The position numbers were made by a program, and so were the translations under genes. The notes under the pieces are model-generated. The model made no database searches. It was not told the origin of the DNA and was given only the letters and a program-made list of their open reading frames with translations. From Pseudomonadales bacterium (GTDB taxonomy: Bacteria > Pseudomonadota > Gammaproteobacteria > Pseudomonadales > Azotimanducaceae): a stretch of 64,000 nt of DNA. Shown one piece after another: positions 1 to 64,000 of this stretch. Position 1 is the stretch's first letter. Each line of letters starts with the position of its first letter. The stretch is from NCBI GenBank assembly GCA_029251375.1, contig JAQXDL010000022.1:310001-374000 (forward strand), given 5' to 3'.

Positions 1-901
1 TTTCCTTGATATCAGGTTCCGCCAATGGGAAGCCTTGGCTCTTTCTAGATTCAAGATAGGCTTGAGCGACCGCCCGTGACAACGTGCGAACTCGCAGTAT
101 GTACTGCTGCCTCTCTGTAACAGATATCGCATGCCTAGCATCCAGCAAATTAAAACTATGAGATGCTTTCATTACGAACTCGTAGGCCGCCAAAGGCAGA
201 TTAACGTCTAGTAGGCGTTTAGTTTCTGATTCATAGAAATCGAACTGGGAAAAAAGCGCTTCAACATTGGAATGATCAAAATTGTAGCCTGACATCTCGA
301 CTTCATACTGATGGAATATGTCAGCATAAGTGACGATATTTCCATTATGATTACTCCAGACGAGATCGCGAAAGTCTTCTACACCCTGTAAATAGAGGGC
401 TAAGCGTTCTAGACCGTAGGTAATCTCACCCGTGACTGGGTAACACTGTATGCCGCCAACTTGTTGGAAATAGGTGAACTGGGTAATTTCCATACCGTCC
501 ATCCAAACTTCCCAGCCCAAGCCCCAAGCCCCTAAGGTTGGCGATTCCCAATTATCCTCGACGAAACGTATATCATGCTCCATCGGATCGATTCCTAACA
601 ATCGAAGGGAGTCGAGGTATAATTCTTGAATGTTGTCTGGTGATGGCTTTAGCGCTACCTGAAACTGGTAATAATACTGATAACGATTAGGGTTTTCACC
701 GTAACGGCCATCCGTGGGTCGACGACAGGGCTGGACGTAGGCACTGCGCCAAGTTTCTGGACCAATCGAGCGTAAAAAAGTGGCTGGATGGAATGTACCC
801 GCGCCTACCTCCATGTCATATGGTTGCATAAGGACACAGCCCTGACTCGCCCAATAGTTTTGGAGAGTCAAAATCAAGTCCTGAAAAGTGTTGCTGCTCA
901 T
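1..901 (-). CDS. glyQ: Glycyl-tRNA synthetase alpha subunit (3' end cut by window edge)
   Basis: Alpha subunit of the alpha2-beta2 bacterial glycyl-tRNA synthetase, which charges tRNA-Gly in the cytoplasm. My translation from the ATG at 901 begins [20 protein letters not shown] and contains the family's invariant stretches [41 protein letters not shown] and HSFNLLDAR. About 300 codons are present against about 303 residues in E. coli GlyQ, so only the last few codons or the stop are missing. glyS would be expected just beyond the left edge. The gene is divergent from tag with 94 bp between the two starts. Confidence 0.97.
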
Positions 902-995
902 TCGAACTGGTGTCCTCGGCGAAAAAGTGCGTAAGTATACCTGATCGATAGTGATTTCATGAATTTGATCATAAAAATTGAAAGCAAAGGTTACA

Positions 996-1568
996 ATGAC
1001 AATTCAGTTAAAACGCTGCGGCTGGTGTGGAGATGACCCTTTATACCAACGATATCACGACGAGGAATGGGGTGTGCCCATCTTTGATGACCAAAAGCTA
1101 TTTGAATTTCTTATTTTAGAAGGGGCTCAGGCGGGCCTAAGTTGGATAACCATTTTGAGAAAACGTCAGAATTATTTGCAAGCTTTCGATCGACTGGAAC
1201 CGACAAAAGTGGCGCTTTATGATGCAACGCAGATCGCTAAGCTCTTACAAGATAAAGGTATCGTCCGAAACAAACTCAAGGTTTATAGTGCTGTAAGCAA
1301 TGCTCAGAGATATTTAGAGATAGTCGAAACGCACGGTAGTTTCAGTGACTATCTATGGCGCTTCGTTGATGGTCAACCAGTTATCAATGCTTTCAAAACG
1401 TTAGAGGATGTGCCGGTCAGTACCGAGCAATCGAATCAAATGGCCAAAGTACTTAAGAAGGACGGCTTCAAATTTGTGGGCACAACAATCTGCTATGCAT
1501 TTATGCAAGCAACCGGCATGGTGAACGACCACATAACTGATTGTCATCGATACAACGCGTGCCAATGA
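996..1568 (+). CDS. tag: DNA-3-methyladenine glycosylase I
   Basis: Base-excision repair enzyme that removes 3-methyladenine from alkylated DNA. It has 190 residues. The family's zinc ligands are visible: Cys8 and His21 near the N-terminus, His179 and Cys183 near the C-terminus. So are the core motifs [25 protein letters not shown] and [17 protein letters not shown] chose ATG 996 over a TTG at 978 because an AAAGG ribosome site lies 5 bp upstream and the N-terminus then matches E. coli Tag. The stop overlaps the lpxL-like start (ATGA), so the two are likely translationally coupled. Divergent from glyQ, as in Pseudomonas. Confidence 0.96.
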
Positions 1569-2473
1569 CATCAATAAAGGCGGGCATAGTAAGTGCGATC
1601 TTAAAGGGGATATCAACACTTCCACTTTCTGTTGATAGAATTCTCGGCCGACTAATTGCCAGACTGGGGCTTCTTTTTCAAACCAGAGCAGCGAAAGTGA
1701 CACGTGAAAATATTGCGTTTTGCCTTCCTCACTTGTCTCCTGGTGAGCAGCAGATGTTAGTGAAAAAATCCCTTGGTCATACCGCAACGATGCTTTTCGA
1801 GATGCCTTATGCGTGGCTCGGTGACCAAAAGAAGTTATCTGCTAGTCTGCTAAGCGTTGAGAATGAAGCGTTACTCGACCGGGCGATGGCTGCGGATAGA
1901 GGTCTCATTGTATTGCTTCCGCATGTTGGTAATTGGGAAATGTTTAATATCTTTTTTTCTCAAAAGGGGCGGATGACTGCGCTGTACCAACCGCCGAGAC
2001 AAGAATATTTGCGTAAGTTTATGCAGGAGGTGCGAGAAAGCTTTGGCAATGAACTTGTCCCAACCAATGCGAAAGGCATACTTAGACTCTATAAGACGTT
2101 AACGTCAGGCGGTGTCGTAACGATATTACCTGATCAGGTACCTCAAAGAGGTGAGTATATCGATTTCTTCGGTCAAAAGGCATTGACCGATGTGTTGGTC
2201 TCACGGCTGATCAGAAAAACCAATGCAATAGCCTTATGCTGTACGGTCACGCGACAGGGCAATGGTTTTCTAGTTCGATTTAGCGAGCCTGACTCTGATT
2301 TATATAGCATTAACATCGACGATTCTCTGGCAGGCTTAAATCGAAGTATCGAAGCTTCGGTGTCACCATTTCTTGATCAGTATCAGTGGGAATATAAGCG
2401 ATTTCGCGAACGACCGGCGGGTGAGAAGAAGCTCTACAAATTCGATGGCGAACAAGACTTTTATCACCAATAG
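1565..2473 (+). CDS. lpxL: Lipid A biosynthesis acyltransferase (LpxL/HtrB family)
   Basis: Inner-membrane acyltransferase expected to add a secondary acyl chain to the lipid A precursor. It has 302 residues from ATG 1565, which overlaps the tag stop by 4 bp; an upstream TTG at 1541 in the same frame is less likely. The catalytic H-X4-E motif is HVGNWE at residues 120-125, followed by the conserved ILPDQVP segment. The family also includes LpxM/MsbB and LpxP; motifs alone do not show which chain is transferred, so the symbol is provisional. A hydrophobic N-terminal stretch fits membrane anchoring. Confidence 0.85.
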   Translation: MTSIKAGIVSAILKGISTLPLSVDRILGRLIARLGLLFQTRAAKVTRENIAFCLPHLSPGEQQMLVKKSLGHTATMLFEMPYAWLGDQKKLSASLLSVENEALLDRAMAADRGLIVLLPHVGNWEMFNIFFSQKGRMTALYQPPRQEYLRKFMQEVRESFGNELVPTNAKGILRLYKTLTSGGVVTILPDQVPQRGEYIDFFGQKALTDVLVSRLIRKTNAIALCCTVTRQGNGFLVRFSEPDSDLYSINIDDSLAGLNRSIEASVSPFLDQYQWEYKRFRERPAGEKKLYKFDGEQDFYHQ

Positions 2474-2498
2474 CTACAGATGAATTCTCACTGAGGTT

Positions 2499-3947
2499 TT
2501 ACTTTCGCCAAAACATGGGTGAAAACAGAACTAGCAATGTAAATATTTCCAACCTACCGAGCATCATCGCAAAGCAAAGAACAAGCTTTGCGGTATCAGT
2601 GATGTCATTATAATGGTAAGCCACAGACCCTAAGCCCGGACCTAGATTGTTCATTGCTGCACCGACTGCAGAAAAGGCGGTGAGAAAATCCATGCCCTGA
2701 GAGACCATGATGAGGTCTAAGAATAAAAATATAATGACGTAAAAGGAAAAGAACCCCCAAATCGCCTCGATAACATTGTTAGATACCGGGCGTTTGTTAA
2801 TCTTTATCGGGAAGATGGCATTGGGGTGTATCAACCTATGAATTTCTCTTTGGCCTTGCTTAATAATCAGCATGACGCGCATTACCTTCATGCCGCCACC
2901 CGTTGAACCTGCACAAGCGCCCGTAAAAGCACCAAAAAAAATCAAGTATGGAATCATGTTTGGCCACACGCTGAAGTCAGCGGTCGCAAAACCTGTGGTT
3001 GTGAAAATAGAGACAACCTCAAATGCAGCGAGCCTAAAAGCTTCTGGCCCTTCATAAACCTGATGAGACACAAGAATAAGCGTTACCATTAGCACCGCGG
3101 TGGCAAGAATGAGCAGATACCAAACTACTTCGTCATCTTGAAAATAATGGAACAGCGCTTTCTCTTTCAGAGAAAAAAAGTGTAGGCCAAAATTAATGCC
3201 AGAAAGAACCATGAAAACAATCGCGATTGACTCAATCAATGCGGAGTCGAAATAGCCGATGCTAGAATCGTGAGTCGAGAAGCCGCCGATAGCGACTGTT
3301 GAAAAACTATGGCAAACCGCGTCAAAAAAAGACATGCCGGCGAGCCAATAAGCGACTGCACAACAAGCAGTTAGACCAAGATAGATCGACCATAACGCCA
3401 TCGCTGTTTGCTTTATGCGTGGCGTTAATTTGCTGTCCTTTACCGGACCAGGTGTTTCTGCTCGATAAAGTTGCATTCCACCAATCCCAAGCATTGGCAG
3501 TATAGCGACCGCCAGTACAATAATGCCCATACCTCCAAGCCACTGTAGTTGTTGTCGATAGTACAGAATCGATTGAGGCAGGTGATCAAGTCCTGTAATG
3601 ACGGTGGCACCGGTGGTGGTAATACCCGAAAATGACTCGAACAAGGCATTTGGCCAAGACAAATTTATACCCGCCTCTTGCGCAAAGGGAATGGCACCGA
3701 CAGTTCCTAGAGCAACATAAAACAGGAATGTAACTAAGAAGCCATCTTTTACTCTCATATCTGTCTCATCCCAGCGAAAGAACAGCCAAAGAATAAAACC
3801 GGCAAGTAGTGTAAATAAAAAGGTGTTAATAAAAATAACAGCTACACCGTCATCGTAGACCCAGGATACGAGTGCGGGCGGTAGCATGGTTAGGCTGAAA
3901 ATCATCAGCAGTACACCAAGTACACGAAAGGCAATTTGGATATGCAT
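2499..3947 (-). CDS. trkH: Trk potassium uptake protein TrkH
   Basis: Multi-spanning potassium-translocating subunit of the Trk system. It has 482 residues, essentially the length of E. coli TrkH. Glycine-centred pore segments are visible (SGITTTGATV, STVAIGGFST, SIFTTTGFATAD and GAAMNNLGPG), as expected for the four repeated membrane-pore-membrane units, along with GACAGSTGGGMKV in the gating region. It lies 5 bp downstream of trkA, which encodes its cytoplasmic regulatory partner, in a trkA-trkH arrangement at the end of the fmt-rsmB-trkA-trkH transcription unit. Confidence 0.95.
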   Translation of the reverse strand: MHIQIAFRVLGVLLMIFSLTMLPPALVSWVYDDGVAVIFINTFLFTLLAGFILWLFFRWDETDMRVKDGFLVTFLFYVALGTVGAIPFAQEAGINLSWPNALFESFSGITTTGATVITGLDHLPQSILYYRQQLQWLGGMGIIVLAVAILPMLGIGGMQLYRAETPGPVKDSKLTPRIKQTAMALWSIYLGLTACCAVAYWLAGMSFFDAVCHSFSTVAIGGFSTHDSSIGYFDSALIESIAIVFMVLSGINFGLHFFSLKEKALFHYFQDDEVVWYLLILATAVLMVTLILVSHQVYEGPEAFRLAAFEVVSIFTTTGFATADFSVWPNMIPYLIFFGAFTGACAGSTGGGMKVMRVMLIIKQGQREIHRLIHPNAIFPIKINKRPVSNNVIEAIWGFFSFYVIIFLFLDLIMVSQGMDFLTAFSAVGAAMNNLGPGLGSVAYHYNDITDTAKLVLCFAMMLGRLEIFTLLVLFSPMFWRK

Positions 3948-3952
3948 CGGCG

Positions 3953-5326
3953 CTAAAAGAAACTCAAAGGAGCTTGGAACAGTTTTTCGACTTCACCAAT
4001 TTGGCTTTTATCAACTAAGAACAGAATCAGATGGTCATCAGCTTCCACTCGAATATCATCATGTGCAATAAGCACGTCTGTTCCTCTAACGATAGCGCCA
4101 ATGGTTGCGCCCTTTGGTAGATCGATTTCTTCTAGGGTTCGGCCAATCACCTTGGAGCTGGTGTGATCGCCATGTGCTATAGCTTCAATGGCCTCTGCTG
4201 CTCCTCTGCGTAAAGAGTGAACGCGGACCACATCGCCTTGGCGAATATGTGTCAGTATTGAGCCCAAAGTAGCCTGCTGTGGAGAGATAGCGATATCTAT
4301 TTCACTTCCCTCAATCAGATCGACATAGGCAGGATTATTTATAAGCGTGATGACCTTTTTAGCGCCAAGACTTTTCGCGAGCATCGAGGACATGATGTTG
4401 GCTTCATCGTCATTCGTAACGGCGCAAAAAACGTCAGCTTCTTCGACGTTTTCTTCGACGAGCAGGTCCCTGTCAGAGGCATTACCTGACAACACAATGG
4501 CGCGGTCTAATGTTTCAGACAATTCGTAGCAGCGTTGACGACTACGCTCAATAATTCTTACGCCGTACTTATGTTCCAAGATACGCGCGAGCCCTTGTCC
4601 AATGTGACCCCCTCCAGCGATGATTAATCGCTTGTTAGGCCGCTCCATTTTCCGCATTTCACTCATTACTGCCTGAATATCTTTTGCCGCTGCGATAAAG
4701 AAAACCTCATCGTCTGCTTCGATCACCGTATTGCCTTCGGGAAAAATGGGTCTGTTCTTACGAAATATAGCTGCGACACGTGTGTCAACGGTAGGCATAT
4801 GTTCTCGTAGGTACTTTAGTTCTAGGTCAACCAAAGGGCCACCGTAATTTGCCTTAATACCAACAAGCTGAACCTGTCCGTCAGCGAAATCCATAACCTG
4901 AAGTGCGCCTGGGTTATACACGAGGCGACAGATGTCCTCTGTAACAATCTGTTCGGGGTTAACAATAAAATCGACGGGCATGGCATCATTTCGAAAAATA
5001 TCGCGATGTTCCAGATAGCCGGTTGAGCGTATTCGTGCGATTTTGGTCGGCGTATGAAAAACAGTATAAGCAACTTGGCAGGCTACCATGTTGACCTCAT
5101 CGCTATTGGTCACGGCAATAAGCATGTCTGCGTCTTCGGCACCGGCAGAACGCAGCACATCTGGATGGGAACCCATGCCTCTTACTGTTCGAATATCGAA
5201 CCGATCCTGAAGGTCTCTTAGTTTGTCAGCATTACTGTCGACAACGGTTATATCGCTGGCTTCTTTTGTGAGGTTCTGCGCCAAATTTGATCCAACTTCA
5301 CCGGCACCAAGAATAATAATTTTCAT
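3953..5326 (-). CDS. trkA: Trk potassium uptake regulator TrkA
   Basis: Cytoplasmic NAD(H)-binding regulatory subunit that gates TrkH. It has 457 residues with two tandem RCK modules. The first Rossmann motif [10 protein letters not shown] is at the N-terminus and the second, [10 protein letters not shown], is near residue 240. Each is followed by an acidic nucleotide-binding region and a TrkA-C domain. The start ATG overlaps the rsmB stop by 4 bp (ATGA), so translation is probably coupled. It precedes trkH by 5 bp. Confidence 0.96.
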
Positions 5327-6588
5327 GGTGTTTGCTTCTTAAGCTTGGCGTAAAAAAAGCCGTCGGAGGAGCCTGTTACGGGCAGTAAATAACGTCCATG
5401 TGCACTGCCGACGCCCCATTGGGCATCTATAGATAATGTTTTTGCGGCAGGATTTTCGGAGCAGAAAGTAGCGACGACCATTTCATTTTCGTCCGGCAAT
5501 ATAGAGCAGGTCGAGTAGATAAGTTCGCCTTCTTCTTTTAGTAATGACCATGCCTTGGCTAACAGCTCTAGTTGAGTCTCCGCAAGTTTAGCAATATCTG
5601 TGTCTCGACGCAGTAACTTAATATCCGGGTGTCGGCGAATGATCCCGCTTGCAGAGCAAGGCGCATCTAGCAAGATTCGATCGAACAATTGATTCGGTGG
5701 TTCAAAGGTCTTTAGATCATCGGCAACAGTTTGGCAGTTGAGTTGCAGCCTGGCGACATTCTCTTTGACCCGCTCTAGTCGTCTTTTGTCTTTATCTAAT
5801 GCTATCAAATTGATGTCGGAAAATGTTTCTAAAATATGACAACTTTTTCCACCTGGTGCAGCGCAGGCATCGAGCACATCCATGCCTGCCGCTATATCCA
5901 TCATGGGTGCGACGAGCTGTGATGCTTCATCTTGGACGCTAGCGGCGCCGGTATCAAAATTTGGCAGCTTATCAACAGCGACAGGACGGGACAGATAGAT
6001 GGCAGTTGGCGCATGCTTACCGATACAGGCGTCGATGTCGATACTAGCGAGGCGCTCTAGATATTCTTCCCGACTCTGTTGTTTCAAATTAACTCTAAGC
6101 GTCATTGGTGGTTGGACATTATTTGCCTCAAATATAGCTAGTGCTTGATCTGGATATGCGGCTTCTATTCTTGAAATAAGCCATTGCGGGTGATTAGTCA
6201 CTGATTCTGGGTCTGCCTGAATCTGGCCAACAATCTGTTCTTTTTTGCGCAGATAGCTTCTCAGCACACCATTGACCAATTTCTTAGCCCAAACCTTGTT
6301 CAAATCTGATGTTGCTTCGACGCAGGCGTTTACACTTGCGTGAACGGGTCTGTTTAAATGATCGATACTGTAAATACCGGACATAATCAGTAGCTGAATG
6401 TCAGCATTCTTTTCTGGCAGGGGCTTTGACACAAGGCAATCAACTTTGGACGCGAGTTCAAAGTAGTGTCGCAACACGCCGAAGGCTATTTGTCGCGCAA
6501 GAGAGCTACCGGTTAGACTGCCGTCGAGGCTTTTGCCTTGGTCGGTAACTGCGAGAAGTGATTGGTTTGCAGAGAGATATTCATTCAT
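5323..6588 (-). CDS. rsmB: 16S rRNA (cytosine967-C5)-methyltransferase RsmB
   Basis: SAM-dependent methyltransferase that makes m5C967 in 16S rRNA. It has 422 residues (E. coli 429). An N-terminal NusB-like RNA-binding domain (about 1-140) is followed by the Rossmann methyltransferase domain with [10 protein letters not shown], the PC motif in [15 protein letters not shown], and the catalytic cysteine in [11 protein letters not shown]. The reading frame stays open upstream to 6717, but that extension lies inside fmt; ATG 6588, 4 bp after the fmt stop, gives the family N-terminus. The stop overlaps trkA by 4 bp. Confidence 0.95.
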
Positions 6589-6592
6589 AAGG

Positions 6593-7570
6593 TTAACTAA
6601 ACACGACGCCAGGATAAATAATGTCAGAACGGGCGTTGAGAATATCAGCGCCCGAGAGAATACTGCCCTTACCGATTGGTATTTGAAGTTTATTAATAGA
6701 GATACAACCACTACCACAGGCGATCAGCACGCCTTTCTTTGTGACTTCTATGACTGTCCCAGGGGTTGATGTAATGTTGGTACCGCCATCATTATTTGGC
6801 GCTTGATCCAGCGCCTGCTCTGGGGGATTGACGCTATGAAACTTAACTCGATGTTGTCCCAGCTGCGAGAAACATATTGGATCTGGATAAAAGGCGCGTA
6901 TCTTTGCGGAAATTTCGTGATTCGTTTTAGACCAATCGATCTTAGCCTCTTCCTTTTCTATCTTGTGTGCGTACACAGCATCCAAATCGGTTTGTTTGAT
7001 CGGTTGCAGCATATTTTGTTCAATTTGCGAGATGACTGCCAAGAGCCCTTCTATGCCAAGGCGAGCAAGGTCATCTGAAAGACTCTTGGCTGTGGTCGTG
7101 GCTTCGATCGCAATAGCCTTAGAGTATAGAATGTCTCCGGTATCTAGCCCCTTGTCCATCTGAATAACGTTAATTCCCGTCTGCGAGTCCCCGGCTTCAA
7201 TGGCTCGTTGTATTGGCGCGGCGCCTCGCCAACGTGGCAACAAAGAGCCGTGCACGTTAATACAGCCAAAGCGGGGTCCGTTGAGCAGGTCAGCGCGAAG
7301 GATTTGTCCATAAGCGACCACAATAAGTAAGTCTGCCTGATACCCTTCAATGTCGGTGAACCTGAGTTTGGGCGGCTGTTCGCAGCGTATTCCCGCCGCC
7401 TGGGCTATCTTTTTGACTTCACTTGGAATGGGCTGCTTGCCTCGCTTACCCGGCTTGTCCGGTTGCGTGATGACAGCGACAATTTCATTGTCTGTGGCTT
7501 GCGTAAAAGCCAGTAAGCCCTTTAAGTGAGTCGCCGCAAATTCAGGCGTTCCTGCAAACAATATTTTCAA
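6593..7570 (-). CDS. fmt: Methionyl-tRNA formyltransferase
   Basis: Formylates initiator Met-tRNA using 10-formyltetrahydrofolate. It has 325 residues. The N-terminus FAGTPEFAATHL and the catalytic signature HGSLLPRWRGAAPIQRAIEAGD are the hallmarks of the family. The C-terminal OB-fold-like domain follows from about residue 205. It sits 2 bp downstream of def, whose product later removes the formyl group, and 4 bp upstream of rsmB. def-fmt-rsmB-trkA-trkH therefore looks like one operon. Confidence 0.97.
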   Translation of the reverse strand: MKILFAGTPEFAATHLKGLLAFTQATDNEIVAVITQPDKPGKRGKQPIPSEVKKIAQAAGIRCEQPPKLRFTDIEGYQADLLIVVAYGQILRADLLNGPRFGCINVHGSLLPRWRGAAPIQRAIEAGDSQTGINVIQMDKGLDTGDILYSKAIAIEATTTAKSLSDDLARLGIEGLLAVISQIEQNMLQPIKQTDLDAVYAHKIEKEEAKIDWSKTNHEISAKIRAFYPDPICFSQLGQHRVKFHSVNPPEQALDQAPNNDGGTNITSTPGTVIEVTKKGVLIACGSGCISINKLQIPIGKGSILSGADILNARSDIIYPGVVFS

Positions 7571-7572
7571 AG

Positions 7573-8076
7573 CTAGGTTCTCAGCTTCTGAAGTTTAAGC
7601 AGCTTTTTCCTAATGATTTGTCTTTTTGTATTAGAAAGATAGTCGACGAAGAGCTTCCCAGCGAGGTGATCCATCTCGTGTTGTATGCAGATAGCGAGAA
7701 GCTCGTCAGCTTCCAAGTCGAACTTCCTGCCGTTACGGTCAAGCGCCTTAACTTGAATAACTTCTGATCGAATTACAGGCTCATAATATCCGGGTATTGA
7801 TAAACACCCTTCGTCGGATTCTATTTCGCCATCTCGGTAGACTATTTCAGGGTTAATGAGGACGAGTGGTTGTGTCTTGTCTTCTGAAATATCGATAACG
7901 ATTAACTGCTGATGAACATTTACCTGACTGGCCGCAAGTCCGATGCCTGGCGCGGCATACATGGTCTCCAGCATGTCATCCGCAAGGGTGCCGATTTTTT
8001 TTGTGACATTCTCGATCCTCTTCGCCTGTGTTCTCAGGCGCGGATCCGGGAACTCAAGGATATCTAGTATAGCCAT
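7573..8076 (-). CDS. def: Peptide deformylase
   Basis: Metal-dependent deformylase acting on the N-terminus of nascent proteins. It has 167 residues with the three family motifs in order: [17 protein letters not shown] (metal-ligand Cys) and [11 protein letters not shown] (two His ligands and the catalytic Glu). It is the first gene of the leftward def-fmt-rsmB-trkA-trkH unit and is divergent from the LysM gene, with about 200 bp between the starts. Confidence 0.97.
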
Positions 8077-8278
8077 GGAGTTTCGTCTAATACCTCTAGT
8101 AATGGAGTAATTTGTGCTGCTAAGATTATGATCATGTTGAATATATTGGTGATAATCTCGTGATGCTCTTGTACCTAGCGCAACTTTTTCTTACCACGAG
8201 TCGGTTCAAATACAAATTGGCCAATAGCGATTGTAGTTGATCTATCATTGTACTCTTTTTGCAAATGGGATTCGCCCC

Positions 8279-9355
8279 ATGAAAAAAATAATTGCCCTAA
8301 TATTGGTCGGCCTGATGTGTCTTCAACAGGTCTATGCGGGAGATAGTATTCTCCGGCCTGGCCACCCAGATAAGTACGAAGTGAAGGACGGTGACACCTT
8401 GTGGGACATCGCCACAATGTTTCTAACCGATGCATGGCTGTGGCCAGAGATCTGGCAGGTCAATCCTAGCATCGAGAATCCTCATCTAATTTATCCCGGT
8501 GACCAAATTACGTTAACTTACGTCAAAGGCATACCGCAGTTGTCGGTAGCCAGAGGAGAAACCTCTCGAACTGTTAAGCTATCTCCTGAGCAACCAATGG
8601 TGGCGGGTGATCGTAATGTTAGAATGTCGCCTAAAATTCGCCGCACCGAACTTTCCAGTGCTATTCCGGCGATACCTCTAGATGCGATAGCGAGTTTGCT
8701 AACAACGGGCAGGATAGTCGAGCGACATACCTTGGATGAAGCGCCGCATATCCTTGCAGGTAAAGCGGACCGTTTGCTGTTCGGTCCAGGCGATGGTTTG
8801 TACGCCCGAGGCAATTGGCCTTTAGAGGAACCGTCTGTTTTCGGCATCTTTCGCAAGGGCGAAGTTTATATTGATCCTGAAACCGGTGAAGTTTTAGGGT
8901 ACGAAGCAAGAGAGATTGGTACAGCCTCCGTTGATACACGAGAGGGTGAGCTTTATTCAATGACCTTGACGTCGGTAAAAGAAGATGTGCGTATAGGTGA
9001 TCGTTTACTGCCGACTGAAGAACGCCGGGTCGATTCGACATTTTTTCCTAGTGTGGCATCAGATGAAGTCAATGGTGTAATTATGACTGTGCTGGGTGGC
9101 GTCACTCAAGTGGGACGTAATGATGTTGTTGCGATTAACCGTGGCTTGGAAAGCGGTGTGGACGTAGGGACCATTTTAGCGATTCATAAAAAGGGCAAAA
9201 TCGTCACTGATAGAGTCAATAACGACACGATCCAGCTCCCATCTGAACGCGCTGGAATCTTGATGGTGTTTCGTAGTTTTGAAAAAATGTCCTATGGTCT
9301 TGTTCTTGAGACAGAGCGGGCTTTACGAGTGGGTGATACCTTACATAATCCATAG
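8279..9355 (+). CDS. tsaP: LysM peptidoglycan-binding protein, TsaP-like
   Basis: Secreted protein of 358 residues. A signal peptide (about 1-19, ending VYA) is followed by a LysM domain at about 31-78 (YEVKDGDTLWDIATMFL, then IYPGDQITL) that should bind peptidoglycan. The long C-terminal region matches the layout of the TsaP/PA0020 family, which anchors the type IV pilus secretin in some species. The start is ATG 8279; the frame is open upstream but the signal peptide begins here. Its place between def and dprA is the same as in Pseudomonas. No pilus genes lie in the window, so the pilus role rests on homology and position. Confidence 0.8.
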   Translation: MKKIIALILVGLMCLQQVYAGDSILRPGHPDKYEVKDGDTLWDIATMFLTDAWLWPEIWQVNPSIENPHLIYPGDQITLTYVKGIPQLSVARGETSRTVKLSPEQPMVAGDRNVRMSPKIRRTELSSAIPAIPLDAIASLLTTGRIVERHTLDEAPHILAGKADRLLFGPGDGLYARGNWPLEEPSVFGIFRKGEVYIDPETGEVLGYEAREIGTASVDTREGELYSMTLTSVKEDVRIGDRLLPTEERRVDSTFFPSVASDEVNGVIMTVLGGVTQVGRNDVVAINRGLESGVDVGTILAIHKKGKIVTDRVNNDTIQLPSERAGILMVFRSFEKMSYGLVLETERALRVGDTLHNP

Positions 9356-9425
9356 TTCATTGCTCTAAAGCGTTCGCCAGCAATGGCACTAGAATACGCG
9401 TCTTACCGACTTTGATCGCGTTAAG

Positions 9426-10523
9426 ATGGTTACTCAACTAGAAAAGCTAATAGCGTTGAATAACGTGACAACCGGTCATGTTTCAATGGGACGTTATGCG
9501 ACAAACTTTAATAGTTTGGCAGCATTTTTGACTGATTTTGACTTCAAAAAAGCTGTGCCTCGCCTTGCAAGCAAGATTCGCTCAGCGATAGACAACCCTG
9601 ACAGACAGCTCAATCGGAAACTAAAACGGGACGTGGCTTGGTTAGATAACGCAGATTGCCACCTGATAAGCCTATTCGACCCTGAATACCCTGCACTGCT
9701 TAAACAAATTTATGACCCGCCTTTGTGTTTATTTGCAGAGGGCAACGTTGCGCTTTTGAACCAACCCCAAGTCGCGATTGTTGGCAGCCGACGAGCGACT
9801 TCAGTCGGTCGAAAAATTGCCACCGAATTTGCGACAAAGCTGAGTCAAGTCGGTCTGGTCATCACCAGCGGAATGGCAACAGGAATCGATGCGGCAGGTC
9901 ATCATGGTGCGCTTGAGCAAGGCACTATTGCGGTATTGGGCACCGGTTGTGATCGAATATACCCAGCTCGTCACGAGCGTTTGATGATGCGGATTAAAGA
10001 AAAGGGGCTGCTCATTTCTGAGTACCCTCTTGGTCGAGAAGCGAGATCCTACCAATTTCCGCAACGCAATCGCATAGTCACAGGTATGAGCTTGGGCACG
10101 CTCATTGTCGAGGCTGCGGAGAAGAGTGGTACGCTCATTTCGGCCAGACTGGCGATGGAGCAAGGTCGAGAAGTTTTTGCTGTGCCCGGCTCGATTTACG
10201 GTAATCAGAGTTTTGGCTGCCACAAATTGATTCAGCAAGGTGCCAAACTTGTGCAATCGATAGAGGATATATTGGAAGAGTTCCCGCTTGTCCGCGGTGA
10301 CATTTCTACTTCAATACTGCCCACATTGCCCGCGGCAGATAATGTTCAACTCGATAGCTCTGAGAAAGCGATTCTGGCGCTTTTATCTTCAATGCCAATG
10401 AGTCTCGACGAGTTATTTGAGGCCACCTCTAGGTCACTTTCCGAGATCAGTCTGTTGATGCTCTCGATGGAAATGAAGGGGTTTGTGAAGCTCGAGCCGA
10501 CGGGTTATGTTCGAAGTCGATAG
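9426..10523 (+). CDS. dprA: DNA-processing protein DprA
   Basis: Binds incoming single-stranded DNA and loads RecA during natural transformation. It has 365 residues. The Rossmann core carries VAIVGSRRATSVGRK, ITSGMATGIDAAGHHGAL, VLGTGCDRIYPARH and LIVEAAEKSGTLISARLA, all typical of the family. A C-terminal winged-helix-like region occupies about 310-365. The N-terminal helix-hairpin part is weakly conserved, so a start at a downstream ATG cannot be excluded. Together with comM at 36.9-38.5 kb it suggests competence. Confidence 0.94.
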   Translation: MVTQLEKLIALNNVTTGHVSMGRYATNFNSLAAFLTDFDFKKAVPRLASKIRSAIDNPDRQLNRKLKRDVAWLDNADCHLISLFDPEYPALLKQIYDPPLCLFAEGNVALLNQPQVAIVGSRRATSVGRKIATEFATKLSQVGLVITSGMATGIDAAGHHGALEQGTIAVLGTGCDRIYPARHERLMMRIKEKGLLISEYPLGREARSYQFPQRNRIVTGMSLGTLIVEAAEKSGTLISARLAMEQGREVFAVPGSIYGNQSFGCHKLIQQGAKLVQSIEDILEEFPLVRGDISTSILPTLPAADNVQLDSSEKAILALLSSMPMSLDELFEATSRSLSEISLLMLSMEMKGFVKLEPTGYVRSR

Positions 10524-10597
10524 CTTTCGTTGCAAGGATTCTGGTACTAGGGTAAGTTGCACTTTTTTGTGGTTCTGCTGATATTTAGGAGATTTTA

Positions 10598-11095
10598 ATG
10601 AGCACACCGTTTGTAGCGATTTTGATGGGATCCGATTCCGACTTGCCAGTGATGGAAGCAACCTGGGAAGTGTTGAAGAAGTTCAATATCGCCTATGAGG
10701 TGAGGATAACGAGTGCGCATCGAACGCCAGAGGATACGAAAAGCTTCGTCACCGATGCAGACAATCGAGGCTGTGTTGCCTTTGTTGCCGGCGCTGGCAT
10801 GGCTGCTCACTTAGCGGGTGCTGTTGCTGCTTCAACATTGAAGCCCGTCATAGGTGTACCGATCGATTCCGGTCCGCTTCAAGGGTTTGATGCGCTTCTA
10901 TCGACAGTTCAAATGCCTGGTGGGATTCCTGTTGCCTCTGTCGCAATTGGTAAAGCGGGTGCAAAAAATGCGGGATATCTGGCAGCGCAAATTATTGGTG
11001 TTTCTGACTCTGACGTTAGACAAAAGCTAATTGATGAGAGGGCCGCAAATGCTCAGGCAATTCGTGAAAAAAACGACGCATTGAATCTTTCTTGA
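10598..11095 (+). CDS. purE: N5-carboxyaminoimidazole ribonucleotide mutase
   Basis: Class I PurE, which converts N5-CAIR to CAIR in purine synthesis. It has 165 residues. Family motifs: ILMGSDSDLPVM at the N-terminus, the SAHRTPE segment, VAGAGMAAHLAG and MPGGIPVASVAIG. AGGAGATTTT-like ribosome site sequence lies just before the ATG. The usual partner purK is not adjacent; instead tsaC follows with a TTG start overlapping the purE stop (TTGA). Confidence 0.96.
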   Translation: MSTPFVAILMGSDSDLPVMEATWEVLKKFNIAYEVRITSAHRTPEDTKSFVTDADNRGCVAFVAGAGMAAHLAGAVAASTLKPVIGVPIDSGPLQGFDALLSTVQMPGGIPVASVAIGKAGAKNAGYLAAQIIGVSDSDVRQKLIDERAANAQAIREKNDALNLS

Positions 11096-11658
11096 GCGCA
11101 TTACTTTCTCCTAAGCACATTGCGAGTCATTTAGCACCGGGGGAAATCTTCGCCTATCCTACCGAAGGTGTGTGGGGCTTAGGTTGTCGTCCTGATGATC
11201 AACTCGCCGTGGAAAAGATACTATTGATGAAAGGGCGTTCTTGGACCAAAGGACTTATTTTAGTCGCGTCCGAATTGGCCCAACTTACACCCTTTATTGC
11301 ACCGATTACGGGTGAGCAAAAAAAGTTGCTTGAAAAATCCTGGCCAGGTGCAGTGACTTTTTTAATTGCCAAGTCAGACCGAACGCCCGCATGGATATCG
11401 GGTACAAGCGAGAAAGTTGCCGTCCGCGTCAGCAATCACCCAACCGTGGTTAAGCTATGTGAGGAGGTGGGTGAGCCGCTCGTGTCTACCTCGGCAAACC
11501 CTTCTGGAGAGATTGCAGCAGCAAGCTCGACAGTTGTAGTTCAATACTTTGGAACGCAGGTTGACTATATGTGCGAAGGCGAACTCGGTGCCAATAAGGG
11601 TGCTAGTGAAATTAGAGACCTTGAAACTGGAGCTCTCTTGAGGGCGGCAAACATATGA
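11092..11658 (+). CDS. tsaC: L-threonylcarbamoyladenylate synthase (TsaC/YrdC)
   Basis: Makes threonylcarbamoyl-AMP for the t6A37 modification of ANN-decoding tRNAs. It has 188 residues. The YrdC/Sua5 signatures are present: AYPTEGVWGLGCRPDD, KGRSWTKGLILVAS (the KxR...KG type substrate region), WPGAVTFLI, VAVRVSNHP and STSANPSGE. The start appears to be TTG 11092, which overlaps the purE stop by 4 bp; no ATG lies near the N-terminal motif. Its stop overlaps the aroE start by 4 bp, so purE-tsaC-aroE is tightly coupled. Confidence 0.95.
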   Translation: MSALLSPKHIASHLAPGEIFAYPTEGVWGLGCRPDDQLAVEKILLMKGRSWTKGLILVASELAQLTPFIAPITGEQKKLLEKSWPGAVTFLIAKSDRTPAWISGTSEKVAVRVSNHPTVVKLCEEVGEPLVSTSANPSGEIAAASSTVVVQYFGTQVDYMCEGELGANKGASEIRDLETGALLRAANI

Positions 11659-12467
11659 TGCAACTCGGTGTATTTGGTAACCCCGTAGAACACAGTCGCT
11701 CACCTGAGATTCATCAGGCGTTTGCTGCACAGGTTAATTTAGAAATCGATTATCAAAAAATACTCGTACCTTTAGGTGAGTTCAACAAAATAGCGGACGG
11801 TTTTTTTGCTCAAGGTGGGCTTGGGTTTAATATCACGGTGCCATTTAAGTCTGAAGCGTTTGATTATTGCTCCCATCACTCGAAAGAAGCCGAGCTGGCA
11901 GGGGCCGTTAATACAGTAATAAAAAACGACAACGGATTTATTGAGGGGCACAACACTGATGGGCTTGGCTTAGTAAAAGACATTACTAAGAATTTGCAAT
12001 GGATACTAAAAAATAAGCGAATCCTGATACTTGGTGCTGGAGGCGCAGTACAAGGAATTATTGGCAGTCTATTGCTGGAACGCCCTACGCATATACATAT
12101 TTATAATAGAACGCTGAGCAAAGCGAAAGCGTTAGTCGATTCATTTTCTTCCGAAAAAGTACTCGCGATTGAAGAGAACCAGCTTGAGTCTGACTATGAT
12201 GTCATCATCAGCGGCACATCAGCTGGGTTGGATGGGAATGCTGGCGATAGTCTGCCTGCGTATATCGTAGGTGCTTCGACTAGAGCTTATGATTTAATTT
12301 ATTCAACGCGGCCCACACCCTTTCTTCGGTGGGCACAAAACAGTGGTGCTAGCGAATGCGTTGATGGATTAGGGATGCTGGTCGAACAGGCGGCGTTCGC
12401 TTTTGAAATCTGGACAAACAAACAAGTTGTTACGTCTGACGTGATAAAAAATTTACGCGACTGTTAA
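11655..12467 (+). CDS. aroE: Shikimate dehydrogenase
   Basis: NADPH-dependent reduction of 3-dehydroshikimate in aromatic amino acid synthesis. It has 270 residues. N-terminal substrate site EHSRSPEIHQAF, catalytic lysine in GFNITVPFK, GHNTDGLGL with the catalytic Asp, the NADP-binding loop LILGAGGAVQGI and NRTLSKA. Two adjacent ATGs (11655 and 11658) are possible starts; the first overlaps the tsaC stop. prlC follows after 30 bp. Confidence 0.96.
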   Translation: MMQLGVFGNPVEHSRSPEIHQAFAAQVNLEIDYQKILVPLGEFNKIADGFFAQGGLGFNITVPFKSEAFDYCSHHSKEAELAGAVNTVIKNDNGFIEGHNTDGLGLVKDITKNLQWILKNKRILILGAGGAVQGIIGSLLLERPTHIHIYNRTLSKAKALVDSFSSEKVLAIEENQLESDYDVIISGTSAGLDGNAGDSLPAYIVGASTRAYDLIYSTRPTPFLRWAQNSGASECVDGLGMLVEQAAFAFEIWTNKQVVTSDVIKNLRDC

Positions 12468-12497
12468 CAAACCTCAAGGTCAGCATTAGAGTTTATT

Positions 12498-14531
12498 ATG
12501 AAAAATCCTCTGTTAGAGAAAAGTGAGTTGCCACGCTTTGGCTCGATCAAAGCGGAACATGTTGTTCCCGCGATCAAGAAATTAATCCATGATGGCCGCG
12601 ATGAAATTGAGTCACTGCTTGATGCAGGTAAAAACAATTGGCACGAACTGGTAGAGGTTGTCGAAGAGGTTAACGATAATTTATCACAGGCTTATTCACC
12701 GGTGAGTCATATGAACTCTGTCGTTAATACGCCAGAAATCAGAGATGCCTACAACGAAATTCTACCGCTGGTTTCTGCCTATCACACCGAGCTTGGACAA
12801 AACAAAAGGTTATTTGATGCCTACTTGGCCATCAGCGGTAGTGATGAGTTTGCAACACTCGACATTGCGCAGAAAAAGGCTTTGGAAAATGCTATCCGAG
12901 ATTTTCATTTGTCGGGCATCGATCTTGGTGAGTCAGACCAACAGCGTTTTTCTGATATTTCTAAAAGGCTTTCGGAACTGTCGAGCCAGTTTAGCGATAA
13001 CGTATTGGACGCAACCATGGCTTGGTCAAAACTAATTGCGGATGAGAGTGAGTTAGCAGGGTTACCAAACAGTAGCCTCAATGCGGCGGCTCAATTAGCG
13101 GATCAAAAAGGCCATAGCGGTTATCTCTTTACGCTAGATTTCCCAAGCTACTTTCCCGTCCTTAGTTACTGCGAAAATCGCAACCTCAGGCAAGAAATGT
13201 ATGAAGCTTATGTCACGCGAGCATCCGATAAGGGCCCTAATGCAGGTGAATTTGATAATTCGGCTTTGATGATAGAAATACTTTCTTTGAAACAAGAGCA
13301 GGCCGGCTTACTGGGGTTTGCAAATTTTGCAGAGATGTCTTTAGCGACCAAGATGGCGCGTGATACATCGCAGGTGAGTGACTTTCTTAGTGACCTTGCT
13401 GCTAAAGCAAAGCCAAAGGCTGTGGTTGAGTTTGCAGAAATTTGCGACTTCGCTCTCGACAAGTTTGGCGCAGAGAATATAGAAGCTTGGGATGTCAGTT
13501 TTTATGCTGAAAAACTCAAAGAAGCAAAATTTAACGTCTCTGAGGAAGCGTTAAAACCGTATTTTCCAGCAAACACTGTGCTCAACGGTATGTTTGAAGT
13601 CGTTCACCGCCTATTTGATATTGATGTCATAGAGAGCCAGGATGTTGAGACATGGCATGAAGATGTAAAAACCTATGATGTTGTGCGTGATGAATCAGTG
13701 ATTGCGCGTTTTTATCTCGATTTGTATGCACGTGAGAATAAACAAGGTGGCGCTTGGATGGATGATTGTCGCGTTCGACGGGTCTTGCACGATGGAAATA
13801 TACAGCTACCGGTCGCATACCTAACCTGTAATTTCAGTGGTCCGGTAGGGGATGTCCCTGCATTATTGACTCACGACGAGGTCGTGACGCTTTTTCATGA
13901 ATTTGGTCATGGTTTGCATCACATGATGACTCGCGTTCAATGTGCAAGTGTATCCGGCATTAATGGTGTTGCTTGGGATGCGGTCGAATTGCCCAGTCAG
14001 CTGATGGAGAATTGGTGCTGGCAACCCGAAGCTCTGTCGTTCATTTCGGGACACTACGAAACCGGTGAGCCTTTGCCGATTGAGATGCTGGACAACGTGA
14101 TTGCGGCCAAGAATTTTCAATCTGCAATGATGACCGTTAGACAATTAGAATTTGCGACGTTTGATTTTACTTTGCATTCGGAATTTGACCCGCAACTTGA
14201 AGGACAAATATTACAGACCCTTGATCAGGTTCGCGAGTCTGTTGCAGTTGTGCCCGCTGCCAAGTTTAATCGCTTTCCTCATGCCTTCTCCCACATTTTT
14301 GGCGGTGGCTATGCAGCAGGCTATTACAGCTATAAATGGGCCGAAGTGCTTTCGGCTGATGCCTTCGAGAAGTTTGAATCTGAGGGCATTTTTAATCGCC
14401 AAACCGGTGAAAAATACCTATCTTGCATTCTTGAGGTCGGTGGCTCCGTTGATGCAATGGACATGTTTGTTGCATTTCGAGGAAGAGAGCCTCAGGTCGA
14501 GGCATTACTTAGACAAGACGGCATATTATAG
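12498..14531 (+). CDS. prlC: Oligopeptidase A
   Basis: Cytoplasmic M3-family zinc metallopeptidase that degrades oligopeptides such as cleaved signal peptides. It has 677 residues (E. coli about 680). The zinc motif HEFGH is at residues 467-471, in the context TLFHEFGHGLHHMMTR. The downstream glutamate region VELPSQLMENWCW and the HIFGGGYAAGYYSYKWAEVL segment are also characteristic. yheV-like follows 37 bp later, as in many gammaproteobacteria. Confidence 0.96.
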   Translation: MKNPLLEKSELPRFGSIKAEHVVPAIKKLIHDGRDEIESLLDAGKNNWHELVEVVEEVNDNLSQAYSPVSHMNSVVNTPEIRDAYNEILPLVSAYHTELGQNKRLFDAYLAISGSDEFATLDIAQKKALENAIRDFHLSGIDLGESDQQRFSDISKRLSELSSQFSDNVLDATMAWSKLIADESELAGLPNSSLNAAAQLADQKGHSGYLFTLDFPSYFPVLSYCENRNLRQEMYEAYVTRASDKGPNAGEFDNSALMIEILSLKQEQAGLLGFANFAEMSLATKMARDTSQVSDFLSDLAAKAKPKAVVEFAEICDFALDKFGAENIEAWDVSFYAEKLKEAKFNVSEEALKPYFPANTVLNGMFEVVHRLFDIDVIESQDVETWHEDVKTYDVVRDESVIARFYLDLYARENKQGGAWMDDCRVRRVLHDGNIQLPVAYLTCNFSGPVGDVPALLTHDEVVTLFHEFGHGLHHMMTRVQCASVSGINGVAWDAVELPSQLMENWCWQPEALSFISGHYETGEPLPIEMLDNVIAAKNFQSAMMTVRQLEFATFDFTLHSEFDPQLEGQILQTLDQVRESVAVVPAAKFNRFPHAFSHIFGGGYAAGYYSYKWAEVLSADAFEKFESEGIFNRQTGEKYLSCILEVGGSVDAMDMFVAFRGREPQVEALLRQDGIL

Positions 14532-14568
14532 TGCAATGCATATAATAGGCCGTCGACTGGACAATTAA

Positions 14569-14793
14569 ATGACTCAAAAAGCGCGATTTATATCCGGTGC
14601 CGTTTGTCCGTCCTGCCAGCTCGTAGATAAATTAGTACTAGAAGACATTGACGGTGTTTCAACTAGGCGCTGTGTTCGCTGTGGTTTTAATGACAGCCTT
14701 GAGCTTGAGAGCGATGCTGAGCTGGCGGATCGTCAACAAGCCGAAAATGATACTCAAACCGGAGAGTGGCAGCCTATTAGATTCAAGGAATAA
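14569..14793 (+). CDS. yheV: YheV-family zinc-ribbon protein (DUF2387)
   Basis: Small 74-residue protein with two CxxC pairs (CPSCQ near residue 14 and CVRCG near residue 36), which probably form a zinc ribbon. The N-terminus ARFISGAVCP matches the YheV family, whose genes commonly follow prlC. Function is unknown. The acidic C-terminus EWQPIRFKE is also a family trait. Spacing to prlC is 37 bp, so the two are probably co-transcribed. Confidence 0.85.
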   Translation: MTQKARFISGAVCPSCQLVDKLVLEDIDGVSTRRCVRCGFNDSLELESDAELADRQQAENDTQTGEWQPIRFKE

Positions 14794-15526
14794 CGGACTA
14801 AAGCAGGTGCGGGCATCAAGCTTTTGAGCAAAAAGCCATTTACCTGATAAGAGACTTCGTCATTATTTGATTCATATCATGAACAGTTATTAGAAACGTT
14901 GTGCCCCTGTCAAACCATCGGTCGCCACTTGGCGGCATGAGGGATGACTACAAAATAGTGATGAGTGACAAGGTCATTTAACTTCAGATCGGGATTGGTG
15001 CGGGTTTGCGTCCAGATTATGGAGCATAATTGGCTCTCGAACCTAGTTTTAACAATACATGCCGATAAGCTGGAGTGATGAAGCGCAATACTGGAGCCGG
15101 AAAAAGCCAATAAGGTAGCATCTTTACGCTATTGCTGGTTGAGAAACGACGCTGCATTGCTATAATTGCGCCCCGTTGCCGGGTGCCTTGGTTATCTAAT
15201 AAATGAACGACGCTGGTGGTGTTTAACGCACGTTGGACAGCGGTCAAACTAAACGACATTAGGCATCAAGCTAGATTTAGTGCAATTGGAACAACGTAAT
15301 AATTCAAAAAGCTCAAAAAGCTCAATACATACTAGAGGTAAAGCCTCGCGTACATCCAGTTGCTATGGATGTTAGGTAAGTAAGTTTGAATTCAAAGCAC
15401 CATCAATTTTGCGCAATACATTGGTCGCAAACGTGTTGGTTTGCGTATTTAGTGCAACTTAATATTCATACCTCGTTGATTTTTGTCAGCGTGGTCAGAT
15501 TTACATAAAAAATTGGAGTTCTTGGA
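14794..15526. other. 733-bp gene-free region upstream of coxB
   Basis: No convincing gene. It holds a near-consensus sigma-70 promoter (15139-15166) aimed at coxB, which would give a leader of about 350 nt. Within that leader are an imperfect-spacer inverted repeat at 15352-15372 (arms ACATCCA/TGGATGT), a perfect one at 15426-15445 (CGCAAAC, 6 nt, GTTTGCG), and an 11-bp direct repeat ATTTAGTGCAA at 15275-15285 and 15447-15457. An 80-codon leftward frame at 15017-15259 is unsupported by any recognisable motif. Confidence 0.6.
15139..15166 (+). promoter_or_regulatory. Strong sigma-70-like promoter upstream of coxB
   Basis: TTGAGA at 15139-15144, 16-bp spacer, TATAAT at 15161-15166: five of six and six of six matches to consensus. 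Transcription would start near 15173, about 350 nt before coxB. Either coxB has a long leader or a separate short RNA starts here; no terminator is evident in between. Confidence 0.55.
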
Positions 15527-16666
15527 ATGGATAAAGCGAAGCGGTGTAAGTGGCTAGTTGCTTTGTCGCTACTTATGTCGTCGAGTCTTGCATTTGCAGA
15601 CTGGTCGGCATTGAACATGAGGCAGGGAGTGACGGAAATAAGCCAAGAGGTTTATGGACTCCACATGATCATGTTCTGGGTCTGCGTCGTCATTGGTGTT
15701 TTGGTATTTGGAACAATGATTATTTCAATGCTGATGCACCGAAAATCGTTGGGCGTCAAGCCGGCGACTTTTCACGACAACACAACTATAGAGATTGCAT
15801 GGACTATCGTACCAATCATTATTTTGGTTGTACTCGCAATCCCTGCGACCACAACGTTGACGAAAATGTACGATACCGGCGATACAGAAATGGATATTGA
15901 AGTAAGAGGCCTGCAGTGGAAATGGCAGTACACTTACTTGAACGACGATCCATCGAAAGAAATAAGCTTCGTCAGTTCAATGATCACGCCTGATGAGGAA
16001 ATTTATAACCGCGCGGCCAAGCGAGAGAATTACCTCCTTGATGTCGACAACGAGCTGGTAATACCTATAGACACTCGGATTCGATTCTTGATTACATCCG
16101 GCGATGTAATACATTCATGGTGGGTGCCAGATTTCGCATTGAAGAAAGATGCGATTCCTGGATTTGTGCATGAGTTGTGGACAATTGTTGATACGCCAGG
16201 AACTTACAGGGGTAAATGTACCGAGTTATGCGGTCCATATCATGGCTTCATGCCAGTCGTTGTAAGGGCTGTAGAGAAAGATGAATACGCAGCTTGGCTA
16301 CTCGAGCAACAGGCCGAAGCAGAGAAAGTGTTTGAGATTGTTGGTAAGCAATGGTCCGAAGAAGAGTTGATGGTCGAGGGTGAAGAGGTTTATTTACGAG
16401 CTTGCGCATCCTGCCACCAAGTTAATGGAAGGGGACTACCGCCTGCCTTCCCTTCTTTGGTAGGCCAAGGACTTGCAGTCGGTCCGATCGAAGACCATAT
16501 CGACATCGTGCTAAACGGCAAGCCGGGTTCTGCAATGCAGTCCTTCAGCAAGCAGCTGAATGCAGCCGAGATAGCCGCGGTGATTACCTATGAAAGAAAA
16601 TCATGGGGTAATCAGGCTGAGTCAGTTCAGCCGAAAGAAATTTTTGAAATGTTAGAGGCCCAATAG
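15527..16666 (+). CDS. coxB: Cytochrome c oxidase subunit II with fused cytochrome c domain
   Basis: Subunit II of a caa3-type terminal oxidase. It has 379 residues: signal peptide about 1-24, two membrane helices (about 45-70 and 85-108), a periplasmic cupredoxin domain with the CuA ligands Cys231, Cys235, His239 and Met242, then a C-terminal mono-heme cytochrome c domain with CASCH at 293-297 and a likely axial Met in SAMQSF. The fused domain lets soluble cytochrome c deliver electrons directly. It starts the coxB-coxA-cox11-coxC operon; coxA begins 9 bp after its stop. Confidence 0.97.
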   Translation: MDKAKRCKWLVALSLLMSSSLAFADWSALNMRQGVTEISQEVYGLHMIMFWVCVVIGVLVFGTMIISMLMHRKSLGVKPATFHDNTTIEIAWTIVPIIILVVLAIPATTTLTKMYDTGDTEMDIEVRGLQWKWQYTYLNDDPSKEISFVSSMITPDEEIYNRAAKRENYLLDVDNELVIPIDTRIRFLITSGDVIHSWWVPDFALKKDAIPGFVHELWTIVDTPGTYRGKCTELCGPYHGFMPVVVRAVEKDEYAAWLLEQQAEAEKVFEIVGKQWSEEELMVEGEEVYLRACASCHQVNGRGLPPAFPSLVGQGLAVGPIEDHIDIVLNGKPGSAMQSFSKQLNAAEIAAVITYERKSWGNQAESVQPKEIFEMLEAQ

Positions 16667-16675
16667 GAGACCAAG

Positions 16676-18283
16676 ATGAGTGCAGTTATTGAAGAACATC
16701 ATCACGACGATCATCACCATGGCCCAGCAAAAGGTATTATGCGATGGGTTTTTACGACTAACCATAAAGACATTGGAACGCTGTACCTGTGGTTCAGTTT
16801 TGCGATGTTCCTTTTGGGTGGTTCATTTGCACTGGTAATTCGCGCTGAACTATTCCAGCCAGGGCTGCAGATTGTAGAACCTGAATTTTTCAATCAGATG
16901 ACGACCATGCATGGTCTGATCATGGTGTTTGGTGCTGTAATGCCAGCCTTTGTTGGCTTGGCTAACTGGCTAGTGCCTATGATGATCGGTGCGCCAGACA
17001 TGGCCCTACCCAGAATGAACAATTATAGCTTCTGGATTCTACCTTTCGCTTTTACGATGCTAGCAAGTACTTTGCTTATGGAAGGTGGCGGACCTAACTT
17101 TGGATGGACCTTTTACGCGCCATTATCGACGGAGCAAGGGCCGCCTAGTACGACTTTCTTCATCTTTGCTGTGCACTTGATGGGTATCTCCTCGATCATG
17201 GGCTCTATTAACGTGATCGTGACAATTTTGAATTTAAGGGCACCTGGGCTTACATTGATGCAAATGCCTTTGTTTGTATGGACTTGGCTCATTACGGCGT
17301 TTCTTCTAATTGCTGTAATGCCTGTCCTTGCCGGTGTTGTGACAATGATGTTGATGGATATTCACTTTGGCACAGCCTTCTTTAATGCAGGCGGTGGCGG
17401 TGACCCGGTATTATTCCAGCATGTATTTTGGTTCTTCGGTCATCCAGAAGTCTATATCATGATTCTGCCAGCCTTTGGTGTTGTGTCAGCAATCATTCCA
17501 ACTTTCGCTCGTAAGCGTCTATTTGGTTATGCATCAATGGTCTACGCAACGTCATCTATTGCGTTCTTATCGTTTATCGTTTGGGCACATCACATGTTTA
17601 CGGTTGGTATGCCTCTCGCAGGTGAGCTGTACTTTATGTACGCAACCATGTTGATTGCTATTCCAACGGGTGTGAAGGTATTTAATTGGGTCGCAACGAT
17701 GTGGCAAGGTGCTATGACGTTTGAGACGCCGATGCTTTTCGCGATCGCCTTTGTGATTCTGTTCACGATCGGTGGATTGTCAGGTTTGATGCTGGCTATC
17801 GGACCGGCTGACTTCCAGTACCATGATACCTACTTTGTTGTCGCGCATTTCCACTATGTACTTGTGCCTGGGTCTGTATTTTCCATCATGGCGGCTGTTT
17901 ACTACTGGCTACCTAAATGGACCGGTAACATGTACGACGAAGCGCTGGGCAAATTGCACTTCTGGCTCTCCTTCGTTGGCATCAATGTACTGTTCTTCCC
18001 GCAACACTTTGTTGGTCTAGCGGGTATGCCACGACGTGTCCCTGACTACAATCTGCAATTTGCAGACTACAATATGGTGTCATCGGTTGGTGCATTCTTA
18101 TTCGGCTTCTCACAACTCTTGTTCCTATTCATTGTGATCAAGTGTGTTCGAGGTGGCGTGAAGGCAACAGATCAGGTTTGGGAAGGTGCGCACGGATTGG
18201 AATGGACTATTGCATCGCCGGCTCCTTACCATACGTTTACAACCCCGCCCGATCTTAAAGATATATCAGAAGCTCACGGTTAA
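16676..18283 (+). CDS. coxA: Cytochrome c oxidase subunit I
   Basis: Heme-copper oxidase catalytic subunit with 12 expected membrane helices. It has 535 residues. Visible are the CuB/cross-linked site GHPEVYI, the His pair in WAHHMFTVG, the heme-ligand helix [14 protein letters not shown] and the K-channel lysine in [12 protein letters not shown]. The glutamate in GHPEVY marks an A1-type D-channel oxidase. The N-terminal segment is unusually His-rich ([10 protein letters not shown]), which may bind metal or be neutral. Normally this subunit carries heme a and a3; no heme A synthase gene lies in the cluster. Confidence 0.97.
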
Positions 18284-18295
18284 GGTTGAATTCAA

Positions 18296-18856
18296 GTGAA
18301 CGAGTCGAAGCAGATAGATAGCGCCAAACGCGGAGCAGCCAAACTTGTTTTGGTTGTGGTCGGCATGTTTGGTTTTGGCTTCGCGCTCGTTCCTTTGTAT
18401 GACATTATCTGTGATGTCACCGGTCTAAATGGTAAGACTAGTGGCAAGTACGTTTCAGAGCAGACTCTTCAAATCGATGAAGAACGATCGGTTACCATTC
18501 AGTTTCTAGCGAATAATAATGCGAATATGCCATGGGAATTCCGGCCTGTTTCGCGTTCGCTTGAGGTAACGCCTGGCAAGCTGAATGCGACGGAATTTTA
18601 CGTGAAAAATCCAGCGAAGAATTCAATCACCGGTCAAGCGGTACCAAGCGTGACGCCGTTTAGGGCAGCGCAGTATTTGCATAAAACAGAGTGTTTTTGT
18701 TTCGAACAACAGATATTGGCCAGTGGTGAGTCTATGCAGATGCCACTGCGTTTCATCATCGATAGCGACTTGCCAAAAGATATTACTAAGTTAACCTTGT
18801 CATATACGTTATATGACATCACTGAACAAATTTCAGGTGATCTGGCGGCCGACTAG
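18296..18856 (+). CDS. cox11: Cytochrome c oxidase assembly protein Cox11/CtaG
   Basis: Membrane-anchored copper chaperone that delivers CuB to subunit I. It has 186 residues, starting at a GTG. One N-terminal membrane helix (about 13-35) precedes an immunoglobulin-like periplasmic domain with the copper motif CFCFEQQ near residue 139. The conserved VPLYDIICDVTGLNG follows the helix. It lies between coxA and coxC, the standard gammaproteobacterial order. Confidence 0.95.
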   Translation: MNESKQIDSAKRGAAKLVLVVVGMFGFGFALVPLYDIICDVTGLNGKTSGKYVSEQTLQIDEERSVTIQFLANNNANMPWEFRPVSRSLEVTPGKLNATEFYVKNPAKNSITGQAVPSVTPFRAAQYLHKTECFCFEQQILASGESMQMPLRFIIDSDLPKDITKLTLSYTLYDITEQISGDLAAD

Positions 18857-18892
18857 TCGCGGTCAGTAACCTCGTTTTGATGGAGAGAAAAT

Positions 18893-19801
18893 ATGTCAAC
18901 TATGTCTGATGAGGCTTACGAGCCCTATTACGTGCCAGAACAAAGCAAGTTGCCAATATTTGCTTCTATTGGCATATTTCTGACCGTATACGGCATGGGA
19001 AATATCCTCATTGATATGTCAGCCGGCGAAGAGCGTTCAATTGGCATTTGGGTACTTATGATTGGCGGCCTCGTTTTGGGCTTCACGCTGTTCACTTGGT
19101 TTAGCACCGTTATTAAAGAAAACCATGCGAAGATGTATAGTGCTCAAATGAACAGGTCATTCGTTTGGGGAATGAGCTGGTTTATCCTCTCTGAGGTCTT
19201 CTTCTTCGCCGCATTTTTCGGTGCCCTATTCTACGTTAGAGTATTTTCCATTGACTGGATCGCGGGAGAAGGCGGACGTGGTCCAAGCGACATGCTTTGG
19301 CCAGGTTTCGAGGCTTCATGGCCTCTACTAAACACACCGGACATGGAACGATTTCCGGGTGCGCACACATCAATGGGCTGGTTGGGCTTGCCCTTGGTAA
19401 ATACAGTTTTACTGGTAGCTTCAAGCTTCACAGTCAACATTGCTCACCACGGTATAAAAGAAGGCAATCGGCAGAAGCTCGTACTTTGGCTGGCGATCAC
19501 TGTTGCACTTGGTATCGCTTTTCTTATCTGTCAGGTACTCGAGTATCAACATGCCTACGACGAACTAGGCTTGACACTCAATGCGGGTATCTATGGCACT
19601 ACCTTTTATATGTTGACCGGTTTCCACGGTGCTCACGTAACGCTAGGTACATTCATGTTAGCCATTATGTTGGGTCGTGCGATCAAGGGTCACTTCCGAG
19701 ACGACGACTGTTTTGGTTTCGAAGCGGCCGCTTGGTACTGGCACTTTGTCGATGTTGTATGGATTGGTTTGTTTGTTTTTGTCTACATCTTAGGAAGTTA
19801 A
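18893..19801 (+). CDS. coxC: Cytochrome c oxidase subunit III
   Basis: Seven-helix membrane subunit of the oxidase. It has 302 residues. Characteristic segments are FVWGMSWFILSEVFFFAAFFGA, the TGFHGAHV loop and WYWHFVDVVWIGLFVFVY at the C-terminus. A long periplasmic insertion around GGRGPSDMLWPGFEASWPLL is typical of this subfamily. The preceding ribosome site GGAGAG lies 7 bp from ATG 18893. The operon appears to end at the terminator at 19839-19867. Confidence 0.96.
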   Translation: MSTMSDEAYEPYYVPEQSKLPIFASIGIFLTVYGMGNILIDMSAGEERSIGIWVLMIGGLVLGFTLFTWFSTVIKENHAKMYSAQMNRSFVWGMSWFILSEVFFFAAFFGALFYVRVFSIDWIAGEGGRGPSDMLWPGFEASWPLLNTPDMERFPGAHTSMGWLGLPLVNTVLLVASSFTVNIAHHGIKEGNRQKLVLWLAITVALGIAFLICQVLEYQHAYDELGLTLNAGIYGTTFYMLTGFHGAHVTLGTFMLAIMLGRAIKGHFRDDDCFGFEAAAWYWHFVDVVWIGLFVFVYILGS

Positions 19802-19838
19802 ACTTCCCTCGATTGATACAGATAGATTGTGAAATTAT

Positions 19839-19867
19839 AAAATGACCTTGCCATGCAAGGTCATTTT
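19839..19867. terminator. Bidirectional terminator between coxC and the DUF2909 gene
   Basis: Perfect 13-bp inverted repeat (19839-19851 and 19855-19867) with a 3-nt loop, A-rich on the left and T-rich on the right, so it can stop transcription from either side. It lies between the convergent coxC and DUF2909 genes. Confidence 0.85.
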
Positions 19868-19907
19868 CGTTCTAAACTGTGTTTTCCGATATCCAACAAG
19901 GTTTCAT

Positions 19908-20132
19908 TTAGCCCTGATTATTGTACCAAGGGGATGAAACGACAAGATCACCGGACCAAACACCGTAACCGATAGCCATCAACAGAAGCCCCGCAAGGGA
20001 CACGCGGATCAGCAGCATATTGGCGGTACGTTTGCTGTCGCCACCTTGATCAACGATAAGCGTGAAGAATGCTCTGCCGAGCGCAACTATGTTGCCGATA
20101 AAAAGCAGAACAATAATGATCTTTAACCACAT
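19908..20132 (-). CDS. DUF2909 small membrane protein
   Basis: Small protein of 74 residues with two predicted membrane helices (about 2-24 and 41-62). The segment ALGRAFFTLIVDQGGDSKRT and the twin-helix layout match the DUF2909 family, often found between coxC and surf1 in gammaproteobacterial oxidase clusters. Function is unknown; position suggests a link to oxidase assembly. It is on the opposite strand from the rest of the cluster and divergent from surf1. Confidence 0.75.
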   Translation of the reverse strand: MWLKIIIVLLFIGNIVALGRAFFTLIVDQGGDSKRTANMLLIRVSLAGLLLMAIGYGVWSGDLVVSSPWYNNQG

Positions 20133-20217
20133 GATGAAGAACCTCGAAAAACAAAATGACTCTACTATACTGCCTCAATGGTAATCAATCATGGAAATCT
20201 GAGCGGGTTGCGATATC

Positions 20218-20931
20218 GTGCGTATAAATTGGAAACTCACTATCTTCAGCATCTTTTTTCTTTTGCTATTTCTCCGTTTAGGTTTTTGGCAAATTGACAG
20301 AAGTTATGAAAAGGAAGCCTTGATAAAGGAAGACAAGATCAGACGCGTGCAGTCTGGCCTACCGATCGCGGGCCTCCCCGAAGCTTTATCGCAATTGGAT
20401 GGTCAGCCGATCAAACTCACTGGCTACTTTATGGCAGAGCGAACAGTGCTTCTTGATAATGTGGTACTAAATGGCAATGTGGGCTTTGAGGTAATGGTAC
20501 CGTTCCATGACACGGCGTCGGGTCTTAACGTACTAGTAAATAGGGGCTTTGTCCAAATGGGGCGAACGCGTGCGGATGCCCCAGCAGTGCCGCCCTTGCT
20601 GATAGGCGAGCAAACAATCGAAGGCAATGTATACGTGACAAAGCGTGTTAACGAAAAGACGGAAACTATGGACTTTGCAGACAATCAGTTACGTATTGTC
20701 CTAAGTAAGGACCCACTTGCCTTAGGGGACTTACTAGGCTCAAATGTTTTCAACCACCTAGTTCGATTATCAGAACAGGACCCTAATGCATTGCCGCGTT
20801 ACTGGCCACTGGTAACGATGAAGCCTGAAAAGCACTTCGGCTACGCGATAACATGGTTTTTAATGGCAATAGCGGTTGCAATTTCATTTTCGGTATTTAT
20901 GTATCAAACAAACAGAGAAAAAGCGAAATGA
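20218..20931 (+). CDS. surf1: SURF1-family oxidase assembly protein
   Basis: Helps insert heme into cytochrome oxidase subunit I. It has 237 residues, starting at GTG 20218. Two membrane helices flank a periplasmic domain: N-terminal about 6-24 ending LRLGFWQIDRSYEK, and C-terminal about 208-228 after the conserved HFGYAITWFLMA. Conserved internal sections include VLVNRGFV and PRYWPL. Its stop overlaps the start of the next gene (ATGA). Confidence 0.93.
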   Translation: MRINWKLTIFSIFFLLLFLRLGFWQIDRSYEKEALIKEDKIRRVQSGLPIAGLPEALSQLDGQPIKLTGYFMAERTVLLDNVVLNGNVGFEVMVPFHDTASGLNVLVNRGFVQMGRTRADAPAVPPLLIGEQTIEGNVYVTKRVNEKTETMDFADNQLRIVLSKDPLALGDLLGSNVFNHLVRLSEQDPNALPRYWPLVTMKPEKHFGYAITWFLMAIAVAISFSVFMYQTNREKAK

Positions 20932-21488
20932 GTGACGAAGTTAACAAAAGCCGAAAGACACTAGTCACCCTTTTCTCCATTGGTTTGGTGCCGGTCATTA
21001 TTGCTTGGACAGTTTATAATTTCTTTCCTCAGTTTCTACCTGTGACGAAAACGAATCTTGGCACGCTAATCTCGCCGCCAATTTCTCATCAGGTAGCTGG
21101 TATTTCAATTGGCGAACGAAAGTGGTCACTGCTCGTACCCGTAGGGACAAGTTGTGATGAGGACTGTCAAAAACGATTCTATTTCGTTAGACAGGTCAAC
21201 ATTGCGCTAGGTAAAAACTCCGACAGAGTTCAGCGGATTATAGTAGCTGAAAGTGACACAGCACTAGACGGCGTGTCGCAACAATACCCGGATCTGATTC
21301 GTATCGATTCATCTATGGCGCAATTCCGTAAGGCGTTAGAGCCTACCGTAACGGAACCCGTGTCAGGTAATTATATCTACCTAATGGACCCAAACGGCAA
21401 TATCATGATGTTCTACACGCTTGAACAAGCCGGTAAACCGATGCTCAAGGATATTAAGCATCTTTTGAAGATCTCCAATATCGGCTAG
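20928..21488 (+). CDS. Membrane-anchored Sco/thioredoxin-like protein in the oxidase cluster
   Basis: Protein of 186 residues from ATG 20928, which overlaps surf1. One N-terminal membrane helix (about 12-32) precedes a periplasmic domain with a CxxxC motif (SCDEDC), similar to the copper or thiol site of Sco proteins, and later DSSMAQFRKAL and YIYLMDPNGNIMMFY, which resemble the end of a thioredoxin-like fold. I do not recognise a named family. Position between surf1 and cyoE suggests a role in copper or heme handling for the oxidase. In comparable clusters the heme A synthase gene follows this gene; here it does not. Confidence 0.7.
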   Translation: MSDEVNKSRKTLVTLFSIGLVPVIIAWTVYNFFPQFLPVTKTNLGTLISPPISHQVAGISIGERKWSLLVPVGTSCDEDCQKRFYFVRQVNIALGKNSDRVQRIIVAESDTALDGVSQQYPDLIRIDSSMAQFRKALEPTVTEPVSGNYIYLMDPNGNIMMFYTLEQAGKPMLKDIKHLLKISNIG

Positions 21489-21564
21489 GAAACCTGAATT
21501 TTCCTGCTAACTTCGTTAACATGCGCTTCATTGTAGAAGCTTAGATAGAGTACCTAAAAGAATC

Positions 21565-22482
21565 GTGGCAAACCTTGATTACACGCAAACGTTAGAAGCC
21601 CCCGTGTGGCGGGACTATCTTGAGATGTGCAAACCTCGAGTAGTTTTGCTGATGTTGCTGTGTGCCACCGTTGGCATGTTCTTAGCAACACCTGGCATGG
21701 TGCCAATCGACATTCTCGTCATCGGCAATATTGGTATTGCCCTTGTCGCCGGCTCAGCTGCTGCACTGAACCACCTCGTAGACTCAAAGATTGATGCTGA
21801 CATGGCGAGAACCAAGGCGCGCCCAATGGCGCAAGGTCGAGTATCTAATCGACAAGGTGCAATATTTGTCGCAGCCACGGGCCTTTTAGGCTTTGGCTTG
21901 CTGATGGCGTTTATCAACCCACTGACTGCATGGCTCAATTTCGCGTCTTGGGTCGGTTACGGAATGATCTACACCATGTATTTAAAAAGAGCGACCCCAC
22001 AAAATATTGTCATAGGTGGACTGTTTGGCGCTGCGCCGCCGTTATTTGGCTGGACAGCAGTCACTAACAGTTTAGATGGCGGCGGACTTATATTAGTACT
22101 TATTATCTTTGCTTGGACTCCACCTCACTTCTGGGCGCTGGCGATCGAGAGAAAGGAAGAATACAAAAAAGTGGATGTACCGATGTTGCCTGTGACCCAT
22201 GGTGTGGAATACACAAAACTCCACATCGTGCTTTATACGATCATAATGATCCTTGTTACTGTACTGCCTTTCTTAATTGGCATGAGTAACGTGTTGTATC
22301 TCGTTTCTGCGTTGATACTTGGTGGCGTCTTTTTATATTGGAGCATGGTGTTACTCAAGGGTAATAACCGCCAGGCTCCAATGAAAACTTTTCATTATTC
22401 GATCGTCTATTTGGGCCTGTTATTCTTGGCTCTACTGGTCGATCACTACGTAATGCCGGTAGGTAGCTTTGTCTTCAATTAG
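21565..22482 (+). CDS. cyoE: Protoheme IX farnesyltransferase (heme O synthase)
   Basis: UbiA-family membrane prenyltransferase that attaches a farnesyl group to heme B to give heme O, the precursor of heme A. It has 305 residues, starting at GTG 21565. Motifs: KPRVVLLMLLCATVGMFLA, the Asp-rich NHLVDSKIDADMARTKARP loop and TPPHFWALAIERKEEYKKVDVPMLPV. Sco starts 14 bp before its stop, in another frame. The symbol ctaB is equivalent. Confidence 0.96.
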   Translation: MANLDYTQTLEAPVWRDYLEMCKPRVVLLMLLCATVGMFLATPGMVPIDILVIGNIGIALVAGSAAALNHLVDSKIDADMARTKARPMAQGRVSNRQGAIFVAATGLLGFGLLMAFINPLTAWLNFASWVGYGMIYTMYLKRATPQNIVIGGLFGAAPPLFGWTAVTNSLDGGGLILVLIIFAWTPPHFWALAIERKEEYKKVDVPMLPVTHGVEYTKLHIVLYTIIMILVTVLPFLIGMSNVLYLVSALILGGVFLYWSMVLLKGNNRQAPMKTFHYSIVYLGLLFLALLVDHYVMPVGSFVFN

Positions 22483-23131
22483 TTCAAATCAAAATGCGCC
22501 CATCTCGCCTTCACAAAGGCAAGGGGTCAGAAACACCTTAGTTTGGATTTTCGGATTTATTGCTCTTTTTATGGGTCTTTTTATCGCAAATTTGCTTACC
22601 CCTAAAGGTCTTAGCGAAGAACAGTTGTCTGCGGCGGGTTACTTTGGCTTTGAGCAGCCACGCCCCATTAGTGAGTTTAACTTGACTAACCACAGAGGTG
22701 AGTCCGTTACCCGGGCTAACATTGAAGGAAACTGGTCGCTTATATTTTTCGGTTTCACTTTTTGTCCCGATGTGTGCCCTACTACCTTGGGTGTACTAAA
22801 TCGTGCCGTGGGAAAAATGAAGCAGCAGCCTCAGGTGATTATGGTTTCTGTTGACCCAGAGCGAGATACGCCCGAATTACTCAACAACTATGTTCCAAGC
22901 TTTAATAAAGACTTTGTTGGCTACACTGGCGACTTTGACGAAACCGTTAAACTGGCAACGCAACTCAATTCGGCATTTGGCAAAGTTCCTGGACGTGAAC
23001 CTGGAACCTATACGGTCGACCACACCGCCAGTATCATTGTGATTAATCCCGATGGTCTATATGCAGGCTTTATTAAGGCGCCTCACCAAGCACTCAGTAT
23101 CACTAAAGTTCTCGATTCGCTGATGCTATAA
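22469..23131 (+). CDS. sco1: SCO1/SenC copper chaperone
   Basis: Membrane-anchored periplasmic protein that supplies copper to or reduces the CuA site of subunit II. It has 220 residues from TTG 22469, which overlaps the end of cyoE by 14 bp; an AGG lies 5 bp upstream, and no ATG or GTG occurs near the N-terminus. A membrane helix at about 25-45 is followed by a thioredoxin fold with FTFCPDVCPTTLG (CxxxC) and the third copper ligand His in YTVDHTASI. Last gene of the oxidase group. Confidence 0.93.
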   Translation: MSSISSNQNAPISPSQRQGVRNTLVWIFGFIALFMGLFIANLLTPKGLSEEQLSAAGYFGFEQPRPISEFNLTNHRGESVTRANIEGNWSLIFFGFTFCPDVCPTTLGVLNRAVGKMKQQPQVIMVSVDPERDTPELLNNYVPSFNKDFVGYTGDFDETVKLATQLNSAFGKVPGREPGTYTVDHTASIIVINPDGLYAGFIKAPHQALSITKVLDSLML

Positions 23132-23254
23132 AGCGTCTGCGCCATTTTGTTGTTGTGAATGCAATTGTTCACTAACATGAGTCCTTGCCACTATTTGTTA
23201 ACGATAAGTACGTTTAAACTTACTGCTCTTATCACGGAACAAGATTTATAAAAC

Positions 23255-24511
23255 GTGTCCTGTAGCAATCTCACAGATCAGTACAACAAGGTTCGTCGCA
23301 CTACTGTTGAATTTTGTAAGCCGTTAGAAACGGAAGACTACTTGATTCAGCCTATGGATGATGCCAGCCCGCCTAAATGGCACTTGGCGCATGTAACGTG
23401 GTTTTTTGAAACATTTATTCTAAAACCCAACCTTGAAAACTATCAGCCCTTTAACGAGGCTTTTGAGGTCTTGTTCAACTCGTATTACAACGGCATTGGT
23501 GAGCAATTTCCCCGTTCTAAAAGAGGCCATCTATCACGCCCGACTGTTGCTGAAACGCTCAATTATCGTGATTACGTTGACGAACGAATGAACAAACTTC
23601 TCATGCAAGATTTGCCGGAAGAGACTCGCTTTGCTATTTCTTTGGGTGTTCATCACGAGCAGCAACATCAAGAGCTCATATTTACCGACCTAAAATATAA
23701 CTTAGGCCACAACCCACTCCACCCTGCTTACCAAACCGCATTGAATGCTGAACACATGGAGCAGACACCCAGTGTTGCAGATCTTGCCTATCGGAAATTT
23801 AAAGGCGGTATATATAAAGTTGGTACTAACAGACCGACGGCAGCCGAATTTGTCTATGATAACGAATCACCGATTCATGATGTGTTGCTGCAGGATTTTC
23901 AAATTGCAGATCGATTGGTGACAAATCAAGAGTTTCTAAATTTCATTGAGGCAGATGGATATATGCAGCCTGCTCTATGGTTATCTGATGCATGGTCGAG
24001 CGTTGCGTCACAAAAACCGCATCCATTGTATTGGCGCCAAATTAATGGCGATTGGTTTGAGTACACACTCAACGGACTTTTACCGCTCCAGTTAAATGCG
24101 CCGGTTTGTCATGTCAGTGGTTATGAAGCGGACGCTTATGCAAGGTGGTCCGGTCGTAGGTTACCGACTGAAGCGGAGTGGGAAATTGCTGCTCGGGACT
24201 TAAACTTGGAAGGCAATTTTGCTGGAACCGGGCGTCTGCATCCCCAACCAATAAGTGATAAAAACAAGTCTTATCAAATGTTTGGCGACGTTTGGGAGTG
24301 GACCTCTAGTAGCTATAGCCCCTACCCTGGTTTTAAGGAGTTTCCCGGCAAGCTAGGTGAATACAATGGTAAGTTCATGGCAAACCAACTTGTGCTCAGG
24401 GGCGGCTCCTGCGTCACCTCTGAGGATCACATTCGATTAACCTACAGAAACTTTTTCTATCCAAAGGATAGATGGCAGTTTTCGGGTATTCGACTAGCCC
24501 AGGATTGTTGA
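23255..24511 (+). CDS. egtB: Ergothioneine biosynthesis protein EgtB
   Basis: Non-heme iron sulfoxide synthase that joins hercynine to gamma-glutamylcysteine or cysteine. It has 418 residues, starting at GTG 23255. The N-terminal DinB-like domain supplies the iron ligands: the WHLAH segment (His46) and HHEQQHQE (His134 and His138). The C-terminal formylglycine-generating-enzyme-like domain has HVSGYEADAYARWSGRRLPTEAEWE and ends GIRLAQDC. egtD follows after 27 bp, giving a two-gene operon. Whether it uses cysteine or gamma-glutamylcysteine cannot be told here; no egtC, egtA or egtE lies nearby. Confidence 0.94.
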   Translation: MSCSNLTDQYNKVRRTTVEFCKPLETEDYLIQPMDDASPPKWHLAHVTWFFETFILKPNLENYQPFNEAFEVLFNSYYNGIGEQFPRSKRGHLSRPTVAETLNYRDYVDERMNKLLMQDLPEETRFAISLGVHHEQQHQELIFTDLKYNLGHNPLHPAYQTALNAEHMEQTPSVADLAYRKFKGGIYKVGTNRPTAAEFVYDNESPIHDVLLQDFQIADRLVTNQEFLNFIEADGYMQPALWLSDAWSSVASQKPHPLYWRQINGDWFEYTLNGLLPLQLNAPVCHVSGYEADAYARWSGRRLPTEAEWEIAARDLNLEGNFAGTGRLHPQPISDKNKSYQMFGDVWEWTSSSYSPYPGFKEFPGKLGEYNGKFMANQLVLRGGSCVTSEDHIRLTYRNFFYPKDRWQFSGIRLAQDC

Positions 24512-24538
24512 GCGCCAAGGTTCTAAAAAAGAGGTCCC

Positions 24539-25492
24539 ATGTCAGAATCTATTCAGTACGAACTTCATGAGCTAGATATGCTCAAGGTCGATGTAGCGGA
24601 TGAGCTGCTGGCCGGATTACAACAAACCCAAAAGTCTATTGCGCCTAAATATTTTTACGATGAGAGAGGCTCCGAGCTTTTTACGGAAATTACTGGCACT
24701 CAGGAATATTATGTAACTAGAACGGAAATTGCGCTACTGAAACAATACGGCGCTGAAATGGCAGCATGTATCGGTCCTGATTCATTGCTGATTGAATACG
24801 GTAGCGGCAGTAGCGAGAAAATACGTATTCTCCTCGATCAGGTGAAACCTAAAATTTACGCGCCATTAGACATATCGAGAGATTATCTCGACAGTGCTGC
24901 AGTTGGGGTCGCGACCGAATATCCTTGGTTAGAGGTTAAGGCGGCATGTTTAGATTATACCCAACCCTTTAGTCTGCCTTTTGCTTTGCTGGATAACTGC
25001 GCAGGATTCTTTCCCGGTTCGAGTATTGGTAACTTTACACCTGACAGTGCCATTGAGTTTTTGTCTAGGGTTCGCAACCAATTGCAGGATAAAGGTGGTT
25101 TGTTACTTGGTGTCGATTTGAAAAAAGATGATGTAGTGCTAAATGCCGCTTACAATGATGCTGCAGGAATTACAGCGGCGTTTAATCTTAATGTATTGTC
25201 CCACATCAATAATCTCATTGGCTCTAACTTCGACACGTCGCAGTTTGTTCATTTCGCTCAGTACAACGATAAATTAGGTTGTATCCAGATGTTCCTTGAA
25301 AGTTTATCTAATCAACGGGTCGAGGTTTTGGGTAAAACGATTGAGTTTAGTAAAGGGGAGATGATTCACACTGAAGATTCATTTAAGTACTCAGTGTCTG
25401 AGGTAGAGCTAATGGCTCGCTCTGCAGGGTTTAATGAAATCAAATCATGGACGGACGAAAAAGGCTGGTTCGGAATTTTCTATTTATTTTAA
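24539..25492 (+). CDS. egtD: L-histidine N-alpha-methyltransferase EgtD
   Basis: SAM-dependent enzyme that trimethylates histidine to hercynine, the first step of ergothioneine synthesis. It has 317 residues. Family motifs: KYFYDERGSELFTEITGTQEYYVTRTE, the SAM site LIEYGSGSSEK, APLDISRDYL and FPGSSIGNF. It is immediately downstream of egtB. Ergothioneine is a thiol antioxidant, so the pair probably serves redox protection. Confidence 0.95.
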   Translation: MSESIQYELHELDMLKVDVADELLAGLQQTQKSIAPKYFYDERGSELFTEITGTQEYYVTRTEIALLKQYGAEMAACIGPDSLLIEYGSGSSEKIRILLDQVKPKIYAPLDISRDYLDSAAVGVATEYPWLEVKAACLDYTQPFSLPFALLDNCAGFFPGSSIGNFTPDSAIEFLSRVRNQLQDKGGLLLGVDLKKDDVVLNAAYNDAAGITAAFNLNVLSHINNLIGSNFDTSQFVHFAQYNDKLGCIQMFLESLSNQRVEVLGKTIEFSKGEMIHTEDSFKYSVSEVELMARSAGFNEIKSWTDEKGWFGIFYLF

Positions 25493-25514
25493 CTTATATC
25501 TTTTGGTAGTTATT

Positions 25515-26447
25515 CTACTTGGAGAGTAGTTTCAGTAAATCTAAAAATTCGTCAGGGTTTTTCAGTGGTTCTCCCTTGGCCCCTCCACTGAGTTCTCTTG
25601 TTAGATAGAAGCGTAATGCAGCATATCTCTGGAACATCACTAGCATGTCTTGTTCCGTTGCAGTGAGAACGCGAATTTGATTATAGCCTTGTAGGAGCGC
25701 GTTACGTCTTTCTTCAGAGAATCCAACATTGTTGTCAAGGCACCAATCATTGAGACATATGGCGATATCTAAAACCAAAAAATCTTCGCAAGCGTGATAG
25801 AAATCGATTATTCCGGATAGCTCGCCGTCAAGAAATAGTGTGTTGTCACGAAAAAGGTCGCCATGAATGATTCCCTTTGGTAACTGTTCTCCATGTGATG
25901 CTGATTCAAGTTGTTGGTATTGCTTCGCTATATTGGCTAGCAACGCAGACGTCGGCCCATCTAACCTTGCTGTTACAAATTCTAGGGTCTGGTTGACCCA
26001 TGTATGACCATAAGGATTCGCTCGGTTTCGTTTCAACCCCTTAGCTGATTCATGTAGTTCCGCTAATGCAGCACCAATTTGTAGACAATACTCAGGCGTA
26101 ATGTCGGTGGGATGGTGCCCGGGTAATCGCTCAACTAAAGACGTCGGCTTCCCGCAAAAAATAGTGCCGGTCATACCGTCCAGCGTTTGCAGTGGATGTG
26201 GTACAGGCAAGCCACGATGGTGGATCTGTGTCATTAAATCGTTGAAAAATGGCATATCGTCAAAGGAGATGTCTTCGGCAATCGTGAGTACATACTCCGT
26301 CGATATTGACTGATCAGAAATTTCAATAAAGTAATTTGAGTTCTCAATACCTTGGGTGATCGGTGTAAACTGCACCAGTTCTCCAAGTTCGTACATAATC
26401 AGATATCGAGCTAAGGAGTCGAAAGAGAAAGTCGTGAATGCTGCCAT
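25515..26447 (-). CDS. thrB: Homoserine kinase (ThrB, aminoglycoside-phosphotransferase fold)
   Basis: Phosphorylates homoserine in threonine synthesis. It has 310 residues of the APH-like type II homoserine kinase rather than the GHMP type of E. coli. Matching segments are GIENSNYFIEI near the N-terminus, the catalytic loop GIIHGDLFRDNTLF and the metal-binding GIIDFYHA. The first codons MAAFTTFSFDSLARYL align with Pseudomonas ThrB, supporting this start. thrC is also in the window at 39.8-41.2 kb. Upstream lies the DUF2782 gene, as in Pseudomonas. Confidence 0.9.
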   Translation of the reverse strand: MAAFTTFSFDSLARYLIMYELGELVQFTPITQGIENSNYFIEISDQSISTEYVLTIAEDISFDDMPFFNDLMTQIHHRGLPVPHPLQTLDGMTGTIFCGKPTSLVERLPGHHPTDITPEYCLQIGAALAELHESAKGLKRNRANPYGHTWVNQTLEFVTARLDGPTSALLANIAKQYQQLESASHGEQLPKGIIHGDLFRDNTLFLDGELSGIIDFYHACEDFLVLDIAICLNDWCLDNNVGFSEERRNALLQGYNQIRVLTATEQDMLVMFQRYAALRFYLTRELSGGAKGEPLKNPDEFLDLLKLLSK

Positions 26448-26520
26448 TGTCTGCCTATGTCCGGTTACTAACTAACTGGCCAGTGGCTATTGCCAAGGTT
26501 CAATTCGGTAGGTTTCAACA

Positions 26521-26850
26521 TTACCACTCGAATATGACCCACTGCGGATAGAGCTTGTTTGCGTGGTCGAGTCCTTCATAGTGTGGTGAGCCGTCGCCAG
26601 GTACCATATAGTAGGGTTTACCGCGCTTCGGAACGATCTTGATCATGAGTAAATAGCCGTTTACGCGATATTCATAGATCGTTTTATCTTCACCTGCGAC
26701 AATTTCCACGTCGCTTTGGGCGATCTCTTCTTTACTGGGTATATATACTTCAGATGCGACGGTTTGCGGGCTAATAGTCGTGCAGAAGAAAAGTAGAAAA
26801 AGATTAACAAAGATTGAAATATCAGATCGGTTCACAGTAAGGTTTCCCAA
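26521..26850 (-). CDS. DUF2782 periplasmic protein
   Basis: Protein of 109 residues with an N-terminal hydrophobic export signal (about 12-33). The remainder, with VEIVAGEDKTIYEYRVNGYLLMIKIVPKRGKPYYMVPGDG and a terminal WVIFEW, is typical of the DUF2782 family, whose genes sit between thrB and polA in many gammaproteobacteria. Function unknown. It is divergent from polA with about 113 bp between starts. Confidence 0.85.
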   Translation of the reverse strand: MGNLTVNRSDISIFVNLFLLFFCTTISPQTVASEVYIPSKEEIAQSDVEIVAGEDKTIYEYRVNGYLLMIKIVPKRGKPYYMVPGDGSPHYEGLDHANKLYPQWVIFEW

Positions 26851-26963
26851 ATCGTAAAAGCTGGTTCGTAACGGCCGTTTACTAGCGCCACATTGGTATC
26901 AAAGCGCGTCGAAAATGGCTTTGAAGAAAGTTTTCTTACAACGTTTGTCAAAGCGAGTTATCC

Positions 26964-29663
26964 ATGAACAAGACACAATCGCTGGTACTCATTGACGGGT
27001 CATCGTACCTGTTTAGAGCATTCCATGCACTACCAAACTTGATGAGCACAAAGGGTGCGCCGACTGGCGCAATTCGAGGTGTAATTAGCATGATCAAGAA
27101 GCTTATAAAAGAGTACGCGGATAGCCAGATAATTGTTGTATTCGATGCGAAAGGCAAAACATTTCGCAATGATCTGTACGCCGAATACAAAGCTAATAGA
27201 GCCAAAATGCCTGATGAGCTTCGCTTACAAATCGAACCAATTCAAAACATTATCCGTCTGATGGGCTTGCCTCTAGTGATCGTAGAGGGGGTAGAAGCCG
27301 ATGACGTTATTGGCACTATCGCGCTCGCAAGTGCACAACAAAATCGCAGTGTTGTGATTTCTACAGGCGACAAGGATATGGCGCAGTTAGTTAATGAGCA
27401 TGTAACTCTCATCAACACCATGACCGACACAAAGATGGATAGTGAAGGTGTCGTCGAAAAATTCGGTGTACGACCCGATCAAATTATTGATTACCTTGCG
27501 TTGGTCGGCGACACGTCAGACAACATCCCGGGTGTTCCAAAGTGTGGTCCTAAAACCGCCGTGAAGTGGCTCACGAGTTATGAATCCCTCAATGGTGTGA
27601 TGGAAAATGCTGATGATGTTGGCGGTAAGGTTGGCGAATATCTGCGCGAAAGTCTTAAGCACCTTCCCATGTCATATCAACTTGCAACGATAAAACTTGA
27701 TGTTGCGTTAGACATTACCGTAGATGAACTCGTTTCACAGCAAGCTGATGATGATGCTTTACGTGCACTATTTACTGAATATGAATTCAAGCAATGGGTG
27801 GAAGAGCTTGGCGTGGCTGAGGGTGAGGTCGATGAGGTTAACAATAGCGACGCGAAGAAGGACTACGAAGTCGTTTACTCAAAACAGCGTTTTGAGCATT
27901 GGGTTGAGCGGTTGAGTGCCGCCGAATTGTTTGCGTTTGATACCGAGACGACCAGCTTGGATTATATGGAAGCGGAACTGGTGGGGGTGTCTTTTGCAAT
28001 CGAAGAAGGCGTCGCCGCATATGTGCCGCTGTTACATCGATACGACGGTGCGCCGGAACAACTAGATACACGGTATGTTTTAGAAAAACTACGACCACTT
28101 CTTGAAAGTGAGGATGTGCGTAAGGTGGGTCAAAACCTTAAATATGACATGAGCGTTCTTGCCAGATACGACATCGAAATGAGAGGTATTGCCTTCGACA
28201 CGATGCTTGAATCCTATGTTCTTAATTCAATAGCTTCGCGCCACAACATGGATGACTTGGCGTTGAAATATCTTGGCACCCATACTATTCACTTTGAAGA
28301 TATAGCGGGTAAGGGCGCAAAGCAGGTTACATTTGATCAAATAAATCTCGATGTCGCCGGAGAGTATGCGGCAGAAGACGCTGATATCACTTTAAAACTA
28401 CACAACGTACTCTGGCCCAAACTAGAAGCTGTGCCTGCGTTACAAGAGGTCTTTACGTCAATCGAATTGCCTGTGCTTTCTGTGCTTTCGCGTATTGAGC
28501 GTAATGGCGTATTACTAGATGCGGAAATGCTAAATATTCAGAGCCAGGGACTGCAAGTTAGATTGTCTGAACTCGAACAGCAGGCTTATACCCTTGCTGG
28601 AGAAGAATTTAATCTCGGTTCACCAAAGCAACTACAAACAATATTTTTTGAAAAGCTTAATCTACCAATTATAAAGAAAACACCTAAGGGCCAACCGTCG
28701 ACGGCGGAGCCAGTATTGCAAGAATTGGCAATGGATTACGAGCTGCCAAGGGTCATCATGGAATACCGCGGTTTAAGTAAACTGAAATCAACTTATACAG
28801 ATCAGCTGCCACTGCAGATTCACGAATCTACAGGACGTGTTCATACCTCTTATCATCAAGCCGTTACAGCGACGGGGCGGCTATCAAGTCAGAACCCTAA
28901 TCTCCAGAATATTCCAATCCGAACTGAAGAAGGGCGACGGGTAAGGAAGGCCTTCATTGCTGAAGAGGGATACAAATTGATTGCAGCGGATTATTCGCAA
29001 ATTGAACTTCGTATTATGGCGCACCTCTCTGAAGATAAAGGTTTGCTTACGGCGTTTGCCGCCGGAGAAGATATTCATCGCGCTACAGCATCCGAAGTTT
29101 TTTCAACTGCCATTGACGCAGTTTCTGATGACCAGCGGCGCAGTGCCAAAGCGATAAATTTCGGCTTAATCTATGGTATGTCTGCCTTTGGGCTTGGTCG
29201 ACAATTAAATATCTCTCGTAATGATGCGCAGGAATATATTGACCTCTATTTTGATCGTTATCCAGGTGTTAAAGCTTATATGGATAAGACCAAGGTGCGC
29301 GCTGCTGAGCAGGGGTACGTTGAAACCCTGTTTGGAAGAAGGCTTTATCTACCTGAGATTAATGCAAGTAACTTTCAGCGCCGGCAGGGTGCAGAACGAA
29401 CGGCGATCAATGCGCCAATGCAGGGTACTGCAGCTGACATTATTAAGCGAGCCATGATCGATGTTCAGTCTTGGCTGGATTTGAACAAAATTGATTCAAA
29501 AATCATCATGCAAGTACACGATGAATTGGTGCTTGAGACGGCTAATCATGAGGTTGATCGGGTTAATGAGGGCTTGGTTGAAATTATGTCTCAGGCAGCA
29601 AGTCTATCAGTACCGTTGGTCGTCGAGTGCGGTATAGGCTTGAACTGGGAGGCTGCTCACTAA
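26964..29663 (+). CDS. polA: DNA polymerase I
   Basis: Replication and repair polymerase with 899 residues (E. coli 928). Domain order: 5'-3' nuclease (about 1-290, with LIDGSSYLFRAFHALP and GDTSDNIPGVP), 3'-5' exonuclease (about 300-490, with the DxE pair in FAFDTETTSLD and the proofreading motif in YAAEDADIT), then polymerase (about 510-899, with AADYSQIELRIMAHLS, KAINFGLIYGMSAFGL and QVHDELVLE). The exonuclease acidic residues are retained, so proofreading is probably active. Followed by the small-RNA array. Confidence 0.97.
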   Translation: MNKTQSLVLIDGSSYLFRAFHALPNLMSTKGAPTGAIRGVISMIKKLIKEYADSQIIVVFDAKGKTFRNDLYAEYKANRAKMPDELRLQIEPIQNIIRLMGLPLVIVEGVEADDVIGTIALASAQQNRSVVISTGDKDMAQLVNEHVTLINTMTDTKMDSEGVVEKFGVRPDQIIDYLALVGDTSDNIPGVPKCGPKTAVKWLTSYESLNGVMENADDVGGKVGEYLRESLKHLPMSYQLATIKLDVALDITVDELVSQQADDDALRALFTEYEFKQWVEELGVAEGEVDEVNNSDAKKDYEVVYSKQRFEHWVERLSAAELFAFDTETTSLDYMEAELVGVSFAIEEGVAAYVPLLHRYDGAPEQLDTRYVLEKLRPLLESEDVRKVGQNLKYDMSVLARYDIEMRGIAFDTMLESYVLNSIASRHNMDDLALKYLGTHTIHFEDIAGKGAKQVTFDQINLDVAGEYAAEDADITLKLHNVLWPKLEAVPALQEVFTSIELPVLSVLSRIERNGVLLDAEMLNIQSQGLQVRLSELEQQAYTLAGEEFNLGSPKQLQTIFFEKLNLPIIKKTPKGQPSTAEPVLQELAMDYELPRVIMEYRGLSKLKSTYTDQLPLQIHESTGRVHTSYHQAVTATGRLSSQNPNLQNIPIRTEEGRRVRKAFIAEEGYKLIAADYSQIELRIMAHLSEDKGLLTAFAAGEDIHRATASEVFSTAIDAVSDDQRRSAKAINFGLIYGMSAFGLGRQLNISRNDAQEYIDLYFDRYPGVKAYMDKTKVRAAEQGYVETLFGRRLYLPEINASNFQRRQGAERTAINAPMQGTAADIIKRAMIDVQSWLDLNKIDSKIIMQVHDELVLETANHEVDRVNEGLVEIMSQAASLSVPLVVECGIGLNWEAAH

Positions 29664-29732
29664 CTAATCGCTATTTCAGTTTTTCTCCAGAGTTAACCAA
29701 GAAAACCTCCTGACTTCATTTGGCAAAAAGTT

Positions 29733-29760
29733 GAACTTTCGCTGTAGACGAGAGTCTTAA
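29733..29760 (+). promoter_or_regulatory. Sigma-E/AlgU-like promoter of sRNA copy 1
   Basis: GAACTT at 29733-29738, 16-bp spacer, TCTTAA at 29755-29760. This fits the extracytoplasmic sigma-E/AlgU pattern (GAACTT, 16-17 bp, TCTRA-like). An alternative sigma-70 reading (TTGAAC with a 19-bp spacer to CTTAAT) is poorer. Expected start near 29766. Confidence 0.65.
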
Positions 29761-29765
29761 TTACA

Positions 29766-29871
29766 GAATGCATATTCGACAGCGAAACTTCGGTGATTTA
29801 ATCCCCCAAAGAACCGAAGAAAACCTGGCCCTGATCACACTTTCCCCAACTCGTGATTAGGGCTTTTTTTT
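29766..29871 (+). ncRNA. Small RNA, tandem copy 1 (Spot 42/ErsA locus)
   Basis: About 106 nt. The conserved 5' part GAATGCATATTYGACAGC is followed by hairpin 1 (CTTCGGT 29788-29794 with ACCGAAG 29813-29819), whose 18-nt loop exposes five C residues. Hairpin 2 is the terminator: an 11-bp stem (29828-29838 with 29853-29863, one G-U pair) whose loop shows TTTCCCCAAC, then eight T. No open frame of note. The polA-engB location is that of Spot 42 in enterobacteria and ErsA in Pseudomonas, but I cannot align it confidently to either. C-rich loops suggest pairing to purine-rich ribosome sites. Confidence 0.8.
29828..29871 (+). terminator. Intrinsic terminator of sRNA copy 1
   Basis: GCCCTGATCAC pairs with GTGATTAGGGC (one G-U), 14-nt loop, then T at 29864-29871. 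Confidence 0.9.
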
Positions 29872-29969
29872 GCCCGACACATATGTCCACAACGGTTCTC
29901 GTTAGCCGTCTCTCATTTTAGTGATTGCTAAGCAAATTAATTTCGATTTAGGAATATTTAAAAGTATTT

Positions 29970-29997
29970 GAACTTTATGGGTATCTAACAGTCCTAA
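29970..29997 (+). promoter_or_regulatory. Sigma-E/AlgU-like promoter of sRNA copy 2
   Basis: GAACTT at 29970-29975, 16-bp spacer, TCCTAA at 29992-29997. The spacer sequence differs strongly from copy 1 while both boxes and the spacing are kept, which supports function. Expected start near 30003. Confidence 0.65.
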
Positions 29998-30002
29998 TTA
30001 CG

Positions 30003-30109
30003 TAATGCATATTTGACAGCAATACTTCGGTGTTTTATTCCCCCCCAAAGGACCGAAGAAACCTGGCCCTGATCACACTTTCCCCAACTCGTGATTAGGG
30101 CTTTTTTTT
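30003..30109 (+). ncRNA. Small RNA, tandem copy 2 (Spot 42/ErsA locus)
   Basis: About 107 nt, same architecture as copy 1. Hairpin 1 pairs CTTCGGT (30025-30031) with ACCGAAG (30052-30058) and its 20-nt loop carries a run of seven C. The terminator half is identical in sequence to copy 1, including the CCCC loop. The preceding 5' segment differs slightly (TAATGCATATTTGACAGC). It would be transcribed from its own promoter after the terminator of copy 1. Confidence 0.8.
30067..30109 (+). terminator. Intrinsic terminator of sRNA copy 2
   Basis: Same GC-rich 11-bp stem and CCCC loop as copy 1, followed by eight T ending at 30109. Confidence 0.9.
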
Positions 30110-30208
30110 GCCTGCCATTTGTGCCCACGAGCGTGCTCGTTAGCTGTCGCAGCGGTTTAGTAATTTTAACGCAAACTTATTTCGATTTAGGAATATTTAT
30201 AAATACTT

Positions 30209-30236
30209 GAACTTTAGGCGTAACTAATAGTCTTAA
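30209..30236 (+). promoter_or_regulatory. Sigma-E/AlgU-like promoter of sRNA copy 3
   Basis: GAACTT at 30209-30214, 16-bp spacer, TCTTAA at 30231-30236; same geometry as the other two copies. Expected start near 30242. Confidence 0.65.
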
Positions 30237-30241
30237 TTACA

Positions 30242-30349
30242 GAATGCATATTTGACAGCGAAAACTCGGCGCTTTATTCCCCTGAAGAACCGAAGAAATC
30301 CAGCTCTGATCACATCCCCCCCCCAACTTGTGATCAGCGCTTTTTTTTT
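30242..30349 (+). ncRNA. Small RNA, tandem copy 3, diverged
   Basis: About 108 nt and the most diverged copy. Its 5' part GAATGCATATTTGACAGCG is conserved. Hairpin 1 is weaker: only TCGG (30266-30269) with CCGA (30290-30293) remains paired, with a loop run of four C. The terminator stem CTGATCAC/GTGATCAG is fully Watson-Crick (the G-U of copies 1 and 2 is replaced by G-C), and its loop has nine C. Nine T follow. The change in the terminator keeps pairing, which argues for a maintained structure. Confidence 0.75.
30303..30349 (+). terminator. Intrinsic terminator of sRNA copy 3
   Basis: Eight-bp perfect stem (30306-30313 with 30330-30337), one mismatch, two more pairs, 16-nt loop with nine C, then T at 30341-30349. 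It faces the convergent engB end. Confidence 0.88.
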
Positions 30350-30386
30350 ACCCGCTATTTCCTTAAGCAGTTGCTATCGCGTGCAG

Positions 30387-31025
30387 CTATATCGGTTCGT
30401 TTGTATCAATCGTTGTTTCTTCAGGCCCATCAACCCAAGTTTCAATCTGCTTTACTAAGACCTTTTTACCAATTTCTGATTGCGCTGAGAAAACTTGAAC
30501 AGTCACGTTTTTTGGCACCTGTTTCTTGACACTAAACATCGTCGCTTGTTGTGCGCCTCGCTTAAATTTGTCTGCTTTAGTGAGCAGTATATGTATGGGC
30601 ACTTCAGCGGTTCCCGACCAATCGAGCATCATCAGATCGAACTCCTTGAGAGGATGACGAATATCCATTACCAGCACCAATCCCTTGATAGATTGACGAT
30701 TCTGCAGGTATTCATCGATGTTGCGATGCCATTCCTTCTTAACCGCCTCTGGAACTTTGGCATAGCCGTAACCGGGCAAATCAACGATACGAAAGCTGTC
30801 CGTGACGGTAAAAAAATTGATAAGCTGAGTTCTACCGGGCGTTTTACTTGTCCGAGCCAGCTTCCTTTGATCGGTTAAATAGTTTATTGCGCTGGATTTT
30901 CCTGCATTTGAGCGACCGCAGAATGCGACCTCAGATCCAACGTCTGACGGACATTGGGACAGTTTACTGGCACTTTTAAGGAAAATTGCCTGATCTAGAG
31001 GTAAAGTTGATCTAACTTTTGACAT
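30387..31025 (-). CDS. engB: Ribosome biogenesis GTP-binding protein EngB/YsxC
   Basis: TRAFAC-class GTPase needed for late 50S subunit assembly. It has 212 residues from ATG 31025; a GTG 18 bp upstream is in frame but less likely. GTPase motifs: G1 GRSNAGKSS, the switch-I segment TPGRTQ, G3 DLPGYGYAKVP, G4 TKADK and G5 FSAQS. Convergent with the sRNA array and polA, as in E. coli and Pseudomonas; divergent from cytochrome c4. Confidence 0.95.
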   Translation of the reverse strand: MSKVRSTLPLDQAIFLKSASKLSQCPSDVGSEVAFCGRSNAGKSSAINYLTDQRKLARTSKTPGRTQLINFFTVTDSFRIVDLPGYGYAKVPEAVKKEWHRNIDEYLQNRQSIKGLVLVMDIRHPLKEFDLMMLDWSGTAEVPIHILLTKADKFKRGAQQATMFSVKKQVPKNVTVQVFSAQSEIGKKVLVKQIETWVDGPEETTIDTNEPI

Positions 31026-31051
31026 GTTTGCACCGAAAAACACTTCACAGA

Positions 31052-31080
31052 TTGGGTATATTGCGCACTTTGTATATAAT
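31052..31080 (+). promoter_or_regulatory. Sigma-70-like promoter of the cytochrome c4 gene
   Basis: TTGGGT at 31052-31057, 17-bp spacer, TATAAT at 31075-31080, followed by a GC-rich discriminator GCGCGC. Start expected near 31087, 41 nt before the gene. Confidence 0.6.
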
Positions 31081-31127
31081 GCGCGCTCATTTTAACACTG
31101 CATGCCAATGCATTATTAGGGAATAGC

Positions 31128-31727
31128 GTGTATAGATTACTGATTGCTTCGATTCTTGTACTTACATCATCCATTACACTGGCCGTGGGTAATGTAGAAA
31201 ATGGTGAGACACTTATAGCGCCATGTGCCGTTTGCCATGGTACTGATGGTATCAGTCCTGCTGGTTCTTTTCCTTCAATAGCTGGACAAGGGAGTAAGTA
31301 CCTTCTCAAACAACTAAAGGAAATAAAGAGCGGTGAACGCCCTGCGGTTTTAATGACAGGCGTGCTTGATGACTTATCAGACCAAGAGATGGAAGACATC
31401 GCGGCTTACTACGCCTCGAAAGATCGTCAAAAAGGTGCATCGGATGCTGAACTAGTGGACTTGGGCGAGTCAGTCTATCGCTCTGGGATCAAACGAAAAA
31501 GCGTTGCTGCCTGTACATCGTGTCATCTCCCTTCTGGCGAAGGCAATAATCAAGCTTCATTCCCGGCGCTTGCTGGTCAATGGCCTGAGTATACAGTGAC
31601 TCAGCTGAAAGCCTTCAGACAGGGTATGCGTGCTAACGATGAGGGCGGCATGATGCGTAAGACAGCGATGGATTTGAGCGACGACGAAATTGAGGCCGTG
31701 GCGAACTACATCTATGGTTTGAAGTAG
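31128..31727 (+). CDS. Di-heme cytochrome c4
   Basis: Periplasmic electron carrier with two heme c groups. It has 199 residues, starting at GTG 31128. The signal peptide covers about 1-20. The first heme site is CAVCH at 33-37 and the second CTSCH at 129-133. Likely axial Met residues lie in VLMTGV and MMRKTAMDLS. Cytochrome c4 commonly passes electrons from the bc1 complex to cytochrome oxidases, so the caa3 oxidase in this window is a plausible acceptor. A terminator follows directly. Confidence 0.93.
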   Translation: MYRLLIASILVLTSSITLAVGNVENGETLIAPCAVCHGTDGISPAGSFPSIAGQGSKYLLKQLKEIKSGERPAVLMTGVLDDLSDQEMEDIAAYYASKDRQKGASDAELVDLGESVYRSGIKRKSVAACTSCHLPSGEGNNQASFPALAGQWPEYTVTQLKAFRQGMRANDEGGMMRKTAMDLSDDEIEAVANYIYGLK

Positions 31728-31747
31728 ATTGGTATAGCGACTGAAAG

Positions 31748-31771
31748 GGGCGGTCATCCGCCCTTTTTTTT
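31748..31771 (+). terminator. Intrinsic terminator after cytochrome c4
   Basis: GGGCGG, 4-nt loop TCAT, CCGCCC, then eight T; starts about 20 nt after the stop codon. Confidence 0.92.
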
Positions 31772-31877
31772 GATTCTTTTTTGGGCGCCACGACCTTTCG
31801 GTGTACTCAAAACTAAAATACTATATCGCTAACGCTTACCCATACGATTTGGCAATAAATATTCAAGAGAGAAAATT

Positions 31878-32522
31878 ATGCGACACATGCGAATAGTCCT
31901 ATCTGCCCTACTGTTTCTTCTGCCCTTGTCGAACCTCGCGGTTGCCATGGAATACGAGGAAGGCACGCATTATGTAGAGCTACAAATTCCTCTGAATACG
32001 CGTAATCCAGACAAGATTGAAGTAGCGGAATATTTTTCATACGGATGTCCGCATTGTTATCAATTTGAACCAATGATTAGTGCGTGGCATGCAGGTCTGC
32101 CAGCCGATGTTGAATTTAGCCGAACACCTGCGATTTGGAATAAATCTTATCAGACCTACGCACAAACTTATTTTACGCTTATTTCTCTGAAGTCCTTAGA
32201 TAAGGCGCATACAGCAGTATTCAATGCAATTCATTCGGAAGGAAGAAGGTTGGATAGCCCCCAGGCAATGGCGGGATATTTAGCGGAATTCGGTATTGCA
32301 CCGGAAGATTTTGCTAAGGCCTATAATTCTTTTGGAGTAAGAGCCAGCGTGCAGCAGGCCGATTCTAAGGGCAAGGCGTATCGTTCGGGCGGCGTACCCG
32401 CGATCATCGTCAATGGCAAATATCGAATCGAGGGTGGAATGGCTGGCTCGAATGCCAATATGATCCGCGTTGCCGATTACCTGATAGAGAAAGAACGCCA
32501 AAAAATGGCGGCTAGCCAATAA
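31878..32522 (+). CDS. dsbA: Thiol:disulfide interchange protein DsbA
   Basis: Periplasmic disulfide-forming oxidase. It has 214 residues with a signal peptide (about 1-23, ending AVA). The active site is CPHC at 57-60 in EYFSYGCPHCYQFEP, and the cis-proline loop is GGVPAIIVNGKY. It follows the cytochrome c4 gene as in Pseudomonas. In the periplasm it would support folding of cysteine-containing exported proteins. Confidence 0.95.
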   Translation: MRHMRIVLSALLFLLPLSNLAVAMEYEEGTHYVELQIPLNTRNPDKIEVAEYFSYGCPHCYQFEPMISAWHAGLPADVEFSRTPAIWNKSYQTYAQTYFTLISLKSLDKAHTAVFNAIHSEGRRLDSPQAMAGYLAEFGIAPEDFAKAYNSFGVRASVQQADSKGKAYRSGGVPAIIVNGKYRIEGGMAGSNANMIRVADYLIEKERQKMAASQ

Positions 32523-32549
32523 TCGAATCAGATAATTAAGAAGTACGCG

Positions 32550-34109
32550 ATGAATAACTTCCTCTCCCTGCAAGAAGATGATGAAAAGATGTTAGGTTGT
32601 TCACTCGACGATATCATCGCTCAACTTCCCCGCCGGCTAAGTTTCGGTGTGCAACGGTGGATCGACAACACGCCTGACAAAACGGCTGTTGTTTGTGGTC
32701 AGCAACGCGTGAGCTATAGCGAACTCGGTACGCTGATCAGAGAATGCAAAGAATTCCTGAGGCAACATAGCGTTCGAGCAGGCGACCGTGTTTTATTGGT
32801 CTGTGAAAATGGTTTGCCAACATTAGGTTTCTTTCTCGCAGCGAGCGAAATGGATGCGATTGTTATTGTCGGCAATGCACGTTTATCTGATCGTGAAATC
32901 AACCTTGTACAAACAGATTCAGACCCTCGTCTTGTCATTTATACGACATCTGATTCGACAGATGCTCAACAGCACGCCATCAATGCCTCGGCGCGTAAAG
33001 TCACTCTTTCTTTTGCGCAGCTTATGGTGAGTGATGTTTTTGAAGTACAACCGGAGCTTGTTCACGAAGATCCGGTCGATCAAACACTTGCCATGATATA
33101 TACGACGGGCACCACAGGCGCTCCCAAAGGCGTTATGTTGACCCACCGCAACCTGACTTTTATAGCCTTTGTGTCCGGTCGGCTGCGAGGTATCAGGCCA
33201 GGTGAAGGTGTTTATTGTGTCTTACCTATGTCTCACGTTTTTGGTTTATCTGCGGTATGTGCATCAGTCCTTTTTTCAGGTGGCTGTGTTTTCCTTGATA
33301 GCCGTTTTGATGCGCAGCAGGTTCTGACAACGTTAGCGGATGAGTCTATCGTTGGTTTTCTTGGCGTTCCGACGATGTATGCTTTGTTACTTGAGGCTAT
33401 GAGTCCCGATTGGCGCCCTAAAAGTCTTCGATTTATGTATTCTGGCGGCTCGCCGATGGAGCCGGATTTAAAGAGAAGAGTTCAAGAAGCGTTCGGGCTG
33501 ACCTTGCACAATGGTTATGGCTTAACGGAAAGTGGCCCGACAATTTGTCAGACACGGCAGTCTAATCCCTTGCAGAATACATCGGTTGGCTACTGCTTAC
33601 CCGGTGTTGAATTGAAAGTTGTCGATGGTCTGGGTCAAGCGGTTTCCCAAGGCGAAGTTGGTGAGCTTTTGGCGAAGGGGCCCAATATTATGAAAGGTTA
33701 CTTTCGGCGCCAGCAGCTTACCGCTGAGGTACTCATCGATGGCTGGTTCCATACCGGTGATCTCGTTTATCAGGATGAATCTGGTGCTGTAAATATCGCC
33801 GGTCGATCGAAGGAGCTGATTATTCGGTCAGGCTTTAATGTGTACCCACCAGAAGTTGAAGCGGTATTAACGCTTCACCCACAAGTTAGCCTGTGTGCGG
33901 TGGTGGGTCAAAGCAGAGATGGAAACGAGGACATTGTTGCTTTTGTGCAACCCGTTGCAGGCGAAACGGTGGATCATCAATCATTGCTGGAGTTAGCTCG
34001 GCAAAATCTGTCGGGTTACAAAGTGCCGAATCGGATTATTGAGATGGAGACTCTACCAGCGGCGTCGTCAGGCAAAATTTTAAAGCATCAGTTGAAGCAA
34101 TCACTCTAG
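32550..34109 (+). CDS. AMP-dependent acyl-CoA synthetase/ligase
   Basis: ANL-superfamily enzyme of 519 residues, probably activating a fatty or other carboxylic acid to its CoA ester through an acyl-adenylate. Motifs: the ATP loop [37 protein letters not shown], the hinge [16 protein letters not shown], and the catalytic lysine in [12 protein letters not shown]. Substrate cannot be named from motifs. The start may be the second Met (residue 14). Its last 9 bp overlap the convergent ihfB end. Confidence 0.85.
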
Positions 34110-34424
34110 CGCGATGTGGGTTCGCTCTTCTTCCTCGCTGCGAGATTCGTCGACCCGACGCTTGAGTTCTTTGCCCGGCTTGAAGTGTGGAACAAATTTC
34201 CCCGGTTTGTGAATACCGACTTCTCCGGTCTTCGGGTTACGTACATTTCTAGGCTTGCGGTAGTGGTTCGAGAATGTGCCAAATCCTCGAATTTCGATTC
34301 TATCTCCAGAGGCGAGGCAGTCAGACATAATTTCGATGATCGTATGAACGGCAAGGTCGACATCGCGACTCGTAAGTTGGTCGAGTCGATCTGACATCCG
34401 TTTTATGAGTTCGGATTTATTCAT
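34101..34424 (-). CDS. ihfB: Integration host factor subunit beta
   Basis: DNA-bending nucleoid protein subunit that pairs with IhfA. It has 107 residues, about 13 longer than E. coli IhfB because of a charged C-terminal tail ([15 protein letters not shown]). The N-terminus [21 protein letters not shown], the beta-arm [13 protein letters not shown] and [13 protein letters not shown] are diagnostic; HU lacks the EIRGFG form. Not next to rpsA here, its usual neighbour. The 3' end overlaps the acyl-CoA ligase by 9 bp. Confidence 0.94.
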
Positions 34425-34819
34425 ACTGCTCTGTCGCTGTTCCGTATCACGCTTTAAATCGCTATATTACGAGAATATTTACTAATATCAATAGTTTATG
34501 TACAAAAATTAATGTGTTGGCTTAAAAATGTGCTCTGGCACGCTGATTTTTCAGGGTGTCGAGCTGAAATACAACACATGACGATTCGCAATCGTTGAAT
34601 AGCTTTCTGTATTCAACTAGAATTCGCCATGGCGAAATCGGACGACCAAAATTACAGTGAGATGTGCGACAAAATCTTACGTCAAGTTAAGACCTATCTA
34701 CACGTCTGCCCTTCAAGAACGCCATATTCCCAGGTAATTTTTTGTAAGTACCAACAACTAGAGCGCATGAACGTTGAGCGATTCGTTTTGCTGATTCAAC
34801 GTGATTTTTGGAGAACCTA
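34425..34819. other. 395-bp intergenic region between ihfB and the IMP dehydrogenase gene
   Basis: Divergent starts, so both promoters should lie here. Two adjoining inverted repeats are visible: ACGATT, 3 nt, AATCGT (34581-34595), and TTGAATA, 8 nt, TATTCAA (34595-34616), possible operators for the IMP dehydrogenase gene. A 63-codon frame, 34629-34820, ends TAATG on the downstream start but has no recognisable features. Confidence 0.5.
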
Positions 34820-36355
34820 ATGGCAACAATATTGGAAGATACTTCCCGTACTTTTTCTGAGTATTTATTGATTCCGAGACTGACACGCAAAGGACAGCGA
34901 GCAGATCTCGTTGATTTAGGCACGCCTCTAGGTTCGCTGACCAAAGAAAAAACAGGCCGGTTAAAGCTAAACATTCCCGTCGTGTCTGCTTGCATGCAGG
35001 CTGTTTCTGGCACCCAACTTTCTATCGCTTTAGCTCGCCAAGGTGGGTTGGGGTTTATTTTTTGTTCACAGCCGATTGAGACGCAGGTAGAAATGGTACG
35101 GCAAGTGAAATCTCACAAGGCCGGTTTTGTTCAGAGCGATTCAAATGTGCAAATGAACACGACCCTTGCAGAGGTAACTGAGTTAATGAATCGAACGGGC
35201 CACTCGACTGTGCCCGTTACGGATGACGGTACAGCGACGGGAAAGTTACAGGGCATTATCACGGATAAAGATTTTTGGGAGTTTGAAGACGATCTGCAGC
35301 GCACGGTGGGGGAGCATATGACACCCTACAGTGACGTTATCCATGGCAACGAAGGCATAAGTCTTCGAGAAGCGAACGAATTACTGCACCAACATAAAAA
35401 AGACTGTTTGCCGATCGTTAATAAAGCAGGTTGTTTAACAGCCTTAGTGTTTAAGAAGGACTATGTCGATCATCAGCGGCATCCTATGGAGCTACTTGAT
35501 GAGTCAAAAAGGCTATGTGTAGGTGCGGCTATTAATACCCACGACTATAAGGAAAGAGTACCGGCTTTACTCGAAGCTGGGGCGGATGCTCTGTGCTTTG
35601 ATTCTTCAGACGGTTTCACTGAGTACCAAATGGAGGGAACCCAGTGGATTCGCGAGAACTTTGGTGAAAAAGTCATTATTGGTGGTGGCAATGTTGTTTC
35701 GGCCGAAGGGTTCGATTACTTGGTTGAAACAGCGGGTGTTGATTTCATTAAGGTAGGTATTGGCGGTGGCTCTATTTGTATTACGCGAGAGCAAAAGGGT
35801 GTTGGTCGAGGCCAAGCTTCTGCCTTATTAGAGGTCGCGGCGAGAAGAGACGAGTATTTCGACAAGACCGGTATCTATATTCCAATATGCTCTGACGGCG
35901 GTTTGGCTAACGACACTCAGGTGGTTATTGCTTTGGCGATGGGTGCTGATTTTGTCATGATGGGCCGCTATTTTGCCATGACTAATGAAAGTCCAACGCC
36001 AAAGACAACCATCAATGGTCAGATGTATAAGCCATATTGGGGTGAAGGTACGATACGCGCACAAAACTGGCAGCGCTATGATGATGGCATGAGTACACGA
36101 AAAATGGTGTTTGAAGAGGGGGTTGATGCATATGTGCCTCTCGTTGGACCGCTCGCGGACGTTCTCGATACGACACTCTACAAATTGCGCAGCACAATGG
36201 TAAATATTGGTTCAGATTCATTATCTGAGTTTCGGGATCGTGCGGTAATGACCCTTGTCTCGGAACAATCTGTTGTCGAAGGTGGCACATCAAGCGTCTT
36301 TCAATTTACGTCGAACAGAGAATATGAAGATAAAAATTGGAGCGGCAAAGGCTAG
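34820..36355 (+). CDS. guaB: IMP dehydrogenase, Tritrichomonas-type
   Basis: Oxidises IMP to XMP, the committed step of guanine nucleotide synthesis. It has 511 residues. A TIM barrel is interrupted by a CBS-domain insert (about 100-220). The catalytic loop VGIGGGSICITREQKGVGRG places the nucleophile at Cys320; the Arg-Tyr water-activating pair is Arg419-Tyr420 in NWQRY. Start ATG 34820 has GGAG 6 bp upstream; an in-frame TTG at 34808 is inferior. The protein looks much closer to the T. foetus enzyme, as I recall it (Cys319, Arg418-Tyr419), than to E. coli GuaB. guaA is not adjacent, so another guaB may exist elsewhere. Confidence 0.9.
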   Translation: MATILEDTSRTFSEYLLIPRLTRKGQRADLVDLGTPLGSLTKEKTGRLKLNIPVVSACMQAVSGTQLSIALARQGGLGFIFCSQPIETQVEMVRQVKSHKAGFVQSDSNVQMNTTLAEVTELMNRTGHSTVPVTDDGTATGKLQGIITDKDFWEFEDDLQRTVGEHMTPYSDVIHGNEGISLREANELLHQHKKDCLPIVNKAGCLTALVFKKDYVDHQRHPMELLDESKRLCVGAAINTHDYKERVPALLEAGADALCFDSSDGFTEYQMEGTQWIRENFGEKVIIGGGNVVSAEGFDYLVETAGVDFIKVGIGGGSICITREQKGVGRGQASALLEVAARRDEYFDKTGIYIPICSDGGLANDTQVVIALAMGADFVMMGRYFAMTNESPTPKTTINGQMYKPYWGEGTIRAQNWQRYDDGMSTRKMVFEEGVDAYVPLVGPLADVLDTTLYKLRSTMVNIGSDSLSEFRDRAVMTLVSEQSVVEGGTSSVFQFTSNREYEDKNWSGKG

Positions 36356-36399
36356 CGCCAGTGTCATTAATGCTGAGTGTTATTGCTTAGTTTATAAGG

Positions 36400-36405
36400 T
36401 ATAAT
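36400..36405 (+). promoter_or_regulatory. Consensus -10 element before the cytochrome c5 gene
   Basis: TATAAT followed by GCGCGCG, nearly the same -10 and discriminator as the cytochrome c4 promoter. No good -35 hexamer is seen at 16-18 bp, so an activator may be needed. Confidence 0.4.
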
Positions 36406-36441
36406 GCGCGCGATTTTTAACTAGTATGTTAGGTAAGTAGT

Positions 36442-36858
36442 GTGAAAAAGATTGGAATATTATTATTATCCCTCTGTGCCCTTCCTATGATGGTCGCCGC
36501 CGGAACGGTTGAGACTGAAATAGCTGAGCGTATTAAGAAGAGCGGTGGTGTTTGCTTGCAGGGCGAAGATTGCGCAAGTAATTCCGGCTCCATGGTTGTT
36601 GCCAGTGCTGACTCAGGTGGTGCAAAAACCAATTACGACAAGACCTGTGCTACTTGCCATGCGGCCGGGATCGCCGGTGCCCCCAAGCTAGGTGACAAAG
36701 GTGCTTGGAGCCCGCGTCTTGAAAAGGGTATGGATGTACTCTATGCAAGCGGTATCAATGGACTACCTCCAGCAATGCCAGCCAAGGGTATGTGTTTCAC
36801 TTGTAGCGACGACGATATTAAAGCGATCGTTGACTACATGGTAGATTCAGTAAGATAA
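36442..36858 (+). CDS. Cytochrome c5-family protein
   Basis: Periplasmic mono-heme cytochrome of 138 residues, starting at GTG 36442. Signal peptide about 1-20. The heme site is CATCH at 69-73, followed by AAGIAGAPKLGDKGAWSPR and the C-terminal GMCFTCSDDDIKAIVDYM, which carries the extra cysteine pair typical of cytochrome c5. The 45-residue linker before the heme site is longer than the minimal family form. Likely a soluble or membrane-associated donor to the terminal oxidase. Confidence 0.92.
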   Translation: MKKIGILLLSLCALPMMVAAGTVETEIAERIKKSGGVCLQGEDCASNSGSMVVASADSGGAKTNYDKTCATCHAAGIAGAPKLGDKGAWSPRLEKGMDVLYASGINGLPPAMPAKGMCFTCSDDDIKAIVDYMVDSVR

Positions 36859-36936
36859 ATCTGACCGATATACACACCGAATTAGCGATCGTGTAACCCA
36901 AAGGTAAGCACAGCTGATTCGGTTCATATAGAAACT

Positions 36937-38520
36937 TCATATTTCCAAGCGGTCTAGTCGCCTTAGAGTCAGTGCTTCGCTCAGATGGGATGTGCTGACC
37001 TTGTCAGTACCCTCAAGGTCGGCGATGGTAAGAGCAATCTTTAAAACCTTGTAGTAAGCTCGCGCCGAATACCCAAGCTGATGAACGGCTTTGTCTAACA
37101 GCTTTTGCCCCGCGGGTTCTAATACACATTGCGCCTCGACGTCTTTAGACCGCAGACGGGCGTTAATTACGCCCCTGCGCAACATACGTTCTCGTGCTTG
37201 GCGGATCATCTTTTCAGCATGGTAATGTTCGCTAACATCTCCTTTTAGCTGAGGATCTGAGAACGTGCCTATCGCCAACGTTGGCACGTCAACGTGCAAA
37301 TCGATTCTGTCCATCAGAGGACCAGACACGCGATGTCGATAGCGCAGTATCTGATCAACAGTACAACGGCATCTGTTCTTTCCCATAATTGTTTGTTCAC
37401 TAAAGTAGCCGCAGGGGCATGGGTTCATTGCTGCGACAAGTTGAAAGCCAGCCGGATAGGTAACGTGATTGTTGGCTCTGCTAATCACAATGTGGTTTGA
37501 CTCAAGAGGCTCTCGAAGAACCTCCAAAACCTGACGAGAAAACTCGGGTAACTCATCAAGAAACAATACACCGTTATGGGCGAGCGATATTTCACCTGGC
37601 TTAGGAGGATTGCCACCACCCACTAAAGCGACCGCAGAGGCGGTATGGTGCGGGGCCCTATAGGGCCGTTTGTGCCAGTTGTGATGCTCTAACAACTCTG
37701 TGGAAATAGAGCGAATACAGGCCAGTTCCAAAGCTTCACTATCATTCATATTTGGTAGCAGACTACAAAGACGACTTGCCAACATTGATTTACCGGTGCC
37801 AGGAGGACCCAGCAACAAAATGTTGTGTCCGCCAGCGGCGGCGATAATCAACGCACGCTTCGCCATATGCTGACCTCTTACTTCGGACAAAAGCAGTTTG
37901 TCTGACGACAGTGTGTTTACGTTTATGGAGTTTGGTACATTTTGTACAGCGTTCGATCGAACCTTTGCGGTAAATGGCTTCATGACCTGCTCTGGACCGG
38001 CCATCTTTGACGAGCCGGCGAGATGGGCAACAACACTGAGTAAGCTATCGGTAACCAATACTTGTCCCGAAGATGCAAGTGCTGCTTCTGATGCATTACT
38101 TGTTGGGATGATCAGTTGCCGAGTCGTGTTTTGATTCTGCAGAGTTGCTGGTAAAACGCCCTTAACCCCCCTGATTGTCCCATTTAAGGCCAACTCACCG
38201 AGCGCTTCAAATTGTTGCAATTGGTCAATAGGCACCTGCCCACTTGCGGCGAGAATAACGAGCGCAATGGCGAGATCGTAGCGTCCCCCTTGTTTCGGCA
38301 GATCCGCGGGCGCAAGGTTTATCGTGACCTTACGTGAAGGCATCTGAAACCCTGAGTTTATAATGGCAGCTTTTACTCTATCTTTACTTTCTCGAACTGT
38401 TGCCTCGGGTAGCCCCACTATGATGGTTTGAGGCAGCCCGCTATTAATATCTGCTTCCACTGTAACAACAGGTGCATCGATACCTACTTGGGCTCTGGAG
38501 AAAATCGTTGCTACTGGCAT
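36937..38520 (-). CDS. comM: Mg chelatase-like AAA+ ATPase ComM/YifB
   Basis: Hexameric helicase that promotes branch migration during natural transformation. It has 527 residues. N-terminal Lon-like domain (about 1-170: VEADINSGLPQTIIVGLPEATVRESKDRVKAAI), AAA+ module with Walker A LLLGPPGTGKSMLA and Walker B GVLFLDELPEF, and a C-terminal domain with NPCPCGYF and ARAYYKVLKIALTIADLEG. Retains both Walker motifs. It works with DprA in transformation. Divergent from the PII gene; ubiK, often found between them, is absent. Confidence 0.94.
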   Translation of the reverse strand: MPVATIFSRAQVGIDAPVVTVEADINSGLPQTIIVGLPEATVRESKDRVKAAIINSGFQMPSRKVTINLAPADLPKQGGRYDLAIALVILAASGQVPIDQLQQFEALGELALNGTIRGVKGVLPATLQNQNTTRQLIIPTSNASEAALASSGQVLVTDSLLSVVAHLAGSSKMAGPEQVMKPFTAKVRSNAVQNVPNSINVNTLSSDKLLLSEVRGQHMAKRALIIAAAGGHNILLLGPPGTGKSMLASRLCSLLPNMNDSEALELACIRSISTELLEHHNWHKRPYRAPHHTASAVALVGGGNPPKPGEISLAHNGVLFLDELPEFSRQVLEVLREPLESNHIVISRANNHVTYPAGFQLVAAMNPCPCGYFSEQTIMGKNRCRCTVDQILRYRHRVSGPLMDRIDLHVDVPTLAIGTFSDPQLKGDVSEHYHAEKMIRQARERMLRRGVINARLRSKDVEAQCVLEPAGQKLLDKAVHQLGYSARAYYKVLKIALTIADLEGTDKVSTSHLSEALTLRRLDRLEI

Positions 38521-39416
<896 letters not shown>

Positions 39417-39486
39417 CCTAAGGTAGTGAATACCTAAGCTGGAATACTGAACAAAACCCAGTTAAAAAGGACAAGTCGAGATACTC

Positions 39487-39511
39487 AGGGGTGCTTTTGC
39501 ACCCCTCTTTT
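39487..39511 (+). terminator. Intrinsic terminator after the PII gene
   Basis: AGGGGTGC, loop TTTT, GCACCCCT, then CTTTT. Perfect 8-bp stem about 70 nt after the stop. Confidence 0.9.
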
Positions 39512-39647
39512 GTTGCGATGGGTCGACATAAATTTGTCGATATCCCGTTCGAAACAACGATTCGTGGATTACCCATTTTGAGTCTGTCGATCACGCAGCC
39601 GAGCAGGTTAAGGAATTGAAGGATAAGCCGCCAGCAAGTTTAGCTAC

Positions 39648-39747
39648 CTAGACGCACGAACTAGACCTACGATCTAGACGAACTACCGAGATGAACTAAC
39701 CATATAGGCTAACTGTACGGTCTAACTATACGGGCTAACTAGGCACA
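39648..39747. repeat. Degenerate 13-bp tandem repeat, about 8 units
   Basis: Units begin with CTAGAC or CTAAC at 39648, 39661, 39674 (short, 9 bp), 39683, 39696, 39709, 39722 and 39735. The last four CTAAC blocks are exactly 13 bp apart, e.g. CTAACTGTACGGT and CTAACTATACGGG. Non-coding. Confidence 0.75.
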
Positions 39748-39842
39748 AGGTGGTTCCAGTTATAGCACCGATACAAAATCGGAATTTCAACCGCACCGGT
39801 TGCACTCTATAATCAGGCTTCAAGTAAACGAATGGACATCGA

Positions 39843-41213
39843 ATGAAATATCAGAGCACCCGTGGCAAGGTGAGTCAGCTGACTTTCAAGCAAGCTGTAA
39901 TGATGGGATTAGCATCAGACGGCGGGCTGCTGTTGCCTGAATCGATACCAGATGTATCTAACTCGCTGTCGAAATTCGCAAATTGCTCTTATGTTGAGCT
40001 CGCCTATGAAGTGATGTCACTTTATATCACTGATATTGAAGAGTCTGAACTTAAGACAATTATTGAAACAAGTTATGCGACTTTTTCGCATCCTGATATC
40101 GTGCCTCTTAAAACAGTAGGCGATATCAATGTTCTGGAGCTTTTCCATGGACCAACGCTGGCGTTCAAAGATGTCGCACTGCAATTCCTAGGTAATGTTT
40201 TCGAACACATTTTGAAGGAATCTGGAAGTCGTGTGAACATACTGGGCGCTACCAGCGGTGATACTGGTAGTGCGGCAATTGCTGGTGTGCGAGGTAAAGC
40301 CAACATCGATGTTTACATTATGTTCCCGGAAGGCAAAACAAGCCCATTACAAGAGCTTCAAATGACGTCCGTGCTTGATGCGAATGTCCACAACATTGGT
40401 ATCAACGGCAGTTTTGATGACTGTCAGTCGTTATTGAAAACGATCTTTTCAGACCTAGAGTTTAAAGACAATTATCAACTTGCCGCTGTCAACTCGGTTA
40501 ACTGGGCGCGTGTACTTGCGCAAGTGGTCTACTATTTTTCTGCATACAATCAACTTGGACAACCAACAAAGTTCGATGTTTGTGTACCGACTGGAAACTT
40601 CGGCAACGTACTTGCCGGATACATCGCCAAGCAAATGGGCTTGCCGATCTCAAGACTCATCATTGCGACAAACAGCAATGACATCCTGGCGCGGTTCTTT
40701 AGAACGGGTATTTATGAAAGAGGTGACGTTAACTTCACTCATAGTCCGGCAATGGATATTCAAGTTGCCAGTAACTTTGAAAGATACCTCTTTTATAAGC
40801 TCGATCAGAATGCTGAGAAGCTAACCGAGTTTATGAAGAAATTTAGTGACACCGGTCGAGCGGAGCTTCGGTTCAATTCGGATCGGTTTGATAAAGACTT
40901 TGTCGCGGCATCGGTTTCCAACGAAGAGACTGTTCAGATTGTTAAGAAATATCATGAGACATTTAACTATCTATTAGACCCGCACACCGCTGTCGGTATA
41001 TCAGTGGCCGAGAAGGTTATGGATGCGGACGTGCCTTTAGTCTGTTTGTCTACCGCACATCCAGCTAAATTTAATGACGTTATGGCACAAGCATTGCCGG
41101 GCGTTCCGGTAACGCACCCGAGCCTTGAGGTGCTGAAAGGTAGTGAGACGAGAAAGATCGTGTTGGATTCGGATATCGAGGCTATCAAAACCCTTATCAA
41201 AGAGAGCCAATAG
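39843..41213 (+). CDS. thrC: Threonine synthase
   Basis: PLP enzyme converting O-phosphohomoserine to threonine. It has 456 residues, the longer gammaproteobacterial form. N-terminal MKYQSTRGKVSQLTFKQAVMMGLASDGGLLLPE, PLP lysine Lys109 in HGPTLAFKDVALQ, the phosphate loop GATSGDTGSAAIAG and VPTGNFGNVLAGYIAKQMG. It stands apart from thrB (25.5 kb) and hom. Convergent with the redoxin/copper-oxidase fusion gene. Confidence 0.96.
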   Translation: MKYQSTRGKVSQLTFKQAVMMGLASDGGLLLPESIPDVSNSLSKFANCSYVELAYEVMSLYITDIEESELKTIIETSYATFSHPDIVPLKTVGDINVLELFHGPTLAFKDVALQFLGNVFEHILKESGSRVNILGATSGDTGSAAIAGVRGKANIDVYIMFPEGKTSPLQELQMTSVLDANVHNIGINGSFDDCQSLLKTIFSDLEFKDNYQLAAVNSVNWARVLAQVVYYFSAYNQLGQPTKFDVCVPTGNFGNVLAGYIAKQMGLPISRLIIATNSNDILARFFRTGIYERGDVNFTHSPAMDIQVASNFERYLFYKLDQNAEKLTEFMKKFSDTGRAELRFNSDRFDKDFVAASVSNEETVQIVKKYHETFNYLLDPHTAVGISVAEKVMDADVPLVCLSTAHPAKFNDVMAQALPGVPVTHPSLEVLKGSETRKIVLDSDIEAIKTLIKESQ

Positions 41214-41262
41214 CCTTACAACCGTGCCAGTGCTTATCAGGAAAGATAAATGGGCGCGAAAT

Positions 41263-43353
41263 CTATTCTGAACCTGTAGATGCAGTCGGCTTTGCTTTGA
41301 AGCTCGCGGCATACTCCTGCCAGCTCAGTGCGCCGTCATCGTTTTGATCTAGCTTATCAAAGCTACCCGCTAGTCGCCGACCGGCACGACCTCTAACTTC
41401 TTCTTTTTGTATCGACTCATCGATATTGTCGTCCAACATACCGAAGAGTCGTCCGGCCCGTAATAATTCTTCGTACTGAGTTTTCTGATCCGCGCTGGTT
41501 TCGTCAACCCATCGGTAACTAATGGCGGTATACAGCATTTCTTCAAATGACTGATCGCCCCAGACAATCTTCTTTGTCGGGTCCGGGTTCGCCGGATTTT
41601 GTGCCGAATTGTCGTACCTGTAGCGCGCTATCAATTTTGCGCCAGCCGGTACCTTTATGGGGTCTTTAAACTCGTATGCACGTTGCCAGTTAAAATCGTA
41701 CTTTGGCAATGACAATATCATTTCTTCAGATCCGTCAGGGTATTGAATCGCTAACGTTGAAGACTGACCGCGATAGTGTGCATGTGGAAATGCATAAAAA
41801 AGTTCTGCGTCTTTGGGGAACTCTAGATAGGCGGTTTCAGCATGATTTGCCTGTCCAGGTGGTATCTCAATCGAGAAATCCATGATGACAGAGTTACGCA
41901 ACATTCTTGGCGGCTGCTTATCATAGAAGTACAGACCAATTTGCGTTGTATCGGTAACTTCTCGCCCGAAAGGTGTGTAGTGCATCTGCAGCCCAATTGC
42001 GCCGCCCGGTGGGATATAGGTTCCAAGTCCTTCTCTGGCTATCATTGATTCAGCGCCGACGGCGTAACCGCCGACAGATGCGCCCCACCTGACTTCATTA
42101 CTTTTTCCGTTCTTGGGTATGTCTTTCATATAGCCTGTTAAGACGTGGTGCACGGACTCTCTAGAGCCTACTTTGACTGTGCTTGCGCGAAGCCATTTGC
42201 CTTCCTCTAGCGGGTTCAGCACATAGGGTCGTTGATAATCAACGACACCGGTAGCAGGCACATCAAATGATGGTACGGTAAGAATCAGATCAGGCACGCC
42301 AAGCGGCCAATCAGGTAGTGATTCACGTGGGTCTGCTAAAGGATCATAGCCATCGCCTCGAGGAGAACCGGCTTCAATCCAATGCACGAGGGTTTTAATT
42401 TCACTGCTCGACAGGCTTCGATCATGCAGAAAGCTGCCAATATTGGGATCCGAATGCCAGGGCGGCATACGGTCGGTTCGAATCACTTCCCGAATCATGG
42501 GAGAGAAACCCTTAATCATGTCGTAGCTCGTCATTGCCCAAGGACCGATACCACCGACTTGATGGCATTCAACACAGCGTTGTTCGAGGATCGGCGCAAT
42601 AGTGTCTTTATATGAGATGCTGGCGTGCATCTCTTTCTTGTCTCTTTCTGGGAAATTAACGATGCAACCGGGTGCATCAACTTGACTAATTTTTACTGAT
42701 TCGCCCGCGATAACCGCATCCAAGGCGTCACTCAAATAAGCAAACTCTGCCTGTGCTTTTTGATTTTGGTAGGTCAACCGATCATCTACTGGTCCGTGGT
42801 AAACGACTTTGCGAGATTTTGGATTAATAACAAAAACTTCCGCTGTGCGTGTCACATTGAGAGATTCGCCGACCAATTGGTTCTCATCGACAAGCACAGG
42901 TATATCGAAGCCAAAATCGGCTACTTCTTTCGCGATGGTGGTTTGATTGTCCTGTAAATTAGAGTTCAACAGAAAGAATTTCACACCTTTTTTTTCATAA
43001 ACGTCTCTGACATCGCGATAGGCAGGTACGGCGTTACGAACGATCGGGCAGCCATTACCTTGTGTCATGATAACAATAGCGGGCGCGTCATTGTAGTAGA
43101 ACAGCCGGTGCGCGGTGCCTGTGTGATCCAACAATTGAAAGTCATCAACGCGCATTCCAACCACATCTTCGACAGAGGATACTGCGTGCATTTTGCTGTG
43201 ATGATTGCTCGCCTTATCCGTCGGTTTTGCGAGTGCTACTTGAGCGCCAAGGCTCAAAATAAGCGATAGTCCTATCGATGCGGCGAGTGATTGGGCCGGC
43301 CGCAATTGCTGTCTTTTAAGGCTAAGGGGTTTGGTTGATTTATTACTGATCAT
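41263..43353 (-). CDS. Exported fusion: redoxin, cytochrome c, copper monooxygenase-like, EF-hand
   Basis: Large periplasmic protein of 696 residues from ATG 43353 (signal peptide about 1-42, ending ALA). Domains in order: AhpC/TSA-like redoxin (about 60-220; single likely active Cys102 in GNGCPIVRNAVP); mono-heme cytochrome c (CVECH at 260-264, likely axial Met296); a PHM-like type II copper monooxygenase region with candidate ligands His402-His403, His458, His524, His526 and Met606; and a C-terminal EF-hand (DQNDDGALSWQEY, about 670-683). The copper-ligand pattern follows peptidylglycine monooxygenase. Substrate unknown. It is monocistronic and convergent with thrC. Confidence 0.8.
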   Translation of the reverse strand: MISNKSTKPLSLKRQQLRPAQSLAASIGLSLILSLGAQVALAKPTDKASNHHSKMHAVSSVEDVVGMRVDDFQLLDHTGTAHRLFYYNDAPAIVIMTQGNGCPIVRNAVPAYRDVRDVYEKKGVKFFLLNSNLQDNQTTIAKEVADFGFDIPVLVDENQLVGESLNVTRTAEVFVINPKSRKVVYHGPVDDRLTYQNQKAQAEFAYLSDALDAVIAGESVKISQVDAPGCIVNFPERDKKEMHASISYKDTIAPILEQRCVECHQVGGIGPWAMTSYDMIKGFSPMIREVIRTDRMPPWHSDPNIGSFLHDRSLSSSEIKTLVHWIEAGSPRGDGYDPLADPRESLPDWPLGVPDLILTVPSFDVPATGVVDYQRPYVLNPLEEGKWLRASTVKVGSRESVHHVLTGYMKDIPKNGKSNEVRWGASVGGYAVGAESMIAREGLGTYIPPGGAIGLQMHYTPFGREVTDTTQIGLYFYDKQPPRMLRNSVIMDFSIEIPPGQANHAETAYLEFPKDAELFYAFPHAHYRGQSSTLAIQYPDGSEEMILSLPKYDFNWQRAYEFKDPIKVPAGAKLIARYRYDNSAQNPANPDPTKKIVWGDQSFEEMLYTAISYRWVDETSADQKTQYEELLRAGRLFGMLDDNIDESIQKEEVRGRAGRRLAGSFDKLDQNDDGALSWQEYAASFKAKPTASTGSE

Positions 43354-43489
43354 TGTGAACGTCCTGTCAGATCGGACAAACAAACCGATCATAAGAATTA
43401 AGCGCAAAATTAGTAACTTTCATCATGGTACAAAAACCCGCCTATTTCCAGCCTTTGAACATCGACCGAACAGTGCCATGTTACGTTAA

Positions 43490-44197
43490 CTAGACTAGCC
43501 TGCCAGCGTTAGAATGAATCTGATCGACGGCCGCGGCTAGCTCATCTATGCGGGTTATGGTTTGGTCTGGCTTGGAATTGCCGCGGGGCTTTGTGCCTCT
43601 GTCCATCCATATGGTGTAGATTCCCAGCTTTTTCGCCGCATCAACATCGAGTTTGGGATCGTCACCAACATAAATCATCTGCCCTGCAGATAATTGGCTA
43701 TGGTTGAGCGCTGCGGAGAATAGGTCTGGTGCAGGTTTAGGCATGCCAACCTGTTCCGCTGAAAAAGCAAAATCGAACAAGTGATTCAAGCCAAGTCTGT
43801 TGATATCAGCATTACCATTAGAAAGCGCGCAAAGCCGATACTGTTTTTCCAATGCGGATAGCACATTTTCAGCACCATCGAACAACGTGATTTGATTTCG
43901 CGCGAACAAAAATTGTTCTATCGCATCACGGGAATAACGCTCTGCAGACTCATTATCCAGGCCGCTAAGTAACATGGCGCGCTCAATTAGGCGTCTTCTC
44001 ATCTCGGTAATTTGATTTATTAGATGAGGTTCATCGATAAGCATCTGATGCCGGAGTTCGCGCATCGACAGCACATCAAACTTGAGTGCCGGTACATGCT
44101 CAATGAGCCATTGGTTTAGATGCGACTCTGCATTGCGAATGATAGGCGCAACATCCCAGAGTGTGTCGTCAAGATCGAAGCCGATGAGTTTTATCAT
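43490..44197 (-). CDS. yigB: HAD-family hydrolase, YigB-like
   Basis: Haloacid dehalogenase-superfamily phosphatase of 235 residues. Motif I is FDLDDTLWD, motif II LSNGN, motif III lysine in MPKPAPD, motif IV VGDDPKLDVDAAKKLG. E. coli YigB, found in the same xerC-yigB position, dephosphorylates FMN; the same activity is plausible here but unproven. The start overlaps the xerC stop by 4 bp. Confidence 0.88.
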   Translation of the reverse strand: MIKLIGFDLDDTLWDVAPIIRNAESHLNQWLIEHVPALKFDVLSMRELRHQMLIDEPHLINQITEMRRRLIERAMLLSGLDNESAERYSRDAIEQFLFARNQITLFDGAENVLSALEKQYRLCALSNGNADINRLGLNHLFDFAFSAEQVGMPKPAPDLFSAALNHSQLSAGQMIYVGDDPKLDVDAAKKLGIYTIWMDRGTKPRGNSKPDQTITRIDELAAAVDQIHSNAGRLV

Positions 44198-45156
44198 TTG
44201 TTTGCGTCTCCCTCGCTCTTATTTTTGTGGGCCCTAGGGTGAGCATTGTCATAAACTTGAGCCAGGTGCTGAAAGTCCAGATGGGTATAAATTTGCGTTG
44301 TCGATATATCGGTGTGACCTAGCAATTCTTGCACCGCGCGGAGGTCTTGGCTGGATTCAAGTATATGGCTCGCAAATGAATGCCTGAGCATATGAGGATG
44401 TAACTTGCCTGGCAGCCCTTTCGATCTTGCCCACTGGGTTAATCGTGTTTGAACGGAGCGGGCACTAAGGCGGTCGCCCCTTTCACTCAAGAATAGTGCG
44501 TCCGGACATGAGATGACTTGTTTCTTTAGTGGCAGTTGCTCTCGAACAGATAGCCAGTCCTTGATAGATTTGAGCGCCATAGCACCAACAGGAATAATTC
44601 TTTGCTTATTGCCCTTGCCGTCAACTTTTATGGTTGCGTCGCTCCAATCAATGTTAGTGATGTCTGAGCTGACTATCTCACTAAGTCGCAAGCCCGATGA
44701 ATACAGGAGTTCGAGCATAGCTTGGTCACGTGTTTCATGCCATTGGCTTGATGATGCGTTCGAGTTTGATTTCTGATCAAGTAGCTGTGACATCTGATCA
44801 GTATCAAGTGTTCGCGGTAATCGTTTTTCTGTTTTTGGTGCAGTGAGGCCAATGGCTGGGTTTGCTTTCGCAAGACCTTCTCTAATGAGATAGTGAAAGA
44901 ATGTGCGAATCGTAGACAACTTTCTTTGTTGGCTCTTTCCGGATAAGCCCTGGCGATGATTCTGAGCTACATAGAAACGGAGTTGGTGCTCGACGATTCC
45001 GTTCCATTCGTCAATACCTTGTTCAGTTGCGAAGGTGAGCAGCTGTTTTAGATCACGCCGGTAGTTTTCCGTGGTGTTTTGAGCGAGCCCTTTCTCATTC
45101 TTTAGGTGTGCCAAAAAATTCTCAATTTGTTTTTCTTGGCTATTTGAACTCATCAC
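44194..45156 (-). CDS. xerC: Site-specific tyrosine recombinase XerC
   Basis: With XerD resolves chromosome dimers at dif. It has 320 residues. The N-terminal core-binding (SAM-like) domain ends near residue 115; the catalytic domain shows Arg in SSGLRLSEI, the Lys region GKGNKQR, HPHMLRHSFASH and LGHTDISTTQIYTH with the nucleophilic Tyr. Order lptM-lysA-dapF-DUF484-xerC-yigB is that of the gammaproteobacterial housekeeping xerC, arguing against a phage integrase. Confidence 0.95.
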   Translation of the reverse strand: MMSSNSQEKQIENFLAHLKNEKGLAQNTTENYRRDLKQLLTFATEQGIDEWNGIVEHQLRFYVAQNHRQGLSGKSQQRKLSTIRTFFHYLIREGLAKANPAIGLTAPKTEKRLPRTLDTDQMSQLLDQKSNSNASSSQWHETRDQAMLELLYSSGLRLSEIVSSDITNIDWSDATIKVDGKGNKQRIIPVGAMALKSIKDWLSVREQLPLKKQVISCPDALFLSERGDRLSARSVQTRLTQWARSKGLPGKLHPHMLRHSFASHILESSQDLRAVQELLGHTDISTTQIYTHLDFQHLAQVYDNAHPRAHKNKSEGDANK

Positions 45157-45180
45157 TTTCGGCTCATCATTGTTGTACCG

Positions 45181-45888
45181 CTAAACTTTGGCTTGTACGT
45201 CGATGTATCCTGGCAGTAGTTTTGATAGACAATCCGCGATGAAGCCGATAAATAGCGTGCCCATGTTATTCTGAAAATAGCTGGGGTCTTGACTACCAAT
45301 AGCCAGCAAGGCGATGGGTTCTCTGTCGCGTAAAACTGATATTACCGCTGCAGATTTTACGTTCGCACTTTGATGCTTAAACAAAAAGTCCTGTTCGGTC
45401 GGTCGCAGTGGACCTAGTGTTGGTTTTGAGCTTTTCATCAATGCCGAAACATATTCTCGTGCTGAAGATTCAGGTACGACAGAAGTAAAATGATTGAGTT
45501 GTTTGGCATCATTATCAAATGCAATCAGGCTGTATGCGCTGCATTTGAAATCATTTTGAAAGCTATCCTCTAACGCTTTGAAAAATTCGTCCGCAGTCTT
45601 TGCGTCTAAAAGCGATAGAATAAGTCGTTGACAGCGAATGAAAATCGCATCGTTATCTTTTGCTGCCCTGACGAATTCGTCGAGTCTCTTTTTCGTATCA
45701 AGGTTTCGTTCTCTGAGTAGTGCGACTTGTTTTTCGACCAGAGATATTGCGCCGCCCTGCTGATGGGGTAGTGACATGCTAAGTAACAACGCATCCCGAT
45801 CAGTAAAGAAGTCTGGGTTGTTGGCGAGAAAGTCAGCAACCTGAGAATGATCCAGTGCTGCCGCCTTCTTGCTTGATGTAATTGCCAT
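45181..45888 (-). CDS. DUF484 (YigA-like) GAF-fold protein
   Basis: Protein of 235 residues matching DUF484: N-terminal VADFLANNPDFFTDRDALLLSMSLPHQQGGAISLVEKQVALLRERN followed by a GAF-like domain (about 80-225). The conserved QVALLRERN helix is diagnostic. Function is unknown. It sits between dapF and xerC, its universal location in this phylum, so it is co-transcribed with them. Confidence 0.9.
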   Translation of the reverse strand: MAITSSKKAAALDHSQVADFLANNPDFFTDRDALLLSMSLPHQQGGAISLVEKQVALLRERNLDTKKRLDEFVRAAKDNDAIFIRCQRLILSLLDAKTADEFFKALEDSFQNDFKCSAYSLIAFDNDAKQLNHFTSVVPESSAREYVSALMKSSKPTLGPLRPTEQDFLFKHQSANVKSAAVISVLRDREPIALLAIGSQDPSYFQNNMGTLFIGFIADCLSKLLPGYIDVQAKV

Positions 45889-45933
45889 GGGTATTTGATC
45901 TCGCGGTTGCAGGCTCCTATCTAGACGCCTTTA

Positions 45934-46782
45934 TTATAGATGAAGCCGTCCCTCGTAGACTCTACAGGCGGGACCAGTCATCTTCACTGTTGAATTTTCG
46001 CCGTGCCAACTAATCTGAAGGTCTCCACCCGGTAGTGAAACTTTTACATTTTCATCCAGCAAACCCTGAAGTCTGCCGGCGACCATCGCCGCGCAGGCGC
46101 CGGTGCCGCAGGCGCGAGTTTCGCCAACGCCGCGCTCGAAGACACGCAGTTTAAGACGTGTTCTGGAAACGACCTGCATAAACCCAACATTCACTCTTGC
46201 GGGGAATCTCTCGTGGTTTTCAACAAGTGGACCGAGCGTTGCTACCGGTGCGGTGTCAACATCGTCTACAAGTATCACCGCATGTGGATTACCCATGCTA
46301 ATAACCGAGATAGATAGCTCTTCAGCGTCAGTACAAAGCGGTGAATGCACGCTTATTGGGTATAGAATTCTAGACTGGCTGGCAACGAACGGAATACACG
46401 CAGGCTGTAAAATTGGTGCACCCATGTCAATTGTGATGTTGCCGTCTTTTTCGAGATGGCAAGTGATGATGCCGGTATTGGTTTCTAAAACGATGGTTGT
46501 TTTAGTCGTTAAGCCACGGTCTCTAACGAAACGTAAAAAACATCGAGCACCGTTACCACATTGTTCGGCCTCTGTTCCGTCCGCATTGAAAATGGTGTAT
46601 CTGAAGTCGGCATTGGGAATGGTGGGTGGTTGTACGACTAACAACTGATCAAAACCGACACCCAGCCGACGGTCCGCAAGAGTTCGTATCTGATCCTCGC
46701 GAATAGTTAGGTCCTGGCTGATAAGGTCCAGAAGCACGAAATCGTTGCCTAGACCGTGCATCTTGGTAAATCGGAGTAACAT
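45934..46782 (-). CDS. dapF: Diaminopimelate epimerase
   Basis: Converts LL- to meso-diaminopimelate for lysine and peptidoglycan. It has 282 residues. The two catalytic cysteines lie in EQCGNGARCFLRFV and GETRACGTGACAAM; KMHGLGNDFVLLD at the N-terminus is diagnostic. Downstream of lysA, which uses its product, with an 82-bp gap. An unusual feature is none. Confidence 0.97.
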   Translation of the reverse strand: MLLRFTKMHGLGNDFVLLDLISQDLTIREDQIRTLADRRLGVGFDQLLVVQPPTIPNADFRYTIFNADGTEAEQCGNGARCFLRFVRDRGLTTKTTIVLETNTGIITCHLEKDGNITIDMGAPILQPACIPFVASQSRILYPISVHSPLCTDAEELSISVISMGNPHAVILVDDVDTAPVATLGPLVENHERFPARVNVGFMQVVSRTRLKLRVFERGVGETRACGTGACAAMVAGRLQGLLDENVKVSLPGGDLQISWHGENSTVKMTGPACRVYEGRLHL

Positions 46783-46864
46783 AATGTAGTAAGATTACCT
46801 TTACGTTGAGCTATTGCAACTATTACGCTTTGTTAGTTGCATTAACCTGATTGTTACAAGCGTT

Positions 46865-48112
46865 TCAGTTCGGCAAAAGGCTCTCTAACCTAAGCTGATC
46901 CTCTATAGTTTCTCTTGCGCGAACCTCATGAAAGTGAGATCCATCCACCATGATCTCGGCAGCTCTGTTACGGCTATTGTAGTTTGAGCTCATAACAAAA
47001 CCGTAAGCGCCGGATGAATGAATCGCGACCCGATCGCCTTCGTTGAGTGATAGGTCGCGGCCTTTTGCGAGAAAATCGCCGGTCTCACAGACAGGACCAA
47101 CTAAATCATAGGTTCGCCTGGCGCCAGCAGACGGTTTTAGCAGCTCAACCTCTTGCCATGATTGGTACAGCGCTGGTCTTATCAAGTCGTTCATGGCGGC
47201 ATCAATAATTGCGAAGTCTTTTCCTTCATTATTTTTTGTGCCGATCACAGTCGACACTAATACACCTGCATTGGCGACAATGTAGCGTCCTGGTTCGAAC
47301 AGCAGTGTTTGCTTGCGATGTCCTAGCAATTGCAAAACCGAAGCAGCAAAGGTATCGAGGTTGATTGCTTGTTCGTCCTTATAGACGACGCCGATGCCGC
47401 CACCAAGGTCAATGTGTTCGAGCGTAATACCATCAGCTTCCAGAGAATCAACAAGCTCGATAATTTTCGTCATGGCCTCCAGAAAAGGCGCAAGTTCTGT
47501 AATTTGTGAACCTATATGACAATCGATACCGACAATCGAAATATGGGACATATTACTGGCCCGATCGTAAAGCGCTAATGCCTTGCTGGTTGAAACGCCA
47601 AATTTATTTTCCTTAAGCCCCGTTGAAATATACGGATGGGTGCCGGCATCGACATCCGGGTTTACCCGTATGGAGATAGGCGCTCGCTTATCCATGTCTT
47701 GAGCGATATTTTGGAGTTGTTCTAACTCGAATTCAGATTCAACGTTGAAGCATGCGATGCCTGCGCTAAGCGCTTCACGTAGTTCCCATGCTTGTTTTCC
47801 GACACCTGAGAAAACAATTCGATCGGCTTGGCCACCAGCACGCAGGACCCGCTGTAACTCTCCTCCGGATACAATATCGAAACTGGCCTGCAGTGAGGCG
47901 AGCAAACCTAGCACAGCAAGATTCGAATTTGCCTTTACTGCATAACAAATTCGGTGCTCGTGGCGCGAGAAAGCTGCACTAAATTGAGTATAAGCATCAA
48001 CAATGGCGGCTTTTGAGTAGACAAAGGTTGGGGTGCCATGCGTATTGGCGATCTCTGAAAGAGAGACATCCTCGGCATGCAGGTCGCCATCGCGATTTTC
48101 GAAATAATTCAT
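46865..48112 (-). CDS. lysA: Diaminopimelate decarboxylase
   Basis: PLP-dependent decarboxylation of meso-diaminopimelate to lysine. It has 415 residues. The PLP lysine is in CYAVKANSNLAVL (about residue 59), the phosphate-binding glycines in DLGGGIGV, and the active-site Cys in GPVCETGDFLA. Lies 9 bp after lptM and upstream of dapF, giving adjacent last steps of lysine synthesis. Confidence 0.97.
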   Translation of the reverse strand: MNYFENRDGDLHAEDVSLSEIANTHGTPTFVYSKAAIVDAYTQFSAAFSRHEHRICYAVKANSNLAVLGLLASLQASFDIVSGGELQRVLRAGGQADRIVFSGVGKQAWELREALSAGIACFNVESEFELEQLQNIAQDMDKRAPISIRVNPDVDAGTHPYISTGLKENKFGVSTSKALALYDRASNMSHISIVGIDCHIGSQITELAPFLEAMTKIIELVDSLEADGITLEHIDLGGGIGVVYKDEQAINLDTFAASVLQLLGHRKQTLLFEPGRYIVANAGVLVSTVIGTKNNEGKDFAIIDAAMNDLIRPALYQSWQEVELLKPSAGARRTYDLVGPVCETGDFLAKGRDLSLNEGDRVAIHSSGAYGFVMSSNYNSRNRAAEIMVDGSHFHEVRARETIEDQLRLESLLPN

Positions 48113-48121
48113 ATCAGTCGT

Positions 48122-48319
48122 CTAATTTTGTGGCGTGGGGATTGTCGATTTTTTCGACGAGCGATTTGAGGTCGTTTGCTGTACTTCTGTGGTTTCGCTC
48201 GTAGCCTGAACGTCAGTGACTATTTCAGACTCGGCTTTTACCTCGGGTAGGTATAGAGGGCCCTTCTGTCCGCAGGACGAAAGCAACAATGTGAGAAATG
48301 ACAGTGCGAGCAAACGCAT
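48122..48319 (-). CDS. lptM: LptM-family small lipoprotein
   Basis: Lipoprotein of 65 residues. Signal peptide with lipobox LLSSC (Cys16) followed by the invariant GQKGPLYLP, the signature of LptM/YifL, which helps LptD fold in the outer-membrane LPS translocon. The rest is a low-complexity tail. First gene of the leftward lptM-lysA-dapF-DUF484-xerC-yigB operon and divergent from cyaY, as in E. coli and Pseudomonas. Confidence 0.92.
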   Translation of the reverse strand: MRLLALSFLTLLLSSCGQKGPLYLPEVKAESEIVTDVQATSETTEVQQTTSNRSSKKSTIPTPQN

Positions 48320-48438
48320 TTTTCTGACCCTTTGTTTAAGCTGACCAGTATACTCGCTGTATTATTGGCGGGAAAGTCTATTGCGTGCAGGTTTGCTGCA
48401 TCGGTGGGTTGGTTACCCGGTTGTCAGGGAGTGAATAG

Positions 48439-48765
48439 GTGCAAGATTCGGAATTTTCTAAAATAGTGGATGAACTCGTTATCCAGCTTGAAGACGAGCT
48501 AGATGAGCTCGCCGAAGAGCACGGTATTGATCTTGATATAGATACATCCGGTGGGCTGCTGACGGTTGTTATGGAAAATGGGTCGACGATTGTCCTGAGT
48601 CGACAAATTTCAAATCAGGAAATTTGGGTGGCTGCTCGATCGGGTGGATACCATTGCGCATTTATCAACGGCGATTGGTTTTGTGGAACCTCATCTGAAA
48701 CATTATCGGCTCTGCTAGGAAGAGTATTTACTGAGCAGATAGGTTTGCCCGTGTCCTTGCTCTAA
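48439..48765 (+). CDS. cyaY: Iron-sulfur assembly protein CyaY (frataxin)
   Basis: Iron-binding regulator of the IscS desulfurase. It has 108 residues, starting at GTG 48439. The acidic first helix (EDELDELAEEHGIDLDIDTSGG) and the sheet with IVLSRQISNQEIWVAARSGGYHC match the family. Convergent with argH. Confidence 0.95.
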   Translation: MQDSEFSKIVDELVIQLEDELDELAEEHGIDLDIDTSGGLLTVVMENGSTIVLSRQISNQEIWVAARSGGYHCAFINGDWFCGTSSETLSALLGRVFTEQIGLPVSLL

Positions 48766-48831
48766 GATCAGTCGTCTAGCATTTTCTATGTTTGAACCTG
48801 TTCGTTAAGAACCTACCGCCTCAGACGAGCG

Positions 48832-50238
48832 TTAATGCTGTCGCTCTTCGATGCGTATTCGCGCGCGTGCGATGGCGGCTAGAACCTGGTCTGGATTTGT
48901 GCCGCCAATATGGTTTCTGGCTGCGACCGAACCCTCAAGCGTTAGCACTTCGTAAATATCCTGCTCAATGAGTTCGGAGCCGCTGCGAAGTTGTTCCAAG
49001 CTAAGTTCCGAGAGATCCTTGTTAATAGAGATTGCCATACCAACCAATTTGCCCACAACGTCGTGTGCATCCCGAAAAGGTAAGCCTCGTTTAACCAGAT
49101 AATCTGCTAAATCGGTAGCGGTTGCGTAGCCTTTCATTGCGGCGTTGCGCATATTGTCGCGCTTTGCTTCTATGGCAGGAATCATGTCTGCGAAGGCGCG
49201 GCTTGAGCCAATCAACGTGTCTACGACATCGAACAAGGGCTCTTTATCTTCCTGATTATCCTTGTTGTATGCCAAGGGCTGCGATTTCATCAAGGTAAGC
49301 AGCGTGAATAGGCTGCCGAACACTCTAGCGGATTTGCCTCGAACTAATTCCGGTACATCGGGGTTTTTCTTCTGCGGCATGATTGAAGAGCCGGTGCAGA
49401 AACGATCCGGTAGTTCGATGAAATCAAATTGAGAAGAAGACCAGAGAATTAATTCTTCAGCCCATCGAGAATAGTGCATCATCAACATGCTTGCGGCGGA
49501 ACAAAATTCGATCGCAAAGTCTCTGTCACTGACAGCATCTAGGGAGTTTTCTGCGACCCGATCAAAGCCGAGCAACTCCGCTGTTAGTTCCCGCTGAATC
49601 GGAAATGTTGTACCCGCTAACGCTGCAGCACCAAGTGGTAAAACATTAACCCTTTTACGACAATCGATGACGCGGTCAATATCCCGTTCGAGCATCTCAT
49701 TCCAGGCCATCAGGTGATGCCCGAAGGTAATGGGTTGAGCAACTTGCAGATGTGTAAACCCGGGCATGATGGTATGAGATTCTTGTTCTGCCAGACCAAT
49801 CAAGCCGGTTTGGAGCTTTGTCAGTAGCATTAATATTTGATCAATTTGCTCACGAAGGTAAAGTCGTATATCTGTTGCGACCTGATCGTTTCTCGAGCGT
49901 CCCGTATGGAGGGTTTTGCCGACATCACCGATCCGATCAGTGAGAGCCTTCTCTATGTTCATATGGACATCTTCGAGACTTACTGACCACTCAAAAGTCC
50001 CTGCGATGATCTCTGCCTCAATCTCTTTGAGGCCAGATATGATGAGTCCGACTTCATTGTTCGTTAGCACGCCTGCTTGTTCAAGCATGGTGGCATGGGC
50101 AATTGAGCCATTGATGTCGTGCCGCGCCATAATTTGATCAAAGCTAACCGAGGCGGTGAATTCCTCAACGAAAGCATCGGTAGCTTCAGTAAAACGACCA
50201 TCCCAAAGTTTCTTGTCACCTGTATCGTTCATTTTCAT
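48832..50238 (-). CDS. argH: Argininosuccinate lyase
   Basis: Last step of arginine synthesis: argininosuccinate to arginine and fumarate. It has about 468 residues. Motifs: [36 protein letters not shown], the catalytic loop [25 protein letters not shown]. Three in-frame ATGs exist (50265, 50238, 50232); 50238 or 50232 is favoured because GGATAGAG lies just upstream and the N-terminus is then of normal length. Divergent from algZ. Confidence 0.96.
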
Positions 50239-50646
50239 CTCTATCCAAAAGTGGTGTTCTGCCATCTGCAGCTAACAGATTCTAAGGTTATCTATTTTGG
50301 CGCATTTTTTCTGGCCATTGTTTTCTGGCCATTGTTTTCGGGCCATCGTTTTTCAGCCATCGTTGTTACGGCAATCGCTATTACGGCCATAGGTACCGGC
50401 CTCAGGCTGCGACCTTAGAAAGTTGTATTCGAATAGTATAGCAGCATCATCTTGCTGCGGCTGCTTCGGTAATATTTTTAGTTTGGGACGTGGATTGATA
50501 AATAGTTTGTCTGGCAAACAACGATGTTCTTAGTGGCTAGTACTTGTCGAGTAAGTCAGGCGAGCCAAAGGGCATAGAATTTTTTGGTCGGTCTGGTTTC
50601 AGCTGTTTTTTCCTGTGTACATTCCATAACAGCATGGTTGCTTCAA
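50239..50646. other. Divergent intergenic region between argH and algZ
   Basis: About 400 bp without a gene. Contains a degenerate tandem repeat of about 14 bp (50305-50393). The algZ frame is open from a TTG at 50584. No confident promoter elements found for either gene. Confidence 0.5.
50305..50393. repeat. Degenerate ~14-bp tandem repeat, about 6 units
   Basis: Units such as TTTTCTGGCCATTG (50321-50334), TTTTCGGGCCATCG (50335-50348) and TTTTTCAGCCATCG (50349-50362), decaying to 15-16 bp units to the right. Lies about 70 bp beyond the argH start, in its upstream region. Confidence 0.75.
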
Positions 50647-51771
50647 ATGGACGTACTAAGATCGGATGCGGGTATAGGTTATTGTGATAGCATTAAATTA
50701 GCGCGACTAATAAAAAGGGTAGCAAGGCAATTGCGATCAGAGAAAGAACCAATCGTTGAAGAAGACTTTTTCCTGCCGGATTTGTGCCAAGCGCAAAGTA
50801 TTTTATTTCTGGTCTTGGTAACCGAGTTACTCGTACTTGTGCTTGTCTTGAGTCAATCACGTCTGATCGATTTTAGTTGGGTAGCCTTTGGGCTGACTTC
50901 CTTGTTTATCCAGTGGACCGTTTTGTCATCCGCGGGTGTGCTATGTAATTTCCGACCTATTTTGATGAGGCTTTCTGTACCCATGGCGACGATAGCCGGG
51001 TATGTGCTAATCCTATCGTTAACGCTGTTATTTAGTTTGGTGGCGACATGGGTTTCAAACAATGACTATAGTCAGTGGGGTTTTGTCGAGCTGGGCGATA
51101 TTGGCCGGAATATAATCGTTGCGGCGGTGATGACGGGGATCGCATTTAGATACTTTTTTTTGCAGCACCAACTAAGGCAAAAGGAACAAGCCGAATTGAA
51201 TTCCAGAATTCAGGCTTTACAGTCCAGAATACGGCCGCATTTTCTCTTTAACTCCATGAATATCATCGCCAGTCTCATTAGCATTGATCCGGAAACGGCT
51301 GAGGAGGTTGTTGAGGACCTATCGATGTTATTTCGCGCCTCATTGAATGATTCAACCGACAAACCTGTGTTGCTTAGCGAGGAGCTCAGTTTGTGTGACA
51401 AATACGTTCATATTGAGGGTTTGCGTTTAGATGATCGACTTGATGTTGACTGGCAGATTGACGTAGACCCGAACAGTGTAAGAATACCCCTTCTGACGCT
51501 GCAGCCTCTGTTAGAAAATGCGATCTACCATGGTATTCAACCGTTACCCGAGGGCGGAACAGTGTTGGTTCGTGTGCGGCAAGAGGCTAACTGTCTTGTT
51601 GCCTCTATTTCTAATCCTGTCGCCGCGTCGGTTCAAATTCATAGTTCGGGTAATCAAATGGCGCTCGACAACATACGCAGTCGCTTGGAAGCAATTTATG
51701 GCGCCCAAGCAAAATTAACAACAGAATCCGACGAAGCCAGCTTCTGTACAACAATCAGCTATCCTTTGTGA
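50647..51771 (+). CDS. algZ: LytS/AlgZ-type sensor histidine kinase
   Basis: Membrane sensor kinase, partner of AlgR. It has 374 residues from ATG 50647 (start uncertain; TTG 50584 would add 21 residues, and neither has a clear ribosome site). FFLPDLC near residue 42 matches Pseudomonas AlgZ/FimS. Four predicted membrane helices lie between about 50 and 170. His-kinase box: RIRPHFLFNSMNIIASLI with His198; N-box LQPLLENAIYHGIQ; a C-terminal glycine region with DNIRSRLEAIYG. The PF06580 family often lacks canonical G-boxes. In Pseudomonas this pair controls type IV pili and alginate. Confidence 0.9.
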   Translation: MDVLRSDAGIGYCDSIKLARLIKRVARQLRSEKEPIVEEDFFLPDLCQAQSILFLVLVTELLVLVLVLSQSRLIDFSWVAFGLTSLFIQWTVLSSAGVLCNFRPILMRLSVPMATIAGYVLILSLTLLFSLVATWVSNNDYSQWGFVELGDIGRNIIVAAVMTGIAFRYFFLQHQLRQKEQAELNSRIQALQSRIRPHFLFNSMNIIASLISIDPETAEEVVEDLSMLFRASLNDSTDKPVLLSEELSLCDKYVHIEGLRLDDRLDVDWQIDVDPNSVRIPLLTLQPLLENAIYHGIQPLPEGGTVLVRVRQEANCLVASISNPVAASVQIHSSGNQMALDNIRSRLEAIYGAQAKLTTESDEASFCTTISYPL

Positions 51772-51789
51772 TCGAGTCAAAAGTCTTGT

Positions 51790-51811
51790 AAGTGTGATGT
51801 CGGTCACACTT
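51790..51811. promoter_or_regulatory. CRP/Vfr-like palindrome upstream of algR
   Basis: Perfect 8-bp arms AAGTGTGA and TCACACTT around TGTCGG. Contains TGTGA-N6-TCACA, the CRP consensus core. It lies 166 bp before algR and just after algZ. It could instead be a hairpin terminator for algZ, though the T-tract starts only 4 nt further on and is short. Confidence 0.55.
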
Positions 51812-51976
51812 CAGGTTTTTATTTTCAGCTTACCGTTCAGTTTTGTGCGGTATGTCGCAGTTTTGTTGCAGAAAGGGAGTAGTTTCAACATCACTGGGAT
51901 TGCTGCCGCTTGGATAAAACATCAACAATGTTGTCCAAGACAATAAGTAACCCTCAAACATGCAGAGGAACATCAA

Positions 51977-52714
51977 ATGAGAGTGCTGGTCGTTGATGAT
52001 GAGAAATTAGCACGGGAGCGGATTGTTCGTATGGTCGGAACAATGGACGCGTATGAAGTTGTTGGGGAGGCCTCATCTGGGGATGAAGCCGTCCAAAAGT
52101 CAATAGACTTAGAGCCGGATATTGTTCTGTTAGACATTCGCATGCCAGGTACGGACGGCATTGATGCGGGACACCAATTAGCTGAGTTATCAGCGCCGCC
52201 AGCGGTTATTTATTGCACCGCTTTTAGTGAGCACGCAATTGAAGCGATTGATACGAATGCTTCAGGGTATCTTCTGAAACCCGTAAGGCGCGAAGCACTT
52301 TACGACTCTCTAGGTAAAGTTGGCAGGACAAATAAACTGCAAGCGCTGGCAATCAGTGGCGAAGAATCGCCAAAGCAACGTAAGAGAACGCATATTAGTG
52401 CTAAGACGCGTCGCGGCATCGAACTAATTCCTCTCTCGGAGGTTAGATTTTTTCAGGCCGATCACAAATACGTCACCGTTCGCCACGAAGGCGGTGAGGT
52501 GCTCATTGATGACACGCTTCGAGATTTAGAGGATGAATTCGGCGATCGAGTCGTTCGCATTCACCGTAACGCGCTTGTTTTGATGGATCATCTTGATGGT
52601 TTAGAACGCGATACGCGTGGTCACTATCGTGTTCGAATGCGCGGTGTGGAAGACAAACTTGATGTAAGCAGGCGCCATGTTTCGGGCCTGCGTAGACTGA
52701 TACAAAGTTTGTAG
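51977..52714 (+). CDS. algR: LytTR-family response regulator AlgR
   Basis: DNA-binding response regulator of 245 residues. The receiver domain (about 1-120) has acidic Asp7-Asp8, phospho-acceptor Asp53 in LLDIRMPG and Lys in YLLKPVRREAL. The LytTR DNA-binding domain (about 140-245) shows LIPLSEVRFFQADHKYVTVRHEGGE and FVRIHRNALV-like VVRIHRNALV. A 205-bp gap separates it from algZ, so it may have its own promoter; the CRP-like site lies in that gap. Followed by a terminator before hemC. Confidence 0.94.
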   Translation: MRVLVVDDEKLARERIVRMVGTMDAYEVVGEASSGDEAVQKSIDLEPDIVLLDIRMPGTDGIDAGHQLAELSAPPAVIYCTAFSEHAIEAIDTNASGYLLKPVRREALYDSLGKVGRTNKLQALAISGEESPKQRKRTHISAKTRRGIELIPLSEVRFFQADHKYVTVRHEGGEVLIDDTLRDLEDEFGDRVVRIHRNALVLMDHLDGLERDTRGHYRVRMRGVEDKLDVSRRHVSGLRRLIQSL

Positions 52715-52823
52715 CCGAAGTGTTTCGGACACTGCAGGAGAATTAAGCTTGAACGCAAAACCTATAGATGAGTCGCGAAGCATAAATTCCGTAGTGTGAT
52801 TTATGTGCGCGGGCTTAAGTTTA

Positions 52824-52851
52824 AAAAGGCGGCTATAATGCCGCCTTTTTA
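52824..52851. terminator. Terminator between algR and hemC with a -10 box in its loop
   Basis: Perfect 11-bp stem (52824-52834 with 52841-52851), A-rich left arm and T-rich right arm; the 6-nt loop is exactly TATAAT. It lies 14 bp before hemC, so the loop may double as the hemC -10 element. Confidence 0.85.
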
Positions 52852-52865
52852 ATGTGTAAAAGAAA

Positions 52866-53780
52866 ATGACAGGTCGAATCAGGATAGCTACGCGAGAAAG
52901 CAAGTTAGCGATGTGGCAAGCAAATTATGTCAAGAGCGCGCTGCAGGTTGCTCATCCGCAAATTGTCGTCGAAATCATCGGTATGACGACCGAGGGTGAT
53001 CGTAATAAAGTTTCTCCGCTCAGCCAGATTGGCGGTAAAGGTGTTTTTGTAAAGGAGCTTGAGGTTGCTTTGCTTGAAAACCGAGCGGATATTGCCGTCC
53101 ACTCCATGAAAGATGTTCCGTCGGTATTGCCGACTGGCTTGAGTATTGAGGCGATCTGTCAGCGCGAAGATCCGCGGGATGCGTTGGTCAGCAATAGCTA
53201 TACTTCACTCAGCGATCTTCCTGCGGGTTCAAAAATTGGCTCATCAAGCCTCCGTAGACGATTGCAGCTCAAGCTGCAGAGACCTGACCTTGAATATATT
53301 GAGTTACGTGGCAATGTCGGCACGCGGTTAGAACGCCTTGATAAAGGTGACTTTGATGCCATTATTCTTGCCACAGCGGGATTGATTAGGCTTGGTTTAA
53401 GCGAGCGTATTACCGAGAGGATAGATCCATTGGTGAGTATTCCTGCTGCGGGTCAAGGCGCAGTTGGCATTGAATGCCGTAGTGATGATAGAGACGTCAT
53501 TGAGATTCTTAAGGTCATCAACCACCAGCAAACCTTTGATGAGGTGACCTGTGAGCGTCGAGTTTCAAGTGGTTTAGGTGCTACTTGTAATCTGCCTATT
53601 GCAGCGTTTGCCGAACTATTCGGAGAAAACATCAGACTGTCGACGTACGTCAGTAACAATTCTGGCGAGCGAATAATTAAACTTAATGGTGAAAGCCCTC
53701 GTGAGGAAGCGATTGTGCTTGCGGATAGACTAACGCAAGAAATGATTGCAAAGGGTGCCAACGAAATCATCGCATCCTAA
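52866..53780 (+). CDS. hemC: Porphobilinogen deaminase (hydroxymethylbilane synthase)
   Basis: Polymerises four porphobilinogens into hydroxymethylbilane in heme synthesis. It has 304 residues. The dipyrromethane cofactor cysteine is Cys241 in GLGATCNLPIA; catalytic Asp83 is in VHSMKDVP; substrate arginines lie in SSSLRRR. Feeds HemD, whose gene starts 6 bp later. hemB, which makes its substrate, is at 60-61 kb. Confidence 0.97.
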   Translation: MTGRIRIATRESKLAMWQANYVKSALQVAHPQIVVEIIGMTTEGDRNKVSPLSQIGGKGVFVKELEVALLENRADIAVHSMKDVPSVLPTGLSIEAICQREDPRDALVSNSYTSLSDLPAGSKIGSSSLRRRLQLKLQRPDLEYIELRGNVGTRLERLDKGDFDAIILATAGLIRLGLSERITERIDPLVSIPAAGQGAVGIECRSDDRDVIEILKVINHQQTFDEVTCERRVSSGLGATCNLPIAAFAELFGENIRLSTYVSNNSGERIIKLNGESPREEAIVLADRLTQEMIAKGANEIIAS

Positions 53781-53786
53781 TCCTTT

Positions 53787-54527
53787 ATGAACACAGAGGC
53801 GCCAAGAGTACTTTTAACCCGCGATGATGCTGCAAATGCAGAATTTAGCGCTGCTTTGGCGTCCGTAAAAGTTGACCCGATAAGCCGTCCTCTCTGGACT
53901 TACGAGGCGACTTCCCTTAATGCTGCGGATCGCGACATTGTGGCCTGCCTTGATCGTTATGATCACGTTATCGCGATAAGTCAAAATGCGGTTCGATATG
54001 GTGTCGCGACACTATCTGACTACTGGCCACAATGGCCGATCTCGATACATTGGTATGCGGTTGGACCGACAACAGGCAATGCTCTTCGAAGCTTCGACAT
54101 TGAGCCCATCATTCCCTTAAATGCCAGTTCTGAAGGACTACTTGCGCTTCCGCAACTTCAGGTTCCGGGAAGTGGGCGTGTGCTCATACTGCGAGGTCAA
54201 GAAGGGCGTGAGCTTCTTAAGCAAAGTCTTGTCGATAGGGGTTTCTCCGTCGATTATCTCGAGGTCTATCGAGGTAATGTAGTAGATTACGTTAAAGGCG
54301 CAATTGGTCAAGATTTGGGAGCGCACGCTTTCGCGATGCTCTATAGCGGCCAAGCGATTAGTAGGCTTGCTGAACTTTTGGATTCCAAAACCGATTTGAC
54401 TGTTATCGTTCCATCCGCAAGACTGAACATGATGGCGCTTGAGTTGGGTTTCACGATAGCCATCACAGCGTCGGACCAGGGGCAGGCATCGATGATCTCG
54501 GCGCTGGCATTAGCGCTGCAGACCTAG
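53787..54527 (+). CDS. hemD: Uroporphyrinogen-III synthase
   Basis: Cyclises hydroxymethylbilane with D-ring inversion. It has 246 residues. The family is poorly conserved; seen are VLLTRDDAANAEFSAAL, an AISQNAVRYGV segment, AVGPTTGNALRSF, the VLILRGQEGRELLKQSLVDRGFSVDYLEVYR stretch and ALLYSGQAI-like FAMLYSGQAI. Context hemC-hemD-hemX-hemY settles the call. Confidence 0.93.
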   Translation: MNTEAPRVLLTRDDAANAEFSAALASVKVDPISRPLWTYEATSLNAADRDIVACLDRYDHVIAISQNAVRYGVATLSDYWPQWPISIHWYAVGPTTGNALRSFDIEPIIPLNASSEGLLALPQLQVPGSGRVLILRGQEGRELLKQSLVDRGFSVDYLEVYRGNVVDYVKGAIGQDLGAHAFAMLYSGQAISRLAELLDSKTDLTVIVPSARLNMMALELGFTIAITASDQGQASMISALALALQT

Positions 54528-54587
54528 CCTAAGGCTTAGAGCTGAACTGTAACCGCTTGCAATGATTAGATTGAGTGATTGGATAAT

Positions 54588-55949
54588 ATGTCTGACAAAA
54601 CTGATGAACTATCGGTACAACTAAATGAAGCAGTTGAACGACTAGAAGGCGAAACCGCCAGCGCTGAAAAACCTGATGCGCAGCAAAGTGGTCGACAAAA
54701 AAGCCGCTCTGAAGCAGAAGCTTCGAATTCTAAAACGGGATCCTCTGCTGGATCGACAGCCAGAGCCTCCGCTGAAAAAAGCCGTCAGCCGGGCAATAAG
54801 CCTTCCAGCAAACCAAGTAACGCGGGCATAGTCATTAGTCTTTTGGTTGGTTTCATTGCAATAGGCATCGCCAGTTTTGGTGCCTTTACAGCTCTACAAA
54901 TCCAATCGTCGAACGACTCTAGCTCATCTGAGTACTCGTTGAATGCTGATGCGACGCAAGCACAATTGGCGCAAGTGCGTGACGAGATGGCCAGACTTGA
55001 AAAATCGACCGGGTCGAAAATCGCCTCATTGGGCCGAAGTTCCTCTGATGATGAGCAGGCACGTTCACAGCTAATCTCCCAACTTGAACAGAAAATTGAA
55101 GCGTCGACTAGTCAATTGAAAAACACAATTGGTACCTCAAGTGAAGATTGGCTAGTCGCAGAGGCTGAGTACCTAATCCGACTTGCTAACCAAAAAGTGC
55201 TGATGGAAGCCGATGCTAAAAGTGCTGAGGCTTTGTTGGTCGCGGCTGACGAAATTATTGCGAATGCTCAGGGTATTGTTGCTTTCGATTTACGTAGGGC
55301 TATTGCCGAAGATGTGGCGAAACTTAGAGGCGTTGCTGCGCTTGATGTCGAGGGTATTTTTGTCACGATCGGCGCATTGGTTAAACAAGTGGATGACCTG
55401 CAGCAGCGACAACTTCAGTTTAGCGCGATGCCACAGGATCAGGGCGGGCAGGTTGAGGCATCGACAGATTTTCTATCGCGGATAGAATTTTTGCTAAGTA
55501 AGATTGCTCATAAGTTGAGCAACTTAGTTGACTACCGAAATGATGGAGAGGTGATTACACCCATTCTTCCGCCTGAAGAGGAATATTATCTGAGACAGAA
55601 TCTAACAATGACATTGAGGCTGGCTCAGTTAGGTTTATTACGTAGCAATCAGCAAATATATCAAGATAGCCTAAATGACGCGAAAGGCTGGGTTGAGAAA
55701 TATTTCGATGCTGGCAAATCGACATCAAAGTCGATGGTTCGGACGATAGAGAAGCTAAGCCAGATAAGCGTAAAACAAGATATGCCAGACGTAAGCGGCT
55801 CACTTCGGGAAATTAAGCGTTTGATGGTCGGTTTTTACGGGGCTAGCCCGCGTCAAGTCGGCGACTTTGAAGAGCCAACGTTAGAACCTTCGATAACAGC
55901 GGAGCCAATAATAGAAGAGCCAGTAACAGAAATGGAGCCAATTCAATGA
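54588..55949 (+). CDS. hemX: HemX-family membrane protein
   Basis: Protein of 453 residues from ATG 54588 (a TTG 9 bp upstream is in frame). A Ser/Ala/Lys-rich cytoplasmic segment (about 1-78) precedes one membrane helix (about 80-103), then a coiled-coil region (about 115-170) and a periplasmic domain with DWLVAEAEYLIRLANQKVLME and FDLRRAIAEDVAKLRG. Often annotated as uroporphyrinogen III methyltransferase, but no SAM-binding methyltransferase motif is visible. The true function is unclear. Overlaps hemY by 4 bp. Confidence 0.9.
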   Translation: MSDKTDELSVQLNEAVERLEGETASAEKPDAQQSGRQKSRSEAEASNSKTGSSAGSTARASAEKSRQPGNKPSSKPSNAGIVISLLVGFIAIGIASFGAFTALQIQSSNDSSSSEYSLNADATQAQLAQVRDEMARLEKSTGSKIASLGRSSSDDEQARSQLISQLEQKIEASTSQLKNTIGTSSEDWLVAEAEYLIRLANQKVLMEADAKSAEALLVAADEIIANAQGIVAFDLRRAIAEDVAKLRGVAALDVEGIFVTIGALVKQVDDLQQRQLQFSAMPQDQGGQVEASTDFLSRIEFLLSKIAHKLSNLVDYRNDGEVITPILPPEEEYYLRQNLTMTLRLAQLGLLRSNQQIYQDSLNDAKGWVEKYFDAGKSTSKSMVRTIEKLSQISVKQDMPDVSGSLREIKRLMVGFYGASPRQVGDFEEPTLEPSITAEPIIEEPVTEMEPIQ

Positions 55950-57079
55950 AACGCACTATGACTGTTCTGTTGGTAATCATTGCCCTTGCCGTTTGGCTGG
56001 GCACACTTGCTGCAAGAGACCCAGGTTACGTGTTGGTTTCTTATGATGGCGCGACAGTTCAATCGGGTTTGTGGGTTATGTTGGCGCTCGTTACGGCGGC
56101 CATATTTTCGACCTACTACACGATACGTCTATTTGCCGCTGGATTTTCGATGACGGGTAAAGTGCAACGCTGGTCTCAGACACGTAAAAAAAACCGTTCG
56201 ACAAATCAGACAGGCAGAGGACTGATTTACTTGCAGGAAGGTAATTATGCTCGAGCAGAAAAGTTTCTTGTAAGCGGCGCGCAACATCATGACGTGTCGG
56301 CGGTTAATTACATAGCCGCTGCAAGAACTGCTGAAGCCCGTGGGGATGCAGAAAAAAGAGAAAGTTATCTGCGTTTGGCGTTGGAGGCTGATCCGCAAGC
56401 TAACCTTGCAATAGGCGTTACCGCAGCGGAAATGGCACTTGAGCGGGGTGAATATCAGCAAGCTATAGCATTGGTTAACGAACTTCCACAGAATCAAAGA
56501 AGCCTAAAGATAAAGCGTAAGGCGTTGTTTGGTTTGAATGAATGGGAGTCTTTACAATCCTTGATACCGGCTCTCAAGAAGGTAGGCGACGCGGATGTTG
56601 ATCTGTTGGAGCGGGATGTGATGATTCAGGTTTTACGGTTACATCATAAAACATCAATAGAAAAATTGAAGTTGTACAAGAAAGCTTCTGCACTGATTCG
56701 ATCTGATTTGAGTGTAGTTCTAGAGCTCGTCAAATGGACTCAAGATGAGAGCGAACTGGAGCCTTTGTTAAGGCAATACATAAACGCATCATGGCAGTCT
56801 CAAGTTGTTGAAAAATACGCCGATATGGGGTCGGCGACGGCGCAACGTCGACTCAAAGCCGCCAACAAATGGCTCAAGTTACATGATGGTGACGGTGCTT
56901 TGTACTATTGCATAGGTAAGCTTAGTGAGAGCCTAGGCAAACAGGATGAGGCGCAAATTGCTTACCAAAAAGGCGTTGAATTGGGTAATAGGCAAGCCAC
57001 TAAGAGTTTAGCGAATTTACTGGCTTTTAAAGGTGATTTTGAAAAGAGTAATGAATACTACCGGACGGTTCTTGATTAG
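55946..57079 (+). CDS. hemY: HemY-family TPR membrane protein
   Basis: Inner-membrane protein of 377 residues with two helices (about 5-23 and 42-64) followed by tetratricopeptide-like helices (for example LIYLQEGNYARAEKFLVSGAQ and a C-terminal LGKQDEAQIAYQKGVELGNRQAT). Not the protoporphyrinogen oxidase also called HemY. Role in heme synthesis is inferred only from its constant place after hemC-hemD-hemX. The start overlaps hemX (ATGA). Confidence 0.9.
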   Translation: MKRTMTVLLVIIALAVWLGTLAARDPGYVLVSYDGATVQSGLWVMLALVTAAIFSTYYTIRLFAAGFSMTGKVQRWSQTRKKNRSTNQTGRGLIYLQEGNYARAEKFLVSGAQHHDVSAVNYIAAARTAEARGDAEKRESYLRLALEADPQANLAIGVTAAEMALERGEYQQAIALVNELPQNQRSLKIKRKALFGLNEWESLQSLIPALKKVGDADVDLLERDVMIQVLRLHHKTSIEKLKLYKKASALIRSDLSVVLELVKWTQDESELEPLLRQYINASWQSQVVEKYADMGSATAQRRLKAANKWLKLHDGDGALYYCIGKLSESLGKQDEAQIAYQKGVELGNRQATKSLANLLAFKGDFEKSNEYYRTVLD

Positions 57080-57146
57080 TGGCCGCCCCTTACGCATAAA
57101 AAAATTATTCTAAGGCGTGTTATGTCGCGCTTGACGGCCGGAAGTT

Positions 57147-57896
57147 TTAGCAGCCGGCACGTGGCGCATAAGAGAAAATATCCGAGCTCATGTTTTCTTC
57201 AGGCATACCGCGTGCAATGAACATATCTAGCGTTGCGTAGACCATGCCGGGACCTCCGCTGACGATGACCTTTGCATTACTTACATCTTTTATATCTTTT
57301 AACGCAGCATCTCCAACAAGTCCGGTTCTGCCTTTCCATTCGGGGGATTTGTCTGGCTCGCTGACGACAGGAATAAACCTAAAATTTCGGTCTTTAGCTT
57401 GCCACTCATCTTGCCAAGACTCGCAAAGTTCGCGTAAGTACAGGTCCTGCTCAGTGACGACACCCCAGTAAAGAAAGATCGGATGCTTGTTATCACCCAG
57501 GGTCGAATCTTCATAAAGAAGGTGTTCAACAATGCTTTTCATTTGGGTTATGCCAGTACTCGCGGCAAGCAATATAAGCGGTCCACTGGGCATCTCAGTT
57601 AAAAAGCAAGAGCCCTTTGGGTATTCGATATCAAGCTCAGTCGCCACATCGAGCAGCGCTTCTACTTTATCGGAATCGGTTGAGTCGGGCGTAGGTTTGA
57701 TATGAAGTTCGATTTTATTCTTCAGCGATGGCGCGGACGCGATAGAAAATGGATACCGCTTACCGTCACTGACGACTTCCAAGTATTGCCCCGCTTTGTG
57801 TTCAATGCTGTTACCTTCAGGAAGCGTCAGCAGGATCCGTCGAGTATCCTGATTGTAGTAGCTAACAGACTCGACCTTACAGCGGGTAATACTCAA
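57147..57896 (-). CDS. NAD(P)H-flavin reductase-like protein (Fre family)
   Basis: Ferredoxin-NADP reductase-fold protein of 249 residues. The flavin-binding segment is GKRYPFSIASAP, the pyridine-nucleotide loop LLAASTGITQMKSIVEHLL, and the C-terminal VIVSGGPGMVYATLDMFIARGM. No N-terminal ferredoxin domain, so it resembles Fre/LuxG rather than multi-domain oxygenase reductases. In Pseudomonas a similar gene sits with ubiD beside rho; ubiD is absent here. It begins 10 bp after the rho stop, so co-transcription with rho is likely. Electron acceptor unknown. Confidence 0.85.
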   Translation of the reverse strand: MSITRCKVESVSYYNQDTRRILLTLPEGNSIEHKAGQYLEVVSDGKRYPFSIASAPSLKNKIELHIKPTPDSTDSDKVEALLDVATELDIEYPKGSCFLTEMPSGPLILLAASTGITQMKSIVEHLLYEDSTLGDNKHPIFLYWGVVTEQDLYLRELCESWQDEWQAKDRNFRFIPVVSEPDKSPEWKGRTGLVGDAALKDIKDVSNAKVIVSGGPGMVYATLDMFIARGMPEENMSSDIFSYAPRAGC

Positions 57897-57906
57897 TTTG
57901 GCTAAT

Positions 57907-59166
57907 CTACTTTCGCTTCATCGAGGCAAAGAATTCCTCGTTGGTTTTGGATTTTTTCATCCGTTCAAGCATAAACTCAATAGCCGCGAGATCATCCATC
58001 TCGTGCAGGATCTTCCTTAGAATCCAAGCCTTTTGTAGTTCTTCTTCTGTCATCAATAGGTCTTCGCGACGCGTACCTGACCGACGAATGTTGATCGCTG
58101 GATAAACCCGCTTCTCAGCAATTTTTCGTTCAAGGTGGAGTTCCATATTACCTGTACCTTTAAACTCTTCGTAGATAACTTCATCCATCTTGGAGCCGGT
58201 ATCAATCAAGCAAGTAGCGATAATTGTTAAGCTACCACCTTCTTCAATGTTTCGAGCCGCACCAAAGAAGCGCTTTGGTCTTTCCAGTGCGTGTGCGTCA
58301 ACACCGCCGGTCAGCACCTTGCCTGACGCAGGAATCACAGTGTTATAAGCACGAGCCAGTCGTGTCAGAGAATCAAGCAGGATGATCACATCTTTCTTGT
58401 GTTCAACGAGGCGCTTTGCTTTTTCAATGACCATTTCACTGACTTGAACATGTCGTGAAGGTGGTTCGTCGAACGTACTTGCGACGACTTCGCCAATGAC
58501 AGAGCGTTTCATCTCAGTAACTTCTTCTGGTCGTTCATCAATCAGCAATACAATCAGATGGCATTCTGGATTATTTCTCGCGATCGATTGTGCAATGTTC
58601 TGAAGGATGAGTGTTTTACCGGCCTTTGGTGGCGAAACGATGAGTCCACGCTGTCCCTTACCGATGGGAGAGGTCAAATCGATAATACGTGAAGTCAGAT
58701 CCTCGGTACTGCCGTTGCCGGCTTCGAGCGTCAGAGGTGAATCTGGGAATAGTGGTGTTAGATTCGAAAAGAGAATCTTATTTTTAGATTCACCGGGATC
58801 AGTGAAGTTGATTTGATCAACTTTTAGTAATGCGAAGTAGCGTTCACCATCTTTCGGTGGCCGAATCTTGCCAGAAACACTATCGCCGGTGCGTAAGTTA
58901 AATCGTCGTATTTGGCTTGGTGACACATAAATGTCATCGGGGCCAGCAAGGTAAGAACTATCAGCTGAGCGCAGGAAGCCGAAGCCATCTTGTAGTATTT
59001 CTAATGTGCCGTCGCCGTAAATCGCCTCGCCACCCTTGGCGTGTTTTCTAAGGACGTTGGCGATAATCTCTTGTTTACGAGATCGTGCGAGATTTTCCAT
59101 ACCCATTTCTTGGGCGATTTCGAGGAGTTCGGGGATAGGCTTTGATTTGAGGTCAGTTAAGTTCAT
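57907..59166 (-). CDS. rho: Transcription termination factor Rho
   Basis: Hexameric RNA-dependent ATPase. It has 419 residues, the same as E. coli Rho. N-terminal helix bundle [22 protein letters not shown], primary RNA-binding cold-shock-like domain with [37 protein letters not shown]-loop [13 protein letters not shown]-loop and R-loop regions [24 protein letters not shown]. Preceded by a 422-bp leader region, in keeping with known rho autoregulation. Confidence 0.98.
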
Positions 59167-59588
59167 AGATTATGTCGTTGCATAGTTTAAGAAGGCGCAT
59201 TCAAGCGCGAAGAATTGAGTTAGATAAAAACTGGAAGAGTGTTAAAGCTAGTCTGCTTGACCTAATTTCAATATTAGTTAATTGTTTAGTTGGAATTTTT
59301 GGTGAGATTTAAATTGGTAGCTGCTTAGTAAGAGCTTGCCAAGCGCCCATTGTTTGACTGTAAGTTCGACGATGAGCTCGGATATGTCAAAAGTGGCTGT
59401 TTTTGCTCTGCTTGTCAACCCCTAATTTCGGTAACCAGCTGAACAAAGCAAAATTGGTTGTCGGTATGTTGTCAATATGCAGTCAATGTGTTGACGATAT
59501 GTTGTCTATATATCTTCTATTAATCGGTAATAAGTTGCCCCAAAAGCGTACAAATTTGCTCTTAAGGCAACGTGACAACCTACGTTTA
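59167..59588. other. 422-bp trx-rho intergenic region (rho leader)
   Basis: No gene seen. Contains an 11-bp degenerate tandem repeat (59465-59519). On the rho strand the leader has pyrimidine-rich stretches, which could serve as Rho loading sites, but none is decisive. No intrinsic terminator for trx was found. Confidence 0.5.
59465..59519. repeat. Degenerate 11-bp tandem repeat, about 5 units
   Basis: Consecutive units TATGTTGTCAA, TATGCAGTCAA, TGTGTTGACGA, TATGTTGTCTA and TATATCTTCTA at exactly 11-bp steps from 59465. The period is close to one DNA helical turn. Confidence 0.7.
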
Positions 59589-59912
59589 CTAGATGTTGCT
59601 ATCGAGAAACGCTGTTAGCTGTGATTTTGAAAGAGCGCCAACTTTAGTGGCCTCGACGCTACCGTTTTTGAATAGCATCAGTGTCGGGATACCGCGGATA
59701 CCATATTTTGGTGGCGTATTCTCATTTGCGTCGATATCAAGCTTACAGATTTTCATTTTGCCGCCATACTCAGCTGCAATTTCTTCTAAGACAGGAGCGA
59801 TAACCTTACAAGGACCACACCACTCGGCCCAATAGTCCACTAGGACGGGTACATCGGAATTGATGACTTCTGCTTCAAACGAGTCATCGGTTACGTGGCT
59901 AATGTCAGACAT
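59589..59912 (-). CDS. trxA: Thioredoxin
   Basis: Cytoplasmic dithiol reductase. It has 107 residues. The active site is WCGPC (Cys32, Cys35) and the cis-Pro loop [14 protein letters not shown]; both match TrxA. Upstream of rho in the same orientation, as in E. coli and Pseudomonas. Confidence 0.97.
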
Positions 59913-60010
59913 TGAATAAATGCTCCAGTTACAAGGAAGGATTGAAAGAGCGTTATCCTAAAGCGGGATCTGGAATTACTCAACCACAAAACGATACCGA
60001 TCAGATCTTT

Positions 60011-61437
<1,427 letters not shown>

Positions 61438-61632
61438 ATGCTGCGAAGAAGATCGCAGTGGATAAAGTTGCTGACACGAGAGTCGCGAGGTGAATTGCGA
61501 ATGCTAGCCCTCAAGATCCGAAGTCATCGGCGTCAGCAAACATCATATGATGCTTTACATAAAATACATATGGGTGAATGGGTCGAAGAGGTGGTTCAGT
61601 TATTCGGTCCTAGGTTTGGACTAAGGCGCTAA
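61438..61632 (+). CDS. Possible small basic protein upstream of the ferritin-like gene
   Basis: Frame of 64 codons with an Arg-rich N-terminal half (MLRRRSQWIKLLTRESRGELRM) and the C-terminus HMGEWVEEVVQLFGPRFGLRR. No family recognised. It ends 17 bp before the start of the downstream gene and in the same orientation, so it could be a coupled small gene. The ribosome site is weak (an AGG about 11 nt upstream of the ATG). Could be chance. Confidence 0.3.
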   Translation: MLRRRSQWIKLLTRESRGELRMLALKIRSHRRQQTSYDALHKIHMGEWVEEVVQLFGPRFGLRR

Positions 61633-61649
61633 CCGGACAGGAGAAACCG

Positions 61650-62666
61650 TTGAGCAAGCTAATATATTCTCAAGAAGAACTCGAAGCAGAGAGCGATTAC
61701 GCAACGCCGCACGTTGAATGTGGGCTGCGACTCCACGGCGGCTTTAATGCAGACGGCGAGTATGTATCGCCACGCACGAAATATCGCTGGAATGCGATCA
61801 ATGCCTGGCAACGAGAACTGCAAAAGCAGAACGTTGAGATTGTCGAAGCGACCACTGCCTTGCTGACGGAACCTAATTTTCCGAACGAAGCTCAGGCGGT
61901 TTTTTTGCTCCAAAACGGTATTCAACAACCACTTTGGGACTCCCTGACAATTACCGGTTTGATCGAAGCTCGCGGTAAAGCGCTGGCAGAGTTCACGCCA
62001 CCCGATTTTCAAGACATCATTGTCGAAGACATTTCCGGCACCGCTCTTGGGCACATGGGCAAGGGGCTGATGACGGCACACGGCTGGGATGAAGGCGGCA
62101 AGGAAGGTTCTGCCCTAGGTGGTCATGATGCGATGTGGTTTGCGACCCGTGATTTGATATTTGGAAAAGACAAATTCCCGCTGGCATCACCACCCGAAAG
62201 CATCGGGCGTGTAAAAGAAGGTCGTGAAATGGAGGGGATTCCGGCTGAACACGAAATGCTTATTTCGTTTTTAATGAATCTTCTCATGATCGAAGTTCGT
62301 GCTGAACGGGCATTCCGCTTCTATGAAGCTGTCATTGGACATGCAGAAGTCTTTAAGGATAAGCGCGAAGAAGCGAAGCATGCGGTAATGATGGTTAACC
62401 GGATCAGAACGGATGAAAACATTCACGTTGCCTGGTTGAAGGTTGCAATATCGGAATTTCGAAATTTCACCATTAAGAAAACGGACGGTACGCAGGTCAA
62501 GGGTGCGACGCTGTTAGATCCTATCTGGAAGAATATGGTGCACTGGCATGCGGTCGAGATGCATGAGGCGAATCGCGAAAATAATCATGCCGAAATGGAC
62601 GCCAAAATATTGGCAACCGAAAAGGGTGTTGAGATTATTAAAGGGTTCAAAAAATTAGCGGCTTAG
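61650..62666 (+). CDS. Ferritin-like di-iron protein of unknown function
   Basis: Protein of 338 residues, starting at TTG 61650 with a good ribosome site CAGGAG 6 bp upstream. I do not recognise a named family. Helical regions carry candidate di-iron ligands: Glu105 (LIEARGKA), Glu215 and Glu219 (MIEVRAERAFRFYEAVIGH), and an ExxH at Glu256-His259 (TDENIHVAWL). Glycine/His-rich middle part HGWDEGGKEGSALGGHDAMWF (about 144-164) is unusual and may add His ligands (His135, His144, His159). No signal peptide, so cytoplasmic. The di-iron fold is inference; an oxygenase, oxidase or iron store are all possible. Adjacent to hemB. Confidence 0.6.
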   Translation: MSKLIYSQEELEAESDYATPHVECGLRLHGGFNADGEYVSPRTKYRWNAINAWQRELQKQNVEIVEATTALLTEPNFPNEAQAVFLLQNGIQQPLWDSLTITGLIEARGKALAEFTPPDFQDIIVEDISGTALGHMGKGLMTAHGWDEGGKEGSALGGHDAMWFATRDLIFGKDKFPLASPPESIGRVKEGREMEGIPAEHEMLISFLMNLLMIEVRAERAFRFYEAVIGHAEVFKDKREEAKHAVMMVNRIRTDENIHVAWLKVAISEFRNFTIKKTDGTQVKGATLLDPIWKNMVHWHAVEMHEANRENNHAEMDAKILATEKGVEIIKGFKKLAA

Positions 62667-62704
62667 GCATTCTTACTCAAAGTAAAGTGAGGGGTCGCGG
62701 TATC

Positions 62705-64000
62705 CTAGCTTTGCTCTAGAATCTCAGATTTTTCAAACCATTCTTCTTCGAGCGTTTCGATTTCGTCTTTCAAACCCATCTGATCTCTTAGCAAGTTTTG
62801 TAGATTATCAACTTCGCTTTGTTCGTAGATTGCATTGTCAGACAATGATGTGATGACGATTTCAAGCTTGTCCTTTAATCTATCGATACGCTCTTCGATT
62901 GTCTTAAGCCGTGTTCGAATTTGGCGACTTTGTTTGTGATTAACTTTTGTTGCGGGCGAGGGAGTTTGAACATTTGCTGCTGTTGATGACATTTTGCTTT
63001 CGGTGCCATCGCTGGATTCACTGCTACTTTCGGATTTCTTTACGGTATTTTCGCCAAGCAATTTAAGTCGATAGCTTTCTAAGTCACCATCGAAAATCGT
63101 CATCTTGTTATTTTCCACTAGATAGAATGAGTCCACCGTATTAGCCAGTAGATGCCGATCATGGGAAACGAGTAAGATCGCGCCCTCAAACTCTTGCAGC
63201 GCGATGGTTAATGCCTGGCGCATCTCCATATCTAAGTGATTGGTTGGCTCATCCATGAGCAGCAGATTGGGTTGCGCAAAGGCAACAAGGGCCAATGCAA
63301 GACGAGCTTTCTCGCCACCCGAAAAGGTTTCAACGGGTTCATGTACCTTATCGCCCCTAAAGTCGAATCCGCCAAGATAATTGCGCACCTCCTGCTCGCG
63401 CATTTTCTCATCGAGTCGTTGCAGATGGAGAAAAGATGATGCCTGCATATCTAGGTCGTCGACCTGGTGCTGAGAGAAATAGCCTACTTTCAGGTTTGCT
63501 CCGGCGTGTATCTCGCCTGCTAGCAAAGGCAATTCGCCACTGAGCGTTTTGATCAACGTTGATTTGCCTGCACCGTTGTGTCCCAACAATCCAATTCGGT
63601 CGCCGGGGTGCAGATTGAGTCTGATGTTATTAAGCACCGGCTTGCCGTAGCCCAAAGCTGCATGATCCAAGCTTAAAAGCGGATCGGAGGTTTTGTCTGC
63701 CGGTGGGATTCGAAAATGAAAGGGCGAGTCGATATGGGCAGGCGCGATCAGCTCCATTCGCTCGAGCGCCTTTATGCGACTTTGCGCTTGCCTTGCTTTG
63801 GTGGCTTTGGCACGGAAGCGTCTAACGAAGTCTTGCATGTGAGCAACGTCACGCTGCTGTTTCTCGTAGTTGCTTATCTGCTCTGCCATTCTCGCCGCTT
63901 TGACCGCTTCGAATTGCGAGTAGTTACCCGTGTACAAATCGATTTTCTGGTGGTGTAGATAGGCAATGCTATCCACAGTCTCGTCAAGAAACTCTCGATC
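62705..64000 (-). CDS. ABC-F family ATPase (5' end cut by window edge)
   Basis: Second half of a duplicated ABC-F protein, probably a ribosome-associated translation factor of the YheS/Uup type. About 431 residues lie in the window. The right-edge codons read DREFLDETVDSIAYLHHQKI, i.e. the end of the first nucleotide-binding domain after SHDREFLD. Then comes the linker helix pair (about 30-85), the second domain with Walker A GLLGHNGAGKST, signature FSGGEKARLALAL, Walker B LLLMDEPTNHLD and SHDRHLL, and a charged coiled-coil C-terminus. YheS is favoured from the linker and tail, but not certain. Confidence 0.92.
   Translation of the reverse strand, partial: DREFLDETVDSIAYLHHQKIDLYTGNYSQFEAVKAARMAEQISNYEKQQRDVAHMQDFVRRFRAKATKARQAQSRIKALERMELIAPAHIDSPFHFRIPPADKTSDPLLSLDHAALGYGKPVLNNIRLNLHPGDRIGLLGHNGAGKSTLIKTLSGELPLLAGEIHAGANLKVGYFSQHQVDDLDMQASSFLHLQRLDEKMREQEVRNYLGGFDFRGDKVHEPVETFSGGEKARLALALVAFAQPNLLLMDEPTNHLDMEMRQALTIALQEFEGAILLVSHDRHLLANTVDSFYLVENNKMTIFDGDLESYRLKLLGENTVKKSESSSESSDGTESKMSSTAANVQTPSPATKVNHKQSRQIRTRLKTIEERIDRLKDKLEIVITSLSDNAIYEQSEVDNLQNLLRDQMGLKDEIETLEEEWFEKSEILEQS

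Follow-up and report, generated by a model that had tools for sequence, protein, structure and literature searches.

A bacterial fusion of c-type heme and PHM-fold copper domains as a candidate periplasmic monooxygenase with its own electron relay

Introduction

PHM is the classic two-copper, ascorbate-dependent enzyme, and the locus described here raises the question of where a bacterial protein with the same copper sites, tied to a heme of its own, would obtain its electrons and what it would oxidize. For PHM itself, the copper ligand identities, the role of ascorbate and the 11 Å copper-copper distance are given in passages of one paper (PMC6123673); excerpts of two others describe a double jelly-roll family with a wide distribution in eukaryotes (PMC8812541) and place it among algae-related genes (PMC3494510). 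Among the papers listed by full-text literature searches, several of which showed a small part of the matches, none described a bacterial heme c-PHM fusion, as judged from titles and the opening of abstracts, a basis on which absence from print is not established.

We analyzed one gene within a 64,000-nucleotide stretch of a Pseudomonadales genome (the window). A preliminary description had read its product as a chain of redoxin, heme c domain, PHM-like copper region and EF-hand, and had suggested that the heme could feed electrons to the copper site and that the redoxin might reduce it. On balance, we lean toward a PHM/DBH-fold copper monooxygenase that acts in the periplasm and brings its own electron relay, for which we infer electron flow, substrate, metal occupancy and export. 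More tentatively, the family could represent a bacterial PHM-fold lineage in which a fused heme c replaces ascorbate, electrons run along a wire from heme c to CuH to CuM, C-H bonds are hydroxylated in the periplasm, and paralogs have diversified for different substrates. If true, the periplasm would gain a further class of oxygenase, prompting the question which compounds these bacteria hydroxylate in it; the family would also provide a tractable test of the electron route to CuH and across to CuM.

Domain architecture and predicted structure

The gene is a real open reading frame in the ORF list of the window, running on the minus strand from 43353 down to 41263 and encoding 696 aa (Table 1). 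Its signal sequence points to export into the periplasm, where the protein is probably soluble. Redoxin is the sole Pfam domain above its cut-off in the window protein (44 vs 26.6 bits); Cu2_monoox_C (17.7 vs 23), cytochrome c (16 vs 27) and EF-hand (14.4 vs 25.9 bits) fall below theirs, so the copper, heme and EF-hand assignments rest on motif, conservation and fold. By the Pfam Redoxin match, motifs, conservation and modelled fold together, the four-module chain read earlier is present, with three corrections: the EF-hand region holds a pair of loops and not a single hand, the redoxin has no CxxC, and the fold match of the heme domain is moderate.

The AlphaFold model of the whole protein (82 sequences) has a mean pLDDT of 87.2 and a pTM of 0.83, and contains the two consecutive jelly-roll subdomains of PHM. 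Foldseek places PHM as the top PDB match (3mll, E 3.9e-15) and human dopamine beta-hydroxylase (4zel) at rank 8. With a structural aligner, residues 352-647 superpose on 1phm with Z 21.1 over 271 residues at 3.5 Å (Z 17.8-21.8 among the PHM entries listed), and the model superposes on 4zel with Z 22.2 over 286 residues at 4.4 Å. The redoxin part matches 3u5r with Z 22.8 over 174 residues at 2.4 Å.

With rat PHM (1phm, 1opm, 1sdw) the window protein shares the two-subdomain fold, the six copper ligands, and matching Tyr and Gln residues. It differs in being bacterial and fused to heme c, redoxin and EF-hands, in having a copper part without Cys, and in the loss of the equivalents of R240, N316 and Y318. 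Dopamine beta-hydroxylase has the same copper fold and is preceded by an extra DOMON domain, whereas the window protein has a c-type cytochrome as its extra domain, bearing a motif for covalent heme attachment. The N-terminal domain resembles the SMc02350-type redoxins (3u5r, 2cvb, 2ywi; Z 22.7-22.8), whose cysteines align at 102 and 230; those proteins stand alone, while the redoxin here is fused and lacks the cysteine pair in about half of the aligned relatives.

Table 1. Features of the fusion gene, with positions in the window.
Feature	Position	Strand	Basis
Whole gene, 696 aa: redoxin, heme c, PHM-fold copper domain, EF-hand pair	41263..43353	-	ORF; AlphaFold model
Predicted Sec-type signal peptide, residues 1-42; hydrophobic ~19-40, ALA before Lys43	43228..43353	-	Sequence reading and hydropathy
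Redoxin (thioredoxin-like) domain, residues 62-238	42640..43170	-	Pfam Redoxin 2.5e-11; 3u5r Z 22.8
Cys102, directly ahead of helix 103-122; partner of Cys230	43048..43050	-	Alignment of 99 rows; helix in model
Cys230, distant partner cysteine of Cys102	42664..42666	-	Alignment of 99 rows
c-type heme domain, residues 240-345	42319..42636	-	CxxCH and Met296; moderate PccH match
CVECH, residues 260-264, heme c attachment motif	42562..42576	-	Invariant
Met296 in MPP motif, probable second axial heme ligand	42466..42468	-	Invariant in 99/99 and 3 redoxin-less relatives
Two-subdomain PHM-fold copper region, residues 346-622	41488..42318	-	Foldseek 3mll; 1phm Z 21.1
His402-His403, CuH ligands (= PHM H107, H108)	42145..42150	-	Register in joint alignment; invariant
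His458, CuH ligand (= PHM H172)	41980..41982	-	Register in joint alignment; invariant
His524-x-His526, CuM ligands (= PHM H242, H244)	41776..41784	-	Register in joint alignment; invariant
Met606, CuM ligand (= PHM M314)	41536..41538	-	Register in joint alignment; invariant
EF-hand pair, residues 625-690; loops 641-652 degenerate, 669-680 canonical	41284..41481	-	Loop conservation; helix-loop-helix pair in model

Copper region and its relation to PHM

Searched by sequence against the PDB, the family copper-region profile matched no chain up to E 10. A bridge is provided by a 421-aa relative from genome G151 (L105), which has CxxCH and a copper region without a redoxin. This protein is matched by the family profile at 5.4e-31 and itself matches rat PHM (1opm) at 2.9e-7, with both Cu2_monooxygenase Pfam halves above cut-off. 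Because L105 matches both, the family ligands can be aligned to PHM by sequence, and in the joint alignment H402, H403, H458, H524, H526 and M606 correspond to PHM H107, H108, H172, H242, H244 and M314. These are exactly the six residues, under the same numbering, that the preliminary description had picked as a full ligand set. It had also called for structure prediction and a domain search and would have been overturned by a lack of conservation; the PHM fold of the model, the register of the ligands and their invariance (99/99 rows) instead uphold a PHM-like copper region.

Conservation was assessed in 99 aligned rows, which comprise the window protein, the best 80 of 463 relatives from a scan of genome contigs, the paralog from the same genome (L082), and 17 loci from further genome searches. 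Left out were L083 (the same place as L011), the truncated L099, L100 and L101, which match the redoxin only, and those matches of the further searches whose loci had not been retrieved. The rows are best-scoring relatives, so invariance refers to a chosen set, which we extended with diverged copies and redoxin-less relatives.

Beyond the ligands, Y373 and Q557 align with PHM Y79 and Q272 in 29/29 family rows and Q456 aligns with Q170 in 24/29, residues that presumably have roles in PHM. The aligned Y79 and Q272 residues are kept in the 99 rows, and the Q170 equivalent is Ser in 10 of them. Against Pfam PF03712 the window copper region alone scores 19.5 bits (17.7 for the whole protein, cut-off 23), and PF01082 is unlisted for the window protein. 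The G003 ortholog exceeds the PF03712 cut-off with 24 bits, 25/29 family copper regions match this model at E <=0.01, and it was found in 0/14 control genomes.

The substrate side of the fold is different. PHM residues R240, N316 and Y318, which we take to form the peptide carboxylate/glycine pocket, have no kept equivalents in the window protein: the corresponding residues are Y520 or F522 (two alignments differ), Y608 and A610. Across the 99 rows, position 520 is Arg in 2, 522 is never Arg, 608 is never Asn, and 610 is Tyr in 1. The CuM-side pocket varies between branches at positions 522, 608 and 610, with Arg at 610 in 31/99. The PHM copper core is disulfide-rich; the copper part of the family (residues 346-622) has no Cys in 99/99 rows or in 7/7 diverged copies. 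Because both these cysteines and the peptide-pocket residues are absent, the copper region is probably not a peptidylglycine enzyme, and we reject that assignment.

Heme domain and the heme-copper core

The CxxCH motif (C260, C263, H264) and M296 are identical in 99/99 rows, as is M286. M286 is not kept in three redoxin-less heme-PHM relatives, so M296, which they retain, is the likely axial heme ligand. Modelled alone, the heme domain reaches a pLDDT of 84.4. Foldseek gave this model no PDB match under E 1. The best structural-aligner match is the monoheme cytochrome PccH (Z 6.5, 76 residues, 2.1 Å), which is moderate, and the cytochrome c peroxidase YhjA follows with Z 5.4. By title, 7/8 of the matches listed are cytochromes or heme enzymes, and the eighth, a Csm complex, is unrelated. 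A sequence profile of the domain matched the PDB weakly (best hydrazine synthase alpha, E 0.00097, with no single stretch significant). The modelled fold is consistent with a c-type cytochrome, but is not proof of one.

The six copper ligands (HHHHHM) and the heme ligands (CCHM) are identical in all 99 rows; the invariance of the copper ligands, CxxCH and Met296 excludes chance. Seven diverged copies (34-42% identity) have complete copper ligands in 7/7 and complete heme ligands in the 6/6 that span the heme region, the seventh (L112) being a fragment without it. Farther out, genome G664 encodes two neighboring redoxin-less heme c-PHM proteins of 441 and 467 aa (locus L130), in which neither Cu2_monooxygenase Pfam half was found at E 0.01. 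Over window residues 240-622, L105 and the two L130 proteins are 27-28% identical to the window protein. The 29 columns invariant among these four heme-PHM proteins include all ten metal ligands (C260, C263, H264, M296, H402, H403, H458, H524, H526, M606), and the two L130 proteins do not keep the equivalents of Q170 and Q272. The three relatives have the same heme c and PHM core, with no redoxin and no EF-hand seen; L105 begins, by reading, with a lipoprotein-like signal. From this invariance in the 99 rows, the diverged copies and the redoxin-less relatives, we take the heme-copper unit, as aligned, to be the constant core of the family, to which redoxin and EF-hands look like additions.

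Redoxin and EF-hand modules

The redoxin lacks a CxxC motif: Cys102 is followed by Pro-Ile-Val and the second cysteine lies far off at 230. The two are kept or lost together, with both in 52/99 rows, neither in 47/99 and one only in 0/99; among the diverged copies spanning the region, the pair is present in 2/6, absent in 4/6 and single in none. A tree of the heme and copper columns alone, made by a quick method with SH-aLRT support only, requires 5 changes of the cysteine state, at least 3 of them forced by starred branches. As a module the redoxin is accessory and dispensable, because the cysteine pair is absent in 47/99 rows and three relatives have no redoxin, with copper and heme ligands invariant throughout. 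The proposal that the redoxin reduces the copper site is therefore not supported as a general mechanism, and as a general electron donor we reject the redoxin on the basis of these rows and the 4/6 diverged copies without cysteines. Where the pair is present, it could act on thiols or on peroxide that escapes from the copper site; without it, the redoxin may serve as a scaffold.

A separate observation is the strict avoidance of cysteines beside copper and heme: across the 99 rows the copper part has none and the redoxin part (62-238) has exactly two or zero.

The EF-hands have 12-residue loops with acidic or amide residues at positions 1, 3 and 5 and Glu at 12. Loop 2 has D669, N671, D673 and E680 at these positions; loop 1 has D641, N643, D645 and E652, with Gly6 replaced by Glu. 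Positions 1 and 12 of both loops are kept in 72/99 rows and neither Glu is present in 23/99; roughly a quarter of the family thus lacks the pair. The pair probably binds calcium for stability.

Gene neighborhoods

The preliminary description had proposed looking at genome neighbors in relatives. Among 82 loci we found no gene conserved beside the fusion across the family, so neither a partner nor a substrate is indicated, and the idea of deriving the substrate from gene neighbors was dropped. In this survey many flanks end at contig ends, family names derive from one or two members, the counts have no background rate behind them, and in 8 loci the ORF filter replaced the fusion gene by longer antisense ORFs (family F4).

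Several lineage-specific neighbors are weak leads. A molybdenum hydroxylase-like gene lies directly upstream on the same strand in 7/82 loci (L057, L056, L058, L027, L053, L059, L063), all within one 30-row tree branch, and has a [2Fe-2S] subunit gene beside it in five of the seven. An MMPL-type transporter family (named from L067) is divergent to the fusion gene in 9/9 Halieaceae-branch loci (L067-L072, L075-L077). PQQ dehydrogenase-like genes occur within the fetched flank in 6/82 loci. In the neighboring four-locus branch, a cytochrome c-PQQ dehydrogenase-like gene lies near the fusion in Aquisalinus (L002, L004) and Parvularculaceae (L005), not in Henriciella (L003), and two further gene families are common to those three loci. 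In L002 these families are represented by two DUF6644 membrane proteins and by a small lipoprotein that, by reading, has CxxCH towards its end; the order differs in L005. The neighborhood of the three fits an electron-transfer setting and is a lead only.

In the genome of the window protein, two DUF6644 membrane proteins like those next to the Aquisalinus fusion are encoded in tandem (L122:7049-8110), each with a His at a similar early position by reading. DUF6644 was considered as an electron partner of the fusion and set aside: this pair stands elsewhere, without a fusion gene beside it. Within the window, a few genes away (36442-36858), lies the gene for a small c-type cytochrome that by reading has a CATCH motif and begins much like a signal peptide, a possible electron carrier.

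Proposed function and alternative explanations

In the mechanism that we propose, the heme would accept electrons one at a time from carriers in the periplasm or membrane and pass them to CuH and then to CuM, filling the role of ascorbate in animal PHM. O2 activated at CuM would then serve to hydroxylate a C-H bond in some substrate that is not a peptide ending in glycine. The substrate probably differs between paralogs: several are suggested because the pocket varies between branches and genomes carry up to 5 copies. Both metal sites are kept in every relative readable for both, which fits the earlier suggestion that the heme could feed the copper site. Such conservation is compatible with either direction of electron transfer, and we infer flow from heme to copper.

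The closest competitor is also a PHM-type monooxygenase, with coppers reduced by a diffusible small molecule (ascorbate-like, a quinol or a thiol) and a heme that oxidizes the hydroxylated product or senses oxygen. The heme domain does form a separate unit in the alignment, and to our knowledge PHM itself has no heme domain. We nevertheless consider this unlikely, given that heme and copper are never separated in the 99 rows, six diverged copies and three redoxin-less relatives, a pattern that a heme serving the copper site would explain more easily. The PHM fold might instead be a copper-binding, non-oxygenating module that acts with redoxin and heme in copper delivery or sensing, as in oxidase assembly factors. 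Redoxin-type proteins such as Sco and TlpA help some bacteria to assemble the copper sites of their oxidases, and no substrate of the fusion is known. This seems improbable in view of the retention of both copper sets together with PHM Y79 and Q272 in the 99 rows; moreover, a variable pocket and as many as five copies in one genome would be unusual for an assembly factor, and the redoxin cysteines are often lost.

Reversed flow, in which electrons taken from the substrate at the copper site leave through the heme for the respiratory chain, would make the protein a dehydrogenase-like oxidase. PQQ dehydrogenase-like and molybdenum hydroxylase-like enzymes can pass electrons to c-type cytochromes, and such genes are neighbors in 6/82 and 7/82 loci, respectively. 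They are confined to few lineages, however, and the His-His-Met set of CuM is the O2-binding set of PHM (PMC6123673); we regard this direction as quite improbable. Least credible of all, to the point of being nearly discounted, is the redoxin as reductant of the copper site under physiological conditions: the two share one chain, and both redoxin cysteines are present in 52/99 rows, but the copper site is kept without them in the other 47, the tree forces at least three changes, 4/6 further diverged copies lack them, and redoxin-less relatives exist. A copper monooxygenase supplied by its own heme remains the reading that we favor.

Distribution and lateral origin

The best 80 of the 463 relatives come from Alpha- and Gammaproteobacteria, two Burkholderiales MAGs and some unclassified bacteria. 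The preliminary description had associated similar proteins with marine bacteria; the family is not exclusively marine, as Steroidobacteraceae, Phenylobacterium and other Caulobacterales carry it. In one of the further searches 24/58 genomes matched, six of them by the redoxin only, leaving 18. The copper-region profile finds 2 copies in the genome of the window protein. It matches 55/120 genomes of the same family (39/89 among good ones), with up to 5 copies, 9/150 genomes of the order of G267, and 3/397 in an even draw of the phylum, the genome of the window protein included.

Within the genus, the gene is present in 2/5 genomes examined (G000, G003). Its site in the window is flanked by threonine synthase (thrC) and HAD hydrolase genes. 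The aligned ends of these two genes are 24 bases apart in G002 and ~350 bases apart in G001. Other genes occupy the junction in G004, and because of this the site seems prone to gene exchange. By reading, the G004 genes there (L129:4916-7510) encode a small cytochrome c, a metallophosphoesterase-like protein and a di-heme cytochrome c peroxidase-like protein. In the tree, the window protein is nested within a group whose members are mostly Alphaproteobacteria (branches 99 and 97), and the paralog of its own genome lies apart from it. With the root placed by midpoint only, the gene was likely acquired laterally from Alphaproteobacteria. The second copy in the same genome (L082) is 46% identical, belongs to a different branch of the family, and lies beside PhyH-like dioxygenase and enoyl-CoA hydratase genes.
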